DNA of 64,000 nt from Streptomyces sp. CMB-StM0423 (GTDB taxonomy: Bacteria > Actinomycetota > Actinomycetes > Streptomycetales > Streptomycetaceae): NCBI RefSeq assembly GCF_002847285.1, contig NZ_CP025407.1, positions 4,124,501-4,188,500 on the forward strand, in the 5' to 3' direction. A program made the translations under genes and the position numbers. The notes under the pieces are model-generated. The model saw nothing but the letters and a program-made list of their open reading frames with translations. It was not told where the DNA came from and made no database searches. Below are positions 1-64,000 of the stretch, one piece after another (within the stretch, counting starts at the first letter, position 1; each line of letters begins with the position of its first letter).

Positions 1-111
1 ATAGGCCGCAGGCGGCAGGCGCACGAGGACGGCGCGTGGGTGCGCGACGCCGCCGCGGCGTACGCCGCGAAGCGGGCGCGCGCCGCGGAGTCCGCGGAGG
101 CGGCGGCATGA
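1..111 (+). CDS. paaA: PaaA, phenylacetyl-CoA epoxidase catalytic subunit (3' end only)
   Basis: Only the last 36 codons are visible, in frame 1, ending at the TGA at 109-111. The peptide includes HEDGAWVRDAA and an Ala/Lys/Arg-rich tail, which fits the PaaA C-terminus. PaaA is the di-iron oxygenase subunit of the complex that turns phenylacetyl-CoA into its ring epoxide. The assignment rests mainly on the four genes that follow, which are in the canonical paaBCDE order. The stop codon overlaps the paaB start (ATGA), so the two are probably translationally coupled. The catalytic part lies outside the window. Confidence 0.75.
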   Translation: MGRRRQAHEDGAWVRDAAAAYAAKRARAAESAEAAA

Positions 112-467
112 CCGCGCCGGCCGCCGGCGGCGGTACGGAGCCGGGCGCGGAGGCGGGCCCCGGGTCCGGCGCCGCCGAGGCGGCGGCAGCGGACTGGCCG
201 CTGTGGGAGGTGTTCGTACGCAGCAGGCGCGGCCTGTCGCACGTGCACGCCGGCTCGCTGCACGCCCCGGACGCCGCCATGGCCCTGCGCAACGCGCGCG
301 ATCTCTACACCCGCCGCCAGGAGGGCGTCTCGGTGTGGGTCGTGCCGTCAACGGCGGTCACGGCCTCCTCGCCCGACGAGAAGGACCCGTTCTTCGCGCC
401 CGCCGCCGACAAGCCGTACCGGCACCCCACGTTCTACGAGCTGCCGGAGGGGGTGCGGAACCTGTGA
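108..467 (+). CDS. paaB: PaaB, phenylacetyl-CoA epoxidase subunit
   Basis: A protein of 119 aa. PaaB is a small non-catalytic subunit of the phenylacetyl-CoA epoxidase and bridges the PaaA/PaaC pairs in the complex. After a 25-residue Ala/Gly-rich head come the family's hallmarks: WEVFVRSRRGLSHVHAGSLHA, then an ALRNARDLYTRR helix region, and the C-terminal FYELPEGVRNL. The ATG at 108 overlaps the paaA stop; an in-frame upstream start at 36 would lie inside paaA and was rejected. The downstream junction is GTGA with paaC. The Ala-rich head makes it slightly longer than usual. Confidence 0.93.
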   Translation: MTAPAAGGGTEPGAEAGPGSGAAEAAAADWPLWEVFVRSRRGLSHVHAGSLHAPDAAMALRNARDLYTRRQEGVSVWVVPSTAVTASSPDEKDPFFAPAADKPYRHPTFYELPEGVRNL

Positions 468-1228
468 GCACCGCCCCCGACCCGGCCACCGCCGCCCCGG
501 CGCCCCTCGACCCCGCGGCCGCCGCGGGTGCGCTGGCGCTGGGGGACGACGCGCTCGTGCTGTCCCACCGGCTCGCGGAGTGGACCGGCCACGCGCCGGT
601 CCTGGAGGAGGAGGTCGCCCTCGCGAACATCGCGCTCGACCTCCTCGGCCAGGCGCGCACGCTTCTCTCCCTCGTCGGCGACGAGGACGAGCTGGCCTTC
701 CTCCGCGAGGAACGCGCCTTCCGCAACGTGCAGTTGGCCGAGCAGCCGAACGGCGACTTCGCGCACACGATCGCCCGCCAGTTGTACTTCTCCGTCTACC
801 AGGAGCTGCTCTACGGGCAGTTGGCCGCCGCCGGTGAGCCGTCGCCCCTGGCACCGCTCGCGGCGAAGGCGGTCAAGGAGGTCGCGTACCACCGCGACCA
901 CGCCGAACAGTGGACCCTGCGCCTCGGCGACGGCACGGAGACCTCACAGGCCCGGATGCGCGCCGGCCTCGACGCGCTCTGGCGGTACACGGGCGAGCTG
1001 TTCCGGCCGGTCGAGGGCCTGGCGGTGGACTGGGCCGGGCTGGAGGCGGCGTGGCTGGCGACCGTGGGCGGCGTGCTGGAGCGCGCCGCTCTCGCGCTGC
1101 CCGAGGGCCCGCGCGGCACGGGCTGGTCGGCCGGGGCCGGGCGCGAGGGCGTGCACACGGAGCCGTTCGGCCGGATGCTCGCGGAGATGCAGCACCTGCA
1201 CCGCAGCCACCCGGGGGCGTCATGGTGA
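464..1228 (+). CDS. paaC: PaaC, phenylacetyl-CoA epoxidase structural subunit
   Basis: A 254-aa ferritin-like subunit that pairs with the catalytic subunit PaaA but has lost the metal site. Recognisable blocks are LGDDALVLSHRLAEWTGHAP, ANIALDLLGQARTLLSLVG, the FRNVQLAEQPNGDFAHTIARQ segment and KEVAYHRDHAEQWTLRLGDG, all typical of PaaC. The GTG at 464 overlaps the paaB stop by 4 bp and gives the family's usual length; the reading frame stays open upstream to 203, but that stretch lies within paaB. It overlaps paaD by 7 bp at its end. Confidence 0.93.
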   Translation: MSTAPDPATAAPAPLDPAAAAGALALGDDALVLSHRLAEWTGHAPVLEEEVALANIALDLLGQARTLLSLVGDEDELAFLREERAFRNVQLAEQPNGDFAHTIARQLYFSVYQELLYGQLAAAGEPSPLAPLAAKAVKEVAYHRDHAEQWTLRLGDGTETSQARMRAGLDALWRYTGELFRPVEGLAVDWAGLEAAWLATVGGVLERAALALPEGPRGTGWSAGAGREGVHTEPFGRMLAEMQHLHRSHPGASW

Positions 1229-1875
1229 CGGACGCCCCACAGGACACCCCGCTGGAGGAGCGGCTGCGGGAGCTGGCCGGCAGCGTGCCGGACCCGGAGC
1301 TGCCGATGCTGACGCTCGCGGAGCTGGGCGTGGTCCGCGGGGTGCGCAGAACGGGGACGGCGGCGGTGGAGGTCGAGCTGACGCCGACGTACACGGGCTG
1401 CCCGGCCGTGGAGTCCATGGCCGAGGACATCGAGCGGGTGCTGCGCGAGCGCGGCGGGATGGCGGAGGTACGGGTACGGCGGGTGCTGGCGCCACCGTGG
1501 ACGACGGACGACATCACGCCGGAAGGCCGCCGCAAGCTCGCCGAGTCGGGCATCGCCCCACCTCGTACGACGCGCCCCGAGGGCCCGGTCCCGGTCACCC
1601 TGACGCCCCGCCGCGGCCCGGCGCCGCGCGAAACCGCGGCCGCAGCTACCGGCAGCGCGTCCGCCGCAGCTCCCGACCACGCCGGCACCGCGACGGCAGG
1701 CACCCCCACCTCGCCCCGCCCCGCCGGGCCCGCCGCAGGCGAGCCCGTGCGGTGTCCCCACTGCGGCTCCGCCGAGACCGAGTTGCTGTCGCCGTTCTCC
1801 TCCACCGCCTGCAAGGCGCTCCGCCGCTGCACCGCCTGCCTGGAGCCCTTCGACCACTTCAAGGAGCTGACGTGA
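1222..1875 (+). CDS. paaD: PaaD, phenylacetyl-CoA epoxidase assembly/iron-sulfur protein
   Basis: A 217-aa protein. The N-terminal half is a DUF59/MIP18-like domain (VPDPELPMLTLAELGVVRGV, TPTYTGCPAVESM) as in iron-sulfur assembly factors. After a low-complexity Pro/Ala linker (about residues 115-175) comes a C-terminal zinc-ribbon-like module with CPHCGS and a later CKALRRCTAC. PaaD is needed for epoxidase activity but is not part of the purified catalytic core, so a maturation role is the accepted view. The ATG at 1222 overlaps the paaC stop. The linker is longer than in E. coli PaaD. Confidence 0.92.
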   Translation: MVTDAPQDTPLEERLRELAGSVPDPELPMLTLAELGVVRGVRRTGTAAVEVELTPTYTGCPAVESMAEDIERVLRERGGMAEVRVRRVLAPPWTTDDITPEGRRKLAESGIAPPRTTRPEGPVPVTLTPRRGPAPRETAAAATGSASAAAPDHAGTATAGTPTSPRPAGPAAGEPVRCPHCGSAETELLSPFSSTACKALRRCTACLEPFDHFKELT

Positions 1876-2966
1876 CCGCCGCCGCACCCCGGGGGCACGC
1901 CGTCTTCCACGACCTCAAGGTCGCCGGCATCCGCCGTCTCACGGACGACGCCGTCGCCGTGACCTTCGCCGTGCCGCCCGAGCTGCGCGCCGCGTACGGC
2001 TTCCGGGCCGGGCAGCACGTCGCCCTGCGGATCCCCACCGGCACCGAGGGCGGCACCAGCGACCGGCGGACGTACTCGATCTGCTCCCCCGAGGACCCCG
2101 GGCCCGCCGAGCTGACCGTCGGCGTCCGCGAGGTCGCCGACGGCGCCTGCTCGCCGTACGTCAACCGGCGGCTCGCGCCGGGGGAGACCATGCCCGTCCT
2201 CACCCCCGCGGGCCGCTTCGGGCTGCGCGGCGCCGCCGTCCCCGGCGGGCGCTACGGCGCGGTGGTCGGCGGCAGCGGCATCACGCCCGTGCTGTCGATC
2301 GCCGCGACCCTCCTCGGGCGCGACCCGCGGGCCCGCTTCTGCCTCGTCCGCAGCGACCGCTCGGCCGACTCGGCGATGTTCCTGGAGGAGGTCGCCGACC
2401 TCAAGGACCGCTATCCCGACCGGCTCCAGGTCGTGCAGTCGCTCAGCCGCGAGGAGCAGCAGGCCGGGCTGCCCGCCGGGCGGCTGGACGCGGCGCGGCT
2501 GGCGGAGCTGCTGCCCGCGCTGCTGCCGGTGGCGGACGTCGCGGGCTGGTTCCTGTGCGGCCCCTTCGGGCTGATCCAGCAGGCCGAGCGAGGGCTGCGC
2601 AGTCTAGGCGTGCCCCGCCGCCGGATCCACGAGGAGATCTTCCACGTCGACGACGCCCCGGCCCCCGAGCCCGCGGGCACCGCGCCCGAGCACAGCACGC
2701 TGACCGCCACCCTCGCGGGCCGCTCCGGCAGTTGGCCGCTGCGGCCGGGCGAGAAGCTGCTCGACGCCGTGCTACGGGCCCGCCCGGACGCCCCGTACGC
2801 CTGCAAGGGCGGCGTCTGCGGTACGTGCCGGGCGTTCCTGGTCCGCGGCGAGGTCCGGATGGACCGCAGCTACGCGCTGGAGCCCGACGAGCTGGCCGCC
2901 GGCTACGTGCTGGCCTGCCAGTCGCACCCGGTGACCGAGCAGGTGGAGCTGGACTTCGACCGCTGA
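1872..2966 (+). CDS. paaE: PaaE, phenylacetyl-CoA epoxidase reductase subunit
   Basis: A 364-aa protein that passes electrons from NADPH to the PaaA di-iron centre. Domain order: an FAD-binding ferredoxin-reductase barrel (RTYSICS at about residues 60-66), an NAD(P)-binding domain (GGSGITPVLSI; later WFLCGPFGLI), and a C-terminal plant-type [2Fe-2S] ferredoxin domain with CKGGVCGTC and a later LACQSHP cysteine. The GTG at 1872 overlaps the paaD TGA; translations from farther upstream read antisense-like Arg/Pro junk. It is the last gene of the operon, since the next gene is on the opposite strand. Confidence 0.95.
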   Translation: MTAAAPRGHAVFHDLKVAGIRRLTDDAVAVTFAVPPELRAAYGFRAGQHVALRIPTGTEGGTSDRRTYSICSPEDPGPAELTVGVREVADGACSPYVNRRLAPGETMPVLTPAGRFGLRGAAVPGGRYGAVVGGSGITPVLSIAATLLGRDPRARFCLVRSDRSADSAMFLEEVADLKDRYPDRLQVVQSLSREEQQAGLPAGRLDAARLAELLPALLPVADVAGWFLCGPFGLIQQAERGLRSLGVPRRRIHEEIFHVDDAPAPEPAGTAPEHSTLTATLAGRSGSWPLRPGEKLLDAVLRARPDAPYACKGGVCGTCRAFLVRGEVRMDRSYALEPDELAAGYVLACQSHPVTEQVELDFDR

Positions 2967-3013
2967 CCGGGACGAGCCGCGGGCCGTAGCCACGACCGCA
3001 GCCGCGGGCCGCG

Positions 3014-3358
3014 TCAGAGCACGTGCCCCGCGGCGCCCTTGTCGTCCACGACCGGCCGCCCGGCGGCGGCCCACGCCTCCATGCCCCCGGCGACGTTGAC
3101 GGCGTCCATCCCCTGCTGCACGAGGTACATCGCCACCTGCGCCGAGCGCCCGCCGGAGCGGCAGATCACGTTGATCCGGCCGTCCTGCGGCGCCGCCTCG
3201 GTCACCTCGCCGTAGCGCGCGGCGAACTGGCTCATCGGGACATGCAGGGCGCCCTCGGCGTGACCGGCCTGCCACTCGTCGTCCTCGCGGACGTCCAGGA
3301 GGAAGGCGGTCTCCGTCAGCTCGTCGATGCCGACCGTGGGTACGTGACCAAAGCTCAT
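3014..3358 (-). CDS. Single-domain rhodanese-like sulfurtransferase
   Basis: A 114-aa protein consisting of one rhodanese domain. The active-site loop is CRSGGRS with the catalytic cysteine at residue 66; FLLDVREDDEWQAGHAEGALHVPM and GGMEAWAAAG are the conserved flanking blocks. Such proteins carry persulfide sulfur or act in thiosulfate/redox metabolism. The real substrate cannot be told from sequence. It converges with the paa operon and stands alone, with no second domain. Confidence 0.9.
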   Translation of the reverse strand: MSFGHVPTVGIDELTETAFLLDVREDDEWQAGHAEGALHVPMSQFAARYGEVTEAAPQDGRINVICRSGGRSAQVAMYLVQQGMDAVNVAGGMEAWAAAGRPVVDDKGAAGHVL

Positions 3359-3437
3359 GCCCCGACGCTACCGGACCGCCGCCCGGAGCCCCCGCGCCAC
3401 CGCCCGCCCCGGGCCCCGGCTCCGTCCCGGCCCCGGC

Positions 3438-4325
3438 TCAGCCGTGCGCCAGCTCCGCGAGCGCCGCTTCCTTCTCCGACACCCGCGCCAGCAGTTCCTC
3501 GGCGATCTCCTCCAGCAGCCGGTCCGGGTCGTCGGGCGCCAGCTTCAGCATCTGCCCGATCGCGCCCTCCTCCAACTGCTTCGCGACCGACACCAGCAGC
3601 TCCTTGCGCTGCGCCAGCCACTCCAGCCGCGCGTACAGCTCCTCGGCCCGGCTGCGCCTGGGCTCCTCGGGCGCGGGTCCGGCCTGCCACTCCGCCTTGA
3701 GCGCGGTCAGCGCCTCGACGTCCCCGGAGGCGTACGCGGTGTTCACCCGGGCGATGAACGCGCTGCGCCGGTCCGACTCGTGCTCGTCCTGGGCGAGGTC
3801 GGGGTGCGCCATGCGGGCCAGCTCGCGGTAGAGCCGGCGGGCCTCCTCGCTGGGCCGCACCCGCGGCGGCGGCGACACCGGCCGGCCGGTGAGCATGTCG
3901 GCGGCCTCCGGCGAGAGCCCGTCGGAGTCGAGCCAGCCGCCGAACAGCTCCTCGACGCCGGGCATCGGCATCACCAGCGCCCGTGCCTCGTCGGCCCGGC
4001 GCTTGTCCTCCGGGTCGCCGGTCCGCTCGGCCCTGGCCTCGGCGATGAGGGCGTCCAGCTCGTCGAGGCGGCTGTACATGGGGCCGAGGCGCTGGTGGTG
4101 CAGCCGGGAGAAGTTGTCGACCTCGATACGGAACGTCTCGACGGCCACCTCGAACTCGATCAGGGCCTGCTCCGCTGCCCGTACGGCGCGCTCCAGCCGC
4201 TCGGCGCCGGTGTTCTCGCCGCCGTCCGCGTCCTTGGCGTGCTCGCCGCCGCTTCCTGTCCCGTCGGCGCGCGCGTGCTCGTCGTCGGGGGGCGTCTGCT
4301 CGTCGGGCTCCGCGGGTTCCGTCAC
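3438..4325 (-). CDS. J-domain-like coiled-coil protein of unknown function
   Basis: A 295-aa acidic soluble protein. The central part has the shape of a degenerate J domain: SEEARRLYRELARMAHPDLA, then an ESDRRSAFIARVNTAYASGD helix. Here the canonical HPD is present as HPDLAQD, so interaction with a DnaK-type chaperone is possible. The rest is predicted long helices rich in Glu and Arg (residues 40-110 and 225-290). I chose the GTG at 4325 because upstream sequence is a low-complexity Arg-rich translation. No signal peptide or membrane segment is visible. The function is not known; the chaperone idea is inference. Confidence 0.75.
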   Translation of the reverse strand: MTEPAEPDEQTPPDDEHARADGTGSGGEHAKDADGGENTGAERLERAVRAAEQALIEFEVAVETFRIEVDNFSRLHHQRLGPMYSRLDELDALIAEARAERTGDPEDKRRADEARALVMPMPGVEELFGGWLDSDGLSPEAADMLTGRPVSPPPRVRPSEEARRLYRELARMAHPDLAQDEHESDRRSAFIARVNTAYASGDVEALTALKAEWQAGPAPEEPRRSRAEELYARLEWLAQRKELLVSVAKQLEEGAIGQMLKLAPDDPDRLLEEIAEELLARVSEKEAALAELAHG

Positions 4326-4437
4326 CCCGCCAGCGTACGGGGTGGGCCTGCGGGCGGGACGGCCAGTTCCGCCAGGTGTGGCCCGCCGCATACGGCCCCG
4401 CACCGCCACCGCCGCGGTCCGGCCCCGGAAACGGCGA

Positions 4438-4466
4438 GACCGGCGACGGCTGCGCCGTCGCCGGTC
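4438..4466 (-). terminator. Hairpin downstream of the TerD gene
   Basis: A perfect 13-bp inverted repeat (4438-4450 with 4454-4466) with a 3-nt TGC loop lies about 85 bp after the TerD stop and before the next minus-strand gene. There is no U-tract, which is usual for Streptomyces hairpin terminators. Confidence 0.55.
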
Positions 4467-4552
4467 CGCTGATCGGGCAGGGCGGGAGGGCCGCGGGCCC
4501 GAGGGTCCGCGGATCCACCGCCTCAAGAGCCGTTACCGGCTCGGACGTTGAC

Positions 4553-5128
4553 TCAGACGTTGACGCCGAAGTCCTGCGCGATGCCGCGCAGCCCCGAGGC
4601 GTAGCCCTGGCCCACGGCGCGGAACTTCCACTCGGCCCCGTTGCGGTACAGCTCGCCGAAGACCATGGCGGTCTCGGTCGAGGCGTCCTCGCTGAGGTCG
4701 TAGCGGGCGATCTCGTTGTTGTCGGCCTGGTTGACGACGCGGATGAACGCGTTGCGCACCTGGCCGAAGCTCTGCTGGCGGCTCTCGGCCTCGTAGATCG
4801 ACACCGGGAAGCTGATCTTCTCGATCTCGGCGGGCACGCCCGCGAGGTTCACCTTCACCTGCTCGTCGTCACCCTCGCCCTCACCGGTGAGGTTGTCACC
4901 GGTGTGCTCGACGGAGCCGTCGGGGCTCTTGAGGTTGTTGAAGAAGATGAAGTGCTGGTCCGAGAGGACCTTCCCGTCGGCGCCGAGCAGCAGCGCGCTG
5001 GCGTCGAGGTCGAAGTCCGAGCCGGTGGTGGTACGCACGTCCCAGCCGAGACCGACGATGACGGCGGTGAGACCCGGCGCCTCCTTCGTCAGCGAGACGT
5101 TTCCACCCTTAGCGAGGCTGACACCCAT
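4553..5128 (-). CDS. TerD-family stress protein
   Basis: A 191-aa TerD-domain protein, full length for the family. It opens with [20 protein letters not shown] and contains the [20 protein letters not shown] block and the acidic pairs ([13 protein letters not shown]) that bind calcium in characterised members. [21 protein letters not shown] and the C-terminal [17 protein letters not shown] are also standard. Members occur in tellurite/stress clusters and in many copies in Streptomyces. This one stands alone, with no terA/B/C/Z partners, so a general stress or differentiation role is more likely than tellurite resistance. Which paralogue it is cannot be told here. Confidence 0.92.
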
Positions 5129-5573
5129 GACTTACCCTGCCCCAATCCGGCGCGGGCCGCGCCGCTTGACGAACATTGCTGGGCCCGGCTGACCGTGGCA
5201 CCCATCGGTGCAACGAGCACCCCGGGACCCCGGTTCCCGTCAGCGTACGGCGACGAATCGGACCTCGTGCCCTCGGGTCTACCACCTTCGCCGATCGCCC
5301 CGGAACCCCCCGGGCGGCGCGTTACGCCGTCCGGGCGTTTCACGTGAAACCAGACCCGGGCCGCCCCGCGGCGGCCCGACGCTCTCCTCAACCGTTTCAC
5401 ACATCGCCGACCGGCGCCGTCCTGCCGGGAAAGAGCGCAACCGCGTCCGGGCTCCTCAGCCGGGCCGCACCCACGAAGAGCGCGGGGCGCCGGGCGCACA
5501 ACAAAACGACGGAAGGCTCCCCGCACCGGTGACTTGCGTCACCCGGGCCGGGCACCTTCCGTCGATGTCTGTG
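5129..5573. other. Intergenic gap: TerD promoter region and a parS site
   Basis: This 445-bp gap between the TerD start and tRNA-Leu holds the parS site at 5337-5350. Short open frames exist on both strands but have no convincing start, codon bias or recognisable motif. I saw nothing else. Confidence 0.6.
5337..5350. other. parS site 1
   Basis: Perfect GTTTCACGTGAAAC palindrome, the ParB-binding centromere site of Streptomyces. It is intergenic and lies about 36 kb from oriC; it is the only site found on the gyrA side of the origin in this window. Confidence 0.95.
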
Positions 5574-5657
5574 TGCGCGAGGGGGGAGTTGAACCCCCAC
5601 GTCCTTTCGGACACTGGAACCTGAATCCAGCGCGTCTGCCTATTCCGCCACCCGCGC
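5574..5657 (-). tRNA. tRNA-Leu (anticodon CAG)
   Basis: 84 nt. The 7-bp acceptor stem pairs GCGCGGG with CTCGCGC (one G-T pair), with discriminator A at 5574 and no encoded CCA. The anticodon loop TTCAGGT reads CAG. The long variable arm (TGTCCGAAAGGAC) and the T-arm GGGGGTTCAACTCCCCC mark a class II leucine tRNA. It reads CUG, the dominant leucine codon at this GC content. Confidence 0.97.
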
Positions 5658-5849
5658 AAAGGGTGTGCCGTACGCGGCTGCAGGCCGCCCGGCGTCGTGC
5701 TGACGTCAGGAAGACTAGCACGCGGTCCGGGCCCGAATCACATCCGATTTGCCCGCACCGAGGCCACCGGGGGCCGCTGGTGCGGGACACTGGGAGGAGC
5801 CGCCCGTACCATCCCAGGGGACGCCTGGGCGGACGGTGGTGGAGCAGGG

Positions 5850-5877
5850 CGGGACGACCGGCCGGCCGGTCGTCCCG
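5850..5877. promoter_or_regulatory. 28-bp perfect palindrome upstream of fhaA
   Basis: Positions 5850-5863 are the exact reverse complement of 5864-5877, centred on GGCC, with no spacer. It lies about 165-190 bp before the fhaA start. A stem with no loop is a poor RNA terminator, so a dimeric protein operator is one reading. It could also contribute to terminating transcription entering from upstream. Confidence 0.5.
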
Positions 5878-5910
5878 ACAGGTGCGAGACAGGTGTGAGA
5901 CAGGTGTGAG
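5878..5910 (+). repeat. Three 11-bp direct repeats (ACAGGTGYGAG)
   Basis: Units at 5878-5888, 5889-5899 and 5900-5910 are head to tail; only one base differs (C in unit 1, T in units 2 and 3). An 11-bp period places each unit on the same face of DNA, a layout known for SARP-type and response-regulator sites. They directly abut the 28-bp palindrome. Confidence 0.6.
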
Positions 5911-6042
5911 AGAGGACACCGCGTACCGGCGGCGGGGACCGGGAACCAGTCCATTCCCCCGCGCGTGGATACGATCAGCGTGCAGTTTCGAGCAGCATGT
6001 TCGAGGGCCCGGCGGGAAGGCCCGTAGGAGAGGAGGTGCCCC

Positions 6043-6906
6043 GTGGGAGTACTCAAGCGCTTCGAGCAGCGTCTCGAGGGTCTCGTCAACGGCACCTTCG
6101 CCAAGGTGTTCAAGTCCGAGGTGCAGCCGGTGGAGATCGCCGGCGCCCTGCAGCGCGAGTGCGACAACAACGCCACGATCTGGAACCGTGAGCGCACCGT
6201 CGTGCCCAACGACTTCATCGTGGAGCTGAGCGCCCCCGACTACGACCGGCTCGCTCCCTACTCCGGCCAGCTCGGCGAGGAGCTGGCCGCCATGGTCCGC
6301 GACTACGCCCAGCAGCAGCGCTACACCTTCATGGGCCCGATAAAGGTGCACCTGGAGAAGGCCGAGGACCTCGACACGGGCCTCTACCGGATCCGCAGCC
6401 GCACCCTGGCAGGCAGCCACTCCCAGGCGCCCGCGCGGGGCCGGCCCGGCGGTGCGCCCACCGCGCCGCCCGGACCCGCGAGCCCCGGCAGCTACGGCTC
6501 CCAGCCGAGCGACTACGCCGCCTACGGCCGGCCGCCGCAGCACCAGCCCCCGCCGATGCCCGCGGGCCCGCCGCCAGGACCGCCCGGCGGCGCCCCCGCC
6601 GGAGCCCCGCCCGGCGGCGCGCGCCGGCTGCGCCACTGGCTGGAGATCAACGGCGTACGCCACCAGATGACCAGGCAGTCGCTGGTCCTGGGGCGCAGCA
6701 CGGAAGCCGACGTGCGGATCGACGACCCCGGCGTCTCCCGCCGGCACGCCGAGATCCGTACCTTCGACGGCGGCGCGATGGTGCAGGATCTCGGGTCCAC
6801 GAACGGCATCGTGGTGGACGACCAGCACACCCAGCGCGCTACGCTCCGCGACGGCTCACGCATCCGCGTGGGCAACACCACCGTCCTCTACCGGCAAGAA
6901 GGGTGA
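6043..6906 (+). CDS. fhaA: FhaA, phosphothreonine-binding FHA protein
   Basis: 287 aa. Residues 1-120 are the FhaA N-terminal domain (DUF3662: VLKRFEQRLEGLVNGTFAKV, then VVPNDFIVELSAPDYDRL). A Pro/Gly/Ala linker follows (about 125-200), then a C-terminal FHA domain with LGRS, SRRHAE and LGSTNG as the phosphothreonine-reading loops. In mycobacteria FhaA binds PknB-phosphorylated partners, notably the pseudokinase domain attached to MurJ; a matching pseudokinase lies at 53718-55538. The GTG at 6043 follows a strong GGAGG. It is the first gene of the fhaA-fhaB-pstP-rodA-pbpA run. Confidence 0.95.
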   Translation: MGVLKRFEQRLEGLVNGTFAKVFKSEVQPVEIAGALQRECDNNATIWNRERTVVPNDFIVELSAPDYDRLAPYSGQLGEELAAMVRDYAQQQRYTFMGPIKVHLEKAEDLDTGLYRIRSRTLAGSHSQAPARGRPGGAPTAPPGPASPGSYGSQPSDYAAYGRPPQHQPPPMPAGPPPGPPGGAPAGAPPGGARRLRHWLEINGVRHQMTRQSLVLGRSTEADVRIDDPGVSRRHAEIRTFDGGAMVQDLGSTNGIVVDDQHTQRATLRDGSRIRVGNTTVLYRQEG

Positions 6907-6916
6907 AGCGGGGCCG

Positions 6917-7423
6917 ATGTCAGAGCTGACCCTGACGGTCATGCGGCTGGGTTTCCTCGCCGTACTGTGGCTGTTCGTCATCGTCGCCGTACAGGTCATC
7001 CGCAGCGACCTGTTCGGCACCCGGGTCACCCGGCGGGCGGCGGCCGCCCAGGACCGGCCGCCACCGCGGCCGCAGGCGCCGCCGCAGGACGCCAGGGGCG
7101 GCCGCGGCGGGCGCCGGGGCCAGCGCGGGGCCCCGACCAAACTCGTGGTCACCGAGGGGTCGCTCACGGGCACCACCGTCACCCTGCAGGGGCAGACCAT
7201 CACCCTGGGACGGGCCCACGATTCGACAATCGTGCTGGACGACGACTACGCCTCCTCGCGGCATGCCAGGATCTATCCGGACCGTGACGGGCGCTGGATC
7301 GTGGAGGACCTCGGTTCCACCAACGGCACCTACCTCGACCGGACCCGGCTCACCTCGCCGGTGCCGATCCCGCCCGGCGCACCGATCCGGATCGGCAAGA
7401 CCGTCATCGAGCTGCGGAAGTAG
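6917..7423 (+). CDS. fhaB: FhaB (FipA), membrane-anchored FHA protein
   Basis: 168 aa. One N-terminal membrane segment (about residues 8-27, LGFLAVLWLFVIVAVQVI) is followed by a short Arg/Gly/Pro linker and a cytoplasmic FHA domain with LGRAHDS, SSRHARI and LGSTNGTYLD. The mycobacterial orthologue FipA is phosphorylated by the PASTA kinases and links to FtsZ/FtsQ at the divisome. It starts 10 bp after fhaA, in the same operon. Confidence 0.94.
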   Translation: MSELTLTVMRLGFLAVLWLFVIVAVQVIRSDLFGTRVTRRAAAAQDRPPPRPQAPPQDARGGRGGRRGQRGAPTKLVVTEGSLTGTTVTLQGQTITLGRAHDSTIVLDDDYASSRHARIYPDRDGRWIVEDLGSTNGTYLDRTRLTSPVPIPPGAPIRIGKTVIELRK

Positions 7424-7449
7424 AAGACCATGACCGGAGGGCGGGCACC

Positions 7450-8967
7450 ATGCGGATGTACCCGGAGCCGACCGGCGAGGTGCGCATGAGCCTCTCTCTG
7501 CGCTTCGCCGCCGGGTCGCACGAGGGCATGATCCGTGACCACAACGAGGACTCCGGCTACGCCGGTCCCCGGCTGCTCGCCATCGCCGACGGCATGGGCG
7601 GCCAGGCCGCCGGCGAGGTCGCCAGCTCCGAGGTCATCTCCGTCATGGTCGCCCTGGACGAGGACGTCCCGGGCTCCGACCTGCTCACCGCGCTCGGTAC
7701 GACCGTGGAGCACGCCAACGACCGGCTGCGCCGCATGGTCGAGGAGGACCCGCGCCTGGAGGGCATGGGCACCACGCTCACGGCCCTGCTCTGGACGGGC
7801 CAGCGGCTGGGCCTCGTGCACGTCGGCGACTCCCGCGCGTACCTGCTGCGCGACGGTGCGCTGACGCAGATCACCAAGGACCACACCTGGGTGCAGCGGC
7901 TCGTCGACGAGAACCGCATCACCGAGGAGGAGGCGACCACCCACCCGCAGCGCTCGCTGCTCATGCGCGCGCTCGGCAGCGGCGACCAGGTCGAGCCCGA
8001 CCTGTCCATCCGCGAGGTGCGCGCCGGCGACCGCTACCTGGTCTGCTCCGACGGCCTGTCGTCCGTGGTCAGCCACGAGACGATGGAGAACACCCTCGCC
8101 GGCTACGCCGGACCGCAGGAGACGGTGCAGGAGCTGATCGAGCTGGCGCTGCGCGGCGGCGGCCCGGACAACATCACCGTCATCATCGCCGACGTCCTGG
8201 ACGCCGCGGACGACGACACCATGGCCGGCCGGCTCAACGACGCCCCCCTGGTCGTCGGCGCCGTCGCCGAGAACCAGCACCAGATCGACACCGCCGGCAT
8301 GCAGACCCCGGCCGCCCGCGCCGCGGGCCTCGGCCGGCCCACGCCGCCGCAGGCCGGCGGCTTCGGCCCGGCCGGCGACGGCGGCGACCCGTACGGGCTG
8401 TCGTACAACGACGAGGACTTCGTCAAGGCCCCGCCCCGCTTCAAGTGGCTCAAGCGCGGGCTGCTGCTCGCCGTGGTCCTCGGCGGGCTGGGGTTCGGCG
8501 GCTACAAGGCGTACGACTGGACCCAGTCCCAGTACTACGTGGGCACGAAGGACGACCACGTCGCCGTGTACCAGGGCATCGACCAGAAGCTCGCCTGGAT
8601 GAAGCTGTCCTCCGTCCACCAGGACCACCCGGACATCGAGCTCAAGTACCTCCCCGGGTACCAGCAGAAGCGGGTCGAGGACAACATCGCCGAGGAGAGC
8701 CTCGGCGACGCCCAGGCGAAGGTGGCCGACCTCCAGGAGCAGGCCGACGTCTGCCGTACGGTCGCGGAGGCCAAGGCCGCCGACTCCCGCGCGCAGGAGG
8801 ACGAGCGGCGGCAGCAGGAGCAGGAGCAGCAGAACCCCGACAAGCAGGGCGACGCAGCGGACAAGGCCGGAGACAAGGCGGGGGACGAGAAGGCCGAGTC
8901 GCCGGCACCCGGAGCCTCGTTGACCGAGGAAGAGCAGAAACTGGCGAGGCAGTGCCCGAACCAATAA
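7450..8967 (+). CDS. pstP: PstP, membrane PP2C-type Ser/Thr phosphatase
   Basis: 505 aa. The cytoplasmic PP2C domain (about residues 17-250) shows all metal-binding motifs: RDHNEDS, ADGMGG, GDSRAYLLRDG, SDGLSSVV and GGPDNIT. A linker leads to one membrane segment near residue 340 (LLLAVVLGGLGFGGY), then an extracytoplasmic part with a Lys/Glu/Gln-rich tail. It is the partner phosphatase that resets PknB substrates. The ATG at 7450 follows GGAGG; an internal ATG at 7486 (MSLSLRF) is the alternative start. The downstream gap to rodA is 22 bp. Confidence 0.95.
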   Translation: MRMYPEPTGEVRMSLSLRFAAGSHEGMIRDHNEDSGYAGPRLLAIADGMGGQAAGEVASSEVISVMVALDEDVPGSDLLTALGTTVEHANDRLRRMVEEDPRLEGMGTTLTALLWTGQRLGLVHVGDSRAYLLRDGALTQITKDHTWVQRLVDENRITEEEATTHPQRSLLMRALGSGDQVEPDLSIREVRAGDRYLVCSDGLSSVVSHETMENTLAGYAGPQETVQELIELALRGGGPDNITVIIADVLDAADDDTMAGRLNDAPLVVGAVAENQHQIDTAGMQTPAARAAGLGRPTPPQAGGFGPAGDGGDPYGLSYNDEDFVKAPPRFKWLKRGLLLAVVLGGLGFGGYKAYDWTQSQYYVGTKDDHVAVYQGIDQKLAWMKLSSVHQDHPDIELKYLPGYQQKRVEDNIAEESLGDAQAKVADLQEQADVCRTVAEAKAADSRAQEDERRQQEQEQQNPDKQGDAADKAGDKAGDEKAESPAPGASLTEEEQKLARQCPNQ

Positions 8968-8989
8968 CCCGTTGGGGGGCGGACCGTAC

Positions 8990-10399
8990 ATGAGCAGCAG
9001 CCACACCAGCACCATCAGTTCGGTGGCTGCGCCCAGTCGGCGCAACACAGAGCTGGCGATGCTCGTCTTCGCCGTACTGATCCCGGTCTTCGCGTACATC
9101 AACGTGGGCCTGGCGAAGGAGGACACGGTCCCCGCCGGCGTCTTCGGCTACGCGGCGGGCCTCGGCTGTCTGGCCGCCGTCGCGCACCTGGTGGTCCGGA
9201 AGTTCGCCCCGTACTCCGACCCGCTGCTGCTGCCGATCGCCACCCTTCTCAACGGCCTGGGCCTGGTGCTGATCTGGCGCCTCGACCAGGAGCCGTCGCT
9301 GACCACGCCCACCCTCGGCGGCCCGATGGCGCCCGGCCAGCTCATGTGGTCCGCGGTCGGCGTCGGGCTCTTCGTCGTCGTGCTGCTCTTCCTCAAGGAC
9401 CACCGGGTCCTGCAGCGTTACACGTACATCTCCATGGCCGCGGCGCTGGTCCTGCTGATCATGCCGATGGTGCCGGGTCTGGGCGCGAACGTGAACGGCG
9501 CCCGCATCTGGATCCGCATCCCGGGCCTCGGCTCGCTGCAGCCGGGCGAGTTCGCGAAGATCGTCATCGCGGTCTTCTTCGCCGGCTACCTGATGGTCAA
9601 GCGGGACGCCCTGGCGCTGGCCAGCCGCCGCTTCATGGGGCTGTACCTGCCGCGCGGCCGCGACCTCGGCCCGATCCTGGTGATCTGGGGCCTCAGCCTC
9701 ATGATCCTGGTCTTCGAGACCGACCTCGGCACCTCGCTGCTCTTCTTCGGCCTGTTCGTGATCATGCTCTACGTGGCCACGGAGCGCACGAGCTGGATCG
9801 TCTTCGGCCTGCTGCTGTCCGCACTCGGCGCGGTCAGCGTGACCTCCTTCAACAGCCACATCGGCGACCGCGTCGACAACTGGCTGAACCCGCTGGCGCG
9901 CAGCCCCGTCAACGACGGGGTGACCGAGACCGCGCAGGCGATGTACTCCTTCGGCTCCGGCGGCCTCTTCGGCTCCGGCCTCGGCCAGGGCTTCTCGCGC
10001 CTCATCGGCGGCATCGCCACCAAGAGCGACTACATCCTCGCCACCGTCGGCGAGGAGCTGGGCCTGACCGGCCTGATGGCGATCGTCGTCCTCTACGGGC
10101 TCCTCATCGAGCGCGGCATGCGCACGGCCCTCGCGGCCCGCGACCCGTTCGGCAAGCTGCTCGCGGTCGGCCTCTCCGGCGCGTTCGCGCTGCAGTGCTT
10201 CGTCGTCGCCGGCGGCGTCACCGCGCTCATCCCGCTGACCGGCATGACGATGCCGTTCCTCGCCCAGGGTGGCTCCTCGGTCATCGCCAACTGGGCACTG
10301 ATCGCCATCCTGCTGCGCATCAGCGACACCGCGCGCAGGCCGGCGCCGGCGCCCGCACCTTCGCCCGACGCCGAGATGACCCAGGTGGTACGCACATGA
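8990..10399 (+). CDS. rodA: RodA/FtsW-family peptidoglycan glycosyltransferase
   Basis: 469 aa, a SEDS-family polytopic membrane protein with about 10-12 segments. It polymerises lipid II and pairs with the class B PBP encoded next. Signature stretches include GARIWIRIPGLGSLQPGEFAKI and, near the C-terminus, the FLAQGGSS block. The ATG at 8990 sits behind a GGGGGGCGG ribosome-binding site; a TTG at 8972 is less likely. It overlaps pbpA by 4 bp (ATGA). The operon position matches mycobacterial rodA; in Streptomyces annotations it is often named ftsW. Confidence 0.93.
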   Translation: MSSSHTSTISSVAAPSRRNTELAMLVFAVLIPVFAYINVGLAKEDTVPAGVFGYAAGLGCLAAVAHLVVRKFAPYSDPLLLPIATLLNGLGLVLIWRLDQEPSLTTPTLGGPMAPGQLMWSAVGVGLFVVVLLFLKDHRVLQRYTYISMAAALVLLIMPMVPGLGANVNGARIWIRIPGLGSLQPGEFAKIVIAVFFAGYLMVKRDALALASRRFMGLYLPRGRDLGPILVIWGLSLMILVFETDLGTSLLFFGLFVIMLYVATERTSWIVFGLLLSALGAVSVTSFNSHIGDRVDNWLNPLARSPVNDGVTETAQAMYSFGSGGLFGSGLGQGFSRLIGGIATKSDYILATVGEELGLTGLMAIVVLYGLLIERGMRTALAARDPFGKLLAVGLSGAFALQCFVVAGGVTALIPLTGMTMPFLAQGGSSVIANWALIAILLRISDTARRPAPAPAPSPDAEMTQVVRT

Positions 10400-11850
10400 A
10401 CAAGCCACTCCGCCGCGTCGCCGTCTTCTGCGGCCTGCTGGTGATAGCCCTGCTCGTCCGGGTCAACTGGATCCAGTTCGTCGAGGCCGACGAGCTGCGC
10501 AACCACGAGGACAACCGGCGCGTGGCCATCGAGCGCTACGCCCACCCCCGGGGCAACATCATCGTCGGTGACAAGGCGATCACCGGCTCGACCGAGACCT
10601 CGGGCAGCGACTTCAAGTACAAGCGCACCTACAAGGACGGCCCCCTGTGGGCCCCCGTCACCGGCTACGCCTCCCAGGCGTTCGGCGCCAACCAGTTGGA
10701 GGCGCTGAACGACGGCATCCTCACCGGCAACGACGACCGGCTGTTCTTCAACCGCACGATCGACATGATCACCGGCAAGGACAAGAAGGGCGGCAACGTC
10801 GTCACCACCCTCGACGCGAACGTGCAGAAGGCCGCGTTCGAGGGGCTCGGCGACCGCAAGGGCGCCGTCGCCGCCATCGACCCGGAGACCGGCGCGATCC
10901 TCGGCCTGGCCAGCAGCCCCAGCTACGACCCGTCCTCCTTCGCGGGCAACTCCAACAAGGACTCGAAGAACTGGGTGGAGCTGGACAAGGACAAGGACAA
11001 GCCGATGCTCAACCGGGCGCTGCGCGAGACGTACCCGCCCGGTTCGACGTTCAAGGTCGTCACCGCCGCGGCGGCACTGGAGAGCGGCAAGTACGACATG
11101 GACGAGCCGACCGGCGCCCCCGAGACGTACAAGCTGCCGCTGTCGACCAACACCCTGGGCAACGAGGTCAAGGGCGTGTGCGAGGACGCCACCCTGCGCG
11201 AGGCGCTGCAGTGGTCCTGCAACTCGGTCTACGCGATGCTCAGCGACAAGGTCGGCAACGAGGGCATGATCGAGATGTCCGAGAAGTTCGGCTTCGGCAA
11301 CGCCGAGCTGGACACCCCGGTCCGCGCCGCCGAGAGCATCTACCCGGAGATGGACCGCCCGCAGAACGCCATGGGCGGCATCGGCCAGGCGTCCAACCGC
11401 GCGACGCCGCTGCAGATGGCGATGGTCGCCTCGGCCGTCGCCAACGACGGCGAGCTGATGAAGCCGTACATGGTCGAGAAGCTGGTCGCGCCGAACCTCA
11501 ACGACATCGAGGTGACGCAGCCGCAGACGCTGAGCGAGCCGCTGTCCGGCGAGAACGCGCAGAAGATGCAGCAGATGATGGAGACCGTCGTCAACGAGGG
11601 CACGGGCTCCAACGCCAAGATCGACGGGGCCACCGTCGGCGGCAAGACGGGTACCGCACAGCACGGCATCGACAACCGCGACCTGCCGTACGCCTGGTTC
11701 ATCTCGTACGCCAAGGACCCCGACAGCGACAAGCAGATCGCCGTCGCCGTCGTCGTCGAGGACGCGAGCGCGAACCGCGACGACATCTCCGGTGGCGGCG
11801 TCGCGGCGCCGATCGCGAAGAGCGTCATGGAAGCCGGTCTTGGGCGGTAG
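10396..11850 (+). CDS. pbpA: PbpA, class B penicillin-binding protein (transpeptidase)
   Basis: 484 aa, short like other actinobacterial PbpA. An N-terminal membrane anchor (RVAVFCGLLVIALLVRV, about residues 7-23) precedes a dimerisation region and the transpeptidase domain. Active-site motifs are STFK (Ser217, Lys220), SCN (274-276) and KTG (417-419). It cross-links peptidoglycan made by the adjoining RodA, with which it overlaps by 4 bp. A gap of 293 bp follows before pknB; the pknA gene found at this spot in mycobacteria is absent. Confidence 0.96.
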   Translation: MNKPLRRVAVFCGLLVIALLVRVNWIQFVEADELRNHEDNRRVAIERYAHPRGNIIVGDKAITGSTETSGSDFKYKRTYKDGPLWAPVTGYASQAFGANQLEALNDGILTGNDDRLFFNRTIDMITGKDKKGGNVVTTLDANVQKAAFEGLGDRKGAVAAIDPETGAILGLASSPSYDPSSFAGNSNKDSKNWVELDKDKDKPMLNRALRETYPPGSTFKVVTAAAALESGKYDMDEPTGAPETYKLPLSTNTLGNEVKGVCEDATLREALQWSCNSVYAMLSDKVGNEGMIEMSEKFGFGNAELDTPVRAAESIYPEMDRPQNAMGGIGQASNRATPLQMAMVASAVANDGELMKPYMVEKLVAPNLNDIEVTQPQTLSEPLSGENAQKMQQMMETVVNEGTGSNAKIDGATVGGKTGTAQHGIDNRDLPYAWFISYAKDPDSDKQIAVAVVVEDASANRDDISGGGVAAPIAKSVMEAGLGR

Positions 11851-11991
11851 CGGACCGCACGCAAGCGGAACGCAGGCGGGGAACGGAAGGGTGAGGAGTG
11901 GAGCGGCGGGGGATGTCACCCGGGGGAAGTGTGCCGGGAAAGTGACCGCATGAAGGGAACCGCGGAGCGGGTGCGCGGCGTCACCCGATAG

Positions 11992-12012
11992 CGGTCGGAT
12001 ACCGGTCGGATA
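11992..12012 (+). repeat. 11-bp period doublet upstream of pknB
   Basis: CGGTCGGATA occurs at 11992-12001 and again at 12003-12012, one helical turn apart, about 130-150 bp before the pknB start. It lies in the only sizeable gap of the cluster, so it may mark a separate pknB promoter. No clear -10/-35 was found. Confidence 0.45.
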
Positions 12013-12143
12013 TCGGCTGACGGTCTGGCCCGAACGGTGTCATCCGCGCCCGGTACGGTATGCCGAGCAGCACGAGCCGGACACCCCGTGCCGACGCTCC
12101 ACTTCGGCACGGGAGCAGGAACGGAAGAGGGCTGGGAGAAGCT

Positions 12144-14096
<1,953 letters not shown>

Positions 14097-14167
14097 GCCG
14101 ACTCCCGGCCGCGTGGATCAGCGCGATGCGAGCGCCCCCGCCGAGCGGGTAGGCTGGGGGCCGCTTC

Positions 14168-14240
14168 GGGGCCTTAGCTCAGTTGGTAGAGCGCTGTCTT
14201 TGCATGGCAGATGTCAGGAGTTCGACTCTCCTAGGCTCCA
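14168..14240 (+). tRNA. tRNA-Ala (anticodon TGC)
   Basis: 73 nt, cloverleaf complete. Acceptor GGGGCCT pairs with AGGCTCC; D-arm GCTCAGTTGGTAGAGC; anticodon loop TTTGCAT gives TGC; T-arm AGGAGTTCGACTCTCCT; discriminator A, no encoded CCA. Confidence 0.98.
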
Positions 14241-14262
14241 CGATCTGCACCGCGGACCGGAT

Positions 14263-14310
14263 GCATGCGAACGCCCTCCGGAAGGGATCTTCCGGAGGGC
14301 GTTCGCATGC
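14263..14310. terminator. Bidirectional hairpin after tRNA-Ala
   Basis: A perfect 22-bp inverted repeat (14263-14284 with 14289-14310) and a GGAT loop lie between tRNA-Ala and the convergent DUF5324 gene. No U-tract. It probably ends transcription from both sides. Confidence 0.85.
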
Positions 14311-14398
14311 GGAGTGAAGACGTCCCCGTGGTGACCTCCGCGGCGACTTCGGCGTGATCGACGTCACCAGACCCGACGGCTCGGATCGTCACTCGCCG

Positions 14399-15223
14399 TC
14401 AGAGGTCGTCCTCGCGTTCGTAGTACGCGCGGCCGGTGTCCGTGGGCTCGCCCGCCTCCGAGCGGGCCGTGCCGCCGCCCTCGGCGTCCATGTCCGCCGC
14501 CGCCTGGCGGGCCTCGGCGTCCGCGTCCCGGCCGGCGTCGGCGCGGTCGATGCGGGTCTCGCGGTCCATGTACTCGGTGTCGTCGACGATCCGGGTGGTG
14601 GAGGCGTCGCTGCCGGGTTCCGTGGCCTCCGGGGGTTCGACCATCCAGTCCGGGTTGACCTGGCGGTCCCACCAGCGCCAGGCGGCGACCGCCGCGGCGC
14701 CGAGGGCGCCGACGACGGCGGTGCGCTTGACCGTACGGCCGACGACCGCGCGGCGGTGGCGCCTGCGCGCCAGCCGGTCGATCTCCGCCGGGCTCACCTC
14801 GCCACGCAGCGCCGACAGCGCCGCGGTGCCGCGGGCGGCGGCCTGTCTGGTCACCGGGCCCGCGGCGGCCTTCGTCGCGACCGCCGCGGCCTTCGTCGCC
14901 GCGGCGGCGCCCAGGACGCGCGGGGCGGCGTACGCCGCCGCCTCGCGCGCCCGGCGGGCCACGTCGGAGGCGGTCCTGTCCAGCTCGTCGGGCACCGCCT
15001 CGCGCACCTTCCGCACCTGGGGCTCCAGGTGGGCGCCGTACGCCACCTGGGCGTTCGCGGCCATGTCGGAGACCATCGGGCGGAAGCGCCCGAACGCCTC
15101 GTGCGCCATGTGGGCGCACTGGTCCCTGGCGGTGGCGGCGTACGGCGCCACCGCCTCGGCCGCCTGCTGCACGCTCTGCTTCGCCGTGTCAGTGGCCGTG
15201 CGCGCACCGTTCTTGCGGGTCAC
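14399..15223 (-). CDS. DUF5324-family protein
   Basis: 274 aa. Very Ala/Arg-rich helical N-terminal two thirds (repeated AA-x-AA and VARRAREAAAYAAPR), a short hydrophobic stretch near residues 175-190 (AVVGALGAAAVAAWRWW), and an acidic C-terminal tail. I recognise it as the streptomycete family DUF5324, whose function is unknown. The GTG at 15223 is preceded by AAGGAG at good spacing. It is divergent from the peptidyl-prolyl isomerase gene, and the 182-bp gap must hold both promoters. Confidence 0.8.
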   Translation of the reverse strand: MTRKNGARTATDTAKQSVQQAAEAVAPYAATARDQCAHMAHEAFGRFRPMVSDMAANAQVAYGAHLEPQVRKVREAVPDELDRTASDVARRAREAAAYAAPRVLGAAAATKAAAVATKAAAGPVTRQAAARGTAALSALRGEVSPAEIDRLARRRHRRAVVGRTVKRTAVVGALGAAAVAAWRWWDRQVNPDWMVEPPEATEPGSDASTTRIVDDTEYMDRETRIDRADAGRDADAEARQAAADMDAEGGGTARSEAGEPTDTGRAYYEREDDL

Positions 15224-15405
15224 GGATCTCTCCTTCGTACGGGACGGGTGGCACTGTGCGCCTGTTCACCTGCGTACAGATCATGCCCGGATTCAACCGT
15301 TTAAGCATGTTATGTCACGCCGGTCACTTGGCAGGAGGCTGGGGATCGCCCGGGCGGGCGTGCGAGGATCGGGGGACGCAAATGAATCCGTAAGGAAGGC
15401 ACATC

Positions 15406-15930
15406 GTGGCCGAGCAGCTCTACGCCACCCTGAAGACGAACCACGGCGACATCGAGGTGAAGCTCCTGCCGAACCACGCGCCGAAGACGGTGCAGAACTT
15501 CGTCGGGCTCGCCACCGGCGAGCGCGAGTGGACCCACCCGGCGACGGGCAAGGTCTCCACCGAGCGTCTGTACGACGGCACCGTGTTCCACCGCGTCATC
15601 AGCGGCTTCATGATCCAGGGCGGTGACCCGCTGGGCAACGGCACCGGCGGCCCCGGCTACGAGTTCGGTGACGAGTTCCACCCGGACCTGGCCTTCGACC
15701 GCCCGTACCTGCTGGCGATGGCGAACGCCGGGCCCGGCACCAACGGCTCGCAGTTCTTCATCACCGTGGCGCCGACCGCCTGGCTGACCGGCAAGCACAC
15801 CATCTTCGGTGAGGTCGCCGACGAGGCCGGCAAGAAGGTCGTCGACGAGATCGCGGCCGTCCGGACGAAGCGGGCCGACCGCCCCGAGAAGGACGTGGTC
15901 ATCGAGTCCGTGGAGATCACGCGCCGCTGA
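15406..15930 (+). CDS. ppiA: Cyclophilin-type peptidyl-prolyl cis-trans isomerase
   Basis: 174 aa, cytoplasmic (no signal peptide). It shows the cyclophilin fold motifs FHRVISGFMIQGGDP, AMANAGPGTNGSQFFIT and WLTGKHTIFGEV, including the catalytic Arg and Phe/Trp residues. It catalyses proline isomerisation in folding proteins. The GTG at 15406 follows AAGGAAGG. It is normally next to the rhomboid gene in streptomycetes, as here. Confidence 0.95.
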   Translation: MAEQLYATLKTNHGDIEVKLLPNHAPKTVQNFVGLATGEREWTHPATGKVSTERLYDGTVFHRVISGFMIQGGDPLGNGTGGPGYEFGDEFHPDLAFDRPYLLAMANAGPGTNGSQFFITVAPTAWLTGKHTIFGEVADEAGKKVVDEIAAVRTKRADRPEKDVVIESVEITRR

Positions 15931-15950
15931 CCCCGGGAACCTGAGCGCCC

Positions 15951-15986
15951 CGCCCGTCGTACCACCAGCAGGTGAGTCGACGGGCG
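15951..15986 (+). terminator. Weak hairpin between ppiA and rhomboid gene
   Basis: CGCCCGTCG (15951-15959) pairs with CGACGGGCG (15978-15986), with an 18-nt loop. The long loop and lack of U-tract make it uncertain. Confidence 0.3.
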
Positions 15987-16032
15987 GGAGTGCGGGGCGG
16001 GGCGTGCGGAGAACCAGAGGGGACGCGGGGCA

Positions 16033-16932
16033 ATGACGGACCAGGCGCCGGGAGGGGCGGAGAGACCGGCCGAGGACAGCGGGCTGCCGGGCTGCTACCG
16101 GCACCCGGACCGCGAGACCGGCGTGCGCTGCGTCCGCTGCGACCGGCCCATCTGCCCGGAGTGCATGATAAGCGCGTCGGTCGGCTTCCAGTGCCCCGAG
16201 TGCGTCCACGGCGGCTCGGGTACGGGCTCCGCGCCGGGCGCCGCCGCGCCCCGTACGCTCGCGGGCGGCGTCATGTCGGAGGACCCGCGGCTCATCACCA
16301 AGATCATCCTGGGTCTCAACCTCGCGGTCTTCCTCGCCGTGCTCACCGGCGGCGACCGGGTCAGCGACCCGATGCTCCTCGTCGGGAAAGCGATCTTCTC
16401 CTTCGGCGGGCCGCTCGAAGGCGTCGCAGAGGGCCAGTACTACCGGCTGCTCAGCTCCGTCTTCCTGCACGAGGAAGTCGCCCACATCGTGCTGAACATG
16501 CTGGCGCTGTGGTTCCTCGGGCCGCCGCTGGAGGCCGCGCTCGGCCGGCTGCGGTTCGTCACGCTCTACGTGCTCTCCGGCCTCGGCGGCAGCGCGCTGT
16601 TCTACCTGGTCGCCGCGCCCAACGACGCCGCCCTCGGCGCCTCCGGCGCCATCTTCGGCCTCTTCGGCGCCACCGCGGTGCTGGTGCGCCGGATGAACTA
16701 CGACATGCGGCCCGTGCTGGTGCTGCTGGCGATCAACCTGGTCTTCACCTTCACCTGGTCGGGCATCGCCTGGCAGGGCCACATCGGCGGGCTGGTGATC
16801 GGCACGGCCGTCGCGTACGGGTTCGTGCACGCGCCCCGCGACAAGCGGGTCCTGGTGCAGCGGGCGGTGGCGGCGGCGGCGCTGCTGGCGATCGTCGCGG
16901 TGGTCGTGATCCGCACCCTGCAACTGACGTAG
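16033..16932 (+). CDS. Rhomboid-family intramembrane serine protease with N-terminal zinc finger
   Basis: 299 aa. Residues 20-60 form a B-box-like zinc-binding module (CYRHPDRETGVRCVRCDRPIC, then CPECV). A rhomboid domain with about six membrane segments follows. The catalytic serine is in LGASGAIFGLFGA and the catalytic histidine in GHIGGL. It cleaves membrane substrates; the target is unknown. It is convergent with crgA across a gap holding DnaA boxes. Confidence 0.94.
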   Translation: MTDQAPGGAERPAEDSGLPGCYRHPDRETGVRCVRCDRPICPECMISASVGFQCPECVHGGSGTGSAPGAAAPRTLAGGVMSEDPRLITKIILGLNLAVFLAVLTGGDRVSDPMLLVGKAIFSFGGPLEGVAEGQYYRLLSSVFLHEEVAHIVLNMLALWFLGPPLEAALGRLRFVTLYVLSGLGGSALFYLVAAPNDAALGASGAIFGLFGATAVLVRRMNYDMRPVLVLLAINLVFTFTWSGIAWQGHIGGLVIGTAVAYGFVHAPRDKRVLVQRAVAAAALLAIVAVVVIRTLQLT

Positions 16933-17243
16933 CGCCCGCCGCGGCGGGCCTCGTAACCTCCGGGCCGCAGCCGCGTTGAGAGGGGTGGGGCAAGCAGCCA
17001 CGCCCGAAGTTGTCCACAGGTAGTCAGCGACCCTGTGCGTACCGTGGGGACAGCCGTTCGATATCGAACACCCCTGCGTTTTCCTTGACAGGTCGCGGAA
17101 TCACCGCTGGTCCGGACGGTGTACCGCGGTCGGACCGGCGTCAATGCCACTGAGGTTATCCACAGATCTTCTGCTTTCTGCACAGCATGTGGATGACCTG
17201 TGGATAACTCTGCCCGCGGCGGGCCGCGAGGGGGTGGCGGTGG
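16933..17243. other. Convergent gap with a DnaA-box cluster
   Basis: Between the 3' ends of the rhomboid gene and crgA lie four DnaA-box-like sequences: TTGTCCACA at 17010-17018, TTATCCACA at 17156-17164, TGTGGATGA at 17188-17196 and TGTGGATAA at 17199-17207 (the last two read on the minus strand). Three are exact matches to accepted consensus forms. GC-rich short hairpins flank the stop codons (16934-16949). No gene is visible. Confidence 0.75.
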
Positions 17244-17501
17244 CTACTTCCACTGCGTGGAGACGACGAACCCCGCGAGGATGAAGCCGAAGCCGACCAC
17301 GATGTTCCAGTTGCCGATCGCTTCGAGCGGCAGGTCCCCGGTGGTGACGTAGAACACGACGATCCAGGCGAGTCCGACGACGAACAGCGCCAGCATCAGC
17401 GGCGCCACCCAGCTCCTGCCGGTGCCAGACAGTTTGAACTCGCCCGACTTCGCCGGCGGCGGGGTGTAATCGGCCTTCTTACGGATCCGTGACTTCGGCA
17501 C
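17244..17501 (-). CDS. crgA: CrgA, small cell-division membrane protein
   Basis: 85 aa, two membrane segments (about residues 34-53 and 65-82) after a basic N-terminal tail beginning [15 protein letters not shown], the family signature; it ends VVSTQWK. In Streptomyces CrgA delays septation and in mycobacteria it links FtsZ, FtsQ, FtsI and CwsA. The GTG at 17501 follows GGAGAG. It is divergent from the DUF881 gene. Confidence 0.96.
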
Positions 17502-17629
17502 GAGAGACTCTCCTGTCGACGCTGCGGTTGCGGGCCTGACGGGGAGGCCCCGAGCCGCGGGGGCGGCTCCTTCCCCGGGCGTGTCCGTTAGCGTAGTCCT
17601 TCCACCGGGGGTAAGGAGACAAGGGTACG

Positions 17630-18379
17630 GTGACCAATTCCGCTCGGCGGCTCCGTATCAGGCCCGCACGGCTGTTCACCTTCGCCGCCTTCGCCCTCGC
17701 CGGGCTGATCTTCTGGACCAGCTTCAACACCGCGCAGGGCACCAACCTGCGCACCGACGACTCCATGCTCCGGCTCACCGACCTCATCTACGAGCGCGAC
17801 CGCGCCAACCAGCGCCTCGACGGCGGCAACGCCTCCCTCCGCGAGGACGTCGACTCCCTCGCCGAGCGCGACCACGGCGCCGGCACCGCCCCCGGCAAGG
17901 AGCTCCGGGAGGCGGAGCGGGCGGCCGGGGCCACCGAGGTCGACGGCGCCGGGCTCACGGTGACGCTCACCGACGCCCCGCCGGACGCCACCCCGCTCAT
18001 CCCCGGCGTGCCCGACCCCACGCCGGACACCCTCGTCGTGCACCAGCAGGATCTGCAGGCCGTCGTCAACGCCCTGTGGGCGGGCGGCGCGGAGGGCATC
18101 CGGGTCATGGACCAGCGGCTGATCTCCACCAGCGCGGTGCGCTGCGTCGGCAACACCCTGATCCTCCAGGGCCGGGTGTACTCACCCCCGTACAAGATCA
18201 CCGCGGTCGGCGACCGGCAGGATCTCCAGGCCGCCCTGGACACTGAGCCCGCGGTGCAGAACTATCTGCGCTACGTCGAGGCGTACGGCCTCGGCTACGA
18301 GGTCGACCGACACGATTCGGTGACGCTGCCCGGCTACTCCGGCACCGTCGGCCTGCACCACGCCCGCCCCGTGGAGTGA
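17630..18379 (+). CDS. DUF881-domain membrane protein
   Basis: 249 aa. One membrane segment near the N-terminus (about residues 14-34, [20 protein letters not shown]), then a coiled-coil-like heptad stretch ([12 protein letters not shown]...) and a DUF881 domain outside the membrane ([41 protein letters not shown]). In Bacillus and actinomycetes, DUF881 proteins occur beside division genes; the biochemical role is unknown. Its place beside crgA and the sortases suggests an envelope role. Confidence 0.85.
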
Positions 18380-18571
18380 CCACTCCCACGTCCCCCCGGT
18401 TGGTGACGCGGGCGAAGCCCGCCGCTTCGCGGGGCACGTGTCGTTAGTCTGGTGACTCGTACGGACGAATTCGGCAGCGGCACAAGGCCACACGCGGGCC
18501 GCGGACGGGCCACGCAAAGGCAGCGGCAAGGCAACGCAAGGACAACGGCGAAGATCGGCGAAGAGGGACGC

Positions 18572-18745
18572 ATGTACGGCTGGATCTGGCGGCATCTGCC
18601 GGGCAACGCGCTGGTACGGGCGCTGATCTCGCTCATCCTCGTCCTCGGCATCGTCTTCCTCCTCTTCCAGTACGTGTTCCCCTGGGCCGAACCGCTGCTG
18701 CCGTTCAACGACGTCACCGTCGACGAGGGAGCCGCCCGGCGATGA
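18572..18745 (+). CDS. 57-aa single-pass membrane protein
   Basis: A tiny protein with one strong hydrophobic segment (about residues 14-36: LVRALISLILVLGIVFLLFQY), preceded by MYGWIWRHLPGN and followed by a short acidic tail. The ATG at 18572 follows AAGAGGGA; an in-frame start at 18452 would add a low-complexity basic leader and is less likely. Its last codons overlap the pabA start by 4 bp, so it is co-translated with pabA. The tight coupling argues it is real; no function is known to me. Confidence 0.75.
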   Translation: MYGWIWRHLPGNALVRALISLILVLGIVFLLFQYVFPWAEPLLPFNDVTVDEGAARR

Positions 18746-19464
18746 GCGCGCGCATTCTGGTCGTGGACAACTACGACAGCTTCGTCTTCAACCTGGTCCA
18801 GTACCTGTGCCAGCTCGACGCCTCGTGCGAGGTGCTGCGCAACGACGAGGTGACGCCGCAGCACGCGGACGACGGCTTCGACGGCGTGCTGCTGTCCCCC
18901 GGGCCCGGCACCCCGGAGCAGGCCGGGGTGTGCGTCGACATGGTGCGGCACTGCGCGGAGCGCGGGCTGCCGGTGTTCGGGGTCTGCCTCGGGCTGCAGT
19001 CGATGGCGGTCGCGTACGGCGGTGTGGTCGGCCGGGCGCCGGAGTTGCTGCACGGCAAGACCTCGCCGGTGACGCACGGCGGCGCGGGCGTGTTCGCCGG
19101 GCTGCCGTCGCCGTTCACGGCGACGCGGTACCACTCGCTGGCCGTCGAGCGGGAGTCGCTGCCCGACGAGCTGGCAGTCACGGCGGAGACGGACAGCGGC
19201 CTGGTGATGGGGCTGCGCCACCGCGATCTGCCGGTGGAGGGCGTGCAGTTCCACCCGGAGTCGGTGCTGACGGAGTGGGGGCACCGGATGCTGGCGAACT
19301 GGCTGGCCGAGTGCGGCGACGGCGGGGCCGTCGAGCGGTCGGCGGGGCTGGCGCCGGTGACGGGCGGTTTCGCGACGGGCTCGGCACGCGGCCCGGCACC
19401 CGAGGTGGCGCCCGTGGGCGGGTTGGCGCCTGCGGGCGGCGGGGCGGCCGGGACCGCGGGGTGA
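18742..19464 (+). CDS. pabA: Aminodeoxychorismate/anthranilate synthase glutamine amidotransferase
   Basis: 240 aa, a class I glutamine amidotransferase that gives ammonia to a chorismate-using partner. VVDNYDSFVFNLVQYL, LSPGPGTP, the nucleophile Cys82 in GVCLGLQ and the FHPES His-Glu pair are all present. The partner synthase is not in the window, so folate (PabA) versus tryptophan (TrpG) use is undecided; this locus is usually annotated as the amphibolic or pab type. The last 45 residues are a Gly/Ala/Pro tail that reads into the srtE1 start (GTGA overlap). Confidence 0.93.
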   Translation: MSARILVVDNYDSFVFNLVQYLCQLDASCEVLRNDEVTPQHADDGFDGVLLSPGPGTPEQAGVCVDMVRHCAERGLPVFGVCLGLQSMAVAYGGVVGRAPELLHGKTSPVTHGGAGVFAGLPSPFTATRYHSLAVERESLPDELAVTAETDSGLVMGLRHRDLPVEGVQFHPESVLTEWGHRMLANWLAECGDGGAVERSAGLAPVTGGFATGSARGPAPEVAPVGGLAPAGGGAAGTAG

Positions 19465-21980
19465 CCGACACCCGGCCGGACGACAACGCACCGGGGCGCG
19501 CTGAGGAGCGCGAACCGGGGCGCGAAGCGCGTTACCGCGGCTTCCATGACTCAAGCGCCCCCGGCCGGCCGGCGGGTGACGCCGGGGACCCGCTCACCGA
19601 CCCGCAGTCCGGCGGCCGGCCGCCGCTGCCGCGCAGGGACACGTCGGGAGCGAGCGGGCGGGCGGGGCCGGGGTCCGGTGGCCCGGGTGGTGCCGGGGGC
19701 CGCGGCCAGGGCGCCGGGGTGTCCGGCGCGGGTGCCGGGTCGTCCGGTACGCGGCCGGGGTTCGGCTCCGGTACGGGGCCGGAGCCCGCCGGTTACGGCG
19801 CGGGCACCGGGGGCGGCTCCGGGACGTACGAACCGGGGCTGGGCGGCCGGGGCCGGGGGCCCGGAGGCTACGGCGCCGGGGGCGGCGGGCAGGATCCGCT
19901 GGAGCAGGGCCACCTGCCCGAGTACGCCCACCGCAACCCGCTCCGCGGCGACCCCCTGCCGCCGCCGCGCAGCGCCGACGCGGGACCGGGGCAGGAGCAG
20001 GGCGCACAGCCGCCGCAGGGGCAGGGTCCTTTCACACAGCAGCAGTACCCGCAGGACCAGCCCTCGCAGCCGCAGACCGCCCACCCGCAGCCGCACGTGC
20101 CGCGGCAGGAGCCCGTCGCCGCGGACGGCCCGCGGCCGCGGCCGCTGGAGCGGCCGGAGTCGCCGACCTCGGCGGTCTCCCGTTGGTTCCGCCCGCACAC
20201 CCCGCCGGACGGCCGCGATCCGTACGCCGTCCCCGCCGACTACCCGCGCCCCGCGGACCCTTCGCAGGGCACCCCGCGAAACGATCCGCCGCCCCACGAC
20301 GCCCACCACCCCGACGGCTACGCGCCCACCCCGGACTCCGCCCCGCACGCCCACCGGCCGGACGACCGCGCCGCCCCCGGCGCCCACGCATCCCCGGCGT
20401 ACCCCGCGCGCGCCGATGCGCCGGACGGCCAGACGGCGATCGTGCCGCAGGGGGGGACCGCGGCGCAGTACCCGATGTCGTCGTACGACGCGGGCCACCC
20501 GTCCCCGTACGCGGAGGCGCCGCAGGCGGCCGCGTACGGGCAGAGCGCCTCCGCGTACACCCCGCAGGGCCCGGCGGCGTACGACCCGCAGCTCCTCGGC
20601 TACGACCAGGCCCCCGCCGACCCCCTCGGCGCCTCCTACCCCGCGGTGACCGGCGACCCGCTGACCGACCCCCTCGACCCGGCACCCCCCACCGGCCGCA
20701 GGGCCAGGACCGGCGACCCCCTCACCGATCCGCTCGACCCGCCCGCCGCGCAGGCCACCACCCCCGCCCCCAACCCCGCCCCGCGCCGCCACGCCGGGCG
20801 GCCCGCCGTCGAGGAGCAGCAGCAGGAGCCGTACCGCGCGCCCGCCCACGGCCGGCACGCCGGAGGCGCCGCCCCGGCGGGCGCCGCCGAAGGCGCGGCC
20901 GCCGGCGCCGCCCCCTCGGGCCACCGCGACCCCTCCCCCTGGGGCGACCTCTCCGCCGCAGCCCACGCCGGCGCCCCCGCCACGGCCGACCCCGCCCAGG
21001 CCCAGACGGCGCAGCCCCATGCCCGGCAGCAGGCCCGGCAACAGACCCAGGTACAGGCACCGGCTCCGGCACCTCCCCCCGCCGCCCGTATCCCCGACCA
21101 GGCCGCGAACGGCGACCAGCGCCTCACCTGGGGCACCGCCCCCGCCTCCCGCCGCCGCGGCATAGCTGATGACGGCCGCGAAGGACGCGGCGACCGCGAG
21201 GACCGCACCGTTCAGACGATGTCCCTGAACGTCGCCCGCGCGCTGGGCACCCGCATGTCCGCCCGCAAGGCCGCCCGCGCCGCCAAGCAGCAGCGCACCG
21301 TGCTGCTCAGCCGCATCACCGGCGAGGCGTTCATCACCCTGGGCGTGCTGATGCTCCTCTTCGTCGTGTATCAGCTCTGGTGGACCAACGTCCTCGCCGA
21401 CCGCGAGTCCCGGCAGGAGGCCCAGCAACTGGAGGAGCAGTGGAAGCGCGGCGACGGCGCGGGCAAGGAGGACGCCCGCGACCCGGGGGCGTTCGAGGCC
21501 GGCGAGGGCTTCGCGATCATGCATATCCCGTCGCTGGACGTGAACCGGCCGGTAGCCCAGGGCATCAACAAGCAGAAGGTCCTGGACCGCGGCCTTCTCG
21601 GCCACTACTCGGAGGGCGACCTCAAGACCGCGATGCCGTGGGACGAGAAGGGGAACTTCGCGGTCGCCGGGCACCGCAACACCCACGGCGAGCCCTTCCG
21701 GTACATCAACCGGCTGGAGAAGGGCGAGGAGATCATCGTCGAGACCAAGGACACGTACTACATCTACGAGGTGTCCAGCACGCTCCCGTCGACTTCGCCC
21801 TCGAACACCGATGTCATCGACCCGGTGCCCGAGGGGTCGGGATTCACCGGGCCGGGCCGCTACGTCACACTAACGACCTGTACACCTGAGTACACGTCCA
21901 AATATCGGCTTATTGTCTGGGGCAAGATGATCGAGGAGCGTCCGCGCAGCGAGGGCAAGCCCGACGCGCTCATGGACTGA
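19461..21980 (+). CDS. srtE1: Class E sortase SrtE1 with a giant Pro-rich N-terminal tail
   Basis: 839 aa if the GTG at 19461 (overlapping the pabA stop) is used. Residues 1-580 are low complexity, rich in Pro, Gly, Ala, Gln, Asp and His, with three copies of GDPLTDP (near 42, 397 and 418). One membrane segment follows (about 619-638, EAFITLGVLMLLFVVYQLWW), then the sortase domain: catalytic His in VAGHRNTHGEPF, Cys in TLTTCTPEY, Arg in TSKYR. Class E sortases anchor chaplins and other LAXTG proteins in Streptomyces. A start near 21220 (MSLNVARAL) would give a normal-size enzyme of about 253 aa. Confidence 0.92.
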   Translation: MTDTRPDDNAPGRAEEREPGREARYRGFHDSSAPGRPAGDAGDPLTDPQSGGRPPLPRRDTSGASGRAGPGSGGPGGAGGRGQGAGVSGAGAGSSGTRPGFGSGTGPEPAGYGAGTGGGSGTYEPGLGGRGRGPGGYGAGGGGQDPLEQGHLPEYAHRNPLRGDPLPPPRSADAGPGQEQGAQPPQGQGPFTQQQYPQDQPSQPQTAHPQPHVPRQEPVAADGPRPRPLERPESPTSAVSRWFRPHTPPDGRDPYAVPADYPRPADPSQGTPRNDPPPHDAHHPDGYAPTPDSAPHAHRPDDRAAPGAHASPAYPARADAPDGQTAIVPQGGTAAQYPMSSYDAGHPSPYAEAPQAAAYGQSASAYTPQGPAAYDPQLLGYDQAPADPLGASYPAVTGDPLTDPLDPAPPTGRRARTGDPLTDPLDPPAAQATTPAPNPAPRRHAGRPAVEEQQQEPYRAPAHGRHAGGAAPAGAAEGAAAGAAPSGHRDPSPWGDLSAAAHAGAPATADPAQAQTAQPHARQQARQQTQVQAPAPAPPPAARIPDQAANGDQRLTWGTAPASRRRGIADDGREGRGDREDRTVQTMSLNVARALGTRMSARKAARAAKQQRTVLLSRITGEAFITLGVLMLLFVVYQLWWTNVLADRESRQEAQQLEEQWKRGDGAGKEDARDPGAFEAGEGFAIMHIPSLDVNRPVAQGINKQKVLDRGLLGHYSEGDLKTAMPWDEKGNFAVAGHRNTHGEPFRYINRLEKGEEIIVETKDTYYIYEVSSTLPSTSPSNTDVIDPVPEGSGFTGPGRYVTLTTCTPEYTSKYRLIVWGKMIEERPRSEGKPDALMD

Positions 21981-22028
21981 GCGGTACGGGCGGCCGGAGG
22001 CCGGCGGGACGGAACGAACGGGGAAGCG

Positions 22029-22952
22029 GTGGCAGCGACGGACGATGAGCGGGAGAGCAGACCCGCAGCGGAGGCCGCGGGAGAGGCTGCGCCGAAAGCC
22101 CAGGAGCCGGAGGAGCCCGGAGAAGAAGCGGCCGGGGAGAAGGCGGCGGAGCCCGTAGCCGGCGAAGGAGCGAAGGGCGGAGCCGGAGAAGCGGCCGAGC
22201 CCGTACGGGACGAAGGGGAGGCCGCAGAAGGAGAGGAAGAAGCAGCGGCCCCGCCCCGCCCCCGTCCCCGCGGCCTGCTCGCCGGGGCCGTCAGCCTCTT
22301 CGGCGAGGTGCTGATCACCGTCGGCGTCCTGATGGCCCTCTTCGTCGTCTACTCCCTGTACTGGACCAACGTCCAGGCCAACCGCGAAGCCGGCCGCATG
22401 ACCGACGACCTCCGCGACTCCTGGGAGAACACCCCGGACGACGGCAAGCCCCGCCCCGTGGACATCGGCGACCTCAAGGGCGGCATCGGCTTCCTGCACG
22501 TGCCCGCGATGGAGGAGAACATCCTCGTCCGCAAGGGCACGGCGACCGACGACCTCAACAAGGGCGTCGCCGGCTACTACACCGAGCCGAGGAAGTCGGC
22601 CATGCCCTGGGACCGCCGCGGCAACTTCACGCTCGCCGCGCACCGCGACGGGCACGGCGCGAAGTTCCACGACATCCACCGCATCGATGAGGGCGACCCG
22701 ATCGTCTTCGAGACCAAGGACCGGTGGTACGTCTACAAGACCTACGCCGTGCTCTCCGAGACGTCGAAGTACAACACCGGCGTGCTGGACAAGATCCCGG
22801 AGGAGTCCGGGAAGACGAAGCCGGGGCGGTACATCACGCTCACCACGTGCACCCCGATGTACACCTCCCGGCACCGCTACGTGGTCTGGGGCGAGCTGGA
22901 GCGCGTGGACCGCGTCGACGAGGAGCGCACCCCGCCGCCCGAGCTGTCCTGA
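22029..22952 (+). CDS. srtE2: Class E sortase SrtE2
   Basis: 307 aa. An Ala/Glu/Pro-rich, strongly acidic cytoplasmic head (residues 1-80) precedes a membrane segment (about 92-112) and a class E sortase domain with His in LAAHRDGHGAKF, Cys in TLTTCTPMY and Arg in TSRHR. It is a clear paralogue of the gene just upstream, with a 48-bp gap and the same strand. The two enzymes act together on surface proteins in S. coelicolor. No sortase substrate gene is nearby. Confidence 0.95.
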   Translation: MAATDDERESRPAAEAAGEAAPKAQEPEEPGEEAAGEKAAEPVAGEGAKGGAGEAAEPVRDEGEAAEGEEEAAAPPRPRPRGLLAGAVSLFGEVLITVGVLMALFVVYSLYWTNVQANREAGRMTDDLRDSWENTPDDGKPRPVDIGDLKGGIGFLHVPAMEENILVRKGTATDDLNKGVAGYYTEPRKSAMPWDRRGNFTLAAHRDGHGAKFHDIHRIDEGDPIVFETKDRWYVYKTYAVLSETSKYNTGVLDKIPEESGKTKPGRYITLTTCTPMYTSRHRYVVWGELERVDRVDEERTPPPELS

Positions 22953-23120
22953 GCCCCCCGGCGGGTGCCCGGAGTGGCACGCGTAGACCGTCGCGGACGT
23001 GGAAGAACGCGTCCCGGTTATCTCACCTCCCCGAGGTCTGTCTGGGGGCGGTCCCGCTCCGTAGGATGCAGTTCGCAAGCGCGAATCTGGACTCGGGGAC
23101 ATCTGGGGAGGCCGCACGGC

Positions 23121-23666
23121 ATGGGAGCTCCACGGCAGGACACCAGCGAACGCGCACGAGAACTACAGCGAAGCTGGTATGGCGAACCGCTGGGCGTGCT
23201 GTTCCGGCGGCTGATCGACGATCTCGGCCTGAACCAGGCACGGCTGGCCGCCGTGCTCGGTATCTCGGCGCCGATGCTGTCGCAGCTCATGAGCGGGCAG
23301 CGGGCAAAGATCGGCAATCCGTCGGTGGTGCAGCGCGTACAGGCGTTGCAGGAGTTGGCCGCCGAGGTGTCGAGCGGCAGCGTTTCCGCGGCGGAGGCGG
23401 CGGAACGGATGGAGGGGATCCGCAAGAGCGCGGGAGGGGCGGTGCTCGGGACGACGCAGACGCAATCGTCGACCGGATCGACGACGGTGCGCCGCGTCGT
23501 ACGGGAGATCCAGTCCCTGCTGCGCTCGGTGGCCGCCGCCGGCGACATCATCGACGCGGCGGACCGGCTCGCGCCGACACAGCCGGAGCTGGCAGAGTTC
23601 CTCCGGGTGTACGGCGCCGGGCGCACTGCCGATGCCGTAGCACATTACGAAGCACATCAGTCATAA
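23121..23666 (+). CDS. XRE-type helix-turn-helix regulator
   Basis: 181 aa. A Cro/CI-type HTH lies at about residues 20-75 (LFRRLIDDLGLNQARLAAVLGISAPMLSQLMSGQRAKIG). The C-terminal half is helical, with no recognised ligand domain. The ATG at 23121 follows GGGGAGG; longer in-frame translations upstream are Arg-rich and lack a good ribosome site. It ends 46 bp before the kinase gene on the same strand, so the two probably form an operon. The target genes are unknown. Confidence 0.85.
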   Translation: MGAPRQDTSERARELQRSWYGEPLGVLFRRLIDDLGLNQARLAAVLGISAPMLSQLMSGQRAKIGNPSVVQRVQALQELAAEVSSGSVSAAEAAERMEGIRKSAGGAVLGTTQTQSSTGSTTVRRVVREIQSLLRSVAAAGDIIDAADRLAPTQPELAEFLRVYGAGRTADAVAHYEAHQS

Positions 23667-23712
23667 CCTGATGAATTACTAACGAAGCCGTACAAGGGGC
23701 GGGCGCAGCAGC

Positions 23713-25092
23713 ATGGGTGAGGTCTTCGCTGGGCGGTACGAGCTGATCGATCCGATCGGCCGGGGCGGGGTGGGCGCGGTCTGGCGCGCCTGGGATCACC
23801 GGCGACGGCGCTATGTGGCGGCCAAGGTGCTGCAGCAGAGCGACGCGCACACGCTGCTGCGCTTCGTCCGCGAGCAGGCGGTACGCATCGACCACCCGCA
23901 CGTGCTGGCACCCGCCAGTTGGGCGGCCGACGACGACAAGGTGCTGTTCACGATGGACCTGGTGGGCGGCGGCTCACTGGCCCATCTGATCGGCGACTAC
24001 GGACCGCTCCCGCCGCGGTTCGTCTGCCTGCTGCTCGACCAACTGCTCGCCGGCCTGGCCGCGGTGCACGGCGAGAACGTCGTGCACCGCGACATCAAAC
24101 CGGCGAACGTGCTGCTGGAGGCGACCGGCACCGGCCGGCCGCACCTCCGGCTCTCCGACTTCGGCATCTCCATGCGCAAGGGCGAGCCGCGGCTGACCGA
24201 CACCAACTTCGTCGTCGGGACGCCCGGTTACTTCGCGCCCGAGCAGATGCTGGGCGCGGAGCCCGACTTCCCCGCGGACCTGTTCGCGGTGGGTCTGGTG
24301 GCGCTGTACCTGCTGACCGGGGAGCGTCCGGACAGCCAGGCGCTGGTGGAGATGTATCTGAAGAACGGCGTGCCGCCGGCCCCGAAGGAGGTGCCGGAGC
24401 CGCTGTGGCAGGTGCTCGCGAGCCTGCTGCAGCCGGATCCGGAGATGCGGTTCCGCACCGCGACGGGTACGCGGAAGGCGCTGGCGGAGGCGGCGGAGCT
24501 GCTGCCGGAGCTGGATCCGGCGGAGGAGCCGGTGGAGGTCTTCGACCAGCTCGGGCCGCTGCCGGTGGGGTTCGGGCCGCGAGGTCCGGAGCGAGCGGAG
24601 GAACGGGCGGCGGAGGCCGCGCCGGGGCCGGGTTCCGGTACGGGGCTCGGTGCAGGACTCGGTGCTGGTGCTGGTGGAGGTCCCGGTCCCGGTACGGGTA
24701 CGGGGCCGGCCGGTGACGCAGCGGGCCCGGCGGGGCCCGCGTACGCGCCGGGCGGCACCGGATACGTACCCCCGCCCGCGGCCGCCGCGCCCGAGCCGGG
24801 CCCGGCGGGGCCCGGCACCGCGCACCCGCCCGCGGCGGGGCGGCCCGGCGCGCACGACCCGGCCGAGGCGACCAGCTACGGCATCGCGCCACCGGCCGCG
24901 TCGCAGCCGCCGACGCCCACCGCCCCGTACACGACGGCCGCGTCGCAGCCGCAGTCCCGGCCCCCGCAGCCCCGGCCGGGCGCCGCGGCGCCGCAACGGC
25001 GACCGGGACCGCCCGCGAAGGTGGCGATCCCGGTCGTGGTGCTCGCGGTGCTGCTGATGGCGGCCGGCGTCTGGGCGCTGGCCTCGGGCTGA
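23713..25092 (+). CDS. Membrane-anchored Ser/Thr protein kinase without sensor domain
   Basis: 459 aa. The kinase domain covers about residues 5-265, with catalytic Lys38, HRDIKPANVLLE (Asp127) and DFGIS (Asp149), so it should be active. A Pro/Gly/Ala-rich linker of about 160 residues follows. The protein ends in one membrane segment (about 434-456, AIPVVVLAVLLMAAGVWALA) with practically nothing outside. It therefore has no ligand-binding domain of its own; input must come from partners. It converges on the paralogous VWA-family genes. Confidence 0.93.
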   Translation: MGEVFAGRYELIDPIGRGGVGAVWRAWDHRRRRYVAAKVLQQSDAHTLLRFVREQAVRIDHPHVLAPASWAADDDKVLFTMDLVGGGSLAHLIGDYGPLPPRFVCLLLDQLLAGLAAVHGENVVHRDIKPANVLLEATGTGRPHLRLSDFGISMRKGEPRLTDTNFVVGTPGYFAPEQMLGAEPDFPADLFAVGLVALYLLTGERPDSQALVEMYLKNGVPPAPKEVPEPLWQVLASLLQPDPEMRFRTATGTRKALAEAAELLPELDPAEEPVEVFDQLGPLPVGFGPRGPERAEERAAEAAPGPGSGTGLGAGLGAGAGGGPGPGTGTGPAGDAAGPAGPAYAPGGTGYVPPPAAAAPEPGPAGPGTAHPPAAGRPGAHDPAEATSYGIAPPAASQPPTPTAPYTTAASQPQSRPPQPRPGAAAPQRRPGPPAKVAIPVVVLAVLLMAAGVWALASG

Positions 25093-25115
25093 CGCCCGTA
25101 CGCCCGGCTCCTCTC

Positions 25116-26615
25116 CTACTGCCGCCAGTTCTGCTGCGGTGGCGGCGGCGGGTACCCGTCCCCGTACGGGCGCTCGCCGTACGCGGGACCCCCGGCCCCA
25201 CTCCCGTACGCACCGGGCGCCGTCTGCGTGTCCTCGCCCGCCACCTGCGGACCCGCCCCCGCGCCGGGCACCGGCCGGCGCCGCGCCAGCAGCATCCACA
25301 GCCCCAGGCCGGCCAGCAGCAGCACGCCCGCGCCGATCCCGGCGATCGCCAGGATCTTCTTCCCGGCACCGTCGCCGTCGCCGTCCGCACCGGCCGGCGC
25401 GCCCTCCGCCGCCATGTCGCGGTCGTCGTCCGTCACCGCGAACCCGGCCGCCGCCGCGTCCCCGTCGTACGCCGGGCCCTCCTCGGGCTCGCCCTTGATG
25501 GTCGTCCGCAGCTCCACCGGCACCGGCCCGTCCGCGAACTCCCCGACCTCCTCGGACACGCTGACGGCGATGTAGTACCAGCCCGCGAAGCCGACGTTGC
25601 CGAGCTCGCCGCTGTAGACCGCGTAGCGGTTCTCGTACGCCACCGGCGGGGCCACGGCGGGGATCGCCGCAGGGTCGTCGCCGAAGTACGTCTCGTTCTC
25701 GTTGGCGACGAACCCGCGCGCGGGGTTGTAGAAGTCGACACGCACCCCGTTGGAGGCGAACGCCGTCTCGTCGCTCACCCGCGTCGTACCGAACTCGGTC
25801 TGCAGGAAGAGCTGCTGGCCCCAGTCCAGCGGCACCCGGTAGAAGTGCGTGTCACCCGGCCGGATCTTGTCCGTCCACACGCCGTGGTCGATGGCGACCG
25901 CGTCGTTGAACCCGGTGCCGCCCTTGCGCGGTTCGGCCTTGCCGGTCGGCGGGGGCGGGGCCTGCGTGGGGATCGACTGCGGGTCGGGCGGGGTCGTCGA
26001 CCCGGCCTTCGCCAGCGGCGGCTCCGCCATGAAGCGCAGCTCAAGCGGCCACTCCGCCGGGCTGGAGGTCGCGTCGCTGACGCGGGTGACGATGAGGTTG
26101 TAGACGCCGGCCTCCTGGCAGGTGCCGCCGGGCTGGGCCATGCGCCCGACGTAGTCGGCGATCGGCCGGGCGGCACCGTCGGCGGCGAAGTCGACGTCGG
26201 AGCTGCTGCACCGGTCGCCGCCCTTGCTCTCCAGCTCCAGCTCGATACCGTCGCCGTACGCGACCTTGGTACCCGGCTTCGGCGCGGCCACGGCGGATAT
26301 CCAGGCGTTGGACTTCGCGTCGAGCGTGACGCTGTAGTACAGCTTGTCGCCGGGGGCGAGGGAGTCGGTGTAGGTCTTGCCGGCCTCCACCTTCTCGCCG
26401 CCGGTGCTGCTCGCGGCGCCCTCGATGGGCTCGGCGTCCTTCGCCGTCCGGTATTCGCCCGCGTCGGCGGGCGAGTTCACCGGCACGGCTCCCTGCCGGC
26501 CGGCCGCAGAAGCCGCCGAAGCGGCCGAAGCCGCCGCCGGGAGCGCGGCCTGCGCCGCCAGCGCGGCCACCGCCAGCGCCGCGACCGGGCCCGCCATCGT
26601 TCGCGTCCTCACCAT
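25116..26615 (-). CDS. Secreted/type I membrane protein, VWA-less paralogue of the next gene
   Basis: 499 aa. A signal peptide (Ala-rich, about residues 1-32) is followed by a large ectodomain and one C-terminal membrane segment (near 420-440, ILAIAGIGAGVLLLAGLGLWML), then a Pro/Gly/Tyr-rich cytoplasmic tail. The ectodomain shares blocks with the protein at 26609-28591: VAYGDGIELEL, WPLELRF, GGTGFNDA and WGQQL. The ATG at 26615 lies inside the end of the upstream gene (7-bp overlap) behind AAGGGG. I do not recognise a named family; a cell-surface sensing or binding role is inference. Confidence 0.85.
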   Translation of the reverse strand: MVRTRTMAGPVAALAVAALAAQAALPAAASAASAASAAGRQGAVPVNSPADAGEYRTAKDAEPIEGAASSTGGEKVEAGKTYTDSLAPGDKLYYSVTLDAKSNAWISAVAAPKPGTKVAYGDGIELELESKGGDRCSSSDVDFAADGAARPIADYVGRMAQPGGTCQEAGVYNLIVTRVSDATSSPAEWPLELRFMAEPPLAKAGSTTPPDPQSIPTQAPPPPTGKAEPRKGGTGFNDAVAIDHGVWTDKIRPGDTHFYRVPLDWGQQLFLQTEFGTTRVSDETAFASNGVRVDFYNPARGFVANENETYFGDDPAAIPAVAPPVAYENRYAVYSGELGNVGFAGWYYIAVSVSEEVGEFADGPVPVELRTTIKGEPEEGPAYDGDAAAAGFAVTDDDRDMAAEGAPAGADGDGDGAGKKILAIAGIGAGVLLLAGLGLWMLLARRRPVPGAGAGPQVAGEDTQTAPGAYGSGAGGPAYGERPYGDGYPPPPPQQNWRQ

Positions 26616-28591
26616 CCACCCCTTACGCCGTTGCCTGCCGCCGCTTCCGCCGGTGCCTCGCCCGCCGGCCGTCGCTTCCGGTTCCGTACGATCACGAACG
26701 CGGCCCCCGCGCCGGCGAGCAGCACGCCACCCGCGATCCCGCCGGCGAGCGGCAGGACGGAGTCCGATGATTCCTCGTCCGCCCCGGCCCGCGCATCCTT
26801 CCCGCCTTTCCCGCCGTCCTCGCCGCCGCCCCCGTCGACGGCGGCGGCCGGTGCCCCGTGCCGCGGCCCCGACTTCTCCTGGCCCAGCACGTCGACGCGC
26901 AGCACGACGCCGATGGCCGTGTTCTGCGCGAACCGCGCGGCCTCGGGCCCCAGCGAGACCGACAGGTAGTACTCGCCGCCGCGGCGCACGGGCACGACCT
27001 CGGTGGCGGTCTCGTAGCGGTTCGTCCAACTGACCGGCACCGTACCGAGGTCGGCGGCCACGGGCTCACCGTAGTAGCTCCGGCTGCTGCTGAACGGTCC
27101 GTCGCCGACGACGGCGCGGCCGGGCGAGTAGAGGTCCGTGGCGGCGAAGCTGGAGACCCCGGCGGCGCCGTCGAGCGTGGGCTCGTTGGCGAACTCGACG
27201 CGGTAGCGGAGCTGCTGGCCCCAGCCGACCCCGACCTTGTAGAAGCGCGTCTGCGCGGGCAGCAGTTCGTCGCGCCAGACGCCGGGTCCGATCGCCTTCG
27301 CGTCGTTGAAGCCCGTACCGCCGGTGATGTCCTCCGGTTCTGAGGTGGGCAGTCCGGCGCCCTCGTCACCGGCCGGGCCGTAGTCGGTCTCGGACTGCGC
27401 GGGCGTGACGCCGGCGCGCAGCGGCTCCTCCTGGCCGACGGCCAGCTCCAGCGGCCAGCGGGCCCGGTCCGAGCCGGCGGCGCTGGTGCGGTGGACGCTG
27501 AGCAGGTAGCGGCCGGCGGCGTCGCAGGGCTCGCCGCCCTCGGCGCTGGGGATGCGGCTGACCGCGCCGGTCAGCGGCTGTGCGCCCTCGTCCTGCTCGA
27601 AGTGGCCGTCCCTGGCGTCGCACCGGGTGCCGTAGTCGTCGGTGGCGTGCAGCTCCAGCTCGATGCCGTCGCCGTACGCGACGGGCACACCCGGCTGCGG
27701 CACGGCGGTGACGCCGAAGTCGGCGGCGGAGGCGGCGTCCAGCTCGGCGGCGTACCACTTGGTCTCGCCCGCGCCGATGCTGTCGAGGTACTGGCCGGGC
27801 GCGACGTCCGCGGCGCCGCCGCGGCCGAGGCCGCCCTCGACCGGGTCGCCGCGGAAGCGGTAGCCGTCGGCGGAGAGGCGGGCGGCGCGCTGAAGCTGGC
27901 GGGCGAGCGCGTCGGCGTCGGGGGCGTCGTAGTACGCGCCGTGCCCCTTCTCCGCGATGCACTTCAGCTCGTCGCGGGCCCTGCCGCCGACCTGGAAGCC
28001 GACCGTGTCGATGCGCAGGGCGCCGAAGGCGCCGCCGGTCTCGCCGAGTTGCGCCGCGACCTCGCAGGGGTCGGGGGTGCCGCAGGTGTCCTCGCCGTCC
28101 GAGACGAGCAGGATGGAGCGGTGGCCGAGGGCGCCGGGCGGGCGCTCGGGGAGGTCCCGGGCAGCCTGCTGGAGCGCGTAGCCGATGGGGGTATCGCCCT
28201 TCGGCTTCACATCTGCTACGGCGTCCTTGATGCGGCCCCGGTCCAGCCCCTCGACGGGCACGGCGAGGCGGGTGTCGGTGCAGCCGCCGGCGCGGTCGGC
28301 GCCGTAGACGCGCAGGCCGGTCGGGTAGCCGTCGGGCAGGGCGTCGACGACGGTGCCGACGGCCGCGCGGGCGGACTCGATCCGGGTGGCGCCGGAGCCG
28401 TCGTCGTCGGCCATGGAGCCGGAGGAGTCCAGCACCATCACCAGGCCGCCGCCGGTCGGCGCGGGCTCAGCGGGTGCTGCGGGTGCAGCGGTCGCCGTAG
28501 GCAGCGGTCCTGCGCTCAGCGCGGCGGCGAGCGCCGCGGCGACGCCGGCGTACGCGGGCCGTCTCCGGCAGCCGCGGAGTATACGTTCCAT
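26609..28591 (-). CDS. VWA-domain type I membrane protein
   Basis: 660 aa. A signal peptide (about residues 1-37) leads to a von Willebrand A domain with an intact MIDAS: DSSGS at 55-59, a Thr in KGDTPIG and the Asp in SDGEDTC. The second half is the same ectodomain found in the neighbouring 499-aa protein. A C-terminal membrane segment and a basic cytoplasmic tail (RNRKRRP) follow. The ATG at 28591 has GGGGGGA upstream; the alternative ATG is 13 codons earlier. VWA/MIDAS domains bind protein ligands through a metal; the ligand here is unknown. Confidence 0.9.
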   Translation of the reverse strand: MERILRGCRRRPAYAGVAAALAAALSAGPLPTATAAPAAPAEPAPTGGGLVMVLDSSGSMADDDGSGATRIESARAAVGTVVDALPDGYPTGLRVYGADRAGGCTDTRLAVPVEGLDRGRIKDAVADVKPKGDTPIGYALQQAARDLPERPPGALGHRSILLVSDGEDTCGTPDPCEVAAQLGETGGAFGALRIDTVGFQVGGRARDELKCIAEKGHGAYYDAPDADALARQLQRAARLSADGYRFRGDPVEGGLGRGGAADVAPGQYLDSIGAGETKWYAAELDAASAADFGVTAVPQPGVPVAYGDGIELELHATDDYGTRCDARDGHFEQDEGAQPLTGAVSRIPSAEGGEPCDAAGRYLLSVHRTSAAGSDRARWPLELAVGQEEPLRAGVTPAQSETDYGPAGDEGAGLPTSEPEDITGGTGFNDAKAIGPGVWRDELLPAQTRFYKVGVGWGQQLRYRVEFANEPTLDGAAGVSSFAATDLYSPGRAVVGDGPFSSSRSYYGEPVAADLGTVPVSWTNRYETATEVVPVRRGGEYYLSVSLGPEAARFAQNTAIGVVLRVDVLGQEKSGPRHGAPAAAVDGGGGEDGGKGGKDARAGADEESSDSVLPLAGGIAGGVLLAGAGAAFVIVRNRKRRPAGEAPAEAAAGNGVRGGW

Positions 28592-28703
28592 GACAAGTCC
28601 CCCCTTGTTCTCCGCCATTTGCTCAAGCACCGTAGAACGTGTGCAGTAGCAAATAACAGGGGGCGGGTGTCACGGTCGTGCAACAGGGCCCCGGTCATGC
28701 CGA

Positions 28704-28766
28704 GGCCCCAGCCGCACCGCCGCGCAAGCGGCGGGGCCGGGGCCCAGAGCCGGCCCGGAACCGGGC
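28704..28766 (-). terminator. Hairpins downstream of the DLW-39 gene
   Basis: Two short GC-rich hairpins: CCGCCGC (28717-28723) with GCGGCGG (28728-28734) around a GCAA loop, and GCCCGG/CCGGGC at 28753-28766. They lie just after the DLW-39 stop. No U-tract. Confidence 0.4.
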
Positions 28767-28791
28767 GGCCCTGCTCGGAGCTCTCGCGTTC

Positions 28792-28926
28792 TCAGACGCC
28801 CGAAGAGGAGGGCACCGAGTCGGTGGCCTCCGTCCACAGGTCCTGCTCGGCGCGATCCGCCTGGATCTGGCGGTACACGAGAAGCCCGCCCAGAGCGGCC
28901 AATGCGATCAGGAACAGCTTCTTCAC
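28792..28926 (-). CDS. DLW-39 family small protein
   Basis: 44 aa. It starts KKLFLIALAALGGLLVYRQI, a single hydrophobic segment, and contains EQDLWTEATDSV, which gives this actinobacterial family its name. The GTG at 28926 sits behind GGACGAGG. The family is conserved near gyrA in streptomycetes and has no known function. Its size and one-pass nature suggest a regulatory or scaffold peptide at the membrane. Confidence 0.88.
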   Translation of the reverse strand: MKKLFLIALAALGGLLVYRQIQADRAEQDLWTEATDSVPSSSGV

Positions 28927-29094
28927 CGCGACCTCGTCCTTCCAGAGACATTGGACTACGAAGCCCGATGATACACAGCGCGTACGACACCGGAGCCGGG
29001 CTCGGGACCGTGGCACTAGGACCGCACTAGGACCTAAGTCCCCGCCCCGTTTCCATCCGGCGCCCGATCCGTACGGCCCTGTCCACCGCGCACG

Positions 29095-30618
29095 ATGACG
29101 GTCATGACCACGCCCGACGCCACCGACACGACCGACGCCGCGGACCCGGCGGCCCTGACGAAGACGACCGATCCGACCGCAGGCCCCCGGTCCCGCGACC
29201 CCGCCGCCGCACCGGCGGGCGTCGCGTCCGCGCCCCGGCTCTGGCCGGTGCTGCTCGCCTCGTACATCGGCCAGTTCCTCGTCGTCCTCGACGTCTCCGT
29301 CGTCAACGTCGCCCTGCCCAGCATGCGCGACGACCTCGCCCTCAGCGGCAGTGCGCTGCAGTGGGTCGTCAACGGCTACGCCCTCACCTTCGCCGGCTTC
29401 CTGCTGCTCGGCGGCCGGCTCTCCGACCTCTTCGGCCCCAAGCGCGTCTACCTCACGGGACTCGGCCTCTTCGCCGCCGCCAGCCTCGCCGGCGGGCTGG
29501 CGCAGAGCGACGCCGTGCTCATCACCGCCCGCGCCGCCCAGGGCGTCGGTGCCGCGTTCCTCGCGCCCGTCACCCTCTCCCTGCTGACCCGGGCGCTGCC
29601 CGAGGGCGCCGCCCGTACCCGGGCCATCGCCGCCTGGACGGCGGTCGGCGCCGCCGGCGGCGCGACCGGCGGGCTCATCGGCGGCGTGCTCACCGACCTG
29701 GCGTCGTGGCGCTGGGTGCTCCTGATCAACGTGCCGATCGGCCTCGCCGTGGGCGCCGTCGTCCTCGTCTGGCTGCGCGAGCAGCGCCGGGACACCGACC
29801 GCCCCGCCCTGGACCTCCCCGGCGCCGTGCTCGTCACCGGCGGCGTCGGCGCCGTGGCGTACGGCATCACCGAGACCGAGTCGGCGGGCTGGACCTCGGC
29901 CTCCGCGCTGCTGCCGCTGCTGGCCGGGCTCGCGGCGCTGGCGGGCTTCGTCGCCGTGGAGGCGCGCTCCGCGCAGCCGCTGCTGCCGCTGCGGCTGTTC
30001 CGCATCCGCGCGGTGGCCGTCGGCAACGTCGTCACGCTCGTCAGCATGGTCGGCGCCTTCGCCCTCTGGTACTTCCTCACCCTCTACATGCAGACCGTCC
30101 TCGGCTACAGCGCCATCCGCACCGGCCTGGCCTTCCTCCCGCACACCGCCGCGCTCATCATCGCCTCCCAGTTCGCGCCCCGGCTCTCGGCCCGCTTCGG
30201 CAGCCGCACGATGACGGTGGTCGGCGGGCTGCTCACGGGCGCCGGGTTCCTGTGGCAGGCGGCGGCGATGGACGCGGACGGCACCTTCGTCTCCGCGATC
30301 CTCGGCCCGGCCCTCCCGATGGCCGCGGGCCAGGCCATCCTGCTGGCGCTGCTGACCGACGTCTCCACCTCCGGCGTCGGCGAGCGGGACGCCGGCGGCG
30401 TCTCGGGCCTCGTCAACACCTCGCGCCAGATCGGCGCGGTGCTGGGCCTGGCGATCCTCGGGGCGGTCGCCTCCGCGGGCCACGGCGCCCCCGAGGACGG
30501 CTACGCCCGCGCCTTCCTGGCCGCCGGCATCATCACCGCCGCCTCGATGCTCCTGGTCCCCTTCCTCCCCCGCCCGGGCCGGCGGACCCGGCCGCACGCC
30601 GGGTCCGCAGCCGCATGA
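29095..30618 (+). CDS. DHA2-type MFS drug efflux transporter (EmrB/QacA family)
   Basis: 507 aa, about 14 membrane segments. Motifs include LDVSVVNVALPSM in the first segment, GGRLSDLFGPKR (motif A) and WRWVLLINVPIGLAVG, all typical of proton-driven multidrug exporters. The ATG at 29095 could be replaced by one at 29104. It lies between tRNA-Ile and DLW-39 on the strand opposite its neighbours. No TetR regulator is adjacent. The substrate cannot be predicted. Confidence 0.92.
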   Translation: MTVMTTPDATDTTDAADPAALTKTTDPTAGPRSRDPAAAPAGVASAPRLWPVLLASYIGQFLVVLDVSVVNVALPSMRDDLALSGSALQWVVNGYALTFAGFLLLGGRLSDLFGPKRVYLTGLGLFAAASLAGGLAQSDAVLITARAAQGVGAAFLAPVTLSLLTRALPEGAARTRAIAAWTAVGAAGGATGGLIGGVLTDLASWRWVLLINVPIGLAVGAVVLVWLREQRRDTDRPALDLPGAVLVTGGVGAVAYGITETESAGWTSASALLPLLAGLAALAGFVAVEARSAQPLLPLRLFRIRAVAVGNVVTLVSMVGAFALWYFLTLYMQTVLGYSAIRTGLAFLPHTAALIIASQFAPRLSARFGSRTMTVVGGLLTGAGFLWQAAAMDADGTFVSAILGPALPMAAGQAILLALLTDVSTSGVGERDAGGVSGLVNTSRQIGAVLGLAILGAVASAGHGAPEDGYARAFLAAGIITAASMLLVPFLPRPGRRTRPHAGSAAA

Positions 30619-30636
30619 GAGCGGCGGCATGACAAA

Positions 30637-30677
30637 GGCGAAGGGCGCCTCCTCGTCACGAGGAGGCGCCCTTCGCC
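30637..30677. terminator. Strong bidirectional hairpin after the MFS gene
   Basis: A perfect 19-bp stem (30637-30655 with 30659-30677) with a TCA loop. It lies between the MFS stop and the 3' end of tRNA-Ile on the other strand, and would serve both. Confidence 0.85.
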
Positions 30678-30685
30678 ATTTCCGG

Positions 30686-30759
30686 TGCGGCTACCAGGAC
30701 TTGAACCTGGGGCCTCATCCTTATCAGGGATGCGCTCTAACCGACTGAGCTATAGCCGC
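30686..30759 (-). tRNA. tRNA-Ile (anticodon GAT)
   Basis: 74 nt. Acceptor GCGGCTA pairs with TAGCCGC, discriminator A at 30686, anticodon loop TGATAAG giving GAT, T-arm CCAGGTTCAAGTCCTGG. No CCA encoded. It sits downstream of gyrA and the DUF3566 gene on the same strand, as in most actinobacteria. Confidence 0.98.
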
Positions 30760-30827
30760 GCGCTGCACAGAGATTACCCCACCGCCGAGCCGCGGCCCAA
30801 ATCGATAGCGGGTGTACCCGGCGGGCG

Positions 30828-31604
30828 CTACTCGTCCTCCGCCAGCGTGACCTCGATGCCGCCGACGAAGCCGGCGGAGAGGTTGTAGATGAACGCGCCC
30901 AGCGTCGCCAGCGCCGTGGCGAGGACCACGTCGATCAGCGCCACCACCGCCGTGAACCCGGCCACCCGGGGCAGCGACAGGAACGACTCCAGGTCGAAGC
31001 CGGCCGAGTCGTCCGAGCCGGTGGCCTCGCTGATCGTGCCGCCGACCGTGCTGAAGACGCCCATCGCGTCCAGCACCATCCACAGCACCGTCACCGCCAC
31101 GATCGTGCAGATGCCGAGCGCGATGGAGAGCAGGAAGCTGACCTTCATCACCGACCACGGGTCGGCCTTCGCGATCCGCAGCCGCGCCTTCCGGGTGCGC
31201 GGTACGGTGCTGGCGCCGGTACGCGACCTGCGTACCCCGGCGGCCGTCTGCTGCGCCTGCTCGTACGCCTGACCGCCGCGGCCCGCCGTGCGCCCCCCGG
31301 CGTGCCCGCCGCCGGCCACGCCGGCCGGCGGGGTGTACGCCTGCGGCGGGTGGTGCGGCGCCGGCGGGGCCCCGGGGGCGGCCGTCGGCGGGGGCATCGG
31401 GCCCTCGGGGGCACCGTCGTACGGATACGCGTGTGCTTGCGGGTCCTCCGCGCCGCCGACCCCGGCGGCAGCGGAGGCGCCGCGTCTGCGCCCGCGCCGG
31501 CCGCCGTGCCCACCGCCGGCGTCATCCGGACCTGGCGGGGGGTTCGGCTGCGCGTACCCCTCCGCCCTCGCCGGCCCGGCGCCGGCACCCGTGGCTCCAC
31601 TCAC
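30828..31604 (-). CDS. DUF3566 membrane protein
   Basis: 258 aa. A long low-complexity head (residues 1-130, Gly/Pro/Ala with basic patches) is followed by the DUF3566 domain with two membrane segments (about 153-180 and 215-245) and a PWSVMKVSFLLSIALGI block. The protein ends in an acidic LAEDE. The GTG at 31604 starts 3 bp after the gyrA stop, within a GAGGAG sequence, so translation is coupled to gyrA. The function is unknown; it is conserved after gyrA. Confidence 0.9.
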   Translation of the reverse strand: MSGATGAGAGPARAEGYAQPNPPPGPDDAGGGHGGRRGRRRGASAAAGVGGAEDPQAHAYPYDGAPEGPMPPPTAAPGAPPAPHHPPQAYTPPAGVAGGGHAGGRTAGRGGQAYEQAQQTAAGVRRSRTGASTVPRTRKARLRIAKADPWSVMKVSFLLSIALGICTIVAVTVLWMVLDAMGVFSTVGGTISEATGSDDSAGFDLESFLSLPRVAGFTAVVALIDVVLATALATLGAFIYNLSAGFVGGIEVTLAEDE

Positions 31605-31607
31605 GAC

Positions 31608-34235
<2,628 letters not shown>

Positions 34236-34339
34236 TGCGGGTCTTTTCTACCTTTTCGAAGAGGTCTCGAAGGCGGTCGGTCGCACCCGGGCGGGGACCC
34301 CGGGAAACCCGGGCGGGGGGCCGCCCGGGCGAGGCCGAC

Positions 34340-36760
<2,421 letters not shown>

Positions 36761-37339
36761 CTACCCGTACGTGTCCCCGGGGCCCTGGCTGCCCGGCGCC
36801 CGCAGCGGCCCGAAGCGCCGCCCGCCGCCCCCGGGACCCACCACTTTGATCAGCTTCACGGTGCCGTGGCCGAGCTCCTCGTTGAGCCGCGCCACCAACT
36901 GGGGCGCCAGCAGCCGCAACTGCGTCGCCCACGCCGTGGAGTCGCACTTCACCACGAGCACCCGCTCCTGCTCGTCGTACCGCTCGGGCGCGCAGTGCTG
37001 CGCCACCTCGGGACCGACGAGCTGCGGCCAGCGGCCCATCACGCCGCCCACCGCCGCCGGCGCCTCCCAGCCGCGCTCGGTGATCAGCCTGCTCACCGCG
37101 GCACCCAGCGGCAGCGGATCGCGGCCGTCGGCGCGGGCGCCCGAGCGCAGCCCGCCGCCGCGGCGGGCCTGCCGGCGCTGCTGCGCGGCCGCACCCCGCG
37201 CCCGGGCCTCCGCCCGCGCCGCCCGCAGGGCCACGCGCGCCAGGTCGACCCCGGAGGGCTCGGGAGCGGCGGGGGACTCCCCGGCCCCGGAGTCCGCGGC
37301 CGGGGCGTCGCTCTCGGGGCGTACGGGCTCCTCGCTCAT
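36761..37339 (-). CDS. dciA: DciA-like (DUF721) DnaB-loading-associated protein
   Basis: 192 aa. The C-terminal DUF721 domain (about residues 85-175) shows [16 protein letters not shown], then [31 protein letters not shown]. The N-terminal 80 residues are Ala/Arg/Pro-rich. DciA-type proteins help load the replicative helicase where DnaC is missing. The ATG at 37339 overlaps the recF stop by 4 bp. Position between recF and gyrB is the conserved actinobacterial one. Confidence 0.9.
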
Positions 37340-38469
37340 CCGCACTCCACCCGCCCGTCGGCCACCGTGAACCGCGCCCCCGCCAGCGCCCCCGGCACGT
37401 CCTCCGCCACCGCCGCCGTCACGAGCACCTGCTCGCCGGGCGCCACCAGCTCCGCCAGCCGCTCCCGCCGCCGCGTGTCCAGCTCCGCGAACACGTCGTC
37501 CAGCACCAGCACGGGCTCCCCGCCGCCCTCGCCGCGCAGCAGCTCGTACGACGCGAGCCGCAGCGCCAGCGCGTACGACCACGACTCCCCGTGCGACGCG
37601 TAGCCCTTCGCCGGCAACTCGCCCAGCTTCAGCACCAGATCGTCGCGGTGCGGACCGACCATCGTCACGCCCCGCTCGATCTCCTGCTTCCGCGCCTCCG
37701 CCATCGCCTCCAGCAGCAGCTCCGCGAACTCCTCGCGCGTACGCGCCTCCGCGAACCGGCCGCCCGCCGGCGACTTGTACTCGAACGCCGTCGGCCCGCC
37801 GCCCGGCGCCACCTGCTCGTACGCCTTGTCCACCAGCGGCTGCAGCACCGCGATCAGCTCCAGCCGCTGCGCCAGCAGCTCGGCCCCGGCCCGCGCCAGA
37901 TGCTGATCCCACACGTCCAGCGTCGACAGGTCGAGCTGCCGCCCGCCGTGCCGGCGCGCCATCGCGGCCGTCTTCAGCAGCGTGTTGCGCTGCTTGAGCA
38001 CCCGGTCGTAGTCGCTGCGCACCCCGGCCAGCCGAGGCGCCCGCGCCGTGACCAGCTCGTCGAGGAAGCGGCGCCGCTGGTCCGGGTCGCCCTTGACCAG
38101 CGCCAGGTCCTCCGGCGCGAACAGCACGGAGCGCAGCACGCCGAGCAGGTCGCGCGGCCGCACCTGCGACGAGCGGTTCAGCCGCGCCCGGTTCGCCTTG
38201 CCCGGGTTCAGCTCCAGCTCCACGAGCTGCTGCCGGCCGTCCTGCGTCACCGCGGCCCGTACCACCGCACGCGCCGCGCCCATGCGCACCAGCGGCGCGT
38301 CCGCGGACACCCGGTGGCTGCCCAGCGTCGCGAGATAGCCGACGGCCTCGACCAGGTTCGTCTTGCCCTGGCCGTTCGGCCCGACGAAGGCCGTCACCCC
38401 CGGGTCGAGGGGCACCTCCGCCCGCTCGTACGAACGGAAGTCGGCCAGCGAGAGATGAGTCACGTGCAT
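37336..38469 (-). CDS. recF: RecF DNA repair/recombination ATPase
   Basis: 377 aa. Walker [10 protein letters not shown] near residue 30, [23 protein letters not shown] (ABC signature region) and the Walker [12 protein letters not shown]. RecF binds gaps and helps load RecA at stalled forks. The ATG at 38469 begins [15 protein letters not shown], the family start. Confidence 0.98.
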
Positions 38470-38565
38470 GGCCCGACGCCGACCTCCCCAGGCACTCGGC
38501 CGATTCAGCTTCGATTCAGCTTGGGCGAACGGCGGGCCGGCGCTCCCGCCGGCCGCCCGGCAGAG

Positions 38566-39444
38566 CTACTTCTCCTCCTTGACCGCGTGGCCGCCGAACT
38601 GGTTCCGCAGCGCGGCGATCATCTTCATCTGCGGCGAGTCGTCCTGGCGCGAGGCGAACCGGGCGAAGAGCGACGCCGTGATCGCGGGCAGCGGCACCGC
38701 GTGGTCGATCGCCGCCTCCACGGTCCACCGGCCCTCGCCGGAGTCCTCCGCGTACCCGCGGAGCTTGCCCAGGTGCTCGTCGTCGTCCAGCGCCCGGACC
38801 GCCAGGTCCAGCAGCCAGGAGCGGATGACCGTGCCCTCCTGCCAGGAGCGGAAGACCTCGCGCACGTCGGTGACCGAGTCCGCGGCCTCCAGCAGCTCCC
38901 AGCCCTCGGCGAAAGCCTGCATCATCGCGTACTCGATGCCGTTGTGGACCATCTTCGCGAAGTGCCCCGCGCCGACCTTGCCGGCGTGGACGGCGCCGAA
39001 CTCGCCCTCCGGCTTCAGCGCGTCGAAGACCGGCTGCACCCGCGCCACGTGCTCGGCGTCGCCGCCGTACATCAGCGCGTAGCCGTTCTCCAGGCCCCAC
39101 ACGCCCCCGGAGACACCGCAGTCCACGAAGCCGATGCCCTTCGCACCCAGCTCCTCGGCGTGCTTCTCGTCGTCCGTCCAGCGCGAGTTGCCACCGTCCA
39201 CGAGCACGTCGCCGGGCTCCAGCAGCTCGGCCAGCTCGTCGACGGTCGACTGCGTGGCCGCGCCCGCGGGCACCATCACCCACACCACGCGTGGGGCGGG
39301 CAGCGCGTCCACAAGCTCCCGCAGGCTGTGGACATCGGCTCTGTCCGGGTGGTGGTCGTACCCCACGACGGTGTGGCCCGCGCGCCGGATGCGCTCACGC
39401 ATGTTCCCGCCCATCCGGCCGAGACCCACAAGACCGAGCTCCAT
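38566..39444 (-). CDS. gnd: 6-phosphogluconate dehydrogenase (decarboxylating), short form
   Basis: 292 aa, the short NAD-type form rather than the 470-aa enzyme. It has the Rossmann GLVGLGRMGGNM, DGGNS, GVSGGVWGLENGY and KMVHNGIEYAMMQA substrate-binding block. It makes ribulose 5-phosphate in the pentose phosphate route. I chose the ATG at 39444; the GTG one codon earlier is equally possible. Position between recF and dnaN is typical of Streptomyces. Confidence 0.95.
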   Translation of the reverse strand: MELGLVGLGRMGGNMRERIRRAGHTVVGYDHHPDRADVHSLRELVDALPAPRVVWVMVPAGAATQSTVDELAELLEPGDVLVDGGNSRWTDDEKHAEELGAKGIGFVDCGVSGGVWGLENGYALMYGGDAEHVARVQPVFDALKPEGEFGAVHAGKVGAGHFAKMVHNGIEYAMMQAFAEGWELLEAADSVTDVREVFRSWQEGTVIRSWLLDLAVRALDDDEHLGKLRGYAEDSGEGRWTVEAAIDHAVPLPAITASLFARFASRQDDSPQMKMIAALRNQFGGHAVKEEK

Positions 39445-39500
39445 CACTGCCCCTTCGTCCGTCTGTGCGTCCTATTCCCGGTCCGAGCCTACGCCGGACC

Positions 39501-40640
39501 TCAGCCGCTCAGCCGCACGGGCATGATCAGGTACTTGTACGCCTCGTCCGCCTCGGCGTCGAGCGCGGGCTTGCCGCTGAGCAGCGCCGGCTTCGTCGAC
39601 GTCGTGAACGAGAGCTGTGCCGCGGGCGAGTCGATCGCGCTCAGCCCGTCGAGGAGGAACAGCGGGTTGAAGGCGATCGAGATGTCGTCGCCCTCCAACT
39701 GCGCGTCCACCCTTTCCACAGCCTGTGCGTCGTCGCTCGACCCGGCCTCCAGGGTCAGCACGCCCTGCTCGAAGCTCAGCCGCACCGGCGTGTTCCGCTC
39801 GGCCACCAGCGCCACGCGCTTGACGGCCTCGACGAACGGCGGGGTCTCGATGACCGCCACCGAGTTGAACTCCGTGGGGAACAGCGTGCGGTACTTCGGC
39901 AGGTCGCCCTCGATCAGCCGCGTCGTCGTCCGCCGGCCGGCGCCCTCGAAGCCGATCAGGCCCTCGCCGGCACCGGCGCCCGACAGCGCGAGCGTCACGA
40001 TGTCCCCGCTGGTCAACGACTTGGCCGTGTCCAGGAGCGTCTTGGCGGGGACGAGCGCCACCAAGGAGGCGTCGGCGGTCTCCGGCTTCCACAGGAACTC
40101 GCGGACCGCGAAGCGGTACCGGTCCGTGGAGGCCAGCGTGACCGTGTCGCCCTCGATCTCGATGCGCACACCCGTGAGCACCGGCAGGGTGTCGTCCCGG
40201 CCGGCGGCGATGGCGACCTGCGCGACAGCGGCGGCGAAGACCTCGCCGGAGACCGTGCCGGTCGCGGTCGGCATCTCGGGCAGCGCCGGATACTCCTCCA
40301 CAGGCAGGGTGTGGAGTGTGAATCGCGAGGAGCCGCAGACCACGGTGACCCGGACGCCATCGGTGGAGATCTCCACGGGCCTGTTGGGAAGTGCGCGCGA
40401 GATGTCGGCGAGCAGCCGCCCGGAGACGAGGACGGTGCCGTCCTCCTCCACATCCGCCTCCACGGAGACGCGGGCGGAGACCTCGTAGTCGAAGCCGGAG
40501 AGGCTGAGCGTCCCGCCGTCCGCGCCGTCGGCCTTCAGCAGCAGCCCGGCGAGCACCGGCGCGGGCGGCCGGGCCGGGAGGCTGCGTGCTGCCCACGCCA
40601 CTGCCTCCGCGAGTACGTCGCGCTCCACCCGGATCTTCAC
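39501..40640 (-). CDS. dnaN: DNA polymerase III beta clamp
   Basis: 379 aa, three clamp subdomains. VKIRVERDVLAEAVAWAARSLP opens the protein and YKYLIMPVRLSG closes it, both standard. The GTG at 40640 follows GGAGGCGGT; a start at 40718 would extend into oriC and was rejected. Clamp for replication and repair polymerases. Confidence 0.98.
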   Translation of the reverse strand: MKIRVERDVLAEAVAWAARSLPARPPAPVLAGLLLKADGADGGTLSLSGFDYEVSARVSVEADVEEDGTVLVSGRLLADISRALPNRPVEISTDGVRVTVVCGSSRFTLHTLPVEEYPALPEMPTATGTVSGEVFAAAVAQVAIAAGRDDTLPVLTGVRIEIEGDTVTLASTDRYRFAVREFLWKPETADASLVALVPAKTLLDTAKSLTSGDIVTLALSGAGAGEGLIGFEGAGRRTTTRLIEGDLPKYRTLFPTEFNSVAVIETPPFVEAVKRVALVAERNTPVRLSFEQGVLTLEAGSSDDAQAVERVDAQLEGDDISIAFNPLFLLDGLSAIDSPAAQLSFTTSTKPALLSGKPALDAEADEAYKYLIMPVRLSG

Positions 40641-41541
40641 GGAGACCGCCTCCTGGTGCTCTCGGCCCTTGCCGGCTCGGTTGGTGTGGGGGACCAGTCT
40701 GACGCACGGCACCGACACAGGGGGCAGGTCGGGGTCAACTCGTCGCTGCCGCTCTTGGAGGCCGTCGACCGCACTTGTGCACAGGCCCCGCTTCGAAGCG
40801 GATTCCGAGCTAGCTACGTGTAGAGGTAGTAGTAGGGCCTGTGGAAACCGTGGAAAACCCTGTCTGCGCAGGTCAGCTCGTGAATTTTGCCCACAGGCGG
40901 GTTGGGGACGAAGAGTGGATAACCCGCTGTTCCTGTGGACGATGCCCGGCTGTACACAGGCCGTTCACAGGCGGGGGCCACTTAGCCACAGCTCCATCCC
41001 CAGAGTTACCCGGGTTTCTGCACAGCCAATCCTGCCTCTGGATGTGACGGCTTTCACTCGACCCGGTGAAGGGGCGCGTTGCGTTGCCGAACAGTGGACA
41101 AACTTGTGGACAGGCTGTGTACAGAGCGGGGTTTTCTGTGGGTGAGTGGTCTTCCGCGGTGGACAGCGCTCGGCGCCGATCGGGCCGGTGGACGGTGTCC
41201 ACAGGTTGTGGGCAACGCTCGCCCACAAATCCACACCCCGGTGAGCTGCGCGGACGCGAGTTGTCCAGACCGCGTCCACACCCGCCCGTGGGTAACTCAC
41301 CGATCCCCAGGGTGTGGACGGCGGAAAAGCCACCGAGGTGTGGAGAAGTGCCTGTTCAGGCCCGGGAATCGAACAGCGGGCGGGGGCTCGGCTGTTCGGG
41401 TACGTGCCGGGGGCGGCCGGACGCGTACGGAAGACCTGTGCAGAACCGGCTGCCGGAGGACGCGTGGGGCCCCGGGAGGCGCTGTGGAGCGGCGCGGGGC
41501 GGGGTGTGGGGTGTGGGGCGTACGGAACGGCGGCGCGGCCG
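40641..41541. other. oriC, chromosomal replication origin
   Basis: 901 bp between dnaN and dnaA, packed with DnaA-box-like 9-mers on both strands: 40775 TTGTGCACA, 40840, 40887 TTGCCCACA, 40914, 40934, 40982 TTAGCCACA, 41093, 41105, 41195 GTGTCCACA, 41207, 41227, 41261 TTGTCCAGA, 41272, 41313 and 41339 (start positions). Most differ from TTGTCCACA or TTATCCACA by one base. No coding frame here looks real. Density falls off after 41350. Confidence 0.96.
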
Positions 41542-43500
41542 CTAGCTGTTCTTGATGCGGTTGGTCAGCTCGGTGACCTGGTTGTAGATCGAGCGCCGCT
41601 CGGCCATCAGCGCCCGGATCTTGCGGTCCGCGTGCATGACGGTGGTGTGGTCCCGGTTGCCGAACTGGGCGCCGATCTTCGGCAGGGAGAGGTCCGTCAG
41701 CTCCCGGCACAGGTACATGGCGATCTGGCGCGCGGTGACCAGCACGCGGCTGCGGGAGGAGCCGCACAGGTCCTCCACCGTCAGCCCGAAGTAGTCGGCG
41801 GTGGCGGCCATGATCGCGGCGGCGGTGATCTCCGGGGCGGCGTTCTCGCCGCCGGGGATGAGGTCCTTCAGCACGATCTCGGTGAGCCCGAGGTCCACCG
41901 GCTGCCGGTTGAGCGAGGCGAAGGCCGTGACCCGGATCAGGGCGCCCTCCAGCTCGCGGATGTTGCGGGAGATCCGGGAGGCGATGAACTCCAGCACCTC
42001 CGGCGGCGCGTTCAACTGCTCCTGGACCGCCTTCTTGCGCAGGATCGCGATCCTGGTCTCCAGCTCCGGCGGCTGCACGTCGGTGATCAGGCCCCACTCG
42101 AAGCGGTTGCGGAGCCGGTCCTCCAGGGTGATCAGTTGCTTGGGCGGCCGGTCGCTGGAGAGAACGATCTGCTTGTTGGCGTTGTGCAGGGTGTTGAAGG
42201 TGTGGAAGAACTCCTCCTGCGTCGACTCCTTGCTCGCCAGGAACTGGACGTCGTCGACCAGGAGGATGTCCATGTCGCGGTAGCGCTTGCGGAACGTGTC
42301 CGCCTTGCCGTCGCGGATGGAGTTGATGAACTCGTTGGTGAACTCCTCGGAGCTCACGTACCGCACCCGGGTGCCGGGGTAGAGGCTGCGGGCGTAGTGC
42401 CCGATGGCGTGCAGCAGGTGCGTCTTGCCCAGGCCGGACTCGCCGTAGATGAACAGCGGGTTGTACGCCTTGGCCGGGGCCTCGGCGACGGCGACCGCCG
42501 CGGCGTGCGCGAAGCGGTTGGAGGCGCCGATGACGAAGGTGTCGAAGAGGTACTTCGGGTTCAGCCGCGCGGTCGGCTCACCGGGCCGGGTGGCCGGGGC
42601 GGGCTGGGCGGCGAGCGGGCCGGGTGCGCCGCTGGGCGCGGGCAGCTCGACGTTCCCCATGGCCTGCACGAGCGGCGGGATCGGGGCGCCGGAGGGGCTG
42701 TGCCCGCCGGGATGGCCTCCCGTGTGCCCGCCGGGGTGGCTCCCGGGGTGGCTCCCGGGGTGCGCGTACCGGTCGTGGGCGGGGCGCTGCCCGAGGTGGT
42801 CGTGGGCCGAGTAGTAGTCCGCGTTGCCGGTCCCCGCCGCGGGGTCCGGCTGGGCGCCGGGCGGGCCCGGGTGGTGGTCGGCGCGGGGCCAGGCGGCCGG
42901 CGCCGGGCGCGGCTGGGCGTACTCGGGGTACGTCGGGGCCGCGGTGGGGAGGCGGTCGTCCCCGGGCGCCGGGCGGCTGTACGCGTCGTACGGCGGCTCG
43001 GGCAGCGGCCCGCCGTGGCCCTGGTGCGGCGGCTGGTGGCCCTGGTGGGTCTGGTGCGGGGGCTGCGCGGCGGGGTGCGGCAGCGGCAGGTGCGGGGCGC
43101 CGGGGTGCGCGGCCTGCTCGTGCGCCGGCGGCTGCGGAGCCTGCGAGGGGTGGGGTACGTGCGGGCCGTGGCCGACCGGCTCGGGGCCCGGCTGCGGCGG
43201 CGGGGCCTGCCGCGGCCGCTTCGACTCCGGCTCGCCGGGGCTGACGGTGACGGCCAGGCCGATGGGCTGGTGGCAGGCGTGGCTCAGCGCATCGGTGATC
43301 TTGGAGGCGAGGCGGCCCTCGAAGACGCCCTTCGCGTACTCGTTGGGCACGGCAAGCACCGCGGTCCCGGCGACGAGGACGAGCGGCTGGCAGTCGCGCA
43401 GCCAGCGGTGGTCCTTGGCCTCGATGCCCTGGTCGTCCGCGAGCAGCCGCTCGAGCACGCGTGGCCACACTGCAGCGAGATCGGCAGGCAGGTCGGCCAC
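41542..43500 (-). CDS. dnaA: DnaA replication initiator
   Basis: 652 aa, much longer than E. coli DnaA because domain II (about residues 95-310) is a His/Pro/Gly/Gln-rich linker, as in Streptomyces. AAA+ domain: Walker [10 protein letters not shown] and Walker [10 protein letters not shown]. Domain IV HTH signature [15 protein letters not shown] contacts DnaA boxes. The GTG at 43500 gives [21 protein letters not shown] DnaA-like box lies about 125 bp upstream, suggesting autoregulation. Confidence 0.99.
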
Positions 43501-43869
43501 GGGTCACGCTCTTTCAGGTCACGGCAGGTCACGAAGGTGTGATCTCGGGACGGGTGGGATGGATCCGCGCAAGAGTCGGAAGTCCAGCCACGGTAGTCAC
43601 GCCGAGCTGCCCCATTCAAGTCGCTGTCCACAGGCTGTGCACAGTGTCCTGTGGCGTGTCGGCCGCACGGGGCGGGTTTGACCGGACGGCGGCCGCCCGC
43701 GTACCGTATCGAGGTCGAGATGTCGACGGCTGCTGCCGCCTGCCTCCGAACAGTCTCAGGCCGCGACAGTGATCATGTCACGTGTCGGGCGATGACGAGC
43801 CGGCTCGAGGGCGCACGGTGGCAGCCGTTCGGCGCCTATCACCCGTGACAAATCTCCTGGAGCCCCCGA
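43501..43869. promoter_or_regulatory. Divergent dnaA-rpmH promoter region with DnaA box
   Basis: 369 bp between the dnaA and rpmH starts. CTGTCCACA at 43624-43632 is one mismatch from the DnaA-box consensus, followed closely by TGTGCACAG (43636-43644). This fits dnaA self-repression. The rpmH promoter must also be here; I could not define -10/-35 elements with confidence. Confidence 0.6.
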
Positions 43870-44007
43870 GTGAGCAAGCGCACTTTCCAGCCGAACAACC
43901 GCAAGCGTGCCAAGACGCACGGCTTCCGGCTGCGTATGCGTACCCGCGCCGGCCGTGCCATTATCACGGCCCGTCGCACCAAGGGCCGCGCACGCCTGTC
44001 CGCCTGA
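43870..44007 (+). CDS. rpmH: Ribosomal protein bL34
   Basis: 45 aa, basic: [20 protein letters not shown], then [22 protein letters not shown] start at 43870 with GGAG upstream. It lies directly before rnpA, the universal order. Confidence 0.98.
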
Positions 44008-44022
44008 CCCCTTGGTGTGCTC

Positions 44023-44391
44023 GTGCTGCCCGCTGAGCACCGGCTGCGGCGGCGCGAGGACTTCGCCCGAGCGGTACGCCGCGGACGACGGGCCGGCCGC
44101 CCGCTGCTCGTCGTCCATCTGAACAGCGGCGGTGACCCGCATGCCGCCGGGGAGGACGTCTCCCCGACGCGTGCGGGTTTCGTCGTCAGCAGGGCCGTCG
44201 GACCGGCGGTCGCGCGCAACCTCGTCAAGCGTCGCCTGCGTCATCTCCTACGGGATCGGTTGGATCTGCTGCCCGCAGGTAGCCTGGTGGTCGTACGGGC
44301 GCTGCCTGGCGCCGCGGAGGCCGGCTACGACCGGCTGCGCGATGACCTGGACGCAGCGCTGGGGCGGTTGCTGGGAAGGGCGCCGCGATGA
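44023..44391 (+). CDS. rnpA: Ribonuclease P protein component
   Basis: 122 aa. [20 protein letters not shown] opens the protein; the RNR-type basic block reads [17 protein letters not shown]. It binds RNase P RNA for tRNA 5' maturation. I chose the GTG at 44023, which matches the family start; the GTG at 44017 is possible. It overlaps yidD by 4 bp. Confidence 0.96.
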
Positions 44392-44672
44392 AGTATCCGC
44401 TGCTTTGGTTGATCAAGCTGTACCAGTGGACCATCAGCCCGCTGCTGGGGCCGGTCTGCAAGTACTACCCGTCGTGCTCGCACTACGGCTATGAGGCGAT
44501 CAGGCTGCACGGTGCGGTCAAAGGCACGGGCCTGACCGCCTGGCGCATCCTGCGCTGCAACCCGTGGTCGCTCGGCGGGGTCGATCACGTTCCGCCCCGC
44601 AAGCATCCGGTCTGGCACCAGCGGCTGCGCAGCCGCCTGGGCAAGACGCAGCCCAAGGCCCAAGGAGCCTGA
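44388..44672 (+). CDS. yidD: YidD membrane-protein insertion efficiency factor
   Basis: 94 aa. The core [20 protein letters not shown] and [26 protein letters not shown] hold the conserved cysteines. It is an amphipathic membrane-bound helper of YidC, which starts 3 bp later. Confidence 0.96.
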
Positions 44673-44675
44673 TTC

Positions 44676-45947
44676 GTGGACACGGTCCTCAAACCTCTCT
44701 ATATCGCCGTTTCCTGGATCATCGTCCAGTTCCACTCGCTGTTCAGCCTGGTCTTCGACCCGGCCAGCGGCTGGGCGTGGGGGCTGTCCATCGTGGCGCT
44801 GGTGGTCGTGATCCGGATCGCGCTGATCCCGCTGTTCGTGAAGCAGATCAAGGCGACGCGGAACATGCAGGTGCTCCAGCCGAAGATGAAGGCGATCCAG
44901 GAGCGCTACAAGAACGACAAGCAGCGCCAGTCCGAGGAAATGATGAAGCTGTACCGGGAGACGGGTACCAACCCGCTCTCGAGCTGTCTTCCGATCCTCG
45001 CCCAGTCCCCGTTCTTCCTGGCGCTCTTCCAGGTGCTGAACAAGATCGCCGGCAACAACGAGGTCGGCGTCCTCAACGCCTCACAGGTCGCGGAGGCCCG
45101 GCAGGCCCACGTCTTCGGCGCCCCGATCGCGGCGAAGTTCATGGACAGCGCGAGCAAGGTGGAGAGCCTCGGCGCCACCCTCGCCGATGTGCGGGTCGTC
45201 ACCGTCATCATGATCGTGCTGATGTCGGGGTCGCAGTTCTACACGCAGCGCCAGCTCATGACGAAGAACGTCGACCTCACGGTCAAGACGCCGTTCATGC
45301 AGCAGCAGAAGATGCTGATGTACATCTTCCCGATCATGTTCGCCGTCTTCGGCATCAACTTCCCGGTCGGCGTCCTGATCTACTGGCTGACGACCAACGT
45401 CTGGTCCATGGGCCAGCAGATGTACGTGATCAAGCGGAACCCCACCCCGGGCAGCAAGTCCTACGCGCACCTGCTGGAGCGCATGCAGAAGCACGTCATC
45501 GACCGCGGCGGCGTGCGCGGCCGCCGCGACCGCTACGTCGTCAAGCAGATGGTCGCCAAGGGCAAGGACCGCAACGAGGACGAGCGGAAGTTCGTCTCCG
45601 CGCTCGCCAAGCACGACCTGCTGCCCCAGGCGGACGGCACCATCGTCAAGAGCGAGACGCCGCTGGCGGACGCCAAGCCCGGCAGCGGCGACCCCGGCCG
45701 GCGGCAGCAGCCGAAGCGGCAGTCGAAGTCCCAGCGCCGCAGCCATGCCCAGTCCGGCGGCTCCGGCCAGCAGCAGGAGGGCGCGGACGACGCCGCGGAG
45801 CCCGAGGACAAGAAGCCCGCGTCGAGCGCCGCGAAGAAGAAGGCGGGCGGCTCATCCGGCCGCGGCGGTGCGGGCGGCAACGCCCGTAACGCGAAGTCCG
45901 GTCAGCGCAAGGGGCCGCAGCGGCCCAAGCACCCGTCGAAGAAGTAA
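44676..45947 (+). CDS. yidC: YidC/Oxa1 membrane protein insertase
   Basis: 423 aa, five or so membrane segments in the first 270 residues, including [20 protein letters not shown] with the conserved Arg of the hydrophilic groove, and [17 protein letters not shown]. The last 140 residues are a Lys/Arg/Gln/Ser-rich cytoplasmic tail that may contact the ribosome. GTG start at 44676. Confidence 0.97.
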
Positions 45948-45961
45948 GAAGGAGTCCCCAC

Positions 45962-46519
45962 GTGACGGACACCGCGTCCACGACCGGCGAAACCGGTTCG
46001 GAGATCGAGGCCCAGCCCGAGCAGCCCGAGGCCACGGCCGAGGACGTCCTGACGCGCCTGGAGCAGGAAGGCGAGATCGCCGCCGACTACCTGGAGGAGC
46101 TGCTCGACATCGCAGACCTCGACGGCGACATCGACATGGACGTCGAGGGCGGCCGGGCCTCGGTGTCGATCATCGGCGAAGGGTCGTCGGACCGCCACTT
46201 GCAGAAGCTGGTGGGGCGCGAAGGCGAGGTGCTGGAGGCGCTGCAGGAGCTGACCCGGCTGGCCGTGCACCGGGAGACGGGCGACCGCAGCCGGCTGATG
46301 CTGGACATCGCGGGGTTCCGGGCGCGCAAGCGCGAGGAGCTGACCGAGCTGGGCACCGAGGCCGTCGAGCGGGTCAAGGAGAGCGGCGAGCCGGAGAAGC
46401 TGCGGCCGATGTCCCCGTTCGAGCGCAAGGTGGTGCACGACGCGGTGAAGGCCGCGGGGCTGCGCAGCGAGTCGGAGGGCGAGGAGCCCGAGCGGCGCGT
46501 GGTCGTGCTCCCGGCCTGA
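45962..46519 (+). CDS. jag: Jag/KhpB RNA-binding protein
   Basis: 185 aa. Acidic N-terminal part, then a KH domain (LIGREGEVLEAL-like: LVGREGEVLEALQELTRLAV) and an R3H domain (LRPMSPFERKVVHDAVKAA). It binds RNA and in other bacteria affects cell elongation. It follows yidC by 14 bp. Confidence 0.95.
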   Translation: MTDTASTTGETGSEIEAQPEQPEATAEDVLTRLEQEGEIAADYLEELLDIADLDGDIDMDVEGGRASVSIIGEGSSDRHLQKLVGREGEVLEALQELTRLAVHRETGDRSRLMLDIAGFRARKREELTELGTEAVERVKESGEPEKLRPMSPFERKVVHDAVKAAGLRSESEGEEPERRVVVLPA

Positions 46520-46540
46520 CCGGAACGTCGTTGCTCCACC

Positions 46541-46567
46541 CTGGGCCGGTTGATCCGACCGGCCCAG
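46541..46567 (+). terminator. Hairpin between jag and rsmG
   Basis: CTGGGCCGGT (46541-46550) pairs with ACCGGCCCAG (46558-46567), 7-nt loop, no U-tract. Confidence 0.5.
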
Positions 46568-46626
46568 ACTGCTCCCCTGCCACCTGCCGTCGCCCGCCCC
46601 CCGTGCTCCAGCGAGAGGACGTTCCC

Positions 46627-47355
46627 GTGTCCGAAGTAGCGGATCTTCCGCCGGCGCCGGAAGCCGCCGACAAGGTCTTCGGCGGCGCCCTTCCGGACGC
46701 GGTGCGCTACGCCGAGCTGCTGGCCGACACGGCGGTGACCCGCGGGCTGATCGGCCCGCGGGAGGTCCCCCGGCTGTGGGAGCGGCACCTGCTGAACTGT
46801 GCGGTGCTCGCCGAAGTGGTGCCCGACGGCGTCGCGGTCTGCGACGTCGGCTCGGGTGCCGGGCTGCCGGGCATCCCGCTGGCCCTCGTCCGTCCCGACC
46901 TGCGGATCACGCTGCTGGAGCCGCTGCTGCGGCGTACCCGGTTTCTGCAGGAGGTCACCGAGCTGCTGGGGCTGGAGCAGCAGGTGACCGTCGTCCGCGG
47001 CCGGGCCGAGGAGGTCCTCGGCACGCTGGAGCCCGTCCACGTGGTCACCGCGCGGGCGGTCGCCCCGCTGGACCGGCTGGCCGGCTGGGGCGTTCCGCTG
47101 CTGCGCCCGTACGGCGAGATGCTGGCGCTCAAGGGCGAGAGCGCCGAGGAGGAACTGCGCGCCTCGAAGGCCGCGCTGCACAAGCTCGGCGTCACGGAGA
47201 CCGAGATCGTGCAGGTCGGAGCCGATGTGGTGGACCCACCGGCGACCGTCGTACGGGCCGTGGTGGGCGAGAGTCCCGGAGGCGTGCGCTTCGCCGCCAA
47301 GCGGGCCCGCGCCGCTCGTAAGGGCGGTCGCGGCGGGCACGGCCGACGCCGTTAG
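46627..47355 (+). CDS. rsmG: RsmG, 16S rRNA m7G527 methyltransferase
   Basis: 242 aa. SAM-binding CDVGSGAGLPGIPLAL, then LLEPLLRRTRFLQEV and VTARAVAPLDRL. It methylates G527 of 16S rRNA; loss gives low-level streptomycin resistance. GTG at 46627 after GAGAGG; upstream frame is not coding. The tail is basic. Confidence 0.97.
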   Translation: MSEVADLPPAPEAADKVFGGALPDAVRYAELLADTAVTRGLIGPREVPRLWERHLLNCAVLAEVVPDGVAVCDVGSGAGLPGIPLALVRPDLRITLLEPLLRRTRFLQEVTELLGLEQQVTVVRGRAEEVLGTLEPVHVVTARAVAPLDRLAGWGVPLLRPYGEMLALKGESAEEELRASKAALHKLGVTETEIVQVGADVVDPPATVVRAVVGESPGGVRFAAKRARAARKGGRGGHGRRR

Positions 47356-47454
47356 TCTGCTCGTATCCGAAAGAGGGCCGATCGGTCCATTAGAGCCGCC
47401 TACCGTACATACACCGGAGTGTCGCTGCGGTGGTGCCCGCGGGGCTGTGCATCG

Positions 47455-47470
47455 TGTTTCACGTGAAACA
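47455..47470. other. parS site 2
   Basis: Perfect GTTTCACGTGAAAC at 47456-47469 with one extra palindromic base on each side. It lies between rsmG and the chosen parA start. Confidence 0.95.
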
Positions 47471-47533
47471 TCGTTCGTTGCTCCCCGGGATCCTCAGCCG
47501 AGGACGCGGTGCCGTAGAGGCCCGCGAGTCGGC

Positions 47534-47555
47534 TGTGGATAAGGAATCATCCACA
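47534..47555. promoter_or_regulatory. Inverted pair of DnaA boxes before parA
   Basis: TGTGGATAA (47534-47542; reads TTATCCACA on the minus strand, exact) and TCATCCACA (47547-47555, one mismatch) face each other across 4 bp, 37-58 bp before the parA ATG. This suggests DnaA could bind the parAB control region. Confidence 0.6.
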
Positions 47556-47591
47556 GGAGAACGGGCCTCGCTGGTTCGCGACCCCGAAAGC

Positions 47592-48635
47592 ATGGCAGGC
47601 TCTGTGCAGTGCGAGTCTGAAGTCGAGGAGAGTGAATCCTTGCGGTCCGACGCCAATGTCGCGGGGCCGATGGCCGATCCGGTCCCCGGTCCCCGCTCCG
47701 AATCGGCGGATGTTTCACGTGAAACACCGCCTCCGATGGACGACACTCCGATCGGCCGTGCCGCTCAACTCGCCGTAGAGGCGCTCGGGCGGGCCGGTCA
47801 GGGTCTGCCGCGCCCCGAGCGGACCCGCGTGATGGTCGTCGCCAACCAGAAGGGTGGGGTCGGCAAGACCACCACCACGGTCAACCTGGCGGCATCACTG
47901 GCCCTGCACGGGGCCCGGGTGCTGGTCATCGACCTCGATCCGCAGGGCAATGCCTCGACTGCACTGGGCGTCGACCATCACGCGGAGGTGCCGTCGGTCT
48001 ACGACGTGCTGGTGGAGGCCAGGCCGCTGGCCGAGGTGGTGCAGCCGGTCCCCGATATCGAGGGGCTGTTCTGTGCGCCGGCGACGATCGATCTCGCGGG
48101 CGCGGAGATCGAGTTGGTCTCGCTGGTGGCGCGGGAGAGCCGGCTGAAGCGGGCGATCGACGCCTACGAGCAGCCGTTGGACTACATCCTCATCGACTGC
48201 CCGCCCTCGCTGGGCCTGTTGACCGTCAACGCGATGGTGGCGGGCAACGAGGTGCTCATCCCCATCCAGTGCGAGTACTACGCGCTGGAAGGGCTGGGCC
48301 AACTGCTCCACAACGTCGACCTGGTGCGCGGGCATCTCAACCCCCGGCTCCATGTGTCGACGATCCTCCTCACGATGTACGACGGGAGGACGCGCCTGGC
48401 CTCCCAGGTGGCGGACGAGGTCCGCGGTCACTTCGGCAACGAGGTGCTGAGGACCAGCATCCCGCGCTCGGTGCGTATCTCCGAGGCACCGAGCTACGGA
48501 CAGACGGTCCTCACCTACGATCCGGGGTCGAGCGGCTCGCTCTCCTATCTGGAGGCGGCCCGCGAGATGGCTCTGCGCGGTATGCCCAGACAGGGCGAAG
48601 CTCATCACGAGCGGCACGACGGAGGGGCTCAGTGA
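47592..48635 (+). CDS. parA: ParA chromosome partition ATPase
   Basis: 347 aa. Deviant Walker [32 protein letters not shown] and the C-terminal [15 protein letters not shown] 65-residue N-terminal extension precedes the ATPase; its VSRET is written by a parS site. I chose the ATG at 47592 (MAGSV), which matches Streptomyces ParA as I remember it; the frame is open upstream to 47430 but would cross another parS. It overlaps parB by 4 bp. Confidence 0.95.
47711..47726. other. parS site 3 (inside parA)
   Basis: Perfect 14-mer at 47712-47725, within codons for VSRET in the ParA N-terminal extension. Confidence 0.95.
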
Positions 48636-49732
48636 CGGAACGACGCAGAGGGCTGGGTCGCGGGCTGGGGGCGCTGATCCCCGCCGCTCCCACTCCCGCC
48701 GATGACTCGGGACCGCTGGTCGGCGGCGCCACCATGTCGCCGGGAGCGGTGCCGGTCATAGTGTCGGAGCGGGCGCCGCAGCCCGAGGCACAGGGGTACG
48801 AGGAGCAGGTGCCGCCGGAGCACGCCTACGAGGCGCCGCCGGCCGTCGAGGGTGCCGCGGACAGCGGCGAAGTGGCCGGTGCGCACTTCGCCGAGGTTCC
48901 GCTGGACGCCATCACGCCGAACCCGCGGCAGCCCCGCGAGGTGTTCGACGAGGACTCCCTCGCCGAACTGGTCACCTCCATCCAGGAGGTCGGCCTCCTC
49001 CAGCCGGTCGTCGTCCGCCGGCTGGGCTCGGACCGCTATGAGCTGGTCATGGGTGAGCGCCGCTGGCGTGCCTGCCGCGAGGCGGGCATGGAGCGGATTC
49101 CCGCGATCGTCCGCGCCACGGACGACGAGAAGCTCCTCCTGGACGCGCTGCTCGAGAACCTGCATCGAGCACAGCTCAACCCGCTGGAAGAGGCAGCCGC
49201 CTACGACCAGTTGCTGCGGGACTTCGAGTGCACGCACGACCAGCTCGCCGACCGGATCGGCCGCTCCCGTCCCCAGGTCTCCAACACGCTGCGGCTGCTG
49301 CGGCTCTCGCCGCCCGTGCAGCGGCGGGTGGCGGCCGGGGTGATCTCGGCGGGTCATGCGCGGGCGCTGCTGTCCGTGGAGGACGCCAGCGAGCAGGACC
49401 GGCTGGCGCACCGCATCGTGGCCGAGGGGCTGTCGGTGCGGGCCGTCGAGGAGATCGTGACCCTGATGGCGTCGGAGCCCAAGACCGGGCGCCGGCCGAA
49501 GGCGCCGCGAGCGGGCAACCGGATGTCGCCGGCGCTGACCGACCTGGCGTCCCGGCTCTCCGACCGCTTCGAGACCCGGGTGAAGGTCGACCTGGGGCAG
49601 AAGAAGGGGAAGATCGTCGTCGAGTTCGCCTCGATAGAGGATCTGGAGCGCATCCTCGGGTCGATGGCGCCCGGCGAGGGCAGGGTGCTGGAGAAGAAGC
49701 TGAGCGACGAGGACGCCGACGAGGACGAGTGA
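48632..49732 (+). CDS. parB: ParB chromosome partition CTPase
   Basis: 366 aa. N-terminal [13 protein letters not shown] (ParA-contact motif), the ParB/CTPase box with [12 protein letters not shown], the [24 protein letters not shown], and a C-terminal dimerisation domain. It loads at parS and spreads as a clamp. GTG at 48632 overlaps the parA stop. Confidence 0.98.
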
Positions 49733-49758
49733 CCCCTCCCCCTCCCGATCCTCACGAG

Positions 49759-49790
49759 ACAGGCCGCGGATGCAATCCGCGGCCTGTTTT
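49759..49790 (+). terminator. Rho-independent terminator after parB
   Basis: 13-bp stem (49759-49771 with 49775-49787), 3-nt loop, followed by TTTT. One of the few U-tract terminators in the window. Confidence 0.85.
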
Positions 49791-49856
49791 GTCGTCTCCG
49801 GATACGATGCATACGGGTATCGAGGGGGATGCCGGTGAAGGAGAGGATCGGGCTGC

Positions 49857-50474
49857 ATGGGGCGAAGGCTCGTACCGCTCACCCTGGACAATCTCCCGGA
49901 CTTCCCCAGGCGTTGCCGCTCGTGTGTTTTCTGGGAGCTGGATCCCGTCAGCGGTGAGGCCGCTGCCAAGTCCGGGCACCCGGAGCGGGAGAAGGAAGCC
50001 TGGATCTCCTCCGTCCTGCTGGAGTGGGGCTCCTGTGGCCGGGTCCTCTACGTCGACGATGTGCCGGCCGGCTTCGTGATGTACGCCCCGCCCGCCTACG
50101 TGCCCCGCTCCCTCGCCTTCCCGACGAGCCCGGTATCGGCGGACGCCGTCCAGCTCATGACCGCGTGGCTGAACCCCGGATATCAGGGGCAGGGCCTGGG
50201 CCGGACCCTCGTCCAGACCGTCGCGAAGGATCTGCTGCGCCGGGGCGTCAAAGCCGTCGAGGCGTTCGGAGACGCGGCCTGGAAGGAGCCCGCGTGCGTC
50301 CTCCCGGCGGATCATCTGGTGGCGGTCGGCTTCAAGACCGTACGGCCCCACTACCGCCATCCCCGGATGCGGCTGGAGCTGCGCTCCGCTATCTCCTGGA
50401 AGGAGGACGTGGAGCTGGCGCTCGACAAGCTGCTCGGGGGTGCGCGCAAGGATCCAGTGCTGCGGCCGCTCTGA
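49857..50474 (+). CDS. GNAT-family N-acetyltransferase
   Basis: 205 aa. The acetyl-CoA loop is NPGYQGQGLGRTLVQTV (about residues 110-126). Residues 19-24 hold a Cys pair (RCRSCVFWE), a feature I recall from related actinobacterial proteins. The substrate is unknown. The gene is conserved next to parB in Streptomyces. The ATG at 49857 has GGAGAGG somewhat far upstream. Confidence 0.88.
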   Translation: MGRRLVPLTLDNLPDFPRRCRSCVFWELDPVSGEAAAKSGHPEREKEAWISSVLLEWGSCGRVLYVDDVPAGFVMYAPPAYVPRSLAFPTSPVSADAVQLMTAWLNPGYQGQGLGRTLVQTVAKDLLRRGVKAVEAFGDAAWKEPACVLPADHLVAVGFKTVRPHYRHPRMRLELRSAISWKEDVELALDKLLGGARKDPVLRPL

Positions 50475-50484
50475 CCCGCTTCCC

Positions 50485-50532
50485 GGCATGACGAAGGGCC
50501 CGTCCCCACGGGGACGGGCCCTTCGTCATGCC
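50485..50532. terminator. Bidirectional hairpin between GNAT gene and trxA
   Basis: A 23-bp perfect stem (50485-50507 with 50510-50532) separates the two convergent genes. The innermost pairs must open to form a loop. Confidence 0.85.
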
Positions 50533-50561
50533 AGCGGCTGCGTTTCACGCGGCACGCGCAC

Positions 50562-50575
50562 GTTTCACGTGAAAC
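50562..50575. other. parS site 4
   Basis: Perfect 14-mer, intergenic, between the hairpin and the trxA stop. A half-matching GTTTCACGCGGCAC lies 20 bp upstream and was not counted. Confidence 0.95.
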
Positions 50576-50588
50576 GAGGGCTGCTGCG

Positions 50589-50918
50589 TCAGCCGATGAA
50601 CTCGCTGAGGTCGCGCTCCAGGGCAGTCTTCGGCTTGGCGCCGACGATGGTCTTCACGACCTCGCCACCCTGGTAGACGTTCATCGTCGGGATCGACATG
50701 ATGCCGTACTTCGCGGCCGTCGCCGGGTTCTCGTCGATGTTGAGCTTGACGATGGTGATCTTCTCGGGGTTCTCCGCGGCGATGGCCTCCAGCGACGGAG
50801 CGATCTGGCGGCACGGGCCGCACCAGGCAGCCCAGAAGTCGACCAGTACGGGCTTGTCGCTCTTGAGAACCTTCTCCTCGAAGTCCGCATCGGTTGCGGT
50901 CACCGTGGCACCGGCCAT
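50589..50918 (-). CDS. trxA: Thioredoxin
   Basis: 109 aa with the active site WCGPC (Cys33, Cys36), DFWAAWCGPCRQIAP and a cis-Pro in SIPTMNVY. It is reduced by the TrxB encoded just upstream, with which it shares a strand and probably a transcript. Confidence 0.98.
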   Translation of the reverse strand: MAGATVTATDADFEEKVLKSDKPVLVDFWAAWCGPCRQIAPSLEAIAAENPEKITIVKLNIDENPATAAKYGIMSIPTMNVYQGGEVVKTIVGAKPKTALERDLSEFIG

Positions 50919-50960
50919 GGCGTACTCCTTACGTCGTTGTGCGTTGATGGCTGCTCGGTC

Positions 50961-51938
50961 TCAGACGGCGTCTGCGACCTTCTCCGGCTCCGCCGACTTC
51001 TCCTTGTCGGCGATCGCGGCGAGGTAGCGCTCGGCGTCCAGCGCCGAAGAGCAACCCGTCCCGGCGGCGGTGATCGCCTGGCGGTAGGTGTGGTCGACAA
51101 CGTCGCCCGATGCGAAGACCCCGGCGAGGTTGGTACGGGTGGAGGGGGCGTCGACCGTGAGATAGCCCTCCCCGTCCAGCTCCAACTGTCCCTTGAACAG
51201 CTCCGTGCGCGGGTCGTGCCCGATGGCGATGAACAGACCCGTGACCGCGATCTCGGACTCCTCGCCGGTCTTGGTGTTCCTGAGGGTCAGACCGGAGAGC
51301 TTGTCGCCGCCCTGGATGGCGGAGACTTCGCTGTCCCAGATGAACGAGATCTTCGGGTCCGCGAAGGCCCGCTCCTGCATCGCCTTGCTGGCGCGCAGGC
51401 TGTCCCGGCGGTGGACGACCGTGACGCTCTTGGCGAAGCGGGAGAGGAACGTGGCCTCCTCCATCGCGGTGTCGCCACCGCCGACGACCACGATGTCCTG
51501 CTCGCGGAAGAAGAAGCCGTCACAGGTGGCACACCACGAGATGCCCCGTCCGGACAGCTCGTCCTCACGGGGCAGCCCCAGCTTGCGGTGCTGCGACCCG
51601 GTGGAGACGATCACGGTCCGCGCACGGTGCACCGTGCCCGCGGTGTCGGTGACGGTCTTGATGTCGCCGGTGAGGTCCACGGACACCACGTCGTCGGGGA
51701 CGAGCTCGGCGCCGAAGCGCTCCGCCTGTGCCCGCATGTTGTCCATCAGATCCGGGCCCATGATCCCTTCGCGGAACCCCGGGAAGTTCTCCACGTCCGT
51801 GGTGTTCATGAGCGCGCCACCCGCGGTGACGGCGCCTTCGAAGACCAGCGGCTGCAGCGCGGCGCGGGCGGTGTACAGCGCGGCGGTATAGCCCGCCGGC
51901 CCCGAGCCGATGATGATCACGTTGCGAACGTCGCTCAC
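50961..51938 (-). CDS. trxB: Thioredoxin-disulfide reductase
   Basis: 325 aa. FAD motif [18 protein letters not shown], redox-active CATC in [16 protein letters not shown] motif [10 protein letters not shown], and [22 protein letters not shown] at 51938. A SigR-type promoter lies about 75-100 bp upstream. Confidence 0.98.
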
Positions 51939-52012
51939 GGACTCTTCCTTGTCTACGACCGGCTGCCTGAAGGGGCGGGGACCGCTTGCGTCCTGTCCCT
52001 CTCACCCCACCC

Positions 52013-52039
52013 AACGGATCCTACGGGCCGGACATTCCC
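52013..52039 (-). promoter_or_regulatory. SigR-type promoter for trxB-trxA
   Basis: On the minus strand GGGAAT (52039-52034), exactly 18 bp, then GTT (52015-52013). This is the accepted SigR consensus GGAAT-N18-GTT, and trxBA is a classic SigR target under disulfide stress. Confidence 0.85.
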
Positions 52040-52058
52040 GCGGGTGGGTGGGCGCGGC

Positions 52059-53000
52059 TCAGGGTCGCTGGAAGGTGTCGCGGTGCAGAATCTCGCCCGG
52101 CTGGTCCGGGGAGGCTGCGCAGGAAGAATCCACCACGTAGGCGTCCACTCGCTGAGCGTCGCCGGAGTGGGGCAGCACGACGACGTACACGGGTGTTCCC
52201 TCGTACGTGTCGGTCTCGGCCGCGAGGGGCGCCTCGGTGCGGTTGACGGCGGCCCGGACGCACTCGGGCATCTGCGGGTCGTCCCCCTCGGCGACGAACG
52301 GGTCGTCGCCGCTGTTGGCCGTGCCCTGGCCGGCGCCGCCGCCCTCGCGCCGCTCGGGCTGCTGGAGCATGCCGAGGACCCGGGACTCCAGCGAGCCGTC
52401 ACTCAGCGGCCCCTGGCCGGCGTCGCTCGGTGCGACCTTCGGGGAGTTCCCCCGGGACTGCTCTTGGCTGGCCGTCATGTCTGCGGCGCTGTCGTCGTTG
52501 CCGCCCATGTCCGGGAGCTGGAAGAGGACGACGGTGAGCGCGACGAGCGCGGCCGCCCCCGCGGCGCCGAGGAGGGTGCGGGGCCAGCGCCGGGCGCGCC
52601 GGCCGGGGCCGGTGGCGTCCGCGCGGTGCGCGGCGGGCCGGCGGTGCGAGCGGCTGGGTCGTGTTTCACGTGAAACGGCCTCGCGCGGCGCGGGCACCTG
52701 GGTCGCCTGCGGCGCGGTTTCACGTGAAACATCAGCGTCGTAGCGCGCTTCGGCCGCCAACGCGGCGTCGATACGCCCCGCGATATCGGCCGGCATCGGG
52801 GCGGGCTCCGGGAAGCTGCCGAGGAGCCCGCGTACGCCGTCGAGGGCCTCCCGGCTCTCACGGCAGGTGGCGCACGCGTCGAGATGGTGGTGGAGCTGCT
52901 GTGTGCGGGCGGGGGAGGTCAGGCCCTCGGCGAGGTCGGCCAGTTCCTCCACCTCCGGGTGCCCGTCGTCGGCGCCGGAGGACTGCGGGGGCTGCGTCAT
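52059..53000 (-). CDS. rsmA: Zinc-containing anti-sigma factor (RsmA-like)
   Basis: 313 aa. The N-terminal ZAS motif is HHLDACATC (His-x3-Cys-x2-Cys at about residues 38-46). One membrane segment lies near 145-162 (LLGAAGAAALVALTVVLF), then an extracytoplasmic domain. Two parS sites are embedded between them and each gives VSRET. The ATG overlaps the sigM stop. It should hold SigM inactive; the signal is unknown. Confidence 0.9.
   Translation of the reverse strand: MTQPPQSSGADDGHPEVEELADLAEGLTSPARTQQLHHHLDACATCRESREALDGVRGLLGSFPEPAPMPADIAGRIDAALAAEARYDADVSRETAPQATQVPAPREAVSRETRPSRSHRRPAAHRADATGPGRRARRWPRTLLGAAGAAALVALTVVLFQLPDMGGNDDSAADMTASQEQSRGNSPKVAPSDAGQGPLSDGSLESRVLGMLQQPERREGGGAGQGTANSGDDPFVAEGDDPQMPECVRAAVNRTEAPLAAETDTYEGTPVYVVVLPHSGDAQRVDAYVVDSSCAASPDQPGEILHRDTFQRP
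52663..52676. other. parS site 5 (inside rsmA)
   Basis: Perfect 14-mer within the anti-sigma factor gene, reading VSRET on the coding strand. Confidence 0.95.
52717..52730. other. parS site 6 (inside rsmA)
   Basis: Perfect 14-mer, 54 bp from site 5 and in the same reading frame of rsmA, so the protein has two VSRET copies 18 residues apart. Confidence 0.95.
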
Positions 53001-53683
53001 GGCTTCTCACCTCCACCCTTCGCCGCGCGTACGTCGTTCTGCTCTGCCGTCGGTGGGACGGATGTCCCCTGCGCCGGGTTCCGTCCGCCCGCCCCGGAGT
53101 CGGCGGCGGACAGCCGCAGATGACGTACGAGAGGGAGGAGACGGGCCCGACCGCGGGCGCAGCGGCTCTTCACGGTACCCGCGGGAACGCCGAGGATGTC
53201 GGCGGCCTCCGCGACGGGATAGCCCGCCATGTCGACGAGCACCAGGGCGGCCCGCTGCTCCACGGGCAGGGTCGCCAGCGCCTCGCGTAGCTCCCGGCCG
53301 GTGTCCTCCCGCTCCGCGGGCGCCTCAGCGGACTCCTCCGGCTCCAGCAACTGCTCGAAGTGCTCGGTATCCGCGACCGGTGCCGCGCGGCGGCTGGCGG
53401 CCTTGCGAGCCCGGTCCAGGCAGGCGTTCACGGTGATGCGGTGCAGCCAGGTGGTGACGGCGGACTGGCCGCGGAAGGTGTGCGCCGCGCGGAACGCGGA
53501 GAGCAGCGCGTCCTGCACCGCGTCCGCGGCCTCCTCGCGGTCGCCGAGAGTGCGGAGCGCCACGGCCCACAGCCGGTCCCGGTGGCGCCGGACGATCTCG
53601 GCGAAGGCGTGCGGGTCCTCACCGGAGACATGGCGGGCGAGGAGTGTGCGGTCGTCGACGTCGCCGCCGCTGGCGTTCTCCAA
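52997..53683 (-). CDS. sigM: ECF sigma factor SigM
   Basis: 228 aa from a TTG at 53683, chosen because GGGGGAGGGG sits right upstream. Region 2 (AFAEIVRRHRDRLWAVALRTLGDREEAADAVQDALLSAFR without break in the gene) and region 4 (LPVEQRAALVLVDMAGYPVAEAA) identify an ECF factor. A GTG at 53752 would add 23 residues and overlap the pseudokinase gene by 35 bp. The C-terminal tail after region 4 is low complexity. Partner: the adjacent zinc anti-sigma factor. Confidence 0.92.
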   Translation of the reverse strand: MENASGGDVDDRTLLARHVSGEDPHAFAEIVRRHRDRLWAVALRTLGDREEAADAVQDALLSAFRAAHTFRGQSAVTTWLHRITVNACLDRARKAASRRAAPVADTEHFEQLLEPEESAEAPAEREDTGRELREALATLPVEQRAALVLVDMAGYPVAEAADILGVPAGTVKSRCARGRARLLPLVRHLRLSAADSGAGGRNPAQGTSVPPTAEQNDVRAAKGGGEKP

Positions 53684-53717
53684 CGCCGACCCCTCCCCCT
53701 GGTCGAGTACTGCGCGC

Positions 53718-55538
53718 TCAGCTCCGAATCTGGATGTCGGAGATCTTGCCACGGAAGTTGCCCTCGTTCGACGGCGGAATCTCCGTGAGCCACAGCAGAA
53801 CGTACTGGGTGACGACCGGCTTGGTGGGCTTGAGCGTCAGATTGGTGCCGTCCGCCGCGTCGAACTCCTCGAAGCCGGCGAGGTCCGTCGGCATCGACGC
53901 CGTGTCCTGCGGGGTGGCCATGGCCGTCAGCTTGCTGTCGCCGATGAGGGACACCTTCACGCTGCCCACGCGCTTGGGCTCACCGAGGTCCAGGACCAGC
54001 CCGACGCCCTCCTTGAGGTTCCCGAAGACCGCGCTGGTGTACCACTTGGTCTCCCAGTAGCTCGACGGGTCGGAGTCGAAGGCCGCGGCCACGCTGCTCG
54101 GGGACTCGCTGCCGGTGCCGTACGGGTCGAAGTCCCGGGCGCTCTCGATCTCCACCGGCTTGCCGCCCTCGCGGCCGCTGCCGGAGCCCCCGCCCCCGCC
54201 GCCGGGCTGCGCCGCGGAGTTCCCGGTGTCGCCGCCGCTGCCGTCGTGGTTGATGAGAGCGTCGGCGAGCTGCCAACTGCCGAGGGCGAGCGCGACGATC
54301 AGCAGCACGGACACGCACCACTTCACGGCCTTCCCGGTCCGCCCGGGCAGCGTGGGCGGGGCGGGCGGCGGCACGGCGGCGACGTGGCGCGTGGGTGGCC
54401 CGCCGGGGCGGCCGCCGCTCTGCGCGTAGCCCTGCTGGTACGTCGTCTGCTGATACGGCGCGGACCGCGGGTACTGCGGCTCCGGCGGGCGGATGCGCGG
54501 CAGCTCGGCGCAGGCGGCGCTCAGTTCCGCGGGCGTCGTACACGGCCGCGGGTGCGCCGCGGCGGCGGGGGAGCCGGCCGCGAGCGCGCGCATCGCCAGC
54601 TCCGACAGCCCGCGGTGCACCCCCGCGCGCACCTTCTCCGGCGCGATGAGGCCCACGTGCTTGGGCAGCCCTGCCAGCCCGTAGGCGTCCCCTTCGTACG
54701 GCCAGCGGCCCGTCAGCGCGGCGTACAGCAGCGCGCCGACGGCCTCGGTGTCGGTGTGCTGCGGATCGTCCGCCTCGGTGCCGTGCAGCGCCGCGTGGAC
54801 GGACAGCCCGCGGATGCGCCACTGCCCGCTGCCCGTCCGCAGCACGGCCGACGGGGTGAGCCTCAGGTGCGCGAGGTCGTTGCGGTGGGCGGCGGCCAGC
54901 GCCTGGGAGACCTGCGTGACGAGTTCGTACGCCTCGTGCGGCTCCATCGGCGCGCCGCCGGCGAGCAGCGTGGACAACTCGGTGGCGTCGGGGAGCCATT
55001 CGTGGACCACGTAGACGACGTTGTCCTCCTCGACGGCGTCGAGGACCTGGACGAAGCGCGGGTCGCCGATGAGAGCCGCGGCGCGGGCGGCGTCGAGCAC
55101 GGCCTCGGCGCGGTCGTGCCCGGCGGCCAGGACGTGGACGCCGACGGCCCGGCGGAGCTTCTCGTCGACCGCGCGCCAACTGCTGAAGCCGTCGAGGCGG
55201 GTGACGCACTCCTCCAGCCGGTAGCGGTCGGCGAGCTTGTGGCCGCTGTGCATGTCGGCGACGGGAACGCCGGCCCGCGGCGGCTCCTCGGGCGCGGGCG
55301 GCTCCTCGGCGGGGGCGTCCGCGGCAGGAGGTTCCCCGGCGGTCGGCTGCGCGTCACCGGCGTCCGTCTCGGCGGCTTCCGCGGCGCCGGAGCCGGGGGC
55401 TGCCGCGGCGGGAGCCTCGGCAGCGGGCGTCTCCGCGGCGCCCGTTGGGTCTTCCGTGTCCGCCGCCCCAGTCGTGTCGGCCGCATCGCTGCGGTCGGCC
55501 GCCGAGCCGTCGACGGCTGCCGTGCTCCGTTCCGCCAC
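53718..55538 (-). CDS. Pseudokinase membrane protein, MurJ/FhaA partner
   Basis: 606 aa from the GTG at 55538 (VAERSTAAVD), which has GGGGAGG upstream; starts at 55583 and 55598 are possible. An Ala/Pro/Glu head (to about 80) precedes a kinase-like domain in which HRD is replaced by AHLRLTP and DFG is absent, so it should be inactive. One membrane segment (near 415-435) is followed by a Gly-rich spacer and a beta-rich ectodomain. In mycobacteria the equivalent pseudokinase is fused to MurJ and recruits FhaA when phosphorylated. Confidence 0.88.
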   Translation of the reverse strand: MAERSTAAVDGSAADRSDAADTTGAADTEDPTGAAETPAAEAPAAAAPGSGAAEAAETDAGDAQPTAGEPPAADAPAEEPPAPEEPPRAGVPVADMHSGHKLADRYRLEECVTRLDGFSSWRAVDEKLRRAVGVHVLAAGHDRAEAVLDAARAAALIGDPRFVQVLDAVEEDNVVYVVHEWLPDATELSTLLAGGAPMEPHEAYELVTQVSQALAAAHRNDLAHLRLTPSAVLRTGSGQWRIRGLSVHAALHGTEADDPQHTDTEAVGALLYAALTGRWPYEGDAYGLAGLPKHVGLIAPEKVRAGVHRGLSELAMRALAAGSPAAAAHPRPCTTPAELSAACAELPRIRPPEPQYPRSAPYQQTTYQQGYAQSGGRPGGPPTRHVAAVPPPAPPTLPGRTGKAVKWCVSVLLIVALALGSWQLADALINHDGSGGDTGNSAAQPGGGGGGSGSGREGGKPVEIESARDFDPYGTGSESPSSVAAAFDSDPSSYWETKWYTSAVFGNLKEGVGLVLDLGEPKRVGSVKVSLIGDSKLTAMATPQDTASMPTDLAGFEEFDAADGTNLTLKPTKPVVTQYVLLWLTEIPPSNEGNFRGKISDIQIRS

Positions 55539-55649
55539 CGCCGTTCCTGCCTCCCCAACTCTCGTGTCGTACAGCCGCGCCATGACAATTGTGCCCACAG
55601 CCTCACGTCATCCACGACACACGGCGATGACGGAAGGTTGTGCCCCCGG

Positions 55650-58481
55650 TTACCGGCCGAGGCGGCCGCGGACCATCCCCATCATCGCGTTCAGCTCCTG
55701 GATCCGCATCCGCCGGGCGGCCACGTAGAAGATCGCGCCGAGGACGAGCGAGCCGGCGACGAGCGCCGCGAGGGACCCCGTGACGCCCTCGCCGAGCTTG
55801 TCCGTCACGGCCCACGCGGTCGCGCCGCCGGCGAGCGCCGCCGGGATGCTGGCACCGATGAGGCGGGCGTACGTGCGCACGACGTGGGTGCCGTCCAGGT
55901 CGTTGGTCCCCATCCGCTGCTTCAGCCGCCGCCAGGCGACGCCGACGCCGACCATGTAGGCGACGCCGTAGCAGGCGGCCATGCCGATGACCGCGTGCCG
56001 GTCGGGCAGCAGGAGGAAGGAGATCGCCGAGCCGGTCGCGAAGACGGCGGCGACGATCAGGGTGTTGTAGAAGGGCGTGCGGGTGTCCTCGTAGGCGTAG
56101 AAGCCGCGCAGGACGACGTACTGCACGGAGAAGGGGATCAGCCCGAGGCCGAAGGCCATCAGGACGTATCCGATCGAGGTGGCGGCGTCGCTGCCGACCG
56201 CGGCGAACAGCAGGGTGCACATCGGGATGCCGAGCGCGACGAGCGCGAAGGCGATCGGCACGATGGCGACGGCCGAGGTGCGCAGGCCGTGCGAGATGTC
56301 GTCGCGCACCGCGTTGGGGTCGCCGTCGGAGGCGGCCCGGGAGATGCGCGGGAGCATCGCGGCCATCACCGACACCGTGATGATCGCCTGCGGCATCTGC
56401 CAGATCAGCAGCGCGTTCTGGAAGGCCATGATGCCGGTGCCCTTGTGGCCCACCTCGGCGGCGGACTCGCCGGCCCAGGTGGCGAGCTGGGTGACGACGA
56501 GCATGCCGGCCTGGTTGGCGAGGACGAAGAGGAACGTCCACTTGGCGAGCTTGGCCGCCTTGCCGAGGCCGTGGCCCTTCCAGTCGAAGCGCGGCCGGAT
56601 CTTGAAGCCCGTCTGCCGCAGGTACGGGATCATCGCCAGCGACTGCACCACGAGGCCCAGCAGCGTGCCGACGCCGAGGAGCCGCACGCCCTCCGCCGGG
56701 ATGGTGGTCTCGTCCATCGCCGAGGAGTCGGAGGTGCCGTAGACCCAGAGGAAGAGGCCGAAGGTGGCGATGATGACGATGTTGTTGAGGACCGGCGTCC
56801 ACATCATCGGGCCGAAGCTGCCGCGCGCGTTGAGGATCTGCCCCATCACCACGTGGATGCCCATGAAGAAGATGGTGGGCAGGCAGTACTGCGCGAAGGT
56901 GATCGCGACCTCGTTGGAGTGCGGGTTGTCGGCGATCTTCACCGACATCGCGCGGATGAGCAGCGGGGCGGCGAACACGGCGACGAGGACCATCCCGCCG
57001 AGGATCACCGAGACGAGGGTCAGCAGCCGGTTCGCGTAGGCGATGCCGCCGTCGGGGTCGTTCTTCATCGCGCGCACGAGCTGCGGGACGAAGACGGAGT
57101 TGAGGCCGCCGCCGATGGTGAGGATGTAGATCATCGTCGGCAGCGTGTAGGCGACGGTGTACGTGTCGCCGAGGACCGCGACGCCGAGGGCCGCGGAGAT
57201 CACCAGCGTGCGCAGGAACCCCGTGATGCGCGAGACGAGGGTGCCCGCGGCCATGACGGCGCTGGAGCGCGCCAGGCTCGCGACGCGGCCGCCGCGGCGC
57301 TGCGGCGGTACGGGCGCGGGCGCCGCGGGCTGCGGCTGGAGGCCCAGCGGCGGCGGCTGCGGGGCGCGCTGGTCGCGGAAGAGGTGGGCGAAGGCGTCCG
57401 GCTCCGGCTGCGCCGGCCGGCCGGCCCCGGTGACGAGGTCGTCGACGCCGACGAACTGCGTGGTCTCGTCGCCGTAGCGCAGGTGCCGGGTGGGGCCGTC
57501 GGGCTCGGGCGCGGGCGGGTCGGCCCACTGGCGGGGGTCCGTGCGGTAGTGCGGCGAGGGCGGCTGCTGGTACGGCGGCTGGGCGGCGGGCTGGCTGCCC
57601 GCGGGCGGCGGGGGGTGGGCGGCGTGGTCGTAGAACGCGTCGCCGAGGGGGTCGGCGCGCTGCTGGTACGGGTCGGGCGCGTAGGCGTCCTGGAGGTACG
57701 GGTCGTGGGAGTAGGGCGCTGACGGGCCGGCCGCGGCCTGGCCGTACGGGGCCCGGGGGTCGGCGTGCGGGTGCTGCGGCTGCCCGCCCTGGGGGTGGTG
57801 CGGCTGCTGCGGGTAGTGCGGGGCCCGGGGGTCGCTCTGCTGGTACGGGGAGCGCGGGTCGTGCGGTGCCTGCGGGGCGGCGGCCTGGGGGCCGGCGGCG
57901 TACGGATCGGCGGGGCGGCCGTACGGGTCCGCGGGCGGGCCGTAGGGGTCCTGGCCCGGCCTGCCGTACGGGTCGGGCGCGTGCTGGCCCCCGGGCTGCT
58001 GCCCCTGGTGCGCGGGGGGCGCGGGGGGCGCGGGCCGGCCGTACTGATCGGGGTGGCCCTGCTGCGGGGGCCCGCCGTGCTGCGGCGGCTGCGGCTGCCC
58101 GTAGTGGGGCTGCTGACCGGGCTGACCGGGCTGTGCGGGCTGTGCGTATTGGCCGTGCTGGCCGGGCTGCGCGTACGGGTCCTGAGCCCCCGGGTGGGCC
58201 TGGGGCGGGTGCTGGGCGTAGGCGTCGGGAGCGGCGGGCTGTCCGTAGTGGCCCGGGGCGCCCTGGCCGTACGGGTCGGCGGCGGGCGGGGCGTAGTGCT
58301 CCTGCGGGTACTGCGCGTACGGGTCCTGGACGGGCTGCGCGTAGGGGTCGGGCGCGTACGGATCGGCGTTCTGCTGGTCGGCCGGGGACTGCTGGTGGGC
58401 AGGCGGAGGCGACCCGGCGGGCGGAAGGTTCGCGGGATCGCCGGTGCCCTGACTGCGGTCACCGTCGTACGGCGCGTTCAT
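55650..58481 (-). CDS. murJ: MurJ (MviN) lipid II flippase with long disordered N-terminus
   Basis: 943 aa. Residues 1-400 are a disordered Pro/Gln/Tyr/Ala/Asp-rich tail with many PYAQP, PYGRP and DPY repeats. About 14 membrane segments follow, opening with SSAVMAAGTLVSRITGFLRT. It moves lipid II across the membrane for peptidoglycan synthesis. I chose the ATG at 58481 behind GGGGTG. It lies 111 bp upstream of the pseudokinase gene, on the same strand. Confidence 0.96.
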   Translation of the reverse strand: MNAPYDGDRSQGTGDPANLPPAGSPPPAHQQSPADQQNADPYAPDPYAQPVQDPYAQYPQEHYAPPAADPYGQGAPGHYGQPAAPDAYAQHPPQAHPGAQDPYAQPGQHGQYAQPAQPGQPGQQPHYGQPQPPQHGGPPQQGHPDQYGRPAPPAPPAHQGQQPGGQHAPDPYGRPGQDPYGPPADPYGRPADPYAAGPQAAAPQAPHDPRSPYQQSDPRAPHYPQQPHHPQGGQPQHPHADPRAPYGQAAAGPSAPYSHDPYLQDAYAPDPYQQRADPLGDAFYDHAAHPPPPAGSQPAAQPPYQQPPSPHYRTDPRQWADPPAPEPDGPTRHLRYGDETTQFVGVDDLVTGAGRPAQPEPDAFAHLFRDQRAPQPPPLGLQPQPAAPAPVPPQRRGGRVASLARSSAVMAAGTLVSRITGFLRTLVISAALGVAVLGDTYTVAYTLPTMIYILTIGGGLNSVFVPQLVRAMKNDPDGGIAYANRLLTLVSVILGGMVLVAVFAAPLLIRAMSVKIADNPHSNEVAITFAQYCLPTIFFMGIHVVMGQILNARGSFGPMMWTPVLNNIVIIATFGLFLWVYGTSDSSAMDETTIPAEGVRLLGVGTLLGLVVQSLAMIPYLRQTGFKIRPRFDWKGHGLGKAAKLAKWTFLFVLANQAGMLVVTQLATWAGESAAEVGHKGTGIMAFQNALLIWQMPQAIITVSVMAAMLPRISRAASDGDPNAVRDDISHGLRTSAVAIVPIAFALVALGIPMCTLLFAAVGSDAATSIGYVLMAFGLGLIPFSVQYVVLRGFYAYEDTRTPFYNTLIVAAVFATGSAISFLLLPDRHAVIGMAACYGVAYMVGVGVAWRRLKQRMGTNDLDGTHVVRTYARLIGASIPAALAGGATAWAVTDKLGEGVTGSLAALVAGSLVLGAIFYVAARRMRIQELNAMMGMVRGRLGR

Positions 58482-58529
58482 CGACACCCCACAAGGGTCA
58501 TGGCCGGCCTGGAAACGGCCTGGTCGCTC

Positions 58530-60956
58530 TCACCGCTCCACTCTCTCACTGGCACCCGACCGGGCACCGCTTTCGGTGTCGGTGTCGTCGGCGCGGTCGC
58601 CCCCGGTGAGGTGCGTTCCGTGTGCCTCCTTGTCGGCTTCCCCGGTATCGCCGTCGCTACCGGGATCCGCCGAGTCCTCCGGGCTCCCGGCACCGCCGGT
58701 GCCGCCGTCCCCGTCCCCGTCTCCGTCCTCTTCCCCGTTCCCGTCCGCCTCGTCGCCCGCCTCTGCCGTCCGGGCGGCGCGCTTGCGCTGCGAGTACATG
58801 CGTACCCCGGCGAGGACGAGCAGCAGGATCCCGGCGCCGATGACGAGCAGCACCGTGGAGGTGATGGACGTCACCTCCACCTGGAAGGTCTTCGCCGCGC
58901 CGAAGGGCTTGCCGTCCGCGGTGTAGAGCTGGGCGGTGATGGTCACCGGGCCGCTGGCCCGCGCGGACGCCTCGAACTTCACCGAGGTGCTGTGGCCGCC
59001 CGCCACCTCGATGGACTGCCGCTCCTCCTCGATCCGCAGCCGGCTGGGCACGTCCGACGTCAGCCGCAGCTCCAGCCCGCGGACGTTCTGCAGGAGGTTG
59101 TTCTGCACCGTCACCGGGATCGTGCCGCTGTTGCCGGACAGCGTGAGGTCCGACTTGTCGATGAGCTGCACCTGCGAGGTGATGTCCTCCAGGTAACCCT
59201 GCACCTCCCGCCGGAACGCCTCCGCCTCCGGCTTGCGCCCGCGCCACTGCGTGGACATCTCGCGCAGCAGCGCGTTGCCGAAGGGGACGGTGACCCGGAG
59301 GCTGTCGTTGAGGATCTCGGAGAAGTCGTCGAGGTGCTGCCGGGTGTCGAGGATCCGCTCGAACGCCTCCCGCGGGATCTCCTGCTTCCGCAGCTTCTTC
59401 GGGTACGCCCCGGTGCCCGGCACCGTCCGGTTGGCGCCCGGGTCCGCCGGCTCCACCGCGGCGCTGCTGAGGTTGAGCGGCGTCATCCACGTGCTGGTAT
59501 CGAGGTCGCCGAGCGCCTCCGCCATCGCCTGCACCTGGCCGAGCGTGGGGGTGCGCTGCGGCGCGACCACGATGCTGCGCTGCAGATTGGGCTGCTGCAG
59601 CGTCGTCACGAGGGTCTGGGCCAGGAACTCCTGGATGGCCAGGGAGTAGGTCTCCGCCCGGCTCATGTCCCCCTCGAAGGCCCGGGAGAGCTGGGCGTCG
59701 GCCACGAGCGCCGTCCGGCCGCCCCCGATGGGGCGGGCCGCGGTGGGCGTATACGACAGGCCGCTCTCGGTCATGCTGTCGCTGCGGGAGAGGATCCACT
59801 GCGCCCCGGCCGCGCCCGCGACGCCGACGATGCGCTTGTCGATCGCGCCCTCGGCGGGCCACGCGAGGTCGGTCTCCGGCTCCAGGTTGAGCTCCGACTC
59901 CACGGTCGTACGGCCCAGGGTGGTGGCGTCGCCGAGCTGGTCGAGGGTGCCGGAGACCTTGCGGCCGCGGTGGGCGATGGAGGCGAGGTCGGGGTCGCCG
60001 AAGGGCAGCGCGACGACCTCGCGGCCCTTCACGGCGTTCCGCAGGTCGGCCAGCCACTGCCGGGCGGTGGCCTGGCCCTTGCCTGGGACGGTCTCGCCGT
60101 CCTCGCCCACCACGTTGTACGCCTCCGTCATCGCGGATGCCGTGGCCAGCAGGTCCGGGTCGATGACCCACGTCACGGGCAGCTCCTCGCCGAGCGCGAC
60201 CATCTGCTGCAGCCGGCCGCCGGGCTCCATCTGCTCCAGCAGGCGGTCGCTGGCGAGCACCGGCGTCTGCTGCTCGTCCGCCTCGGTGCGCGCGGTGAGC
60301 TGGGGGGTGGCGATGACGGGCCAGACGAAGGTGAGCCGGGTCTTCGTCGACAGGTCGTCGCGCTGCCAGGGCAGGAAGGTGTGCTCGATGCCGAGCACCT
60401 GCTCGTAGCCGGCGTCGGCGGAGGTGCCGCTGAGGGAGACCGCGAGCTGGTAGACGCCGGGCGCGTCCAGCGGCAGCCGGTTCACGGGGATCGTGATGCT
60501 GAAGTCGCGGCTCATGCCGGGAGCCAGGGTCTTCAGCTCCTCGGTGCCGGGGCCGTCGATCTCCGCCCCGTCGTAGTCCGAGATCCAGCCCGTGCGCTCG
60601 GTGGCCTGGGTGACCTCGCTGCGGCTCGTCAGCGGCCCGCTGAGGCGCAGGGAGACGTGCGGGTCGGTGATTTTGGCGTCGGTCTTGTTGGTGACCTTGC
60701 CGGAGACCGTGAGGTCGTCGCCCCCGGAGGGGACGGAGGGGTTCAGATAGTCCACGGACACGTTCACCGAGCGGGAGCCGGACGGCTGCGCGTGGGCCTC
60801 GCCCGCCGTCGGCACCTGCACGAGTGCGGCCGGCAGCAGCAGCGCCACGAGCAGCAGGGCGGTCAGCAGCCGCCGGTGGGCCGGGGGACGGGCGGGAGAG
60901 CCGCCCGGGGACCCGGTCAAATGTGCCAGCTCGGCCACGCGCTCGCCCGTCCTCAT
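58530..60956 (-). CDS. DUF6049-family membrane protein
   Basis: 808 aa. An N-terminal hydrophobic signal/anchor (about residues 30-50, LLTALLLVALLLPAALV) precedes an ectodomain of about 650 residues with immunoglobulin-like stretches near both ends (VTNKTDAKITDPHVSLRLSG; GTIPVTVQNNLLQN). A C-terminal membrane segment (VLLVIGAGILLLVLAGVRMY) leads to a very acidic cytoplasmic tail. It is conserved between murJ and cca. The function is unknown; the central part has a weak polysaccharide-deacetylase look, which I would not rely on. Confidence 0.85.
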   Translation of the reverse strand: MRTGERVAELAHLTGSPGGSPARPPAHRRLLTALLLVALLLPAALVQVPTAGEAHAQPSGSRSVNVSVDYLNPSVPSGGDDLTVSGKVTNKTDAKITDPHVSLRLSGPLTSRSEVTQATERTGWISDYDGAEIDGPGTEELKTLAPGMSRDFSITIPVNRLPLDAPGVYQLAVSLSGTSADAGYEQVLGIEHTFLPWQRDDLSTKTRLTFVWPVIATPQLTARTEADEQQTPVLASDRLLEQMEPGGRLQQMVALGEELPVTWVIDPDLLATASAMTEAYNVVGEDGETVPGKGQATARQWLADLRNAVKGREVVALPFGDPDLASIAHRGRKVSGTLDQLGDATTLGRTTVESELNLEPETDLAWPAEGAIDKRIVGVAGAAGAQWILSRSDSMTESGLSYTPTAARPIGGGRTALVADAQLSRAFEGDMSRAETYSLAIQEFLAQTLVTTLQQPNLQRSIVVAPQRTPTLGQVQAMAEALGDLDTSTWMTPLNLSSAAVEPADPGANRTVPGTGAYPKKLRKQEIPREAFERILDTRQHLDDFSEILNDSLRVTVPFGNALLREMSTQWRGRKPEAEAFRREVQGYLEDITSQVQLIDKSDLTLSGNSGTIPVTVQNNLLQNVRGLELRLTSDVPSRLRIEEERQSIEVAGGHSTSVKFEASARASGPVTITAQLYTADGKPFGAAKTFQVEVTSITSTVLLVIGAGILLLVLAGVRMYSQRKRAARTAEAGDEADGNGEEDGDGDGDGGTGGAGSPEDSADPGSDGDTGEADKEAHGTHLTGGDRADDTDTESGARSGASERVER

Positions 60957-61152
60957 TGTCCTCGTGCCCGGCCCGCGGCCTTGTGCCGCCTGCCTTGGAC
61001 CCCGATGGTAACGAGGTACGGGACGCCGGGTGGCGGGGACCGCGTCAACCCCCGGGCGGTCGGCCACCTGATCGACACCGGGGGCGTACGGAGAGGCCGC
61101 GGAGGGTGGCCAGTTGCGGTCCCGCGGCGCACGGGCCGTACCCTGTTCTGTT

Positions 61153-62613
61153 GTGCCGAATGCCCGCGAAGACCACCGAACCCAGCAGGCCACGCTCAGC
61201 CGTGCCCAGCGCAGTGCCGTCAGTGAACTGCTGCGCGTCTCCCCCGTCGCCGACGACCTGGCGCGCCGCTTCCAGGACGCCGGTGCCCGGCTGGCGCTGG
61301 TGGGCGGCTCCGTACGGGACGCGCTGCTCGGCCGGCTCGGCAACGATCTCGACTTCACCACCGACGCCCGCCCGGAGCGGGTGCTCGACATCGTCCGGCC
61401 ATGGGCGGACGCGGTGTGGGAGGTCGGCATCGCGTTCGGCACCGTCGGCTGCCGCAAGGGGGATCTGCAGATCGAGATCACCACGTACCGCTCCGAGGCG
61501 TACGACCGGACGTCGCGCAAGCCCGAGGTGTCCTACGGCGACTCCATCGAGGAGGACCTCGTCCGCCGTGACTTCACGGTGAACGCGATGGCCGTGGCGC
61601 TGCCCGAGAAGGAGTTCGTCGACCCGCACGGCGGCCTGGACGACCTGGCGGCCCGGGTGCTGCGCACCCCCGGCACCCCGCAGGAGTCCTTCGGCGACGA
61701 CCCGCTGCGGATGATGCGGGCCGCGCGGTTCGCGGCCCAGTTGGGCTTCGAGGTGGCGCCGGAGGTCGTCGCGGCGATGACGGACATGGCCGCGCGCATC
61801 GAGATCGTGTCCGCCGAGCGGGTGAGGGACGAGCTGAACAAGCTGGTCCTGGCCCCCCGCCCGCGCCTGGGGCTGCACCTCCTCGTCGACACCGGGCTGG
61901 CCGGGCACGTGCTGCCGGAGCTGCCCGCGCTGCGGCTGGAGCGCGACGAGCACCACCGGCACAAGGACGTCTACGAGCACTCCCTGATCGTGCTGGAGCA
62001 GGCCATCGCGCTGGAGGAGAACGGGCCCGACCTGGTGCTGCGGCTCGCAGCGCTGCTCCACGACATCGGCAAGCCGCGTACGCGTCGCTTCGAGGAGGAC
62101 GGCCGGGTCTCCTTCCACCACCACGAGGTGGTGGGCGCCAAGATGACCAAGGCCCGGATGACGAAGCTGAAGTACGCCAACGACCAGATCAAGGACGTCT
62201 CCCGGCTGGTCGAGCTGCACCTGCGCTTCCACGGCTACGGCACCGGCGAGTGGACCGACTCCGCGGTGCGCCGTTATGTGCGCGACGCCGGGCCGCTACT
62301 GGAGCGGCTGCACAAGCTGACCCGCTCCGACTGCACCACGCGCAACAAGCGCAAGGCGCTGGCCCTGCAGCGCGCGTACGACGGGCTGGAGGAGCGCATC
62401 GCCCGGCTGCAGGCGCAGGAGGAGCTGGACGCGATCCGCCCGGACCTCGACGGCAACGAGATCATGAAGATCCTCGGCATCGGCCCCGGGCCGGCGGTCG
62501 GCGGCGCGTACCGGCACATGCTGGAGCTGCGGCTGGAGCACGGGCCGATGGGGCATGAGGCGGCGGTCGAGGCGCTGCGCGCGTGGTGGGCGGAGCAGAA
62601 CCCGCCGGCGTAG
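61153..62613 (+). CDS. cca: CCA tRNA nucleotidyltransferase
   Basis: 486 aa. Nucleotidyltransferase motif GGSVRDALLGRLGNDLDFTTDA, then EEDLVRRDFTVNAMAV, and an HD domain with LLHDIGKPRTR. It adds or repairs the tRNA CCA end, essential here since none of the three tRNA genes encodes CCA. The GTG at 61153 matches the family start; the frame extends to 61114 without support. Confidence 0.97.
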   Translation: MPNAREDHRTQQATLSRAQRSAVSELLRVSPVADDLARRFQDAGARLALVGGSVRDALLGRLGNDLDFTTDARPERVLDIVRPWADAVWEVGIAFGTVGCRKGDLQIEITTYRSEAYDRTSRKPEVSYGDSIEEDLVRRDFTVNAMAVALPEKEFVDPHGGLDDLAARVLRTPGTPQESFGDDPLRMMRAARFAAQLGFEVAPEVVAAMTDMAARIEIVSAERVRDELNKLVLAPRPRLGLHLLVDTGLAGHVLPELPALRLERDEHHRHKDVYEHSLIVLEQAIALEENGPDLVLRLAALLHDIGKPRTRRFEEDGRVSFHHHEVVGAKMTKARMTKLKYANDQIKDVSRLVELHLRFHGYGTGEWTDSAVRRYVRDAGPLLERLHKLTRSDCTTRNKRKALALQRAYDGLEERIARLQAQEELDAIRPDLDGNEIMKILGIGPGPAVGGAYRHMLELRLEHGPMGHEAAVEALRAWWAEQNPPA

Positions 62614-62633
62614 GGCCTACGGTCCCGTAGGCC
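62614..62633. terminator. Hairpin between cca and the MFS gene
   Basis: GGCCTACG (62614-62621) pairs with CGTAGGCC (62626-62633) around GTCC, right after the cca stop. No U-tract. Confidence 0.5.
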
Positions 62634-62674
62634 GGCGGCGTACGGGGACGGCGGCACCGACCCCGGCGCGGGCG

Positions 62675-64000
62675 TCACGTTTCACGTGAAACATGGGGCT
62701 CGGCGCCGCCCTCCAGGACCGGCGGATGCCCCGTCTCCGCGGGCGCGTGTTTCACGTGAAACATCGACAAGGCGACGCCTGCGAAGATCACCGAGACTCC
62801 CACCACCAGCACCGCCGAGCGCCCGTCCTTGGGCAGCAGCGCCGCCGCGGAGGCCGCAGCGCCCACGAAGGCGACGTTGAAGAGCATGTCGTAAAGGGAG
62901 AAGACCCGGCCGCGATAGGCGTCGTCCACCGACGACTGCACCACCGTGTCCGTCGTGATCTTGACGCCCTGCGTCGTCACCCCGAGGACGAACGCGGCGA
63001 CCAGCATCGGCCCCGGCGCGAAGGACAGCGCCAGCACCGGCGTCAGCACCGCCGCCAGTGCCGCGCACAGCGTCATCCAGCCGGACCGGCCCAGCCGCGT
63101 CACCAGCGACGGCGTCACCACCGCCGCGACGAAGAACCCCAGCCCCGACAGCCCGACGGCCACACCGAGCAGCGCCATGCCGTCGTCCTCGCCGTCGGAC
63201 CAGGCGTAGCGGCAGAGCATCAGCAGCATCACGGTCAGCGCGCCGAAGCAGAAGCGCATCAGGCTCATGGCGGACAGCGCCTGTGCCGCCTCGCGCCGCT
63301 CACGCAGATGCCGTACGCCCGCGACGAGCCCGCGAGCGGTGCTGGCGACCGCCGCCGTTATCCGCGGCAGCACCAGCTCCGGGTCCGGCCCCAGCGCCCC
63401 CGGCGCCATCCGCAGCGACGCCAGCGCCGCGCAGAGATACAGCCCCGAGCCGACCAGCACCGTCAGCGCGTCCGCCGTGCCCCCCTGGGGCCCGGCCAGC
63501 CCGACGAGGAAGGCGACGCCGCCGCCGGCGGTGGCGGCCAGCGTGCCCGCGGTCGGCGACAGGGAGTTGCCGACCACGAGCTGCTCCTCGGTGTCCACCA
63601 CGCGCGGCAGCGCGGCGGAGAGCCCGGACAGCACGAAGCGGTTGACGGCGGTGACGGAGAGCGCGGACAGATAGAACAGCCAGTCGGGCACCCCGGCCAG
63701 CAGCAGCGCCGCCGTGCCCGCGGCGAAGACGGCGCGCAGCAGGTTCCCGTACAGCAGCACCTGCCGGCGCCGCCAGCGGTCCAGCAGCACGCCCGCGAAG
63801 GGGCCGACGAGCGAGTACGGCAGCAGCAGCACCGCCATCGCGGAGGCGATGGCGGCCGGCGAGGTCTGCCGCTCGGGGGAGAAGACCACGTACGCGGCGA
63901 GCGCCACCTGGTAGACGCCGTCGGCGCCCTGGGAGAGCAGCCGTACGGCCAGCAGCCGGCGGAAGCCGTGCAGCTTCAGCAGGCTGCGGAGGTCGCGGAC
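62675..64000 (-). CDS. MFS transporter (5' end outside the window)
   Basis: 441 residues visible, with the frame open through 64000; the start lies beyond the window. About 12 membrane segments are expected; PYSLVGPFAGVLLDRWRRRQVLLYGN is motif A-like. It resembles the MFS protein usually beside cca in Streptomyces. Substrate unknown. The last 30 codons carry two parS sites, giving the C-terminus MFHVKHAPAE... and ...HVSRET. Confidence 0.9.
   Translation of the reverse strand, partial: VRDLRSLLKLHGFRRLLAVRLLSQGADGVYQVALAAYVVFSPERQTSPAAIASAMAVLLLPYSLVGPFAGVLLDRWRRRQVLLYGNLLRAVFAAGTAALLLAGVPDWLFYLSALSVTAVNRFVLSGLSAALPRVVDTEEQLVVGNSLSPTAGTLAATAGGGVAFLVGLAGPQGGTADALTVLVGSGLYLCAALASLRMAPGALGPDPELVLPRITAAVASTARGLVAGVRHLRERREAAQALSAMSLMRFCFGALTVMLLMLCRYAWSDGEDDGMALLGVAVGLSGLGFFVAAVVTPSLVTRLGRSGWMTLCAALAAVLTPVLALSFAPGPMLVAAFVLGVTTQGVKITTDTVVQSSVDDAYRGRVFSLYDMLFNVAFVGAAASAAALLPKDGRSAVLVVGVSVIFAGVALSMFHVKHAPAETGHPPVLEGGAEPHVSRET
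62679..62692. other. parS site 7 (end of MFS gene)
   Basis: Perfect 14-mer within the last codons (VSRET) of the MFS gene. Confidence 0.95.
62749..62762. other. parS site 8 (end of MFS gene)
   Basis: Perfect 14-mer 70 bp from site 7, in a different reading frame of the same gene, so it encodes FHVKH instead. Confidence 0.95.

Follow-up and report, generated by a model that had tools for sequence, protein, structure and literature searches.

The 311-bp gap at positions 16933-17243 of the window (by which we mean the whole 64-kb stretch of Streptomyces sp. CMB-StM0423 DNA that was analyzed, at 4,124,501-4,188,500 of a single 8.03-Mb contig) lies between two convergent genes, one for a rhomboid-family protein on the forward strand and crgA on the reverse strand, and contains a group of DnaA boxes that is real, deeply conserved and constrained in its spacing. 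We consider it very likely that DnaA binds this gap and likely, by analogy, that the locus regulates initiation of replication. We propose, as a reading that we hold to be probable, that the gap is a non-coding control locus, which would bind DnaA outside oriC and thereby determine the amount of active DnaA available for initiation.

Exact DnaA boxes in the crgA-rhomboid gap

A sequence-only reading of this DNA had reported four DnaA boxes in the convergent gap, three of them exact, and both counts hold with an exact box defined as TTRTCCACA, the fourth box departing from this pattern by a single mismatch (Table 1). The same reading had found no exact box in oriC, which is borne out by the dnaN-dnaA gap about 24 kb away, where we count 11 boxes with one mismatch (positions 40775-41347) and none that is exact. 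Downstream of box 2 the weak box M, with its two mismatches, and the reverse boxes 3 and 4 form a head-to-head triplet at 0/-12/-23, while the weak partners of box 1, which are discernible in relatives, are badly worn in the window copy. The spacer between boxes 1 and 2 also contains a perfect 12-bp palindrome, TTCGATATCGAA, at 17057-17068. The nearest named relative of the CrgA encoded here, among the best 80 of 539 loci, is that of S. aculeolatus, with 96% identity.

Table 1. Features of the crgA-rhomboid gap, its flanking genes and oriC, in window coordinates
Feature	Position	Strand	Basis
Rhomboid-family membrane protease gene, left flank	16033..16932	+	Pfam PF01694 Rhomboid, 1.4e-34
DnaA box 1, TTGTCCACA, exact	17010..17018	+	
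Box 1-box 2 spacer; start-to-start step of 146 bp in the window	17019..17155	.	
Degenerate copy GTCGGACCGGCGTCAAT of the 17-mer (consensus GTCAYACCGGYGTCAAY), candidate site for a second protein, 10 bp before box 2	17129..17145	+	
DnaA box 2, TTATCCACA, exact	17156..17164	+	
Weak box M, TTCTGCACA, two mismatches	17176..17184	+	
DnaA box 3, TCATCCACA, one mismatch, faces M at +12	17188..17196	-	
DnaA box 4, TTATCCACA, exact, 11 bp from box 3	17199..17207	-	
crgA, cell-division protein gene, right flank	17244..17501	-	Pfam PF06781 CrgA, 2.1e-29
oriC (dnaN-dnaA gap), 11 one-mismatch boxes, 0 exact	40719..41541	.	dnaN and dnaA by Pfam

Exact boxes number four in the window, against 0.10 expected from shuffled sequences, and 71 in the 8.03-Mb genome, against seven matches to the reversed control pattern. 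The crgA-rhomboid gap is the only site in this genome with three exact boxes so close together, an arrangement for which the genome-wide density gives an expectation of about 9e-5 per genome within 311 bp; the box density, whose comparison with the genome at large the sequence-only reading had made a test of its claim, is above background. Exact boxes are also in excess around oriC, with 11 of the 71 lying within 125 kb of it against 2.2 expected (three of these 11 being the ones in the crgA-rhomboid gap), a radius that was chosen after inspection of the data, with an excess at all six radii tried.

Several further groups of DnaA boxes and other sites were observed in this genome and its relatives. 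The window contains eight perfect parS sites, GTTTCACGTGAAAC, at 5337, 47456, 47712, 50562, 52663, 52717, 62679 and 62749, and between those at 47456 and 47712, upstream of parA, an exact reverse and a one-mismatch forward DnaA box lie 13 bp apart at 47534-47555. Six tandem pairs of exact boxes, spaced by exactly 18 bp, are scattered elsewhere (L001, L002, L005, L007, G000:C1:5814275 and 6216020), five of the six having ACCGGC between the boxes. Another convergent pair, TTGTCCACAG...CTGTGGATAA or the reverse of it, also recurs, about 90-110 kb from the crgA element; at L119:1501-1534 it lies between reading frames that by eye resemble a short-chain dehydrogenase and KptA, and similar pairs occur in G024, G033, G048, G052, G080 and G083.

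Conservation and internal plan of the element in Streptomyces and its family

We then compared the window gap with those of 77 relatives, which derive from the 80 loci with the best CrgA matches of 539 and so lean towards close CrgA relatives, three of the 80 having been set aside as their loci contained no rhomboid gene. At least three exact boxes are found in 77 of these 78 gaps (three in 59 and four in 18), with L020, the exception, having two exact and two one-mismatch boxes. The retention of the boxes in relatives, another point on which the sequence-only reading was open to refutation, is therefore evident, and because of it the gap boxes are not attributable to chance. Wherever an exact reverse box facing box 2 was found, which was the case in 77 gaps, box 2 takes the form TTATCCACA. 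Two loci (L043 and L055) have the entire block of boxes turned around between crgA and the rhomboid gene. One locus in this set, L032, is titled Streptosporangium nondiastaticum; its crgA and rhomboid genes fall among those of Streptomyces in tree order and it is probably misnamed.

Across the family, 199 of 200 genomes have a convergent pair of exact boxes at one site or another, with matches to the reversed control in one genome, and 93 of the 200, spanning 8 of 17 genera, have the stricter form TTATCCACAGATC...TGTGGATAAC; these counts, like all our conservation counts, come from related genomes that are not independent of one another. Elsewhere in the family, eight regions (L121-L128) that were picked by the box pair itself, and that come from three further genera and six genomes, likewise have the pair between crgA and a rhomboid gene. 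One of these genomes, G102, has three copies of the crgA-cluster-rhomboid arrangement (L122, L123 and L124) within about 22 kb, reflecting either duplication or an assembly artefact.

Read from the rhomboid side, the element has a common plan of box 1 (+), spacer, box 2 (+), the weak box M (+) and the reverse boxes. M lies 21 bp after box 2, a position at which many relatives have a TTTTCCCCA-like sequence, and the reverse boxes follow at 31 and/or 43 bp; after box 1, weak partners are found at +23 (forward) and +33 (reverse). Weak partners thus follow each of the strong forward boxes at similar offsets (+21/23 and +31/33), which gives the element the look of two halves laid out alike. As DnaA boxes the partners score poorly: at the offset most often used they have 3.2-3.6 mismatches on average, where the background median is 6.7, and in 25-49% of the gaps they have two or fewer.

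Helical phasing of the two strong forward boxes

The start-to-start step between boxes 1 and 2 varies mostly by helical turns, with values of about 147, 158 and 168 bp. Among the 75 gaps with two forward exact boxes it is 145-149 bp in 53 and 155-159 bp in 15, the remaining seven having steps of 113, 115, 138, 167, 170 (twice) and 177 bp. A separate scan of 394 family genomes, in which steps of 140-170 bp were allowed, matched 241. Among the 149 listed matches that were parsed (one of two G440 rows having been dropped, and the G015 match lying elsewhere than at that genome's crgA element), the step is 146-150 bp in 112, 156-161 bp in 29 and 167-169 bp in eight, with none at 151-155 or 162-166 bp. 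Put in terms of phase, 28 of the 37 listed matches outside the main mode are in phase with it, nine are intermediate and none is out of phase; the period is only loosely fixed by these 149 matches, values from 9.5 to 11 bp fitting about equally well. A tree built from crgA and rhomboid gene DNA requires 13 or more switches of spacing class, and 11 of 12 changes fall within 2 bp of whole 10.5-bp turns from 147.5 bp (binomial P of about 0.002, for changes taken by eye from one tree and a center set after the data were seen). Such helical steps are not what insertions of random length should produce, whereas a loop between proteins bound at both ends would be expected to give them.

A second conserved motif at a near-fixed distance from box 2

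Alignment of the gaps revealed a further conserved stretch upstream of box 2, GTCACACCGGCGTCAAC, and within the genus the corresponding 17-mer GTCAYACCGGYGTCAAY, which is not a DnaA box, is present as a single copy in 73 of 121 genomes, with no match to its reversed control. The window genome is among the 48 in which the exact 17-mer is lacking, its own copy being degenerate. Where we could compare coordinates, the 17-mer falls inside the listed box element in 12 of 12 genomes, and with a search that allowed 5-20 bp it precedes TTATCCACAG by 9-11 bp in 71 of the 73 (10 bp in 56, 11 bp in 14 and 9 bp in one). The bases between the 17-mer and box 2 vary, so that it is the distance rather than the sequence that is kept, as is expected if two proteins touch. 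A related constraint is seen in the occurrence of GTCANACCGGNGTCAA in 45 of the 78 gaps, always at -27 or -28 from box 2.

The consensus of the 17-mer, GTCACA-CCGGC-GTCAAC, is a direct repeat with an 11-bp period. Operators published for MtrA read GtnAcC-n5-GTnAcn in Streptomyces and comprise GTCACAgcg repeats in mycobacteria, as excerpted from PMC13189361. By eye, the 17-mer fits these in length and in most of the fixed bases, and the window copy is without the first half-site. We offer the 17-mer strictly as a lead, a possible MtrA operator; other OmpR-type sites and AdpA sites were also weighed as candidates for it. In S. venezuelae MtrA is stated to bind oriC and dnaA, and the main text of the same paper does not name crgA (PMC5487470).

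DnaA boxes downstream of crgA across the class

Of 197 genomes taken from across the class, 34 contain an exact convergent pair at some position; 16 of the 34 belong to the genus, leaving 18 of 181 others. With crgA itself as an anchor, we then searched for CrgA in 61 different genomes of other families (two lists of 36 and 30 with five shared); G213 gave no match, and G319 was left out, its locus L109 having been brought in by the box pattern. In the 59 resulting loci, representing 37 other families, we counted boxes that depart from the exact pattern at no more than one base. Over the 700 bp downstream of crgA (40,159 bp in all) there are 152 of them, which compares with 10 upstream of the gene (40,701 bp) and with 7.3 expected from shuffled sequences. 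A box lies within 300 bp downstream of crgA in 55 of the 59 loci, 47 have at least two boxes and 39 an exact one, whereas four (L150, L176, L183 and L185) have none within 700 bp downstream. Five loci (L144, L149, L152, L155 and L181) come from genomes known beforehand to hold an exact pair somewhere; without them 140 downstream boxes remain in 54 loci, 50 of which have one within 300 bp.

The geometry of these boxes downstream of crgA is not random across the class. Among the forward-reverse pairs at 9-13 bp in the 59 loci, 18 of 25 are at 10 bp; forward-reverse pairs at 23 bp occur 13 times and tandem steps of 12 or 13 bp 31 times, and no forward-reverse pair is found at 14 bp. The recurrent plan is one forward box facing reverse boxes at 0/10/23 bp, and 12 of the 59 loci have the complete triplet when each box is allowed one mismatch. 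In 18 genomes from 15 families the core of this arrangement, TCCMCANTGKGGA, occurs once in 15 and twice in three, always including the crgA site, with a single match to its reversed control (in G204); as these genomes were chosen for having the pair beside crgA, the count speaks only to the rarity of the core elsewhere. The strict 10-bp head-to-head 19-mer TTNTCCMCANTGKGGANAA is found in none of 296 genomes sampled from the phylum, which include nine of the genus and 17 further members of the class. Of the 18 pairs at 10 bp, 12 have a sequence that this 19-mer would match, and since the genomes of those 12 lie outside this sample the zero reflects rarity, not absence from the class; Streptomyces itself has a looser form of the head-to-head module.

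The rhomboid gene is convergent with crgA in 22 of the 31 loci viewed in detail, and boxes occur within 600 bp in eight of the nine loci where no rhomboid gene was found beside crgA. In L134 the gap is only 8 bp long, and the boxes there must therefore fall inside the neighboring reading frame. The M/box 3/box 4 triplet has counterparts in other families of the class, to which Streptomyces adds two strong boxes and the second conserved motif at its near-fixed distance from box 2.

Comparison with known DnaA-control sites

Three clusters of DnaA boxes outside oriC, H69, H24 and D78, were reportedly described in S. coelicolor by Smulczyk-Krawczyszyn et al. in 2006, and deletion of D78 is said to have led to more frequent replication. 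The window locus likewise has several strong boxes that lie outside oriC yet near it, and belongs with such extra-oriC clusters on that count. We take crgA (SCO3854) to be on cosmid H69, in which case the crgA-side gap may be the H69 cluster. A second group of boxes in the genome analyzed here, two exact and three with one mismatch, is found in the gap between the genes for prephenate dehydratase and seryl-tRNA synthetase about 120 kb away on the other side of oriC (L103:1866-2164, G000:C1:4284865-4285163), and is a possible counterpart of D78. A review cites Smulczyk-Krawczyszyn 2006 (J Bacteriol 188:6184) for the S. coelicolor clusters and describes these and similar extra-oriC clusters in B. 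subtilis as datA-analogous sites that repress untimely initiation (PMC5742627).

Among the control sites of E. coli, DARS stimulates the release of ADP from DnaA, and datA, which has an IHF site between its essential boxes, stimulates hydrolysis of DnaA-bound ATP. We located DARS1, DARS2 and datA in the K-12 genome by their gene neighbors. The bioD-uvrB gap (DARS1) and the rppH-mutH gap (DARS2) each have a core of 0/-14/-26; in datA, two forward boxes are separated by a step of 162 bp and a reverse box comes 12 bp later. The window element shares with DARS the topology of a forward box (M, with two mismatches) facing two tandem reverse boxes, whereas its spacing of 12 and 11 bp departs from the 14 and 12 bp of DARS. 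More generally, the step from the forward to the first reverse box is 14 bp in E. coli DARS, mostly 10 bp across the class and 12 bp in the window, and that between the reverse boxes 12, mostly 12-13 and 11 bp, respectively. With datA the element shares two forward boxes roughly 1.5 hundred bp apart (162 bp in datA and 146 bp in the window) followed by a reverse box. Having the same topology with other spacing, the element is not filed by us as either a DARS or a datA. According to published accounts, the DARS2 core is conserved among gamma-proteobacteria related to E. coli (PMC4245941), the opposed boxes I and II of DARS let DnaA molecules meet head-to-head (PMC8682772), and the spacing of the datA boxes is constrained (PMC4585315).

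The kind of site is therefore a known one, DnaA-box clusters near oriC being on record in Streptomyces, whereas its class-wide reach, its phasing and the second motif look new in a limited literature search: we found no description of the phased two-part plan, the 17-mer or the class-wide boxes downstream of crgA in what the open-licence literature searched has to offer.

Alternative explanations

That the cluster is a chance aggregate of common 9-mers has next to nothing in its favor, given the genome-wide expectation of about 9e-5 and a deep conservation that comes with spacing rules; it is refuted by the conservation already. The inverted repeat might instead specify an RNA hairpin or a terminator common to the two convergent genes, and indeed the stretch from box 2 to box 4 folds well as RNA (z of -3.8). 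However, base pairing next to the 9-mers is about as frequent as independence would predict, the arms of the head-to-head pairs across the class differ by 1.4 bases on average against 1.47 on random re-pairing, and box 1 has no partner in such a structure. With no covariation, no Rfam match up to an E-value of 1 and no terminator-like site in a simple scan of the gap, we reject the structured RNA or terminator reading despite the good fold, and regard it as highly improbable.

Alternatively, DnaA at the gap might affect its neighbors, either as a roadblock or by regulating the 3' end of crgA (and of the rhomboid gene), and thereby link initiation to septation. In favor of this, the boxes stay 3' of crgA over the class, even at eight of the nine loci with no rhomboid gene found alongside. 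Yet the gap is convergent, the inverted block of L043 and L055 is easier to reconcile with a site that works in either orientation than with a one-sided roadblock, and linkage to oriC accounts equally well for the position; crgA is near oriC here, and the placement of the boxes 3' of it may be mere linkage. Moreover, a simple scan finds no sigma-70-like promoter in the gap, in line with the view of the sequence-only reading that promoter control of either neighbor is less likely, and we consider local regulation unlikely. Even less probable, in our estimate, are sites mainly for chromosome organization or segregation, with DnaA serving as an anchor near oriC and parS: the locus is near oriC, in a window with eight perfect parS sites and with another DnaA-box pair between two of them, but the gap itself contains no parS site with up to two mismatches. 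Of what the sequence-only reading had suggested, titration or a datA- or DARS-like role is best supported, by the conservation and the unique triplet of exact boxes, whereas the link to CrgA that it raised is at most a possibility: the boxes do stay 3' of crgA over the class, but with crgA near oriC here they perhaps owe this to linkage only.

Proposed function and implications

In the control-locus reading that we prefer, the strong boxes would take up DnaA first, and DnaA bound at box 1 and at boxes 2-4 would meet via a loop of the roughly 147-bp spacer, from which the helical steps in spacer length would follow. On the triplet of M, box 3 and box 4 DnaA would assemble head-to-head. Lying 24 kb from oriC, the locus would be doubled soon after initiation and could then hold more DnaA, lowering the chance of re-initiation. 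The locus may act like DARS or datA, or may merely hold DnaA, the last being the simpler guess. Several observations count against the control-locus reading. In the window the 17-mer, M and the weak boxes that accompany box 1 are all degenerate, and such weak partners are poor boxes in general; four of the 59 loci from other families lack a box within 700 bp downstream of crgA, only 18 of 181 class genomes outside the genus contain an exact convergent pair, the strict 19-mer is missing from the 296 genomes sampled from the phylum, and the genomes compared are related to one another. Taken together, the conserved arrangement of sites suggests an old, mostly unstudied switch for replication timing.

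A more speculative extension, to which we attach rather little confidence as a whole, is that an ancestral head-to-head DnaA module downstream of crgA is the actinomycete counterpart of DARS or datA, and that the looped form of Streptomyces adds a second operator, at a near-fixed distance, for a response regulator of the OmpR type, with MtrA as the best guess. If true, a division-linked signal through MtrAB would converge with DnaA on the same stretch of DNA, next to a division gene, and the two would together decide the start of replication. The element also prompts the question of whether head-to-head DnaA modules have arisen more than once.

To our knowledge, the limitation of DnaA is poorly understood in actinomycetes as compared with E. 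coli. One conserved element, present throughout Streptomyces and recognizable in many other families, offers a defined target for the study of initiation, and marks a place where initiation, division (through CrgA) and possibly MtrAB signaling could meet.
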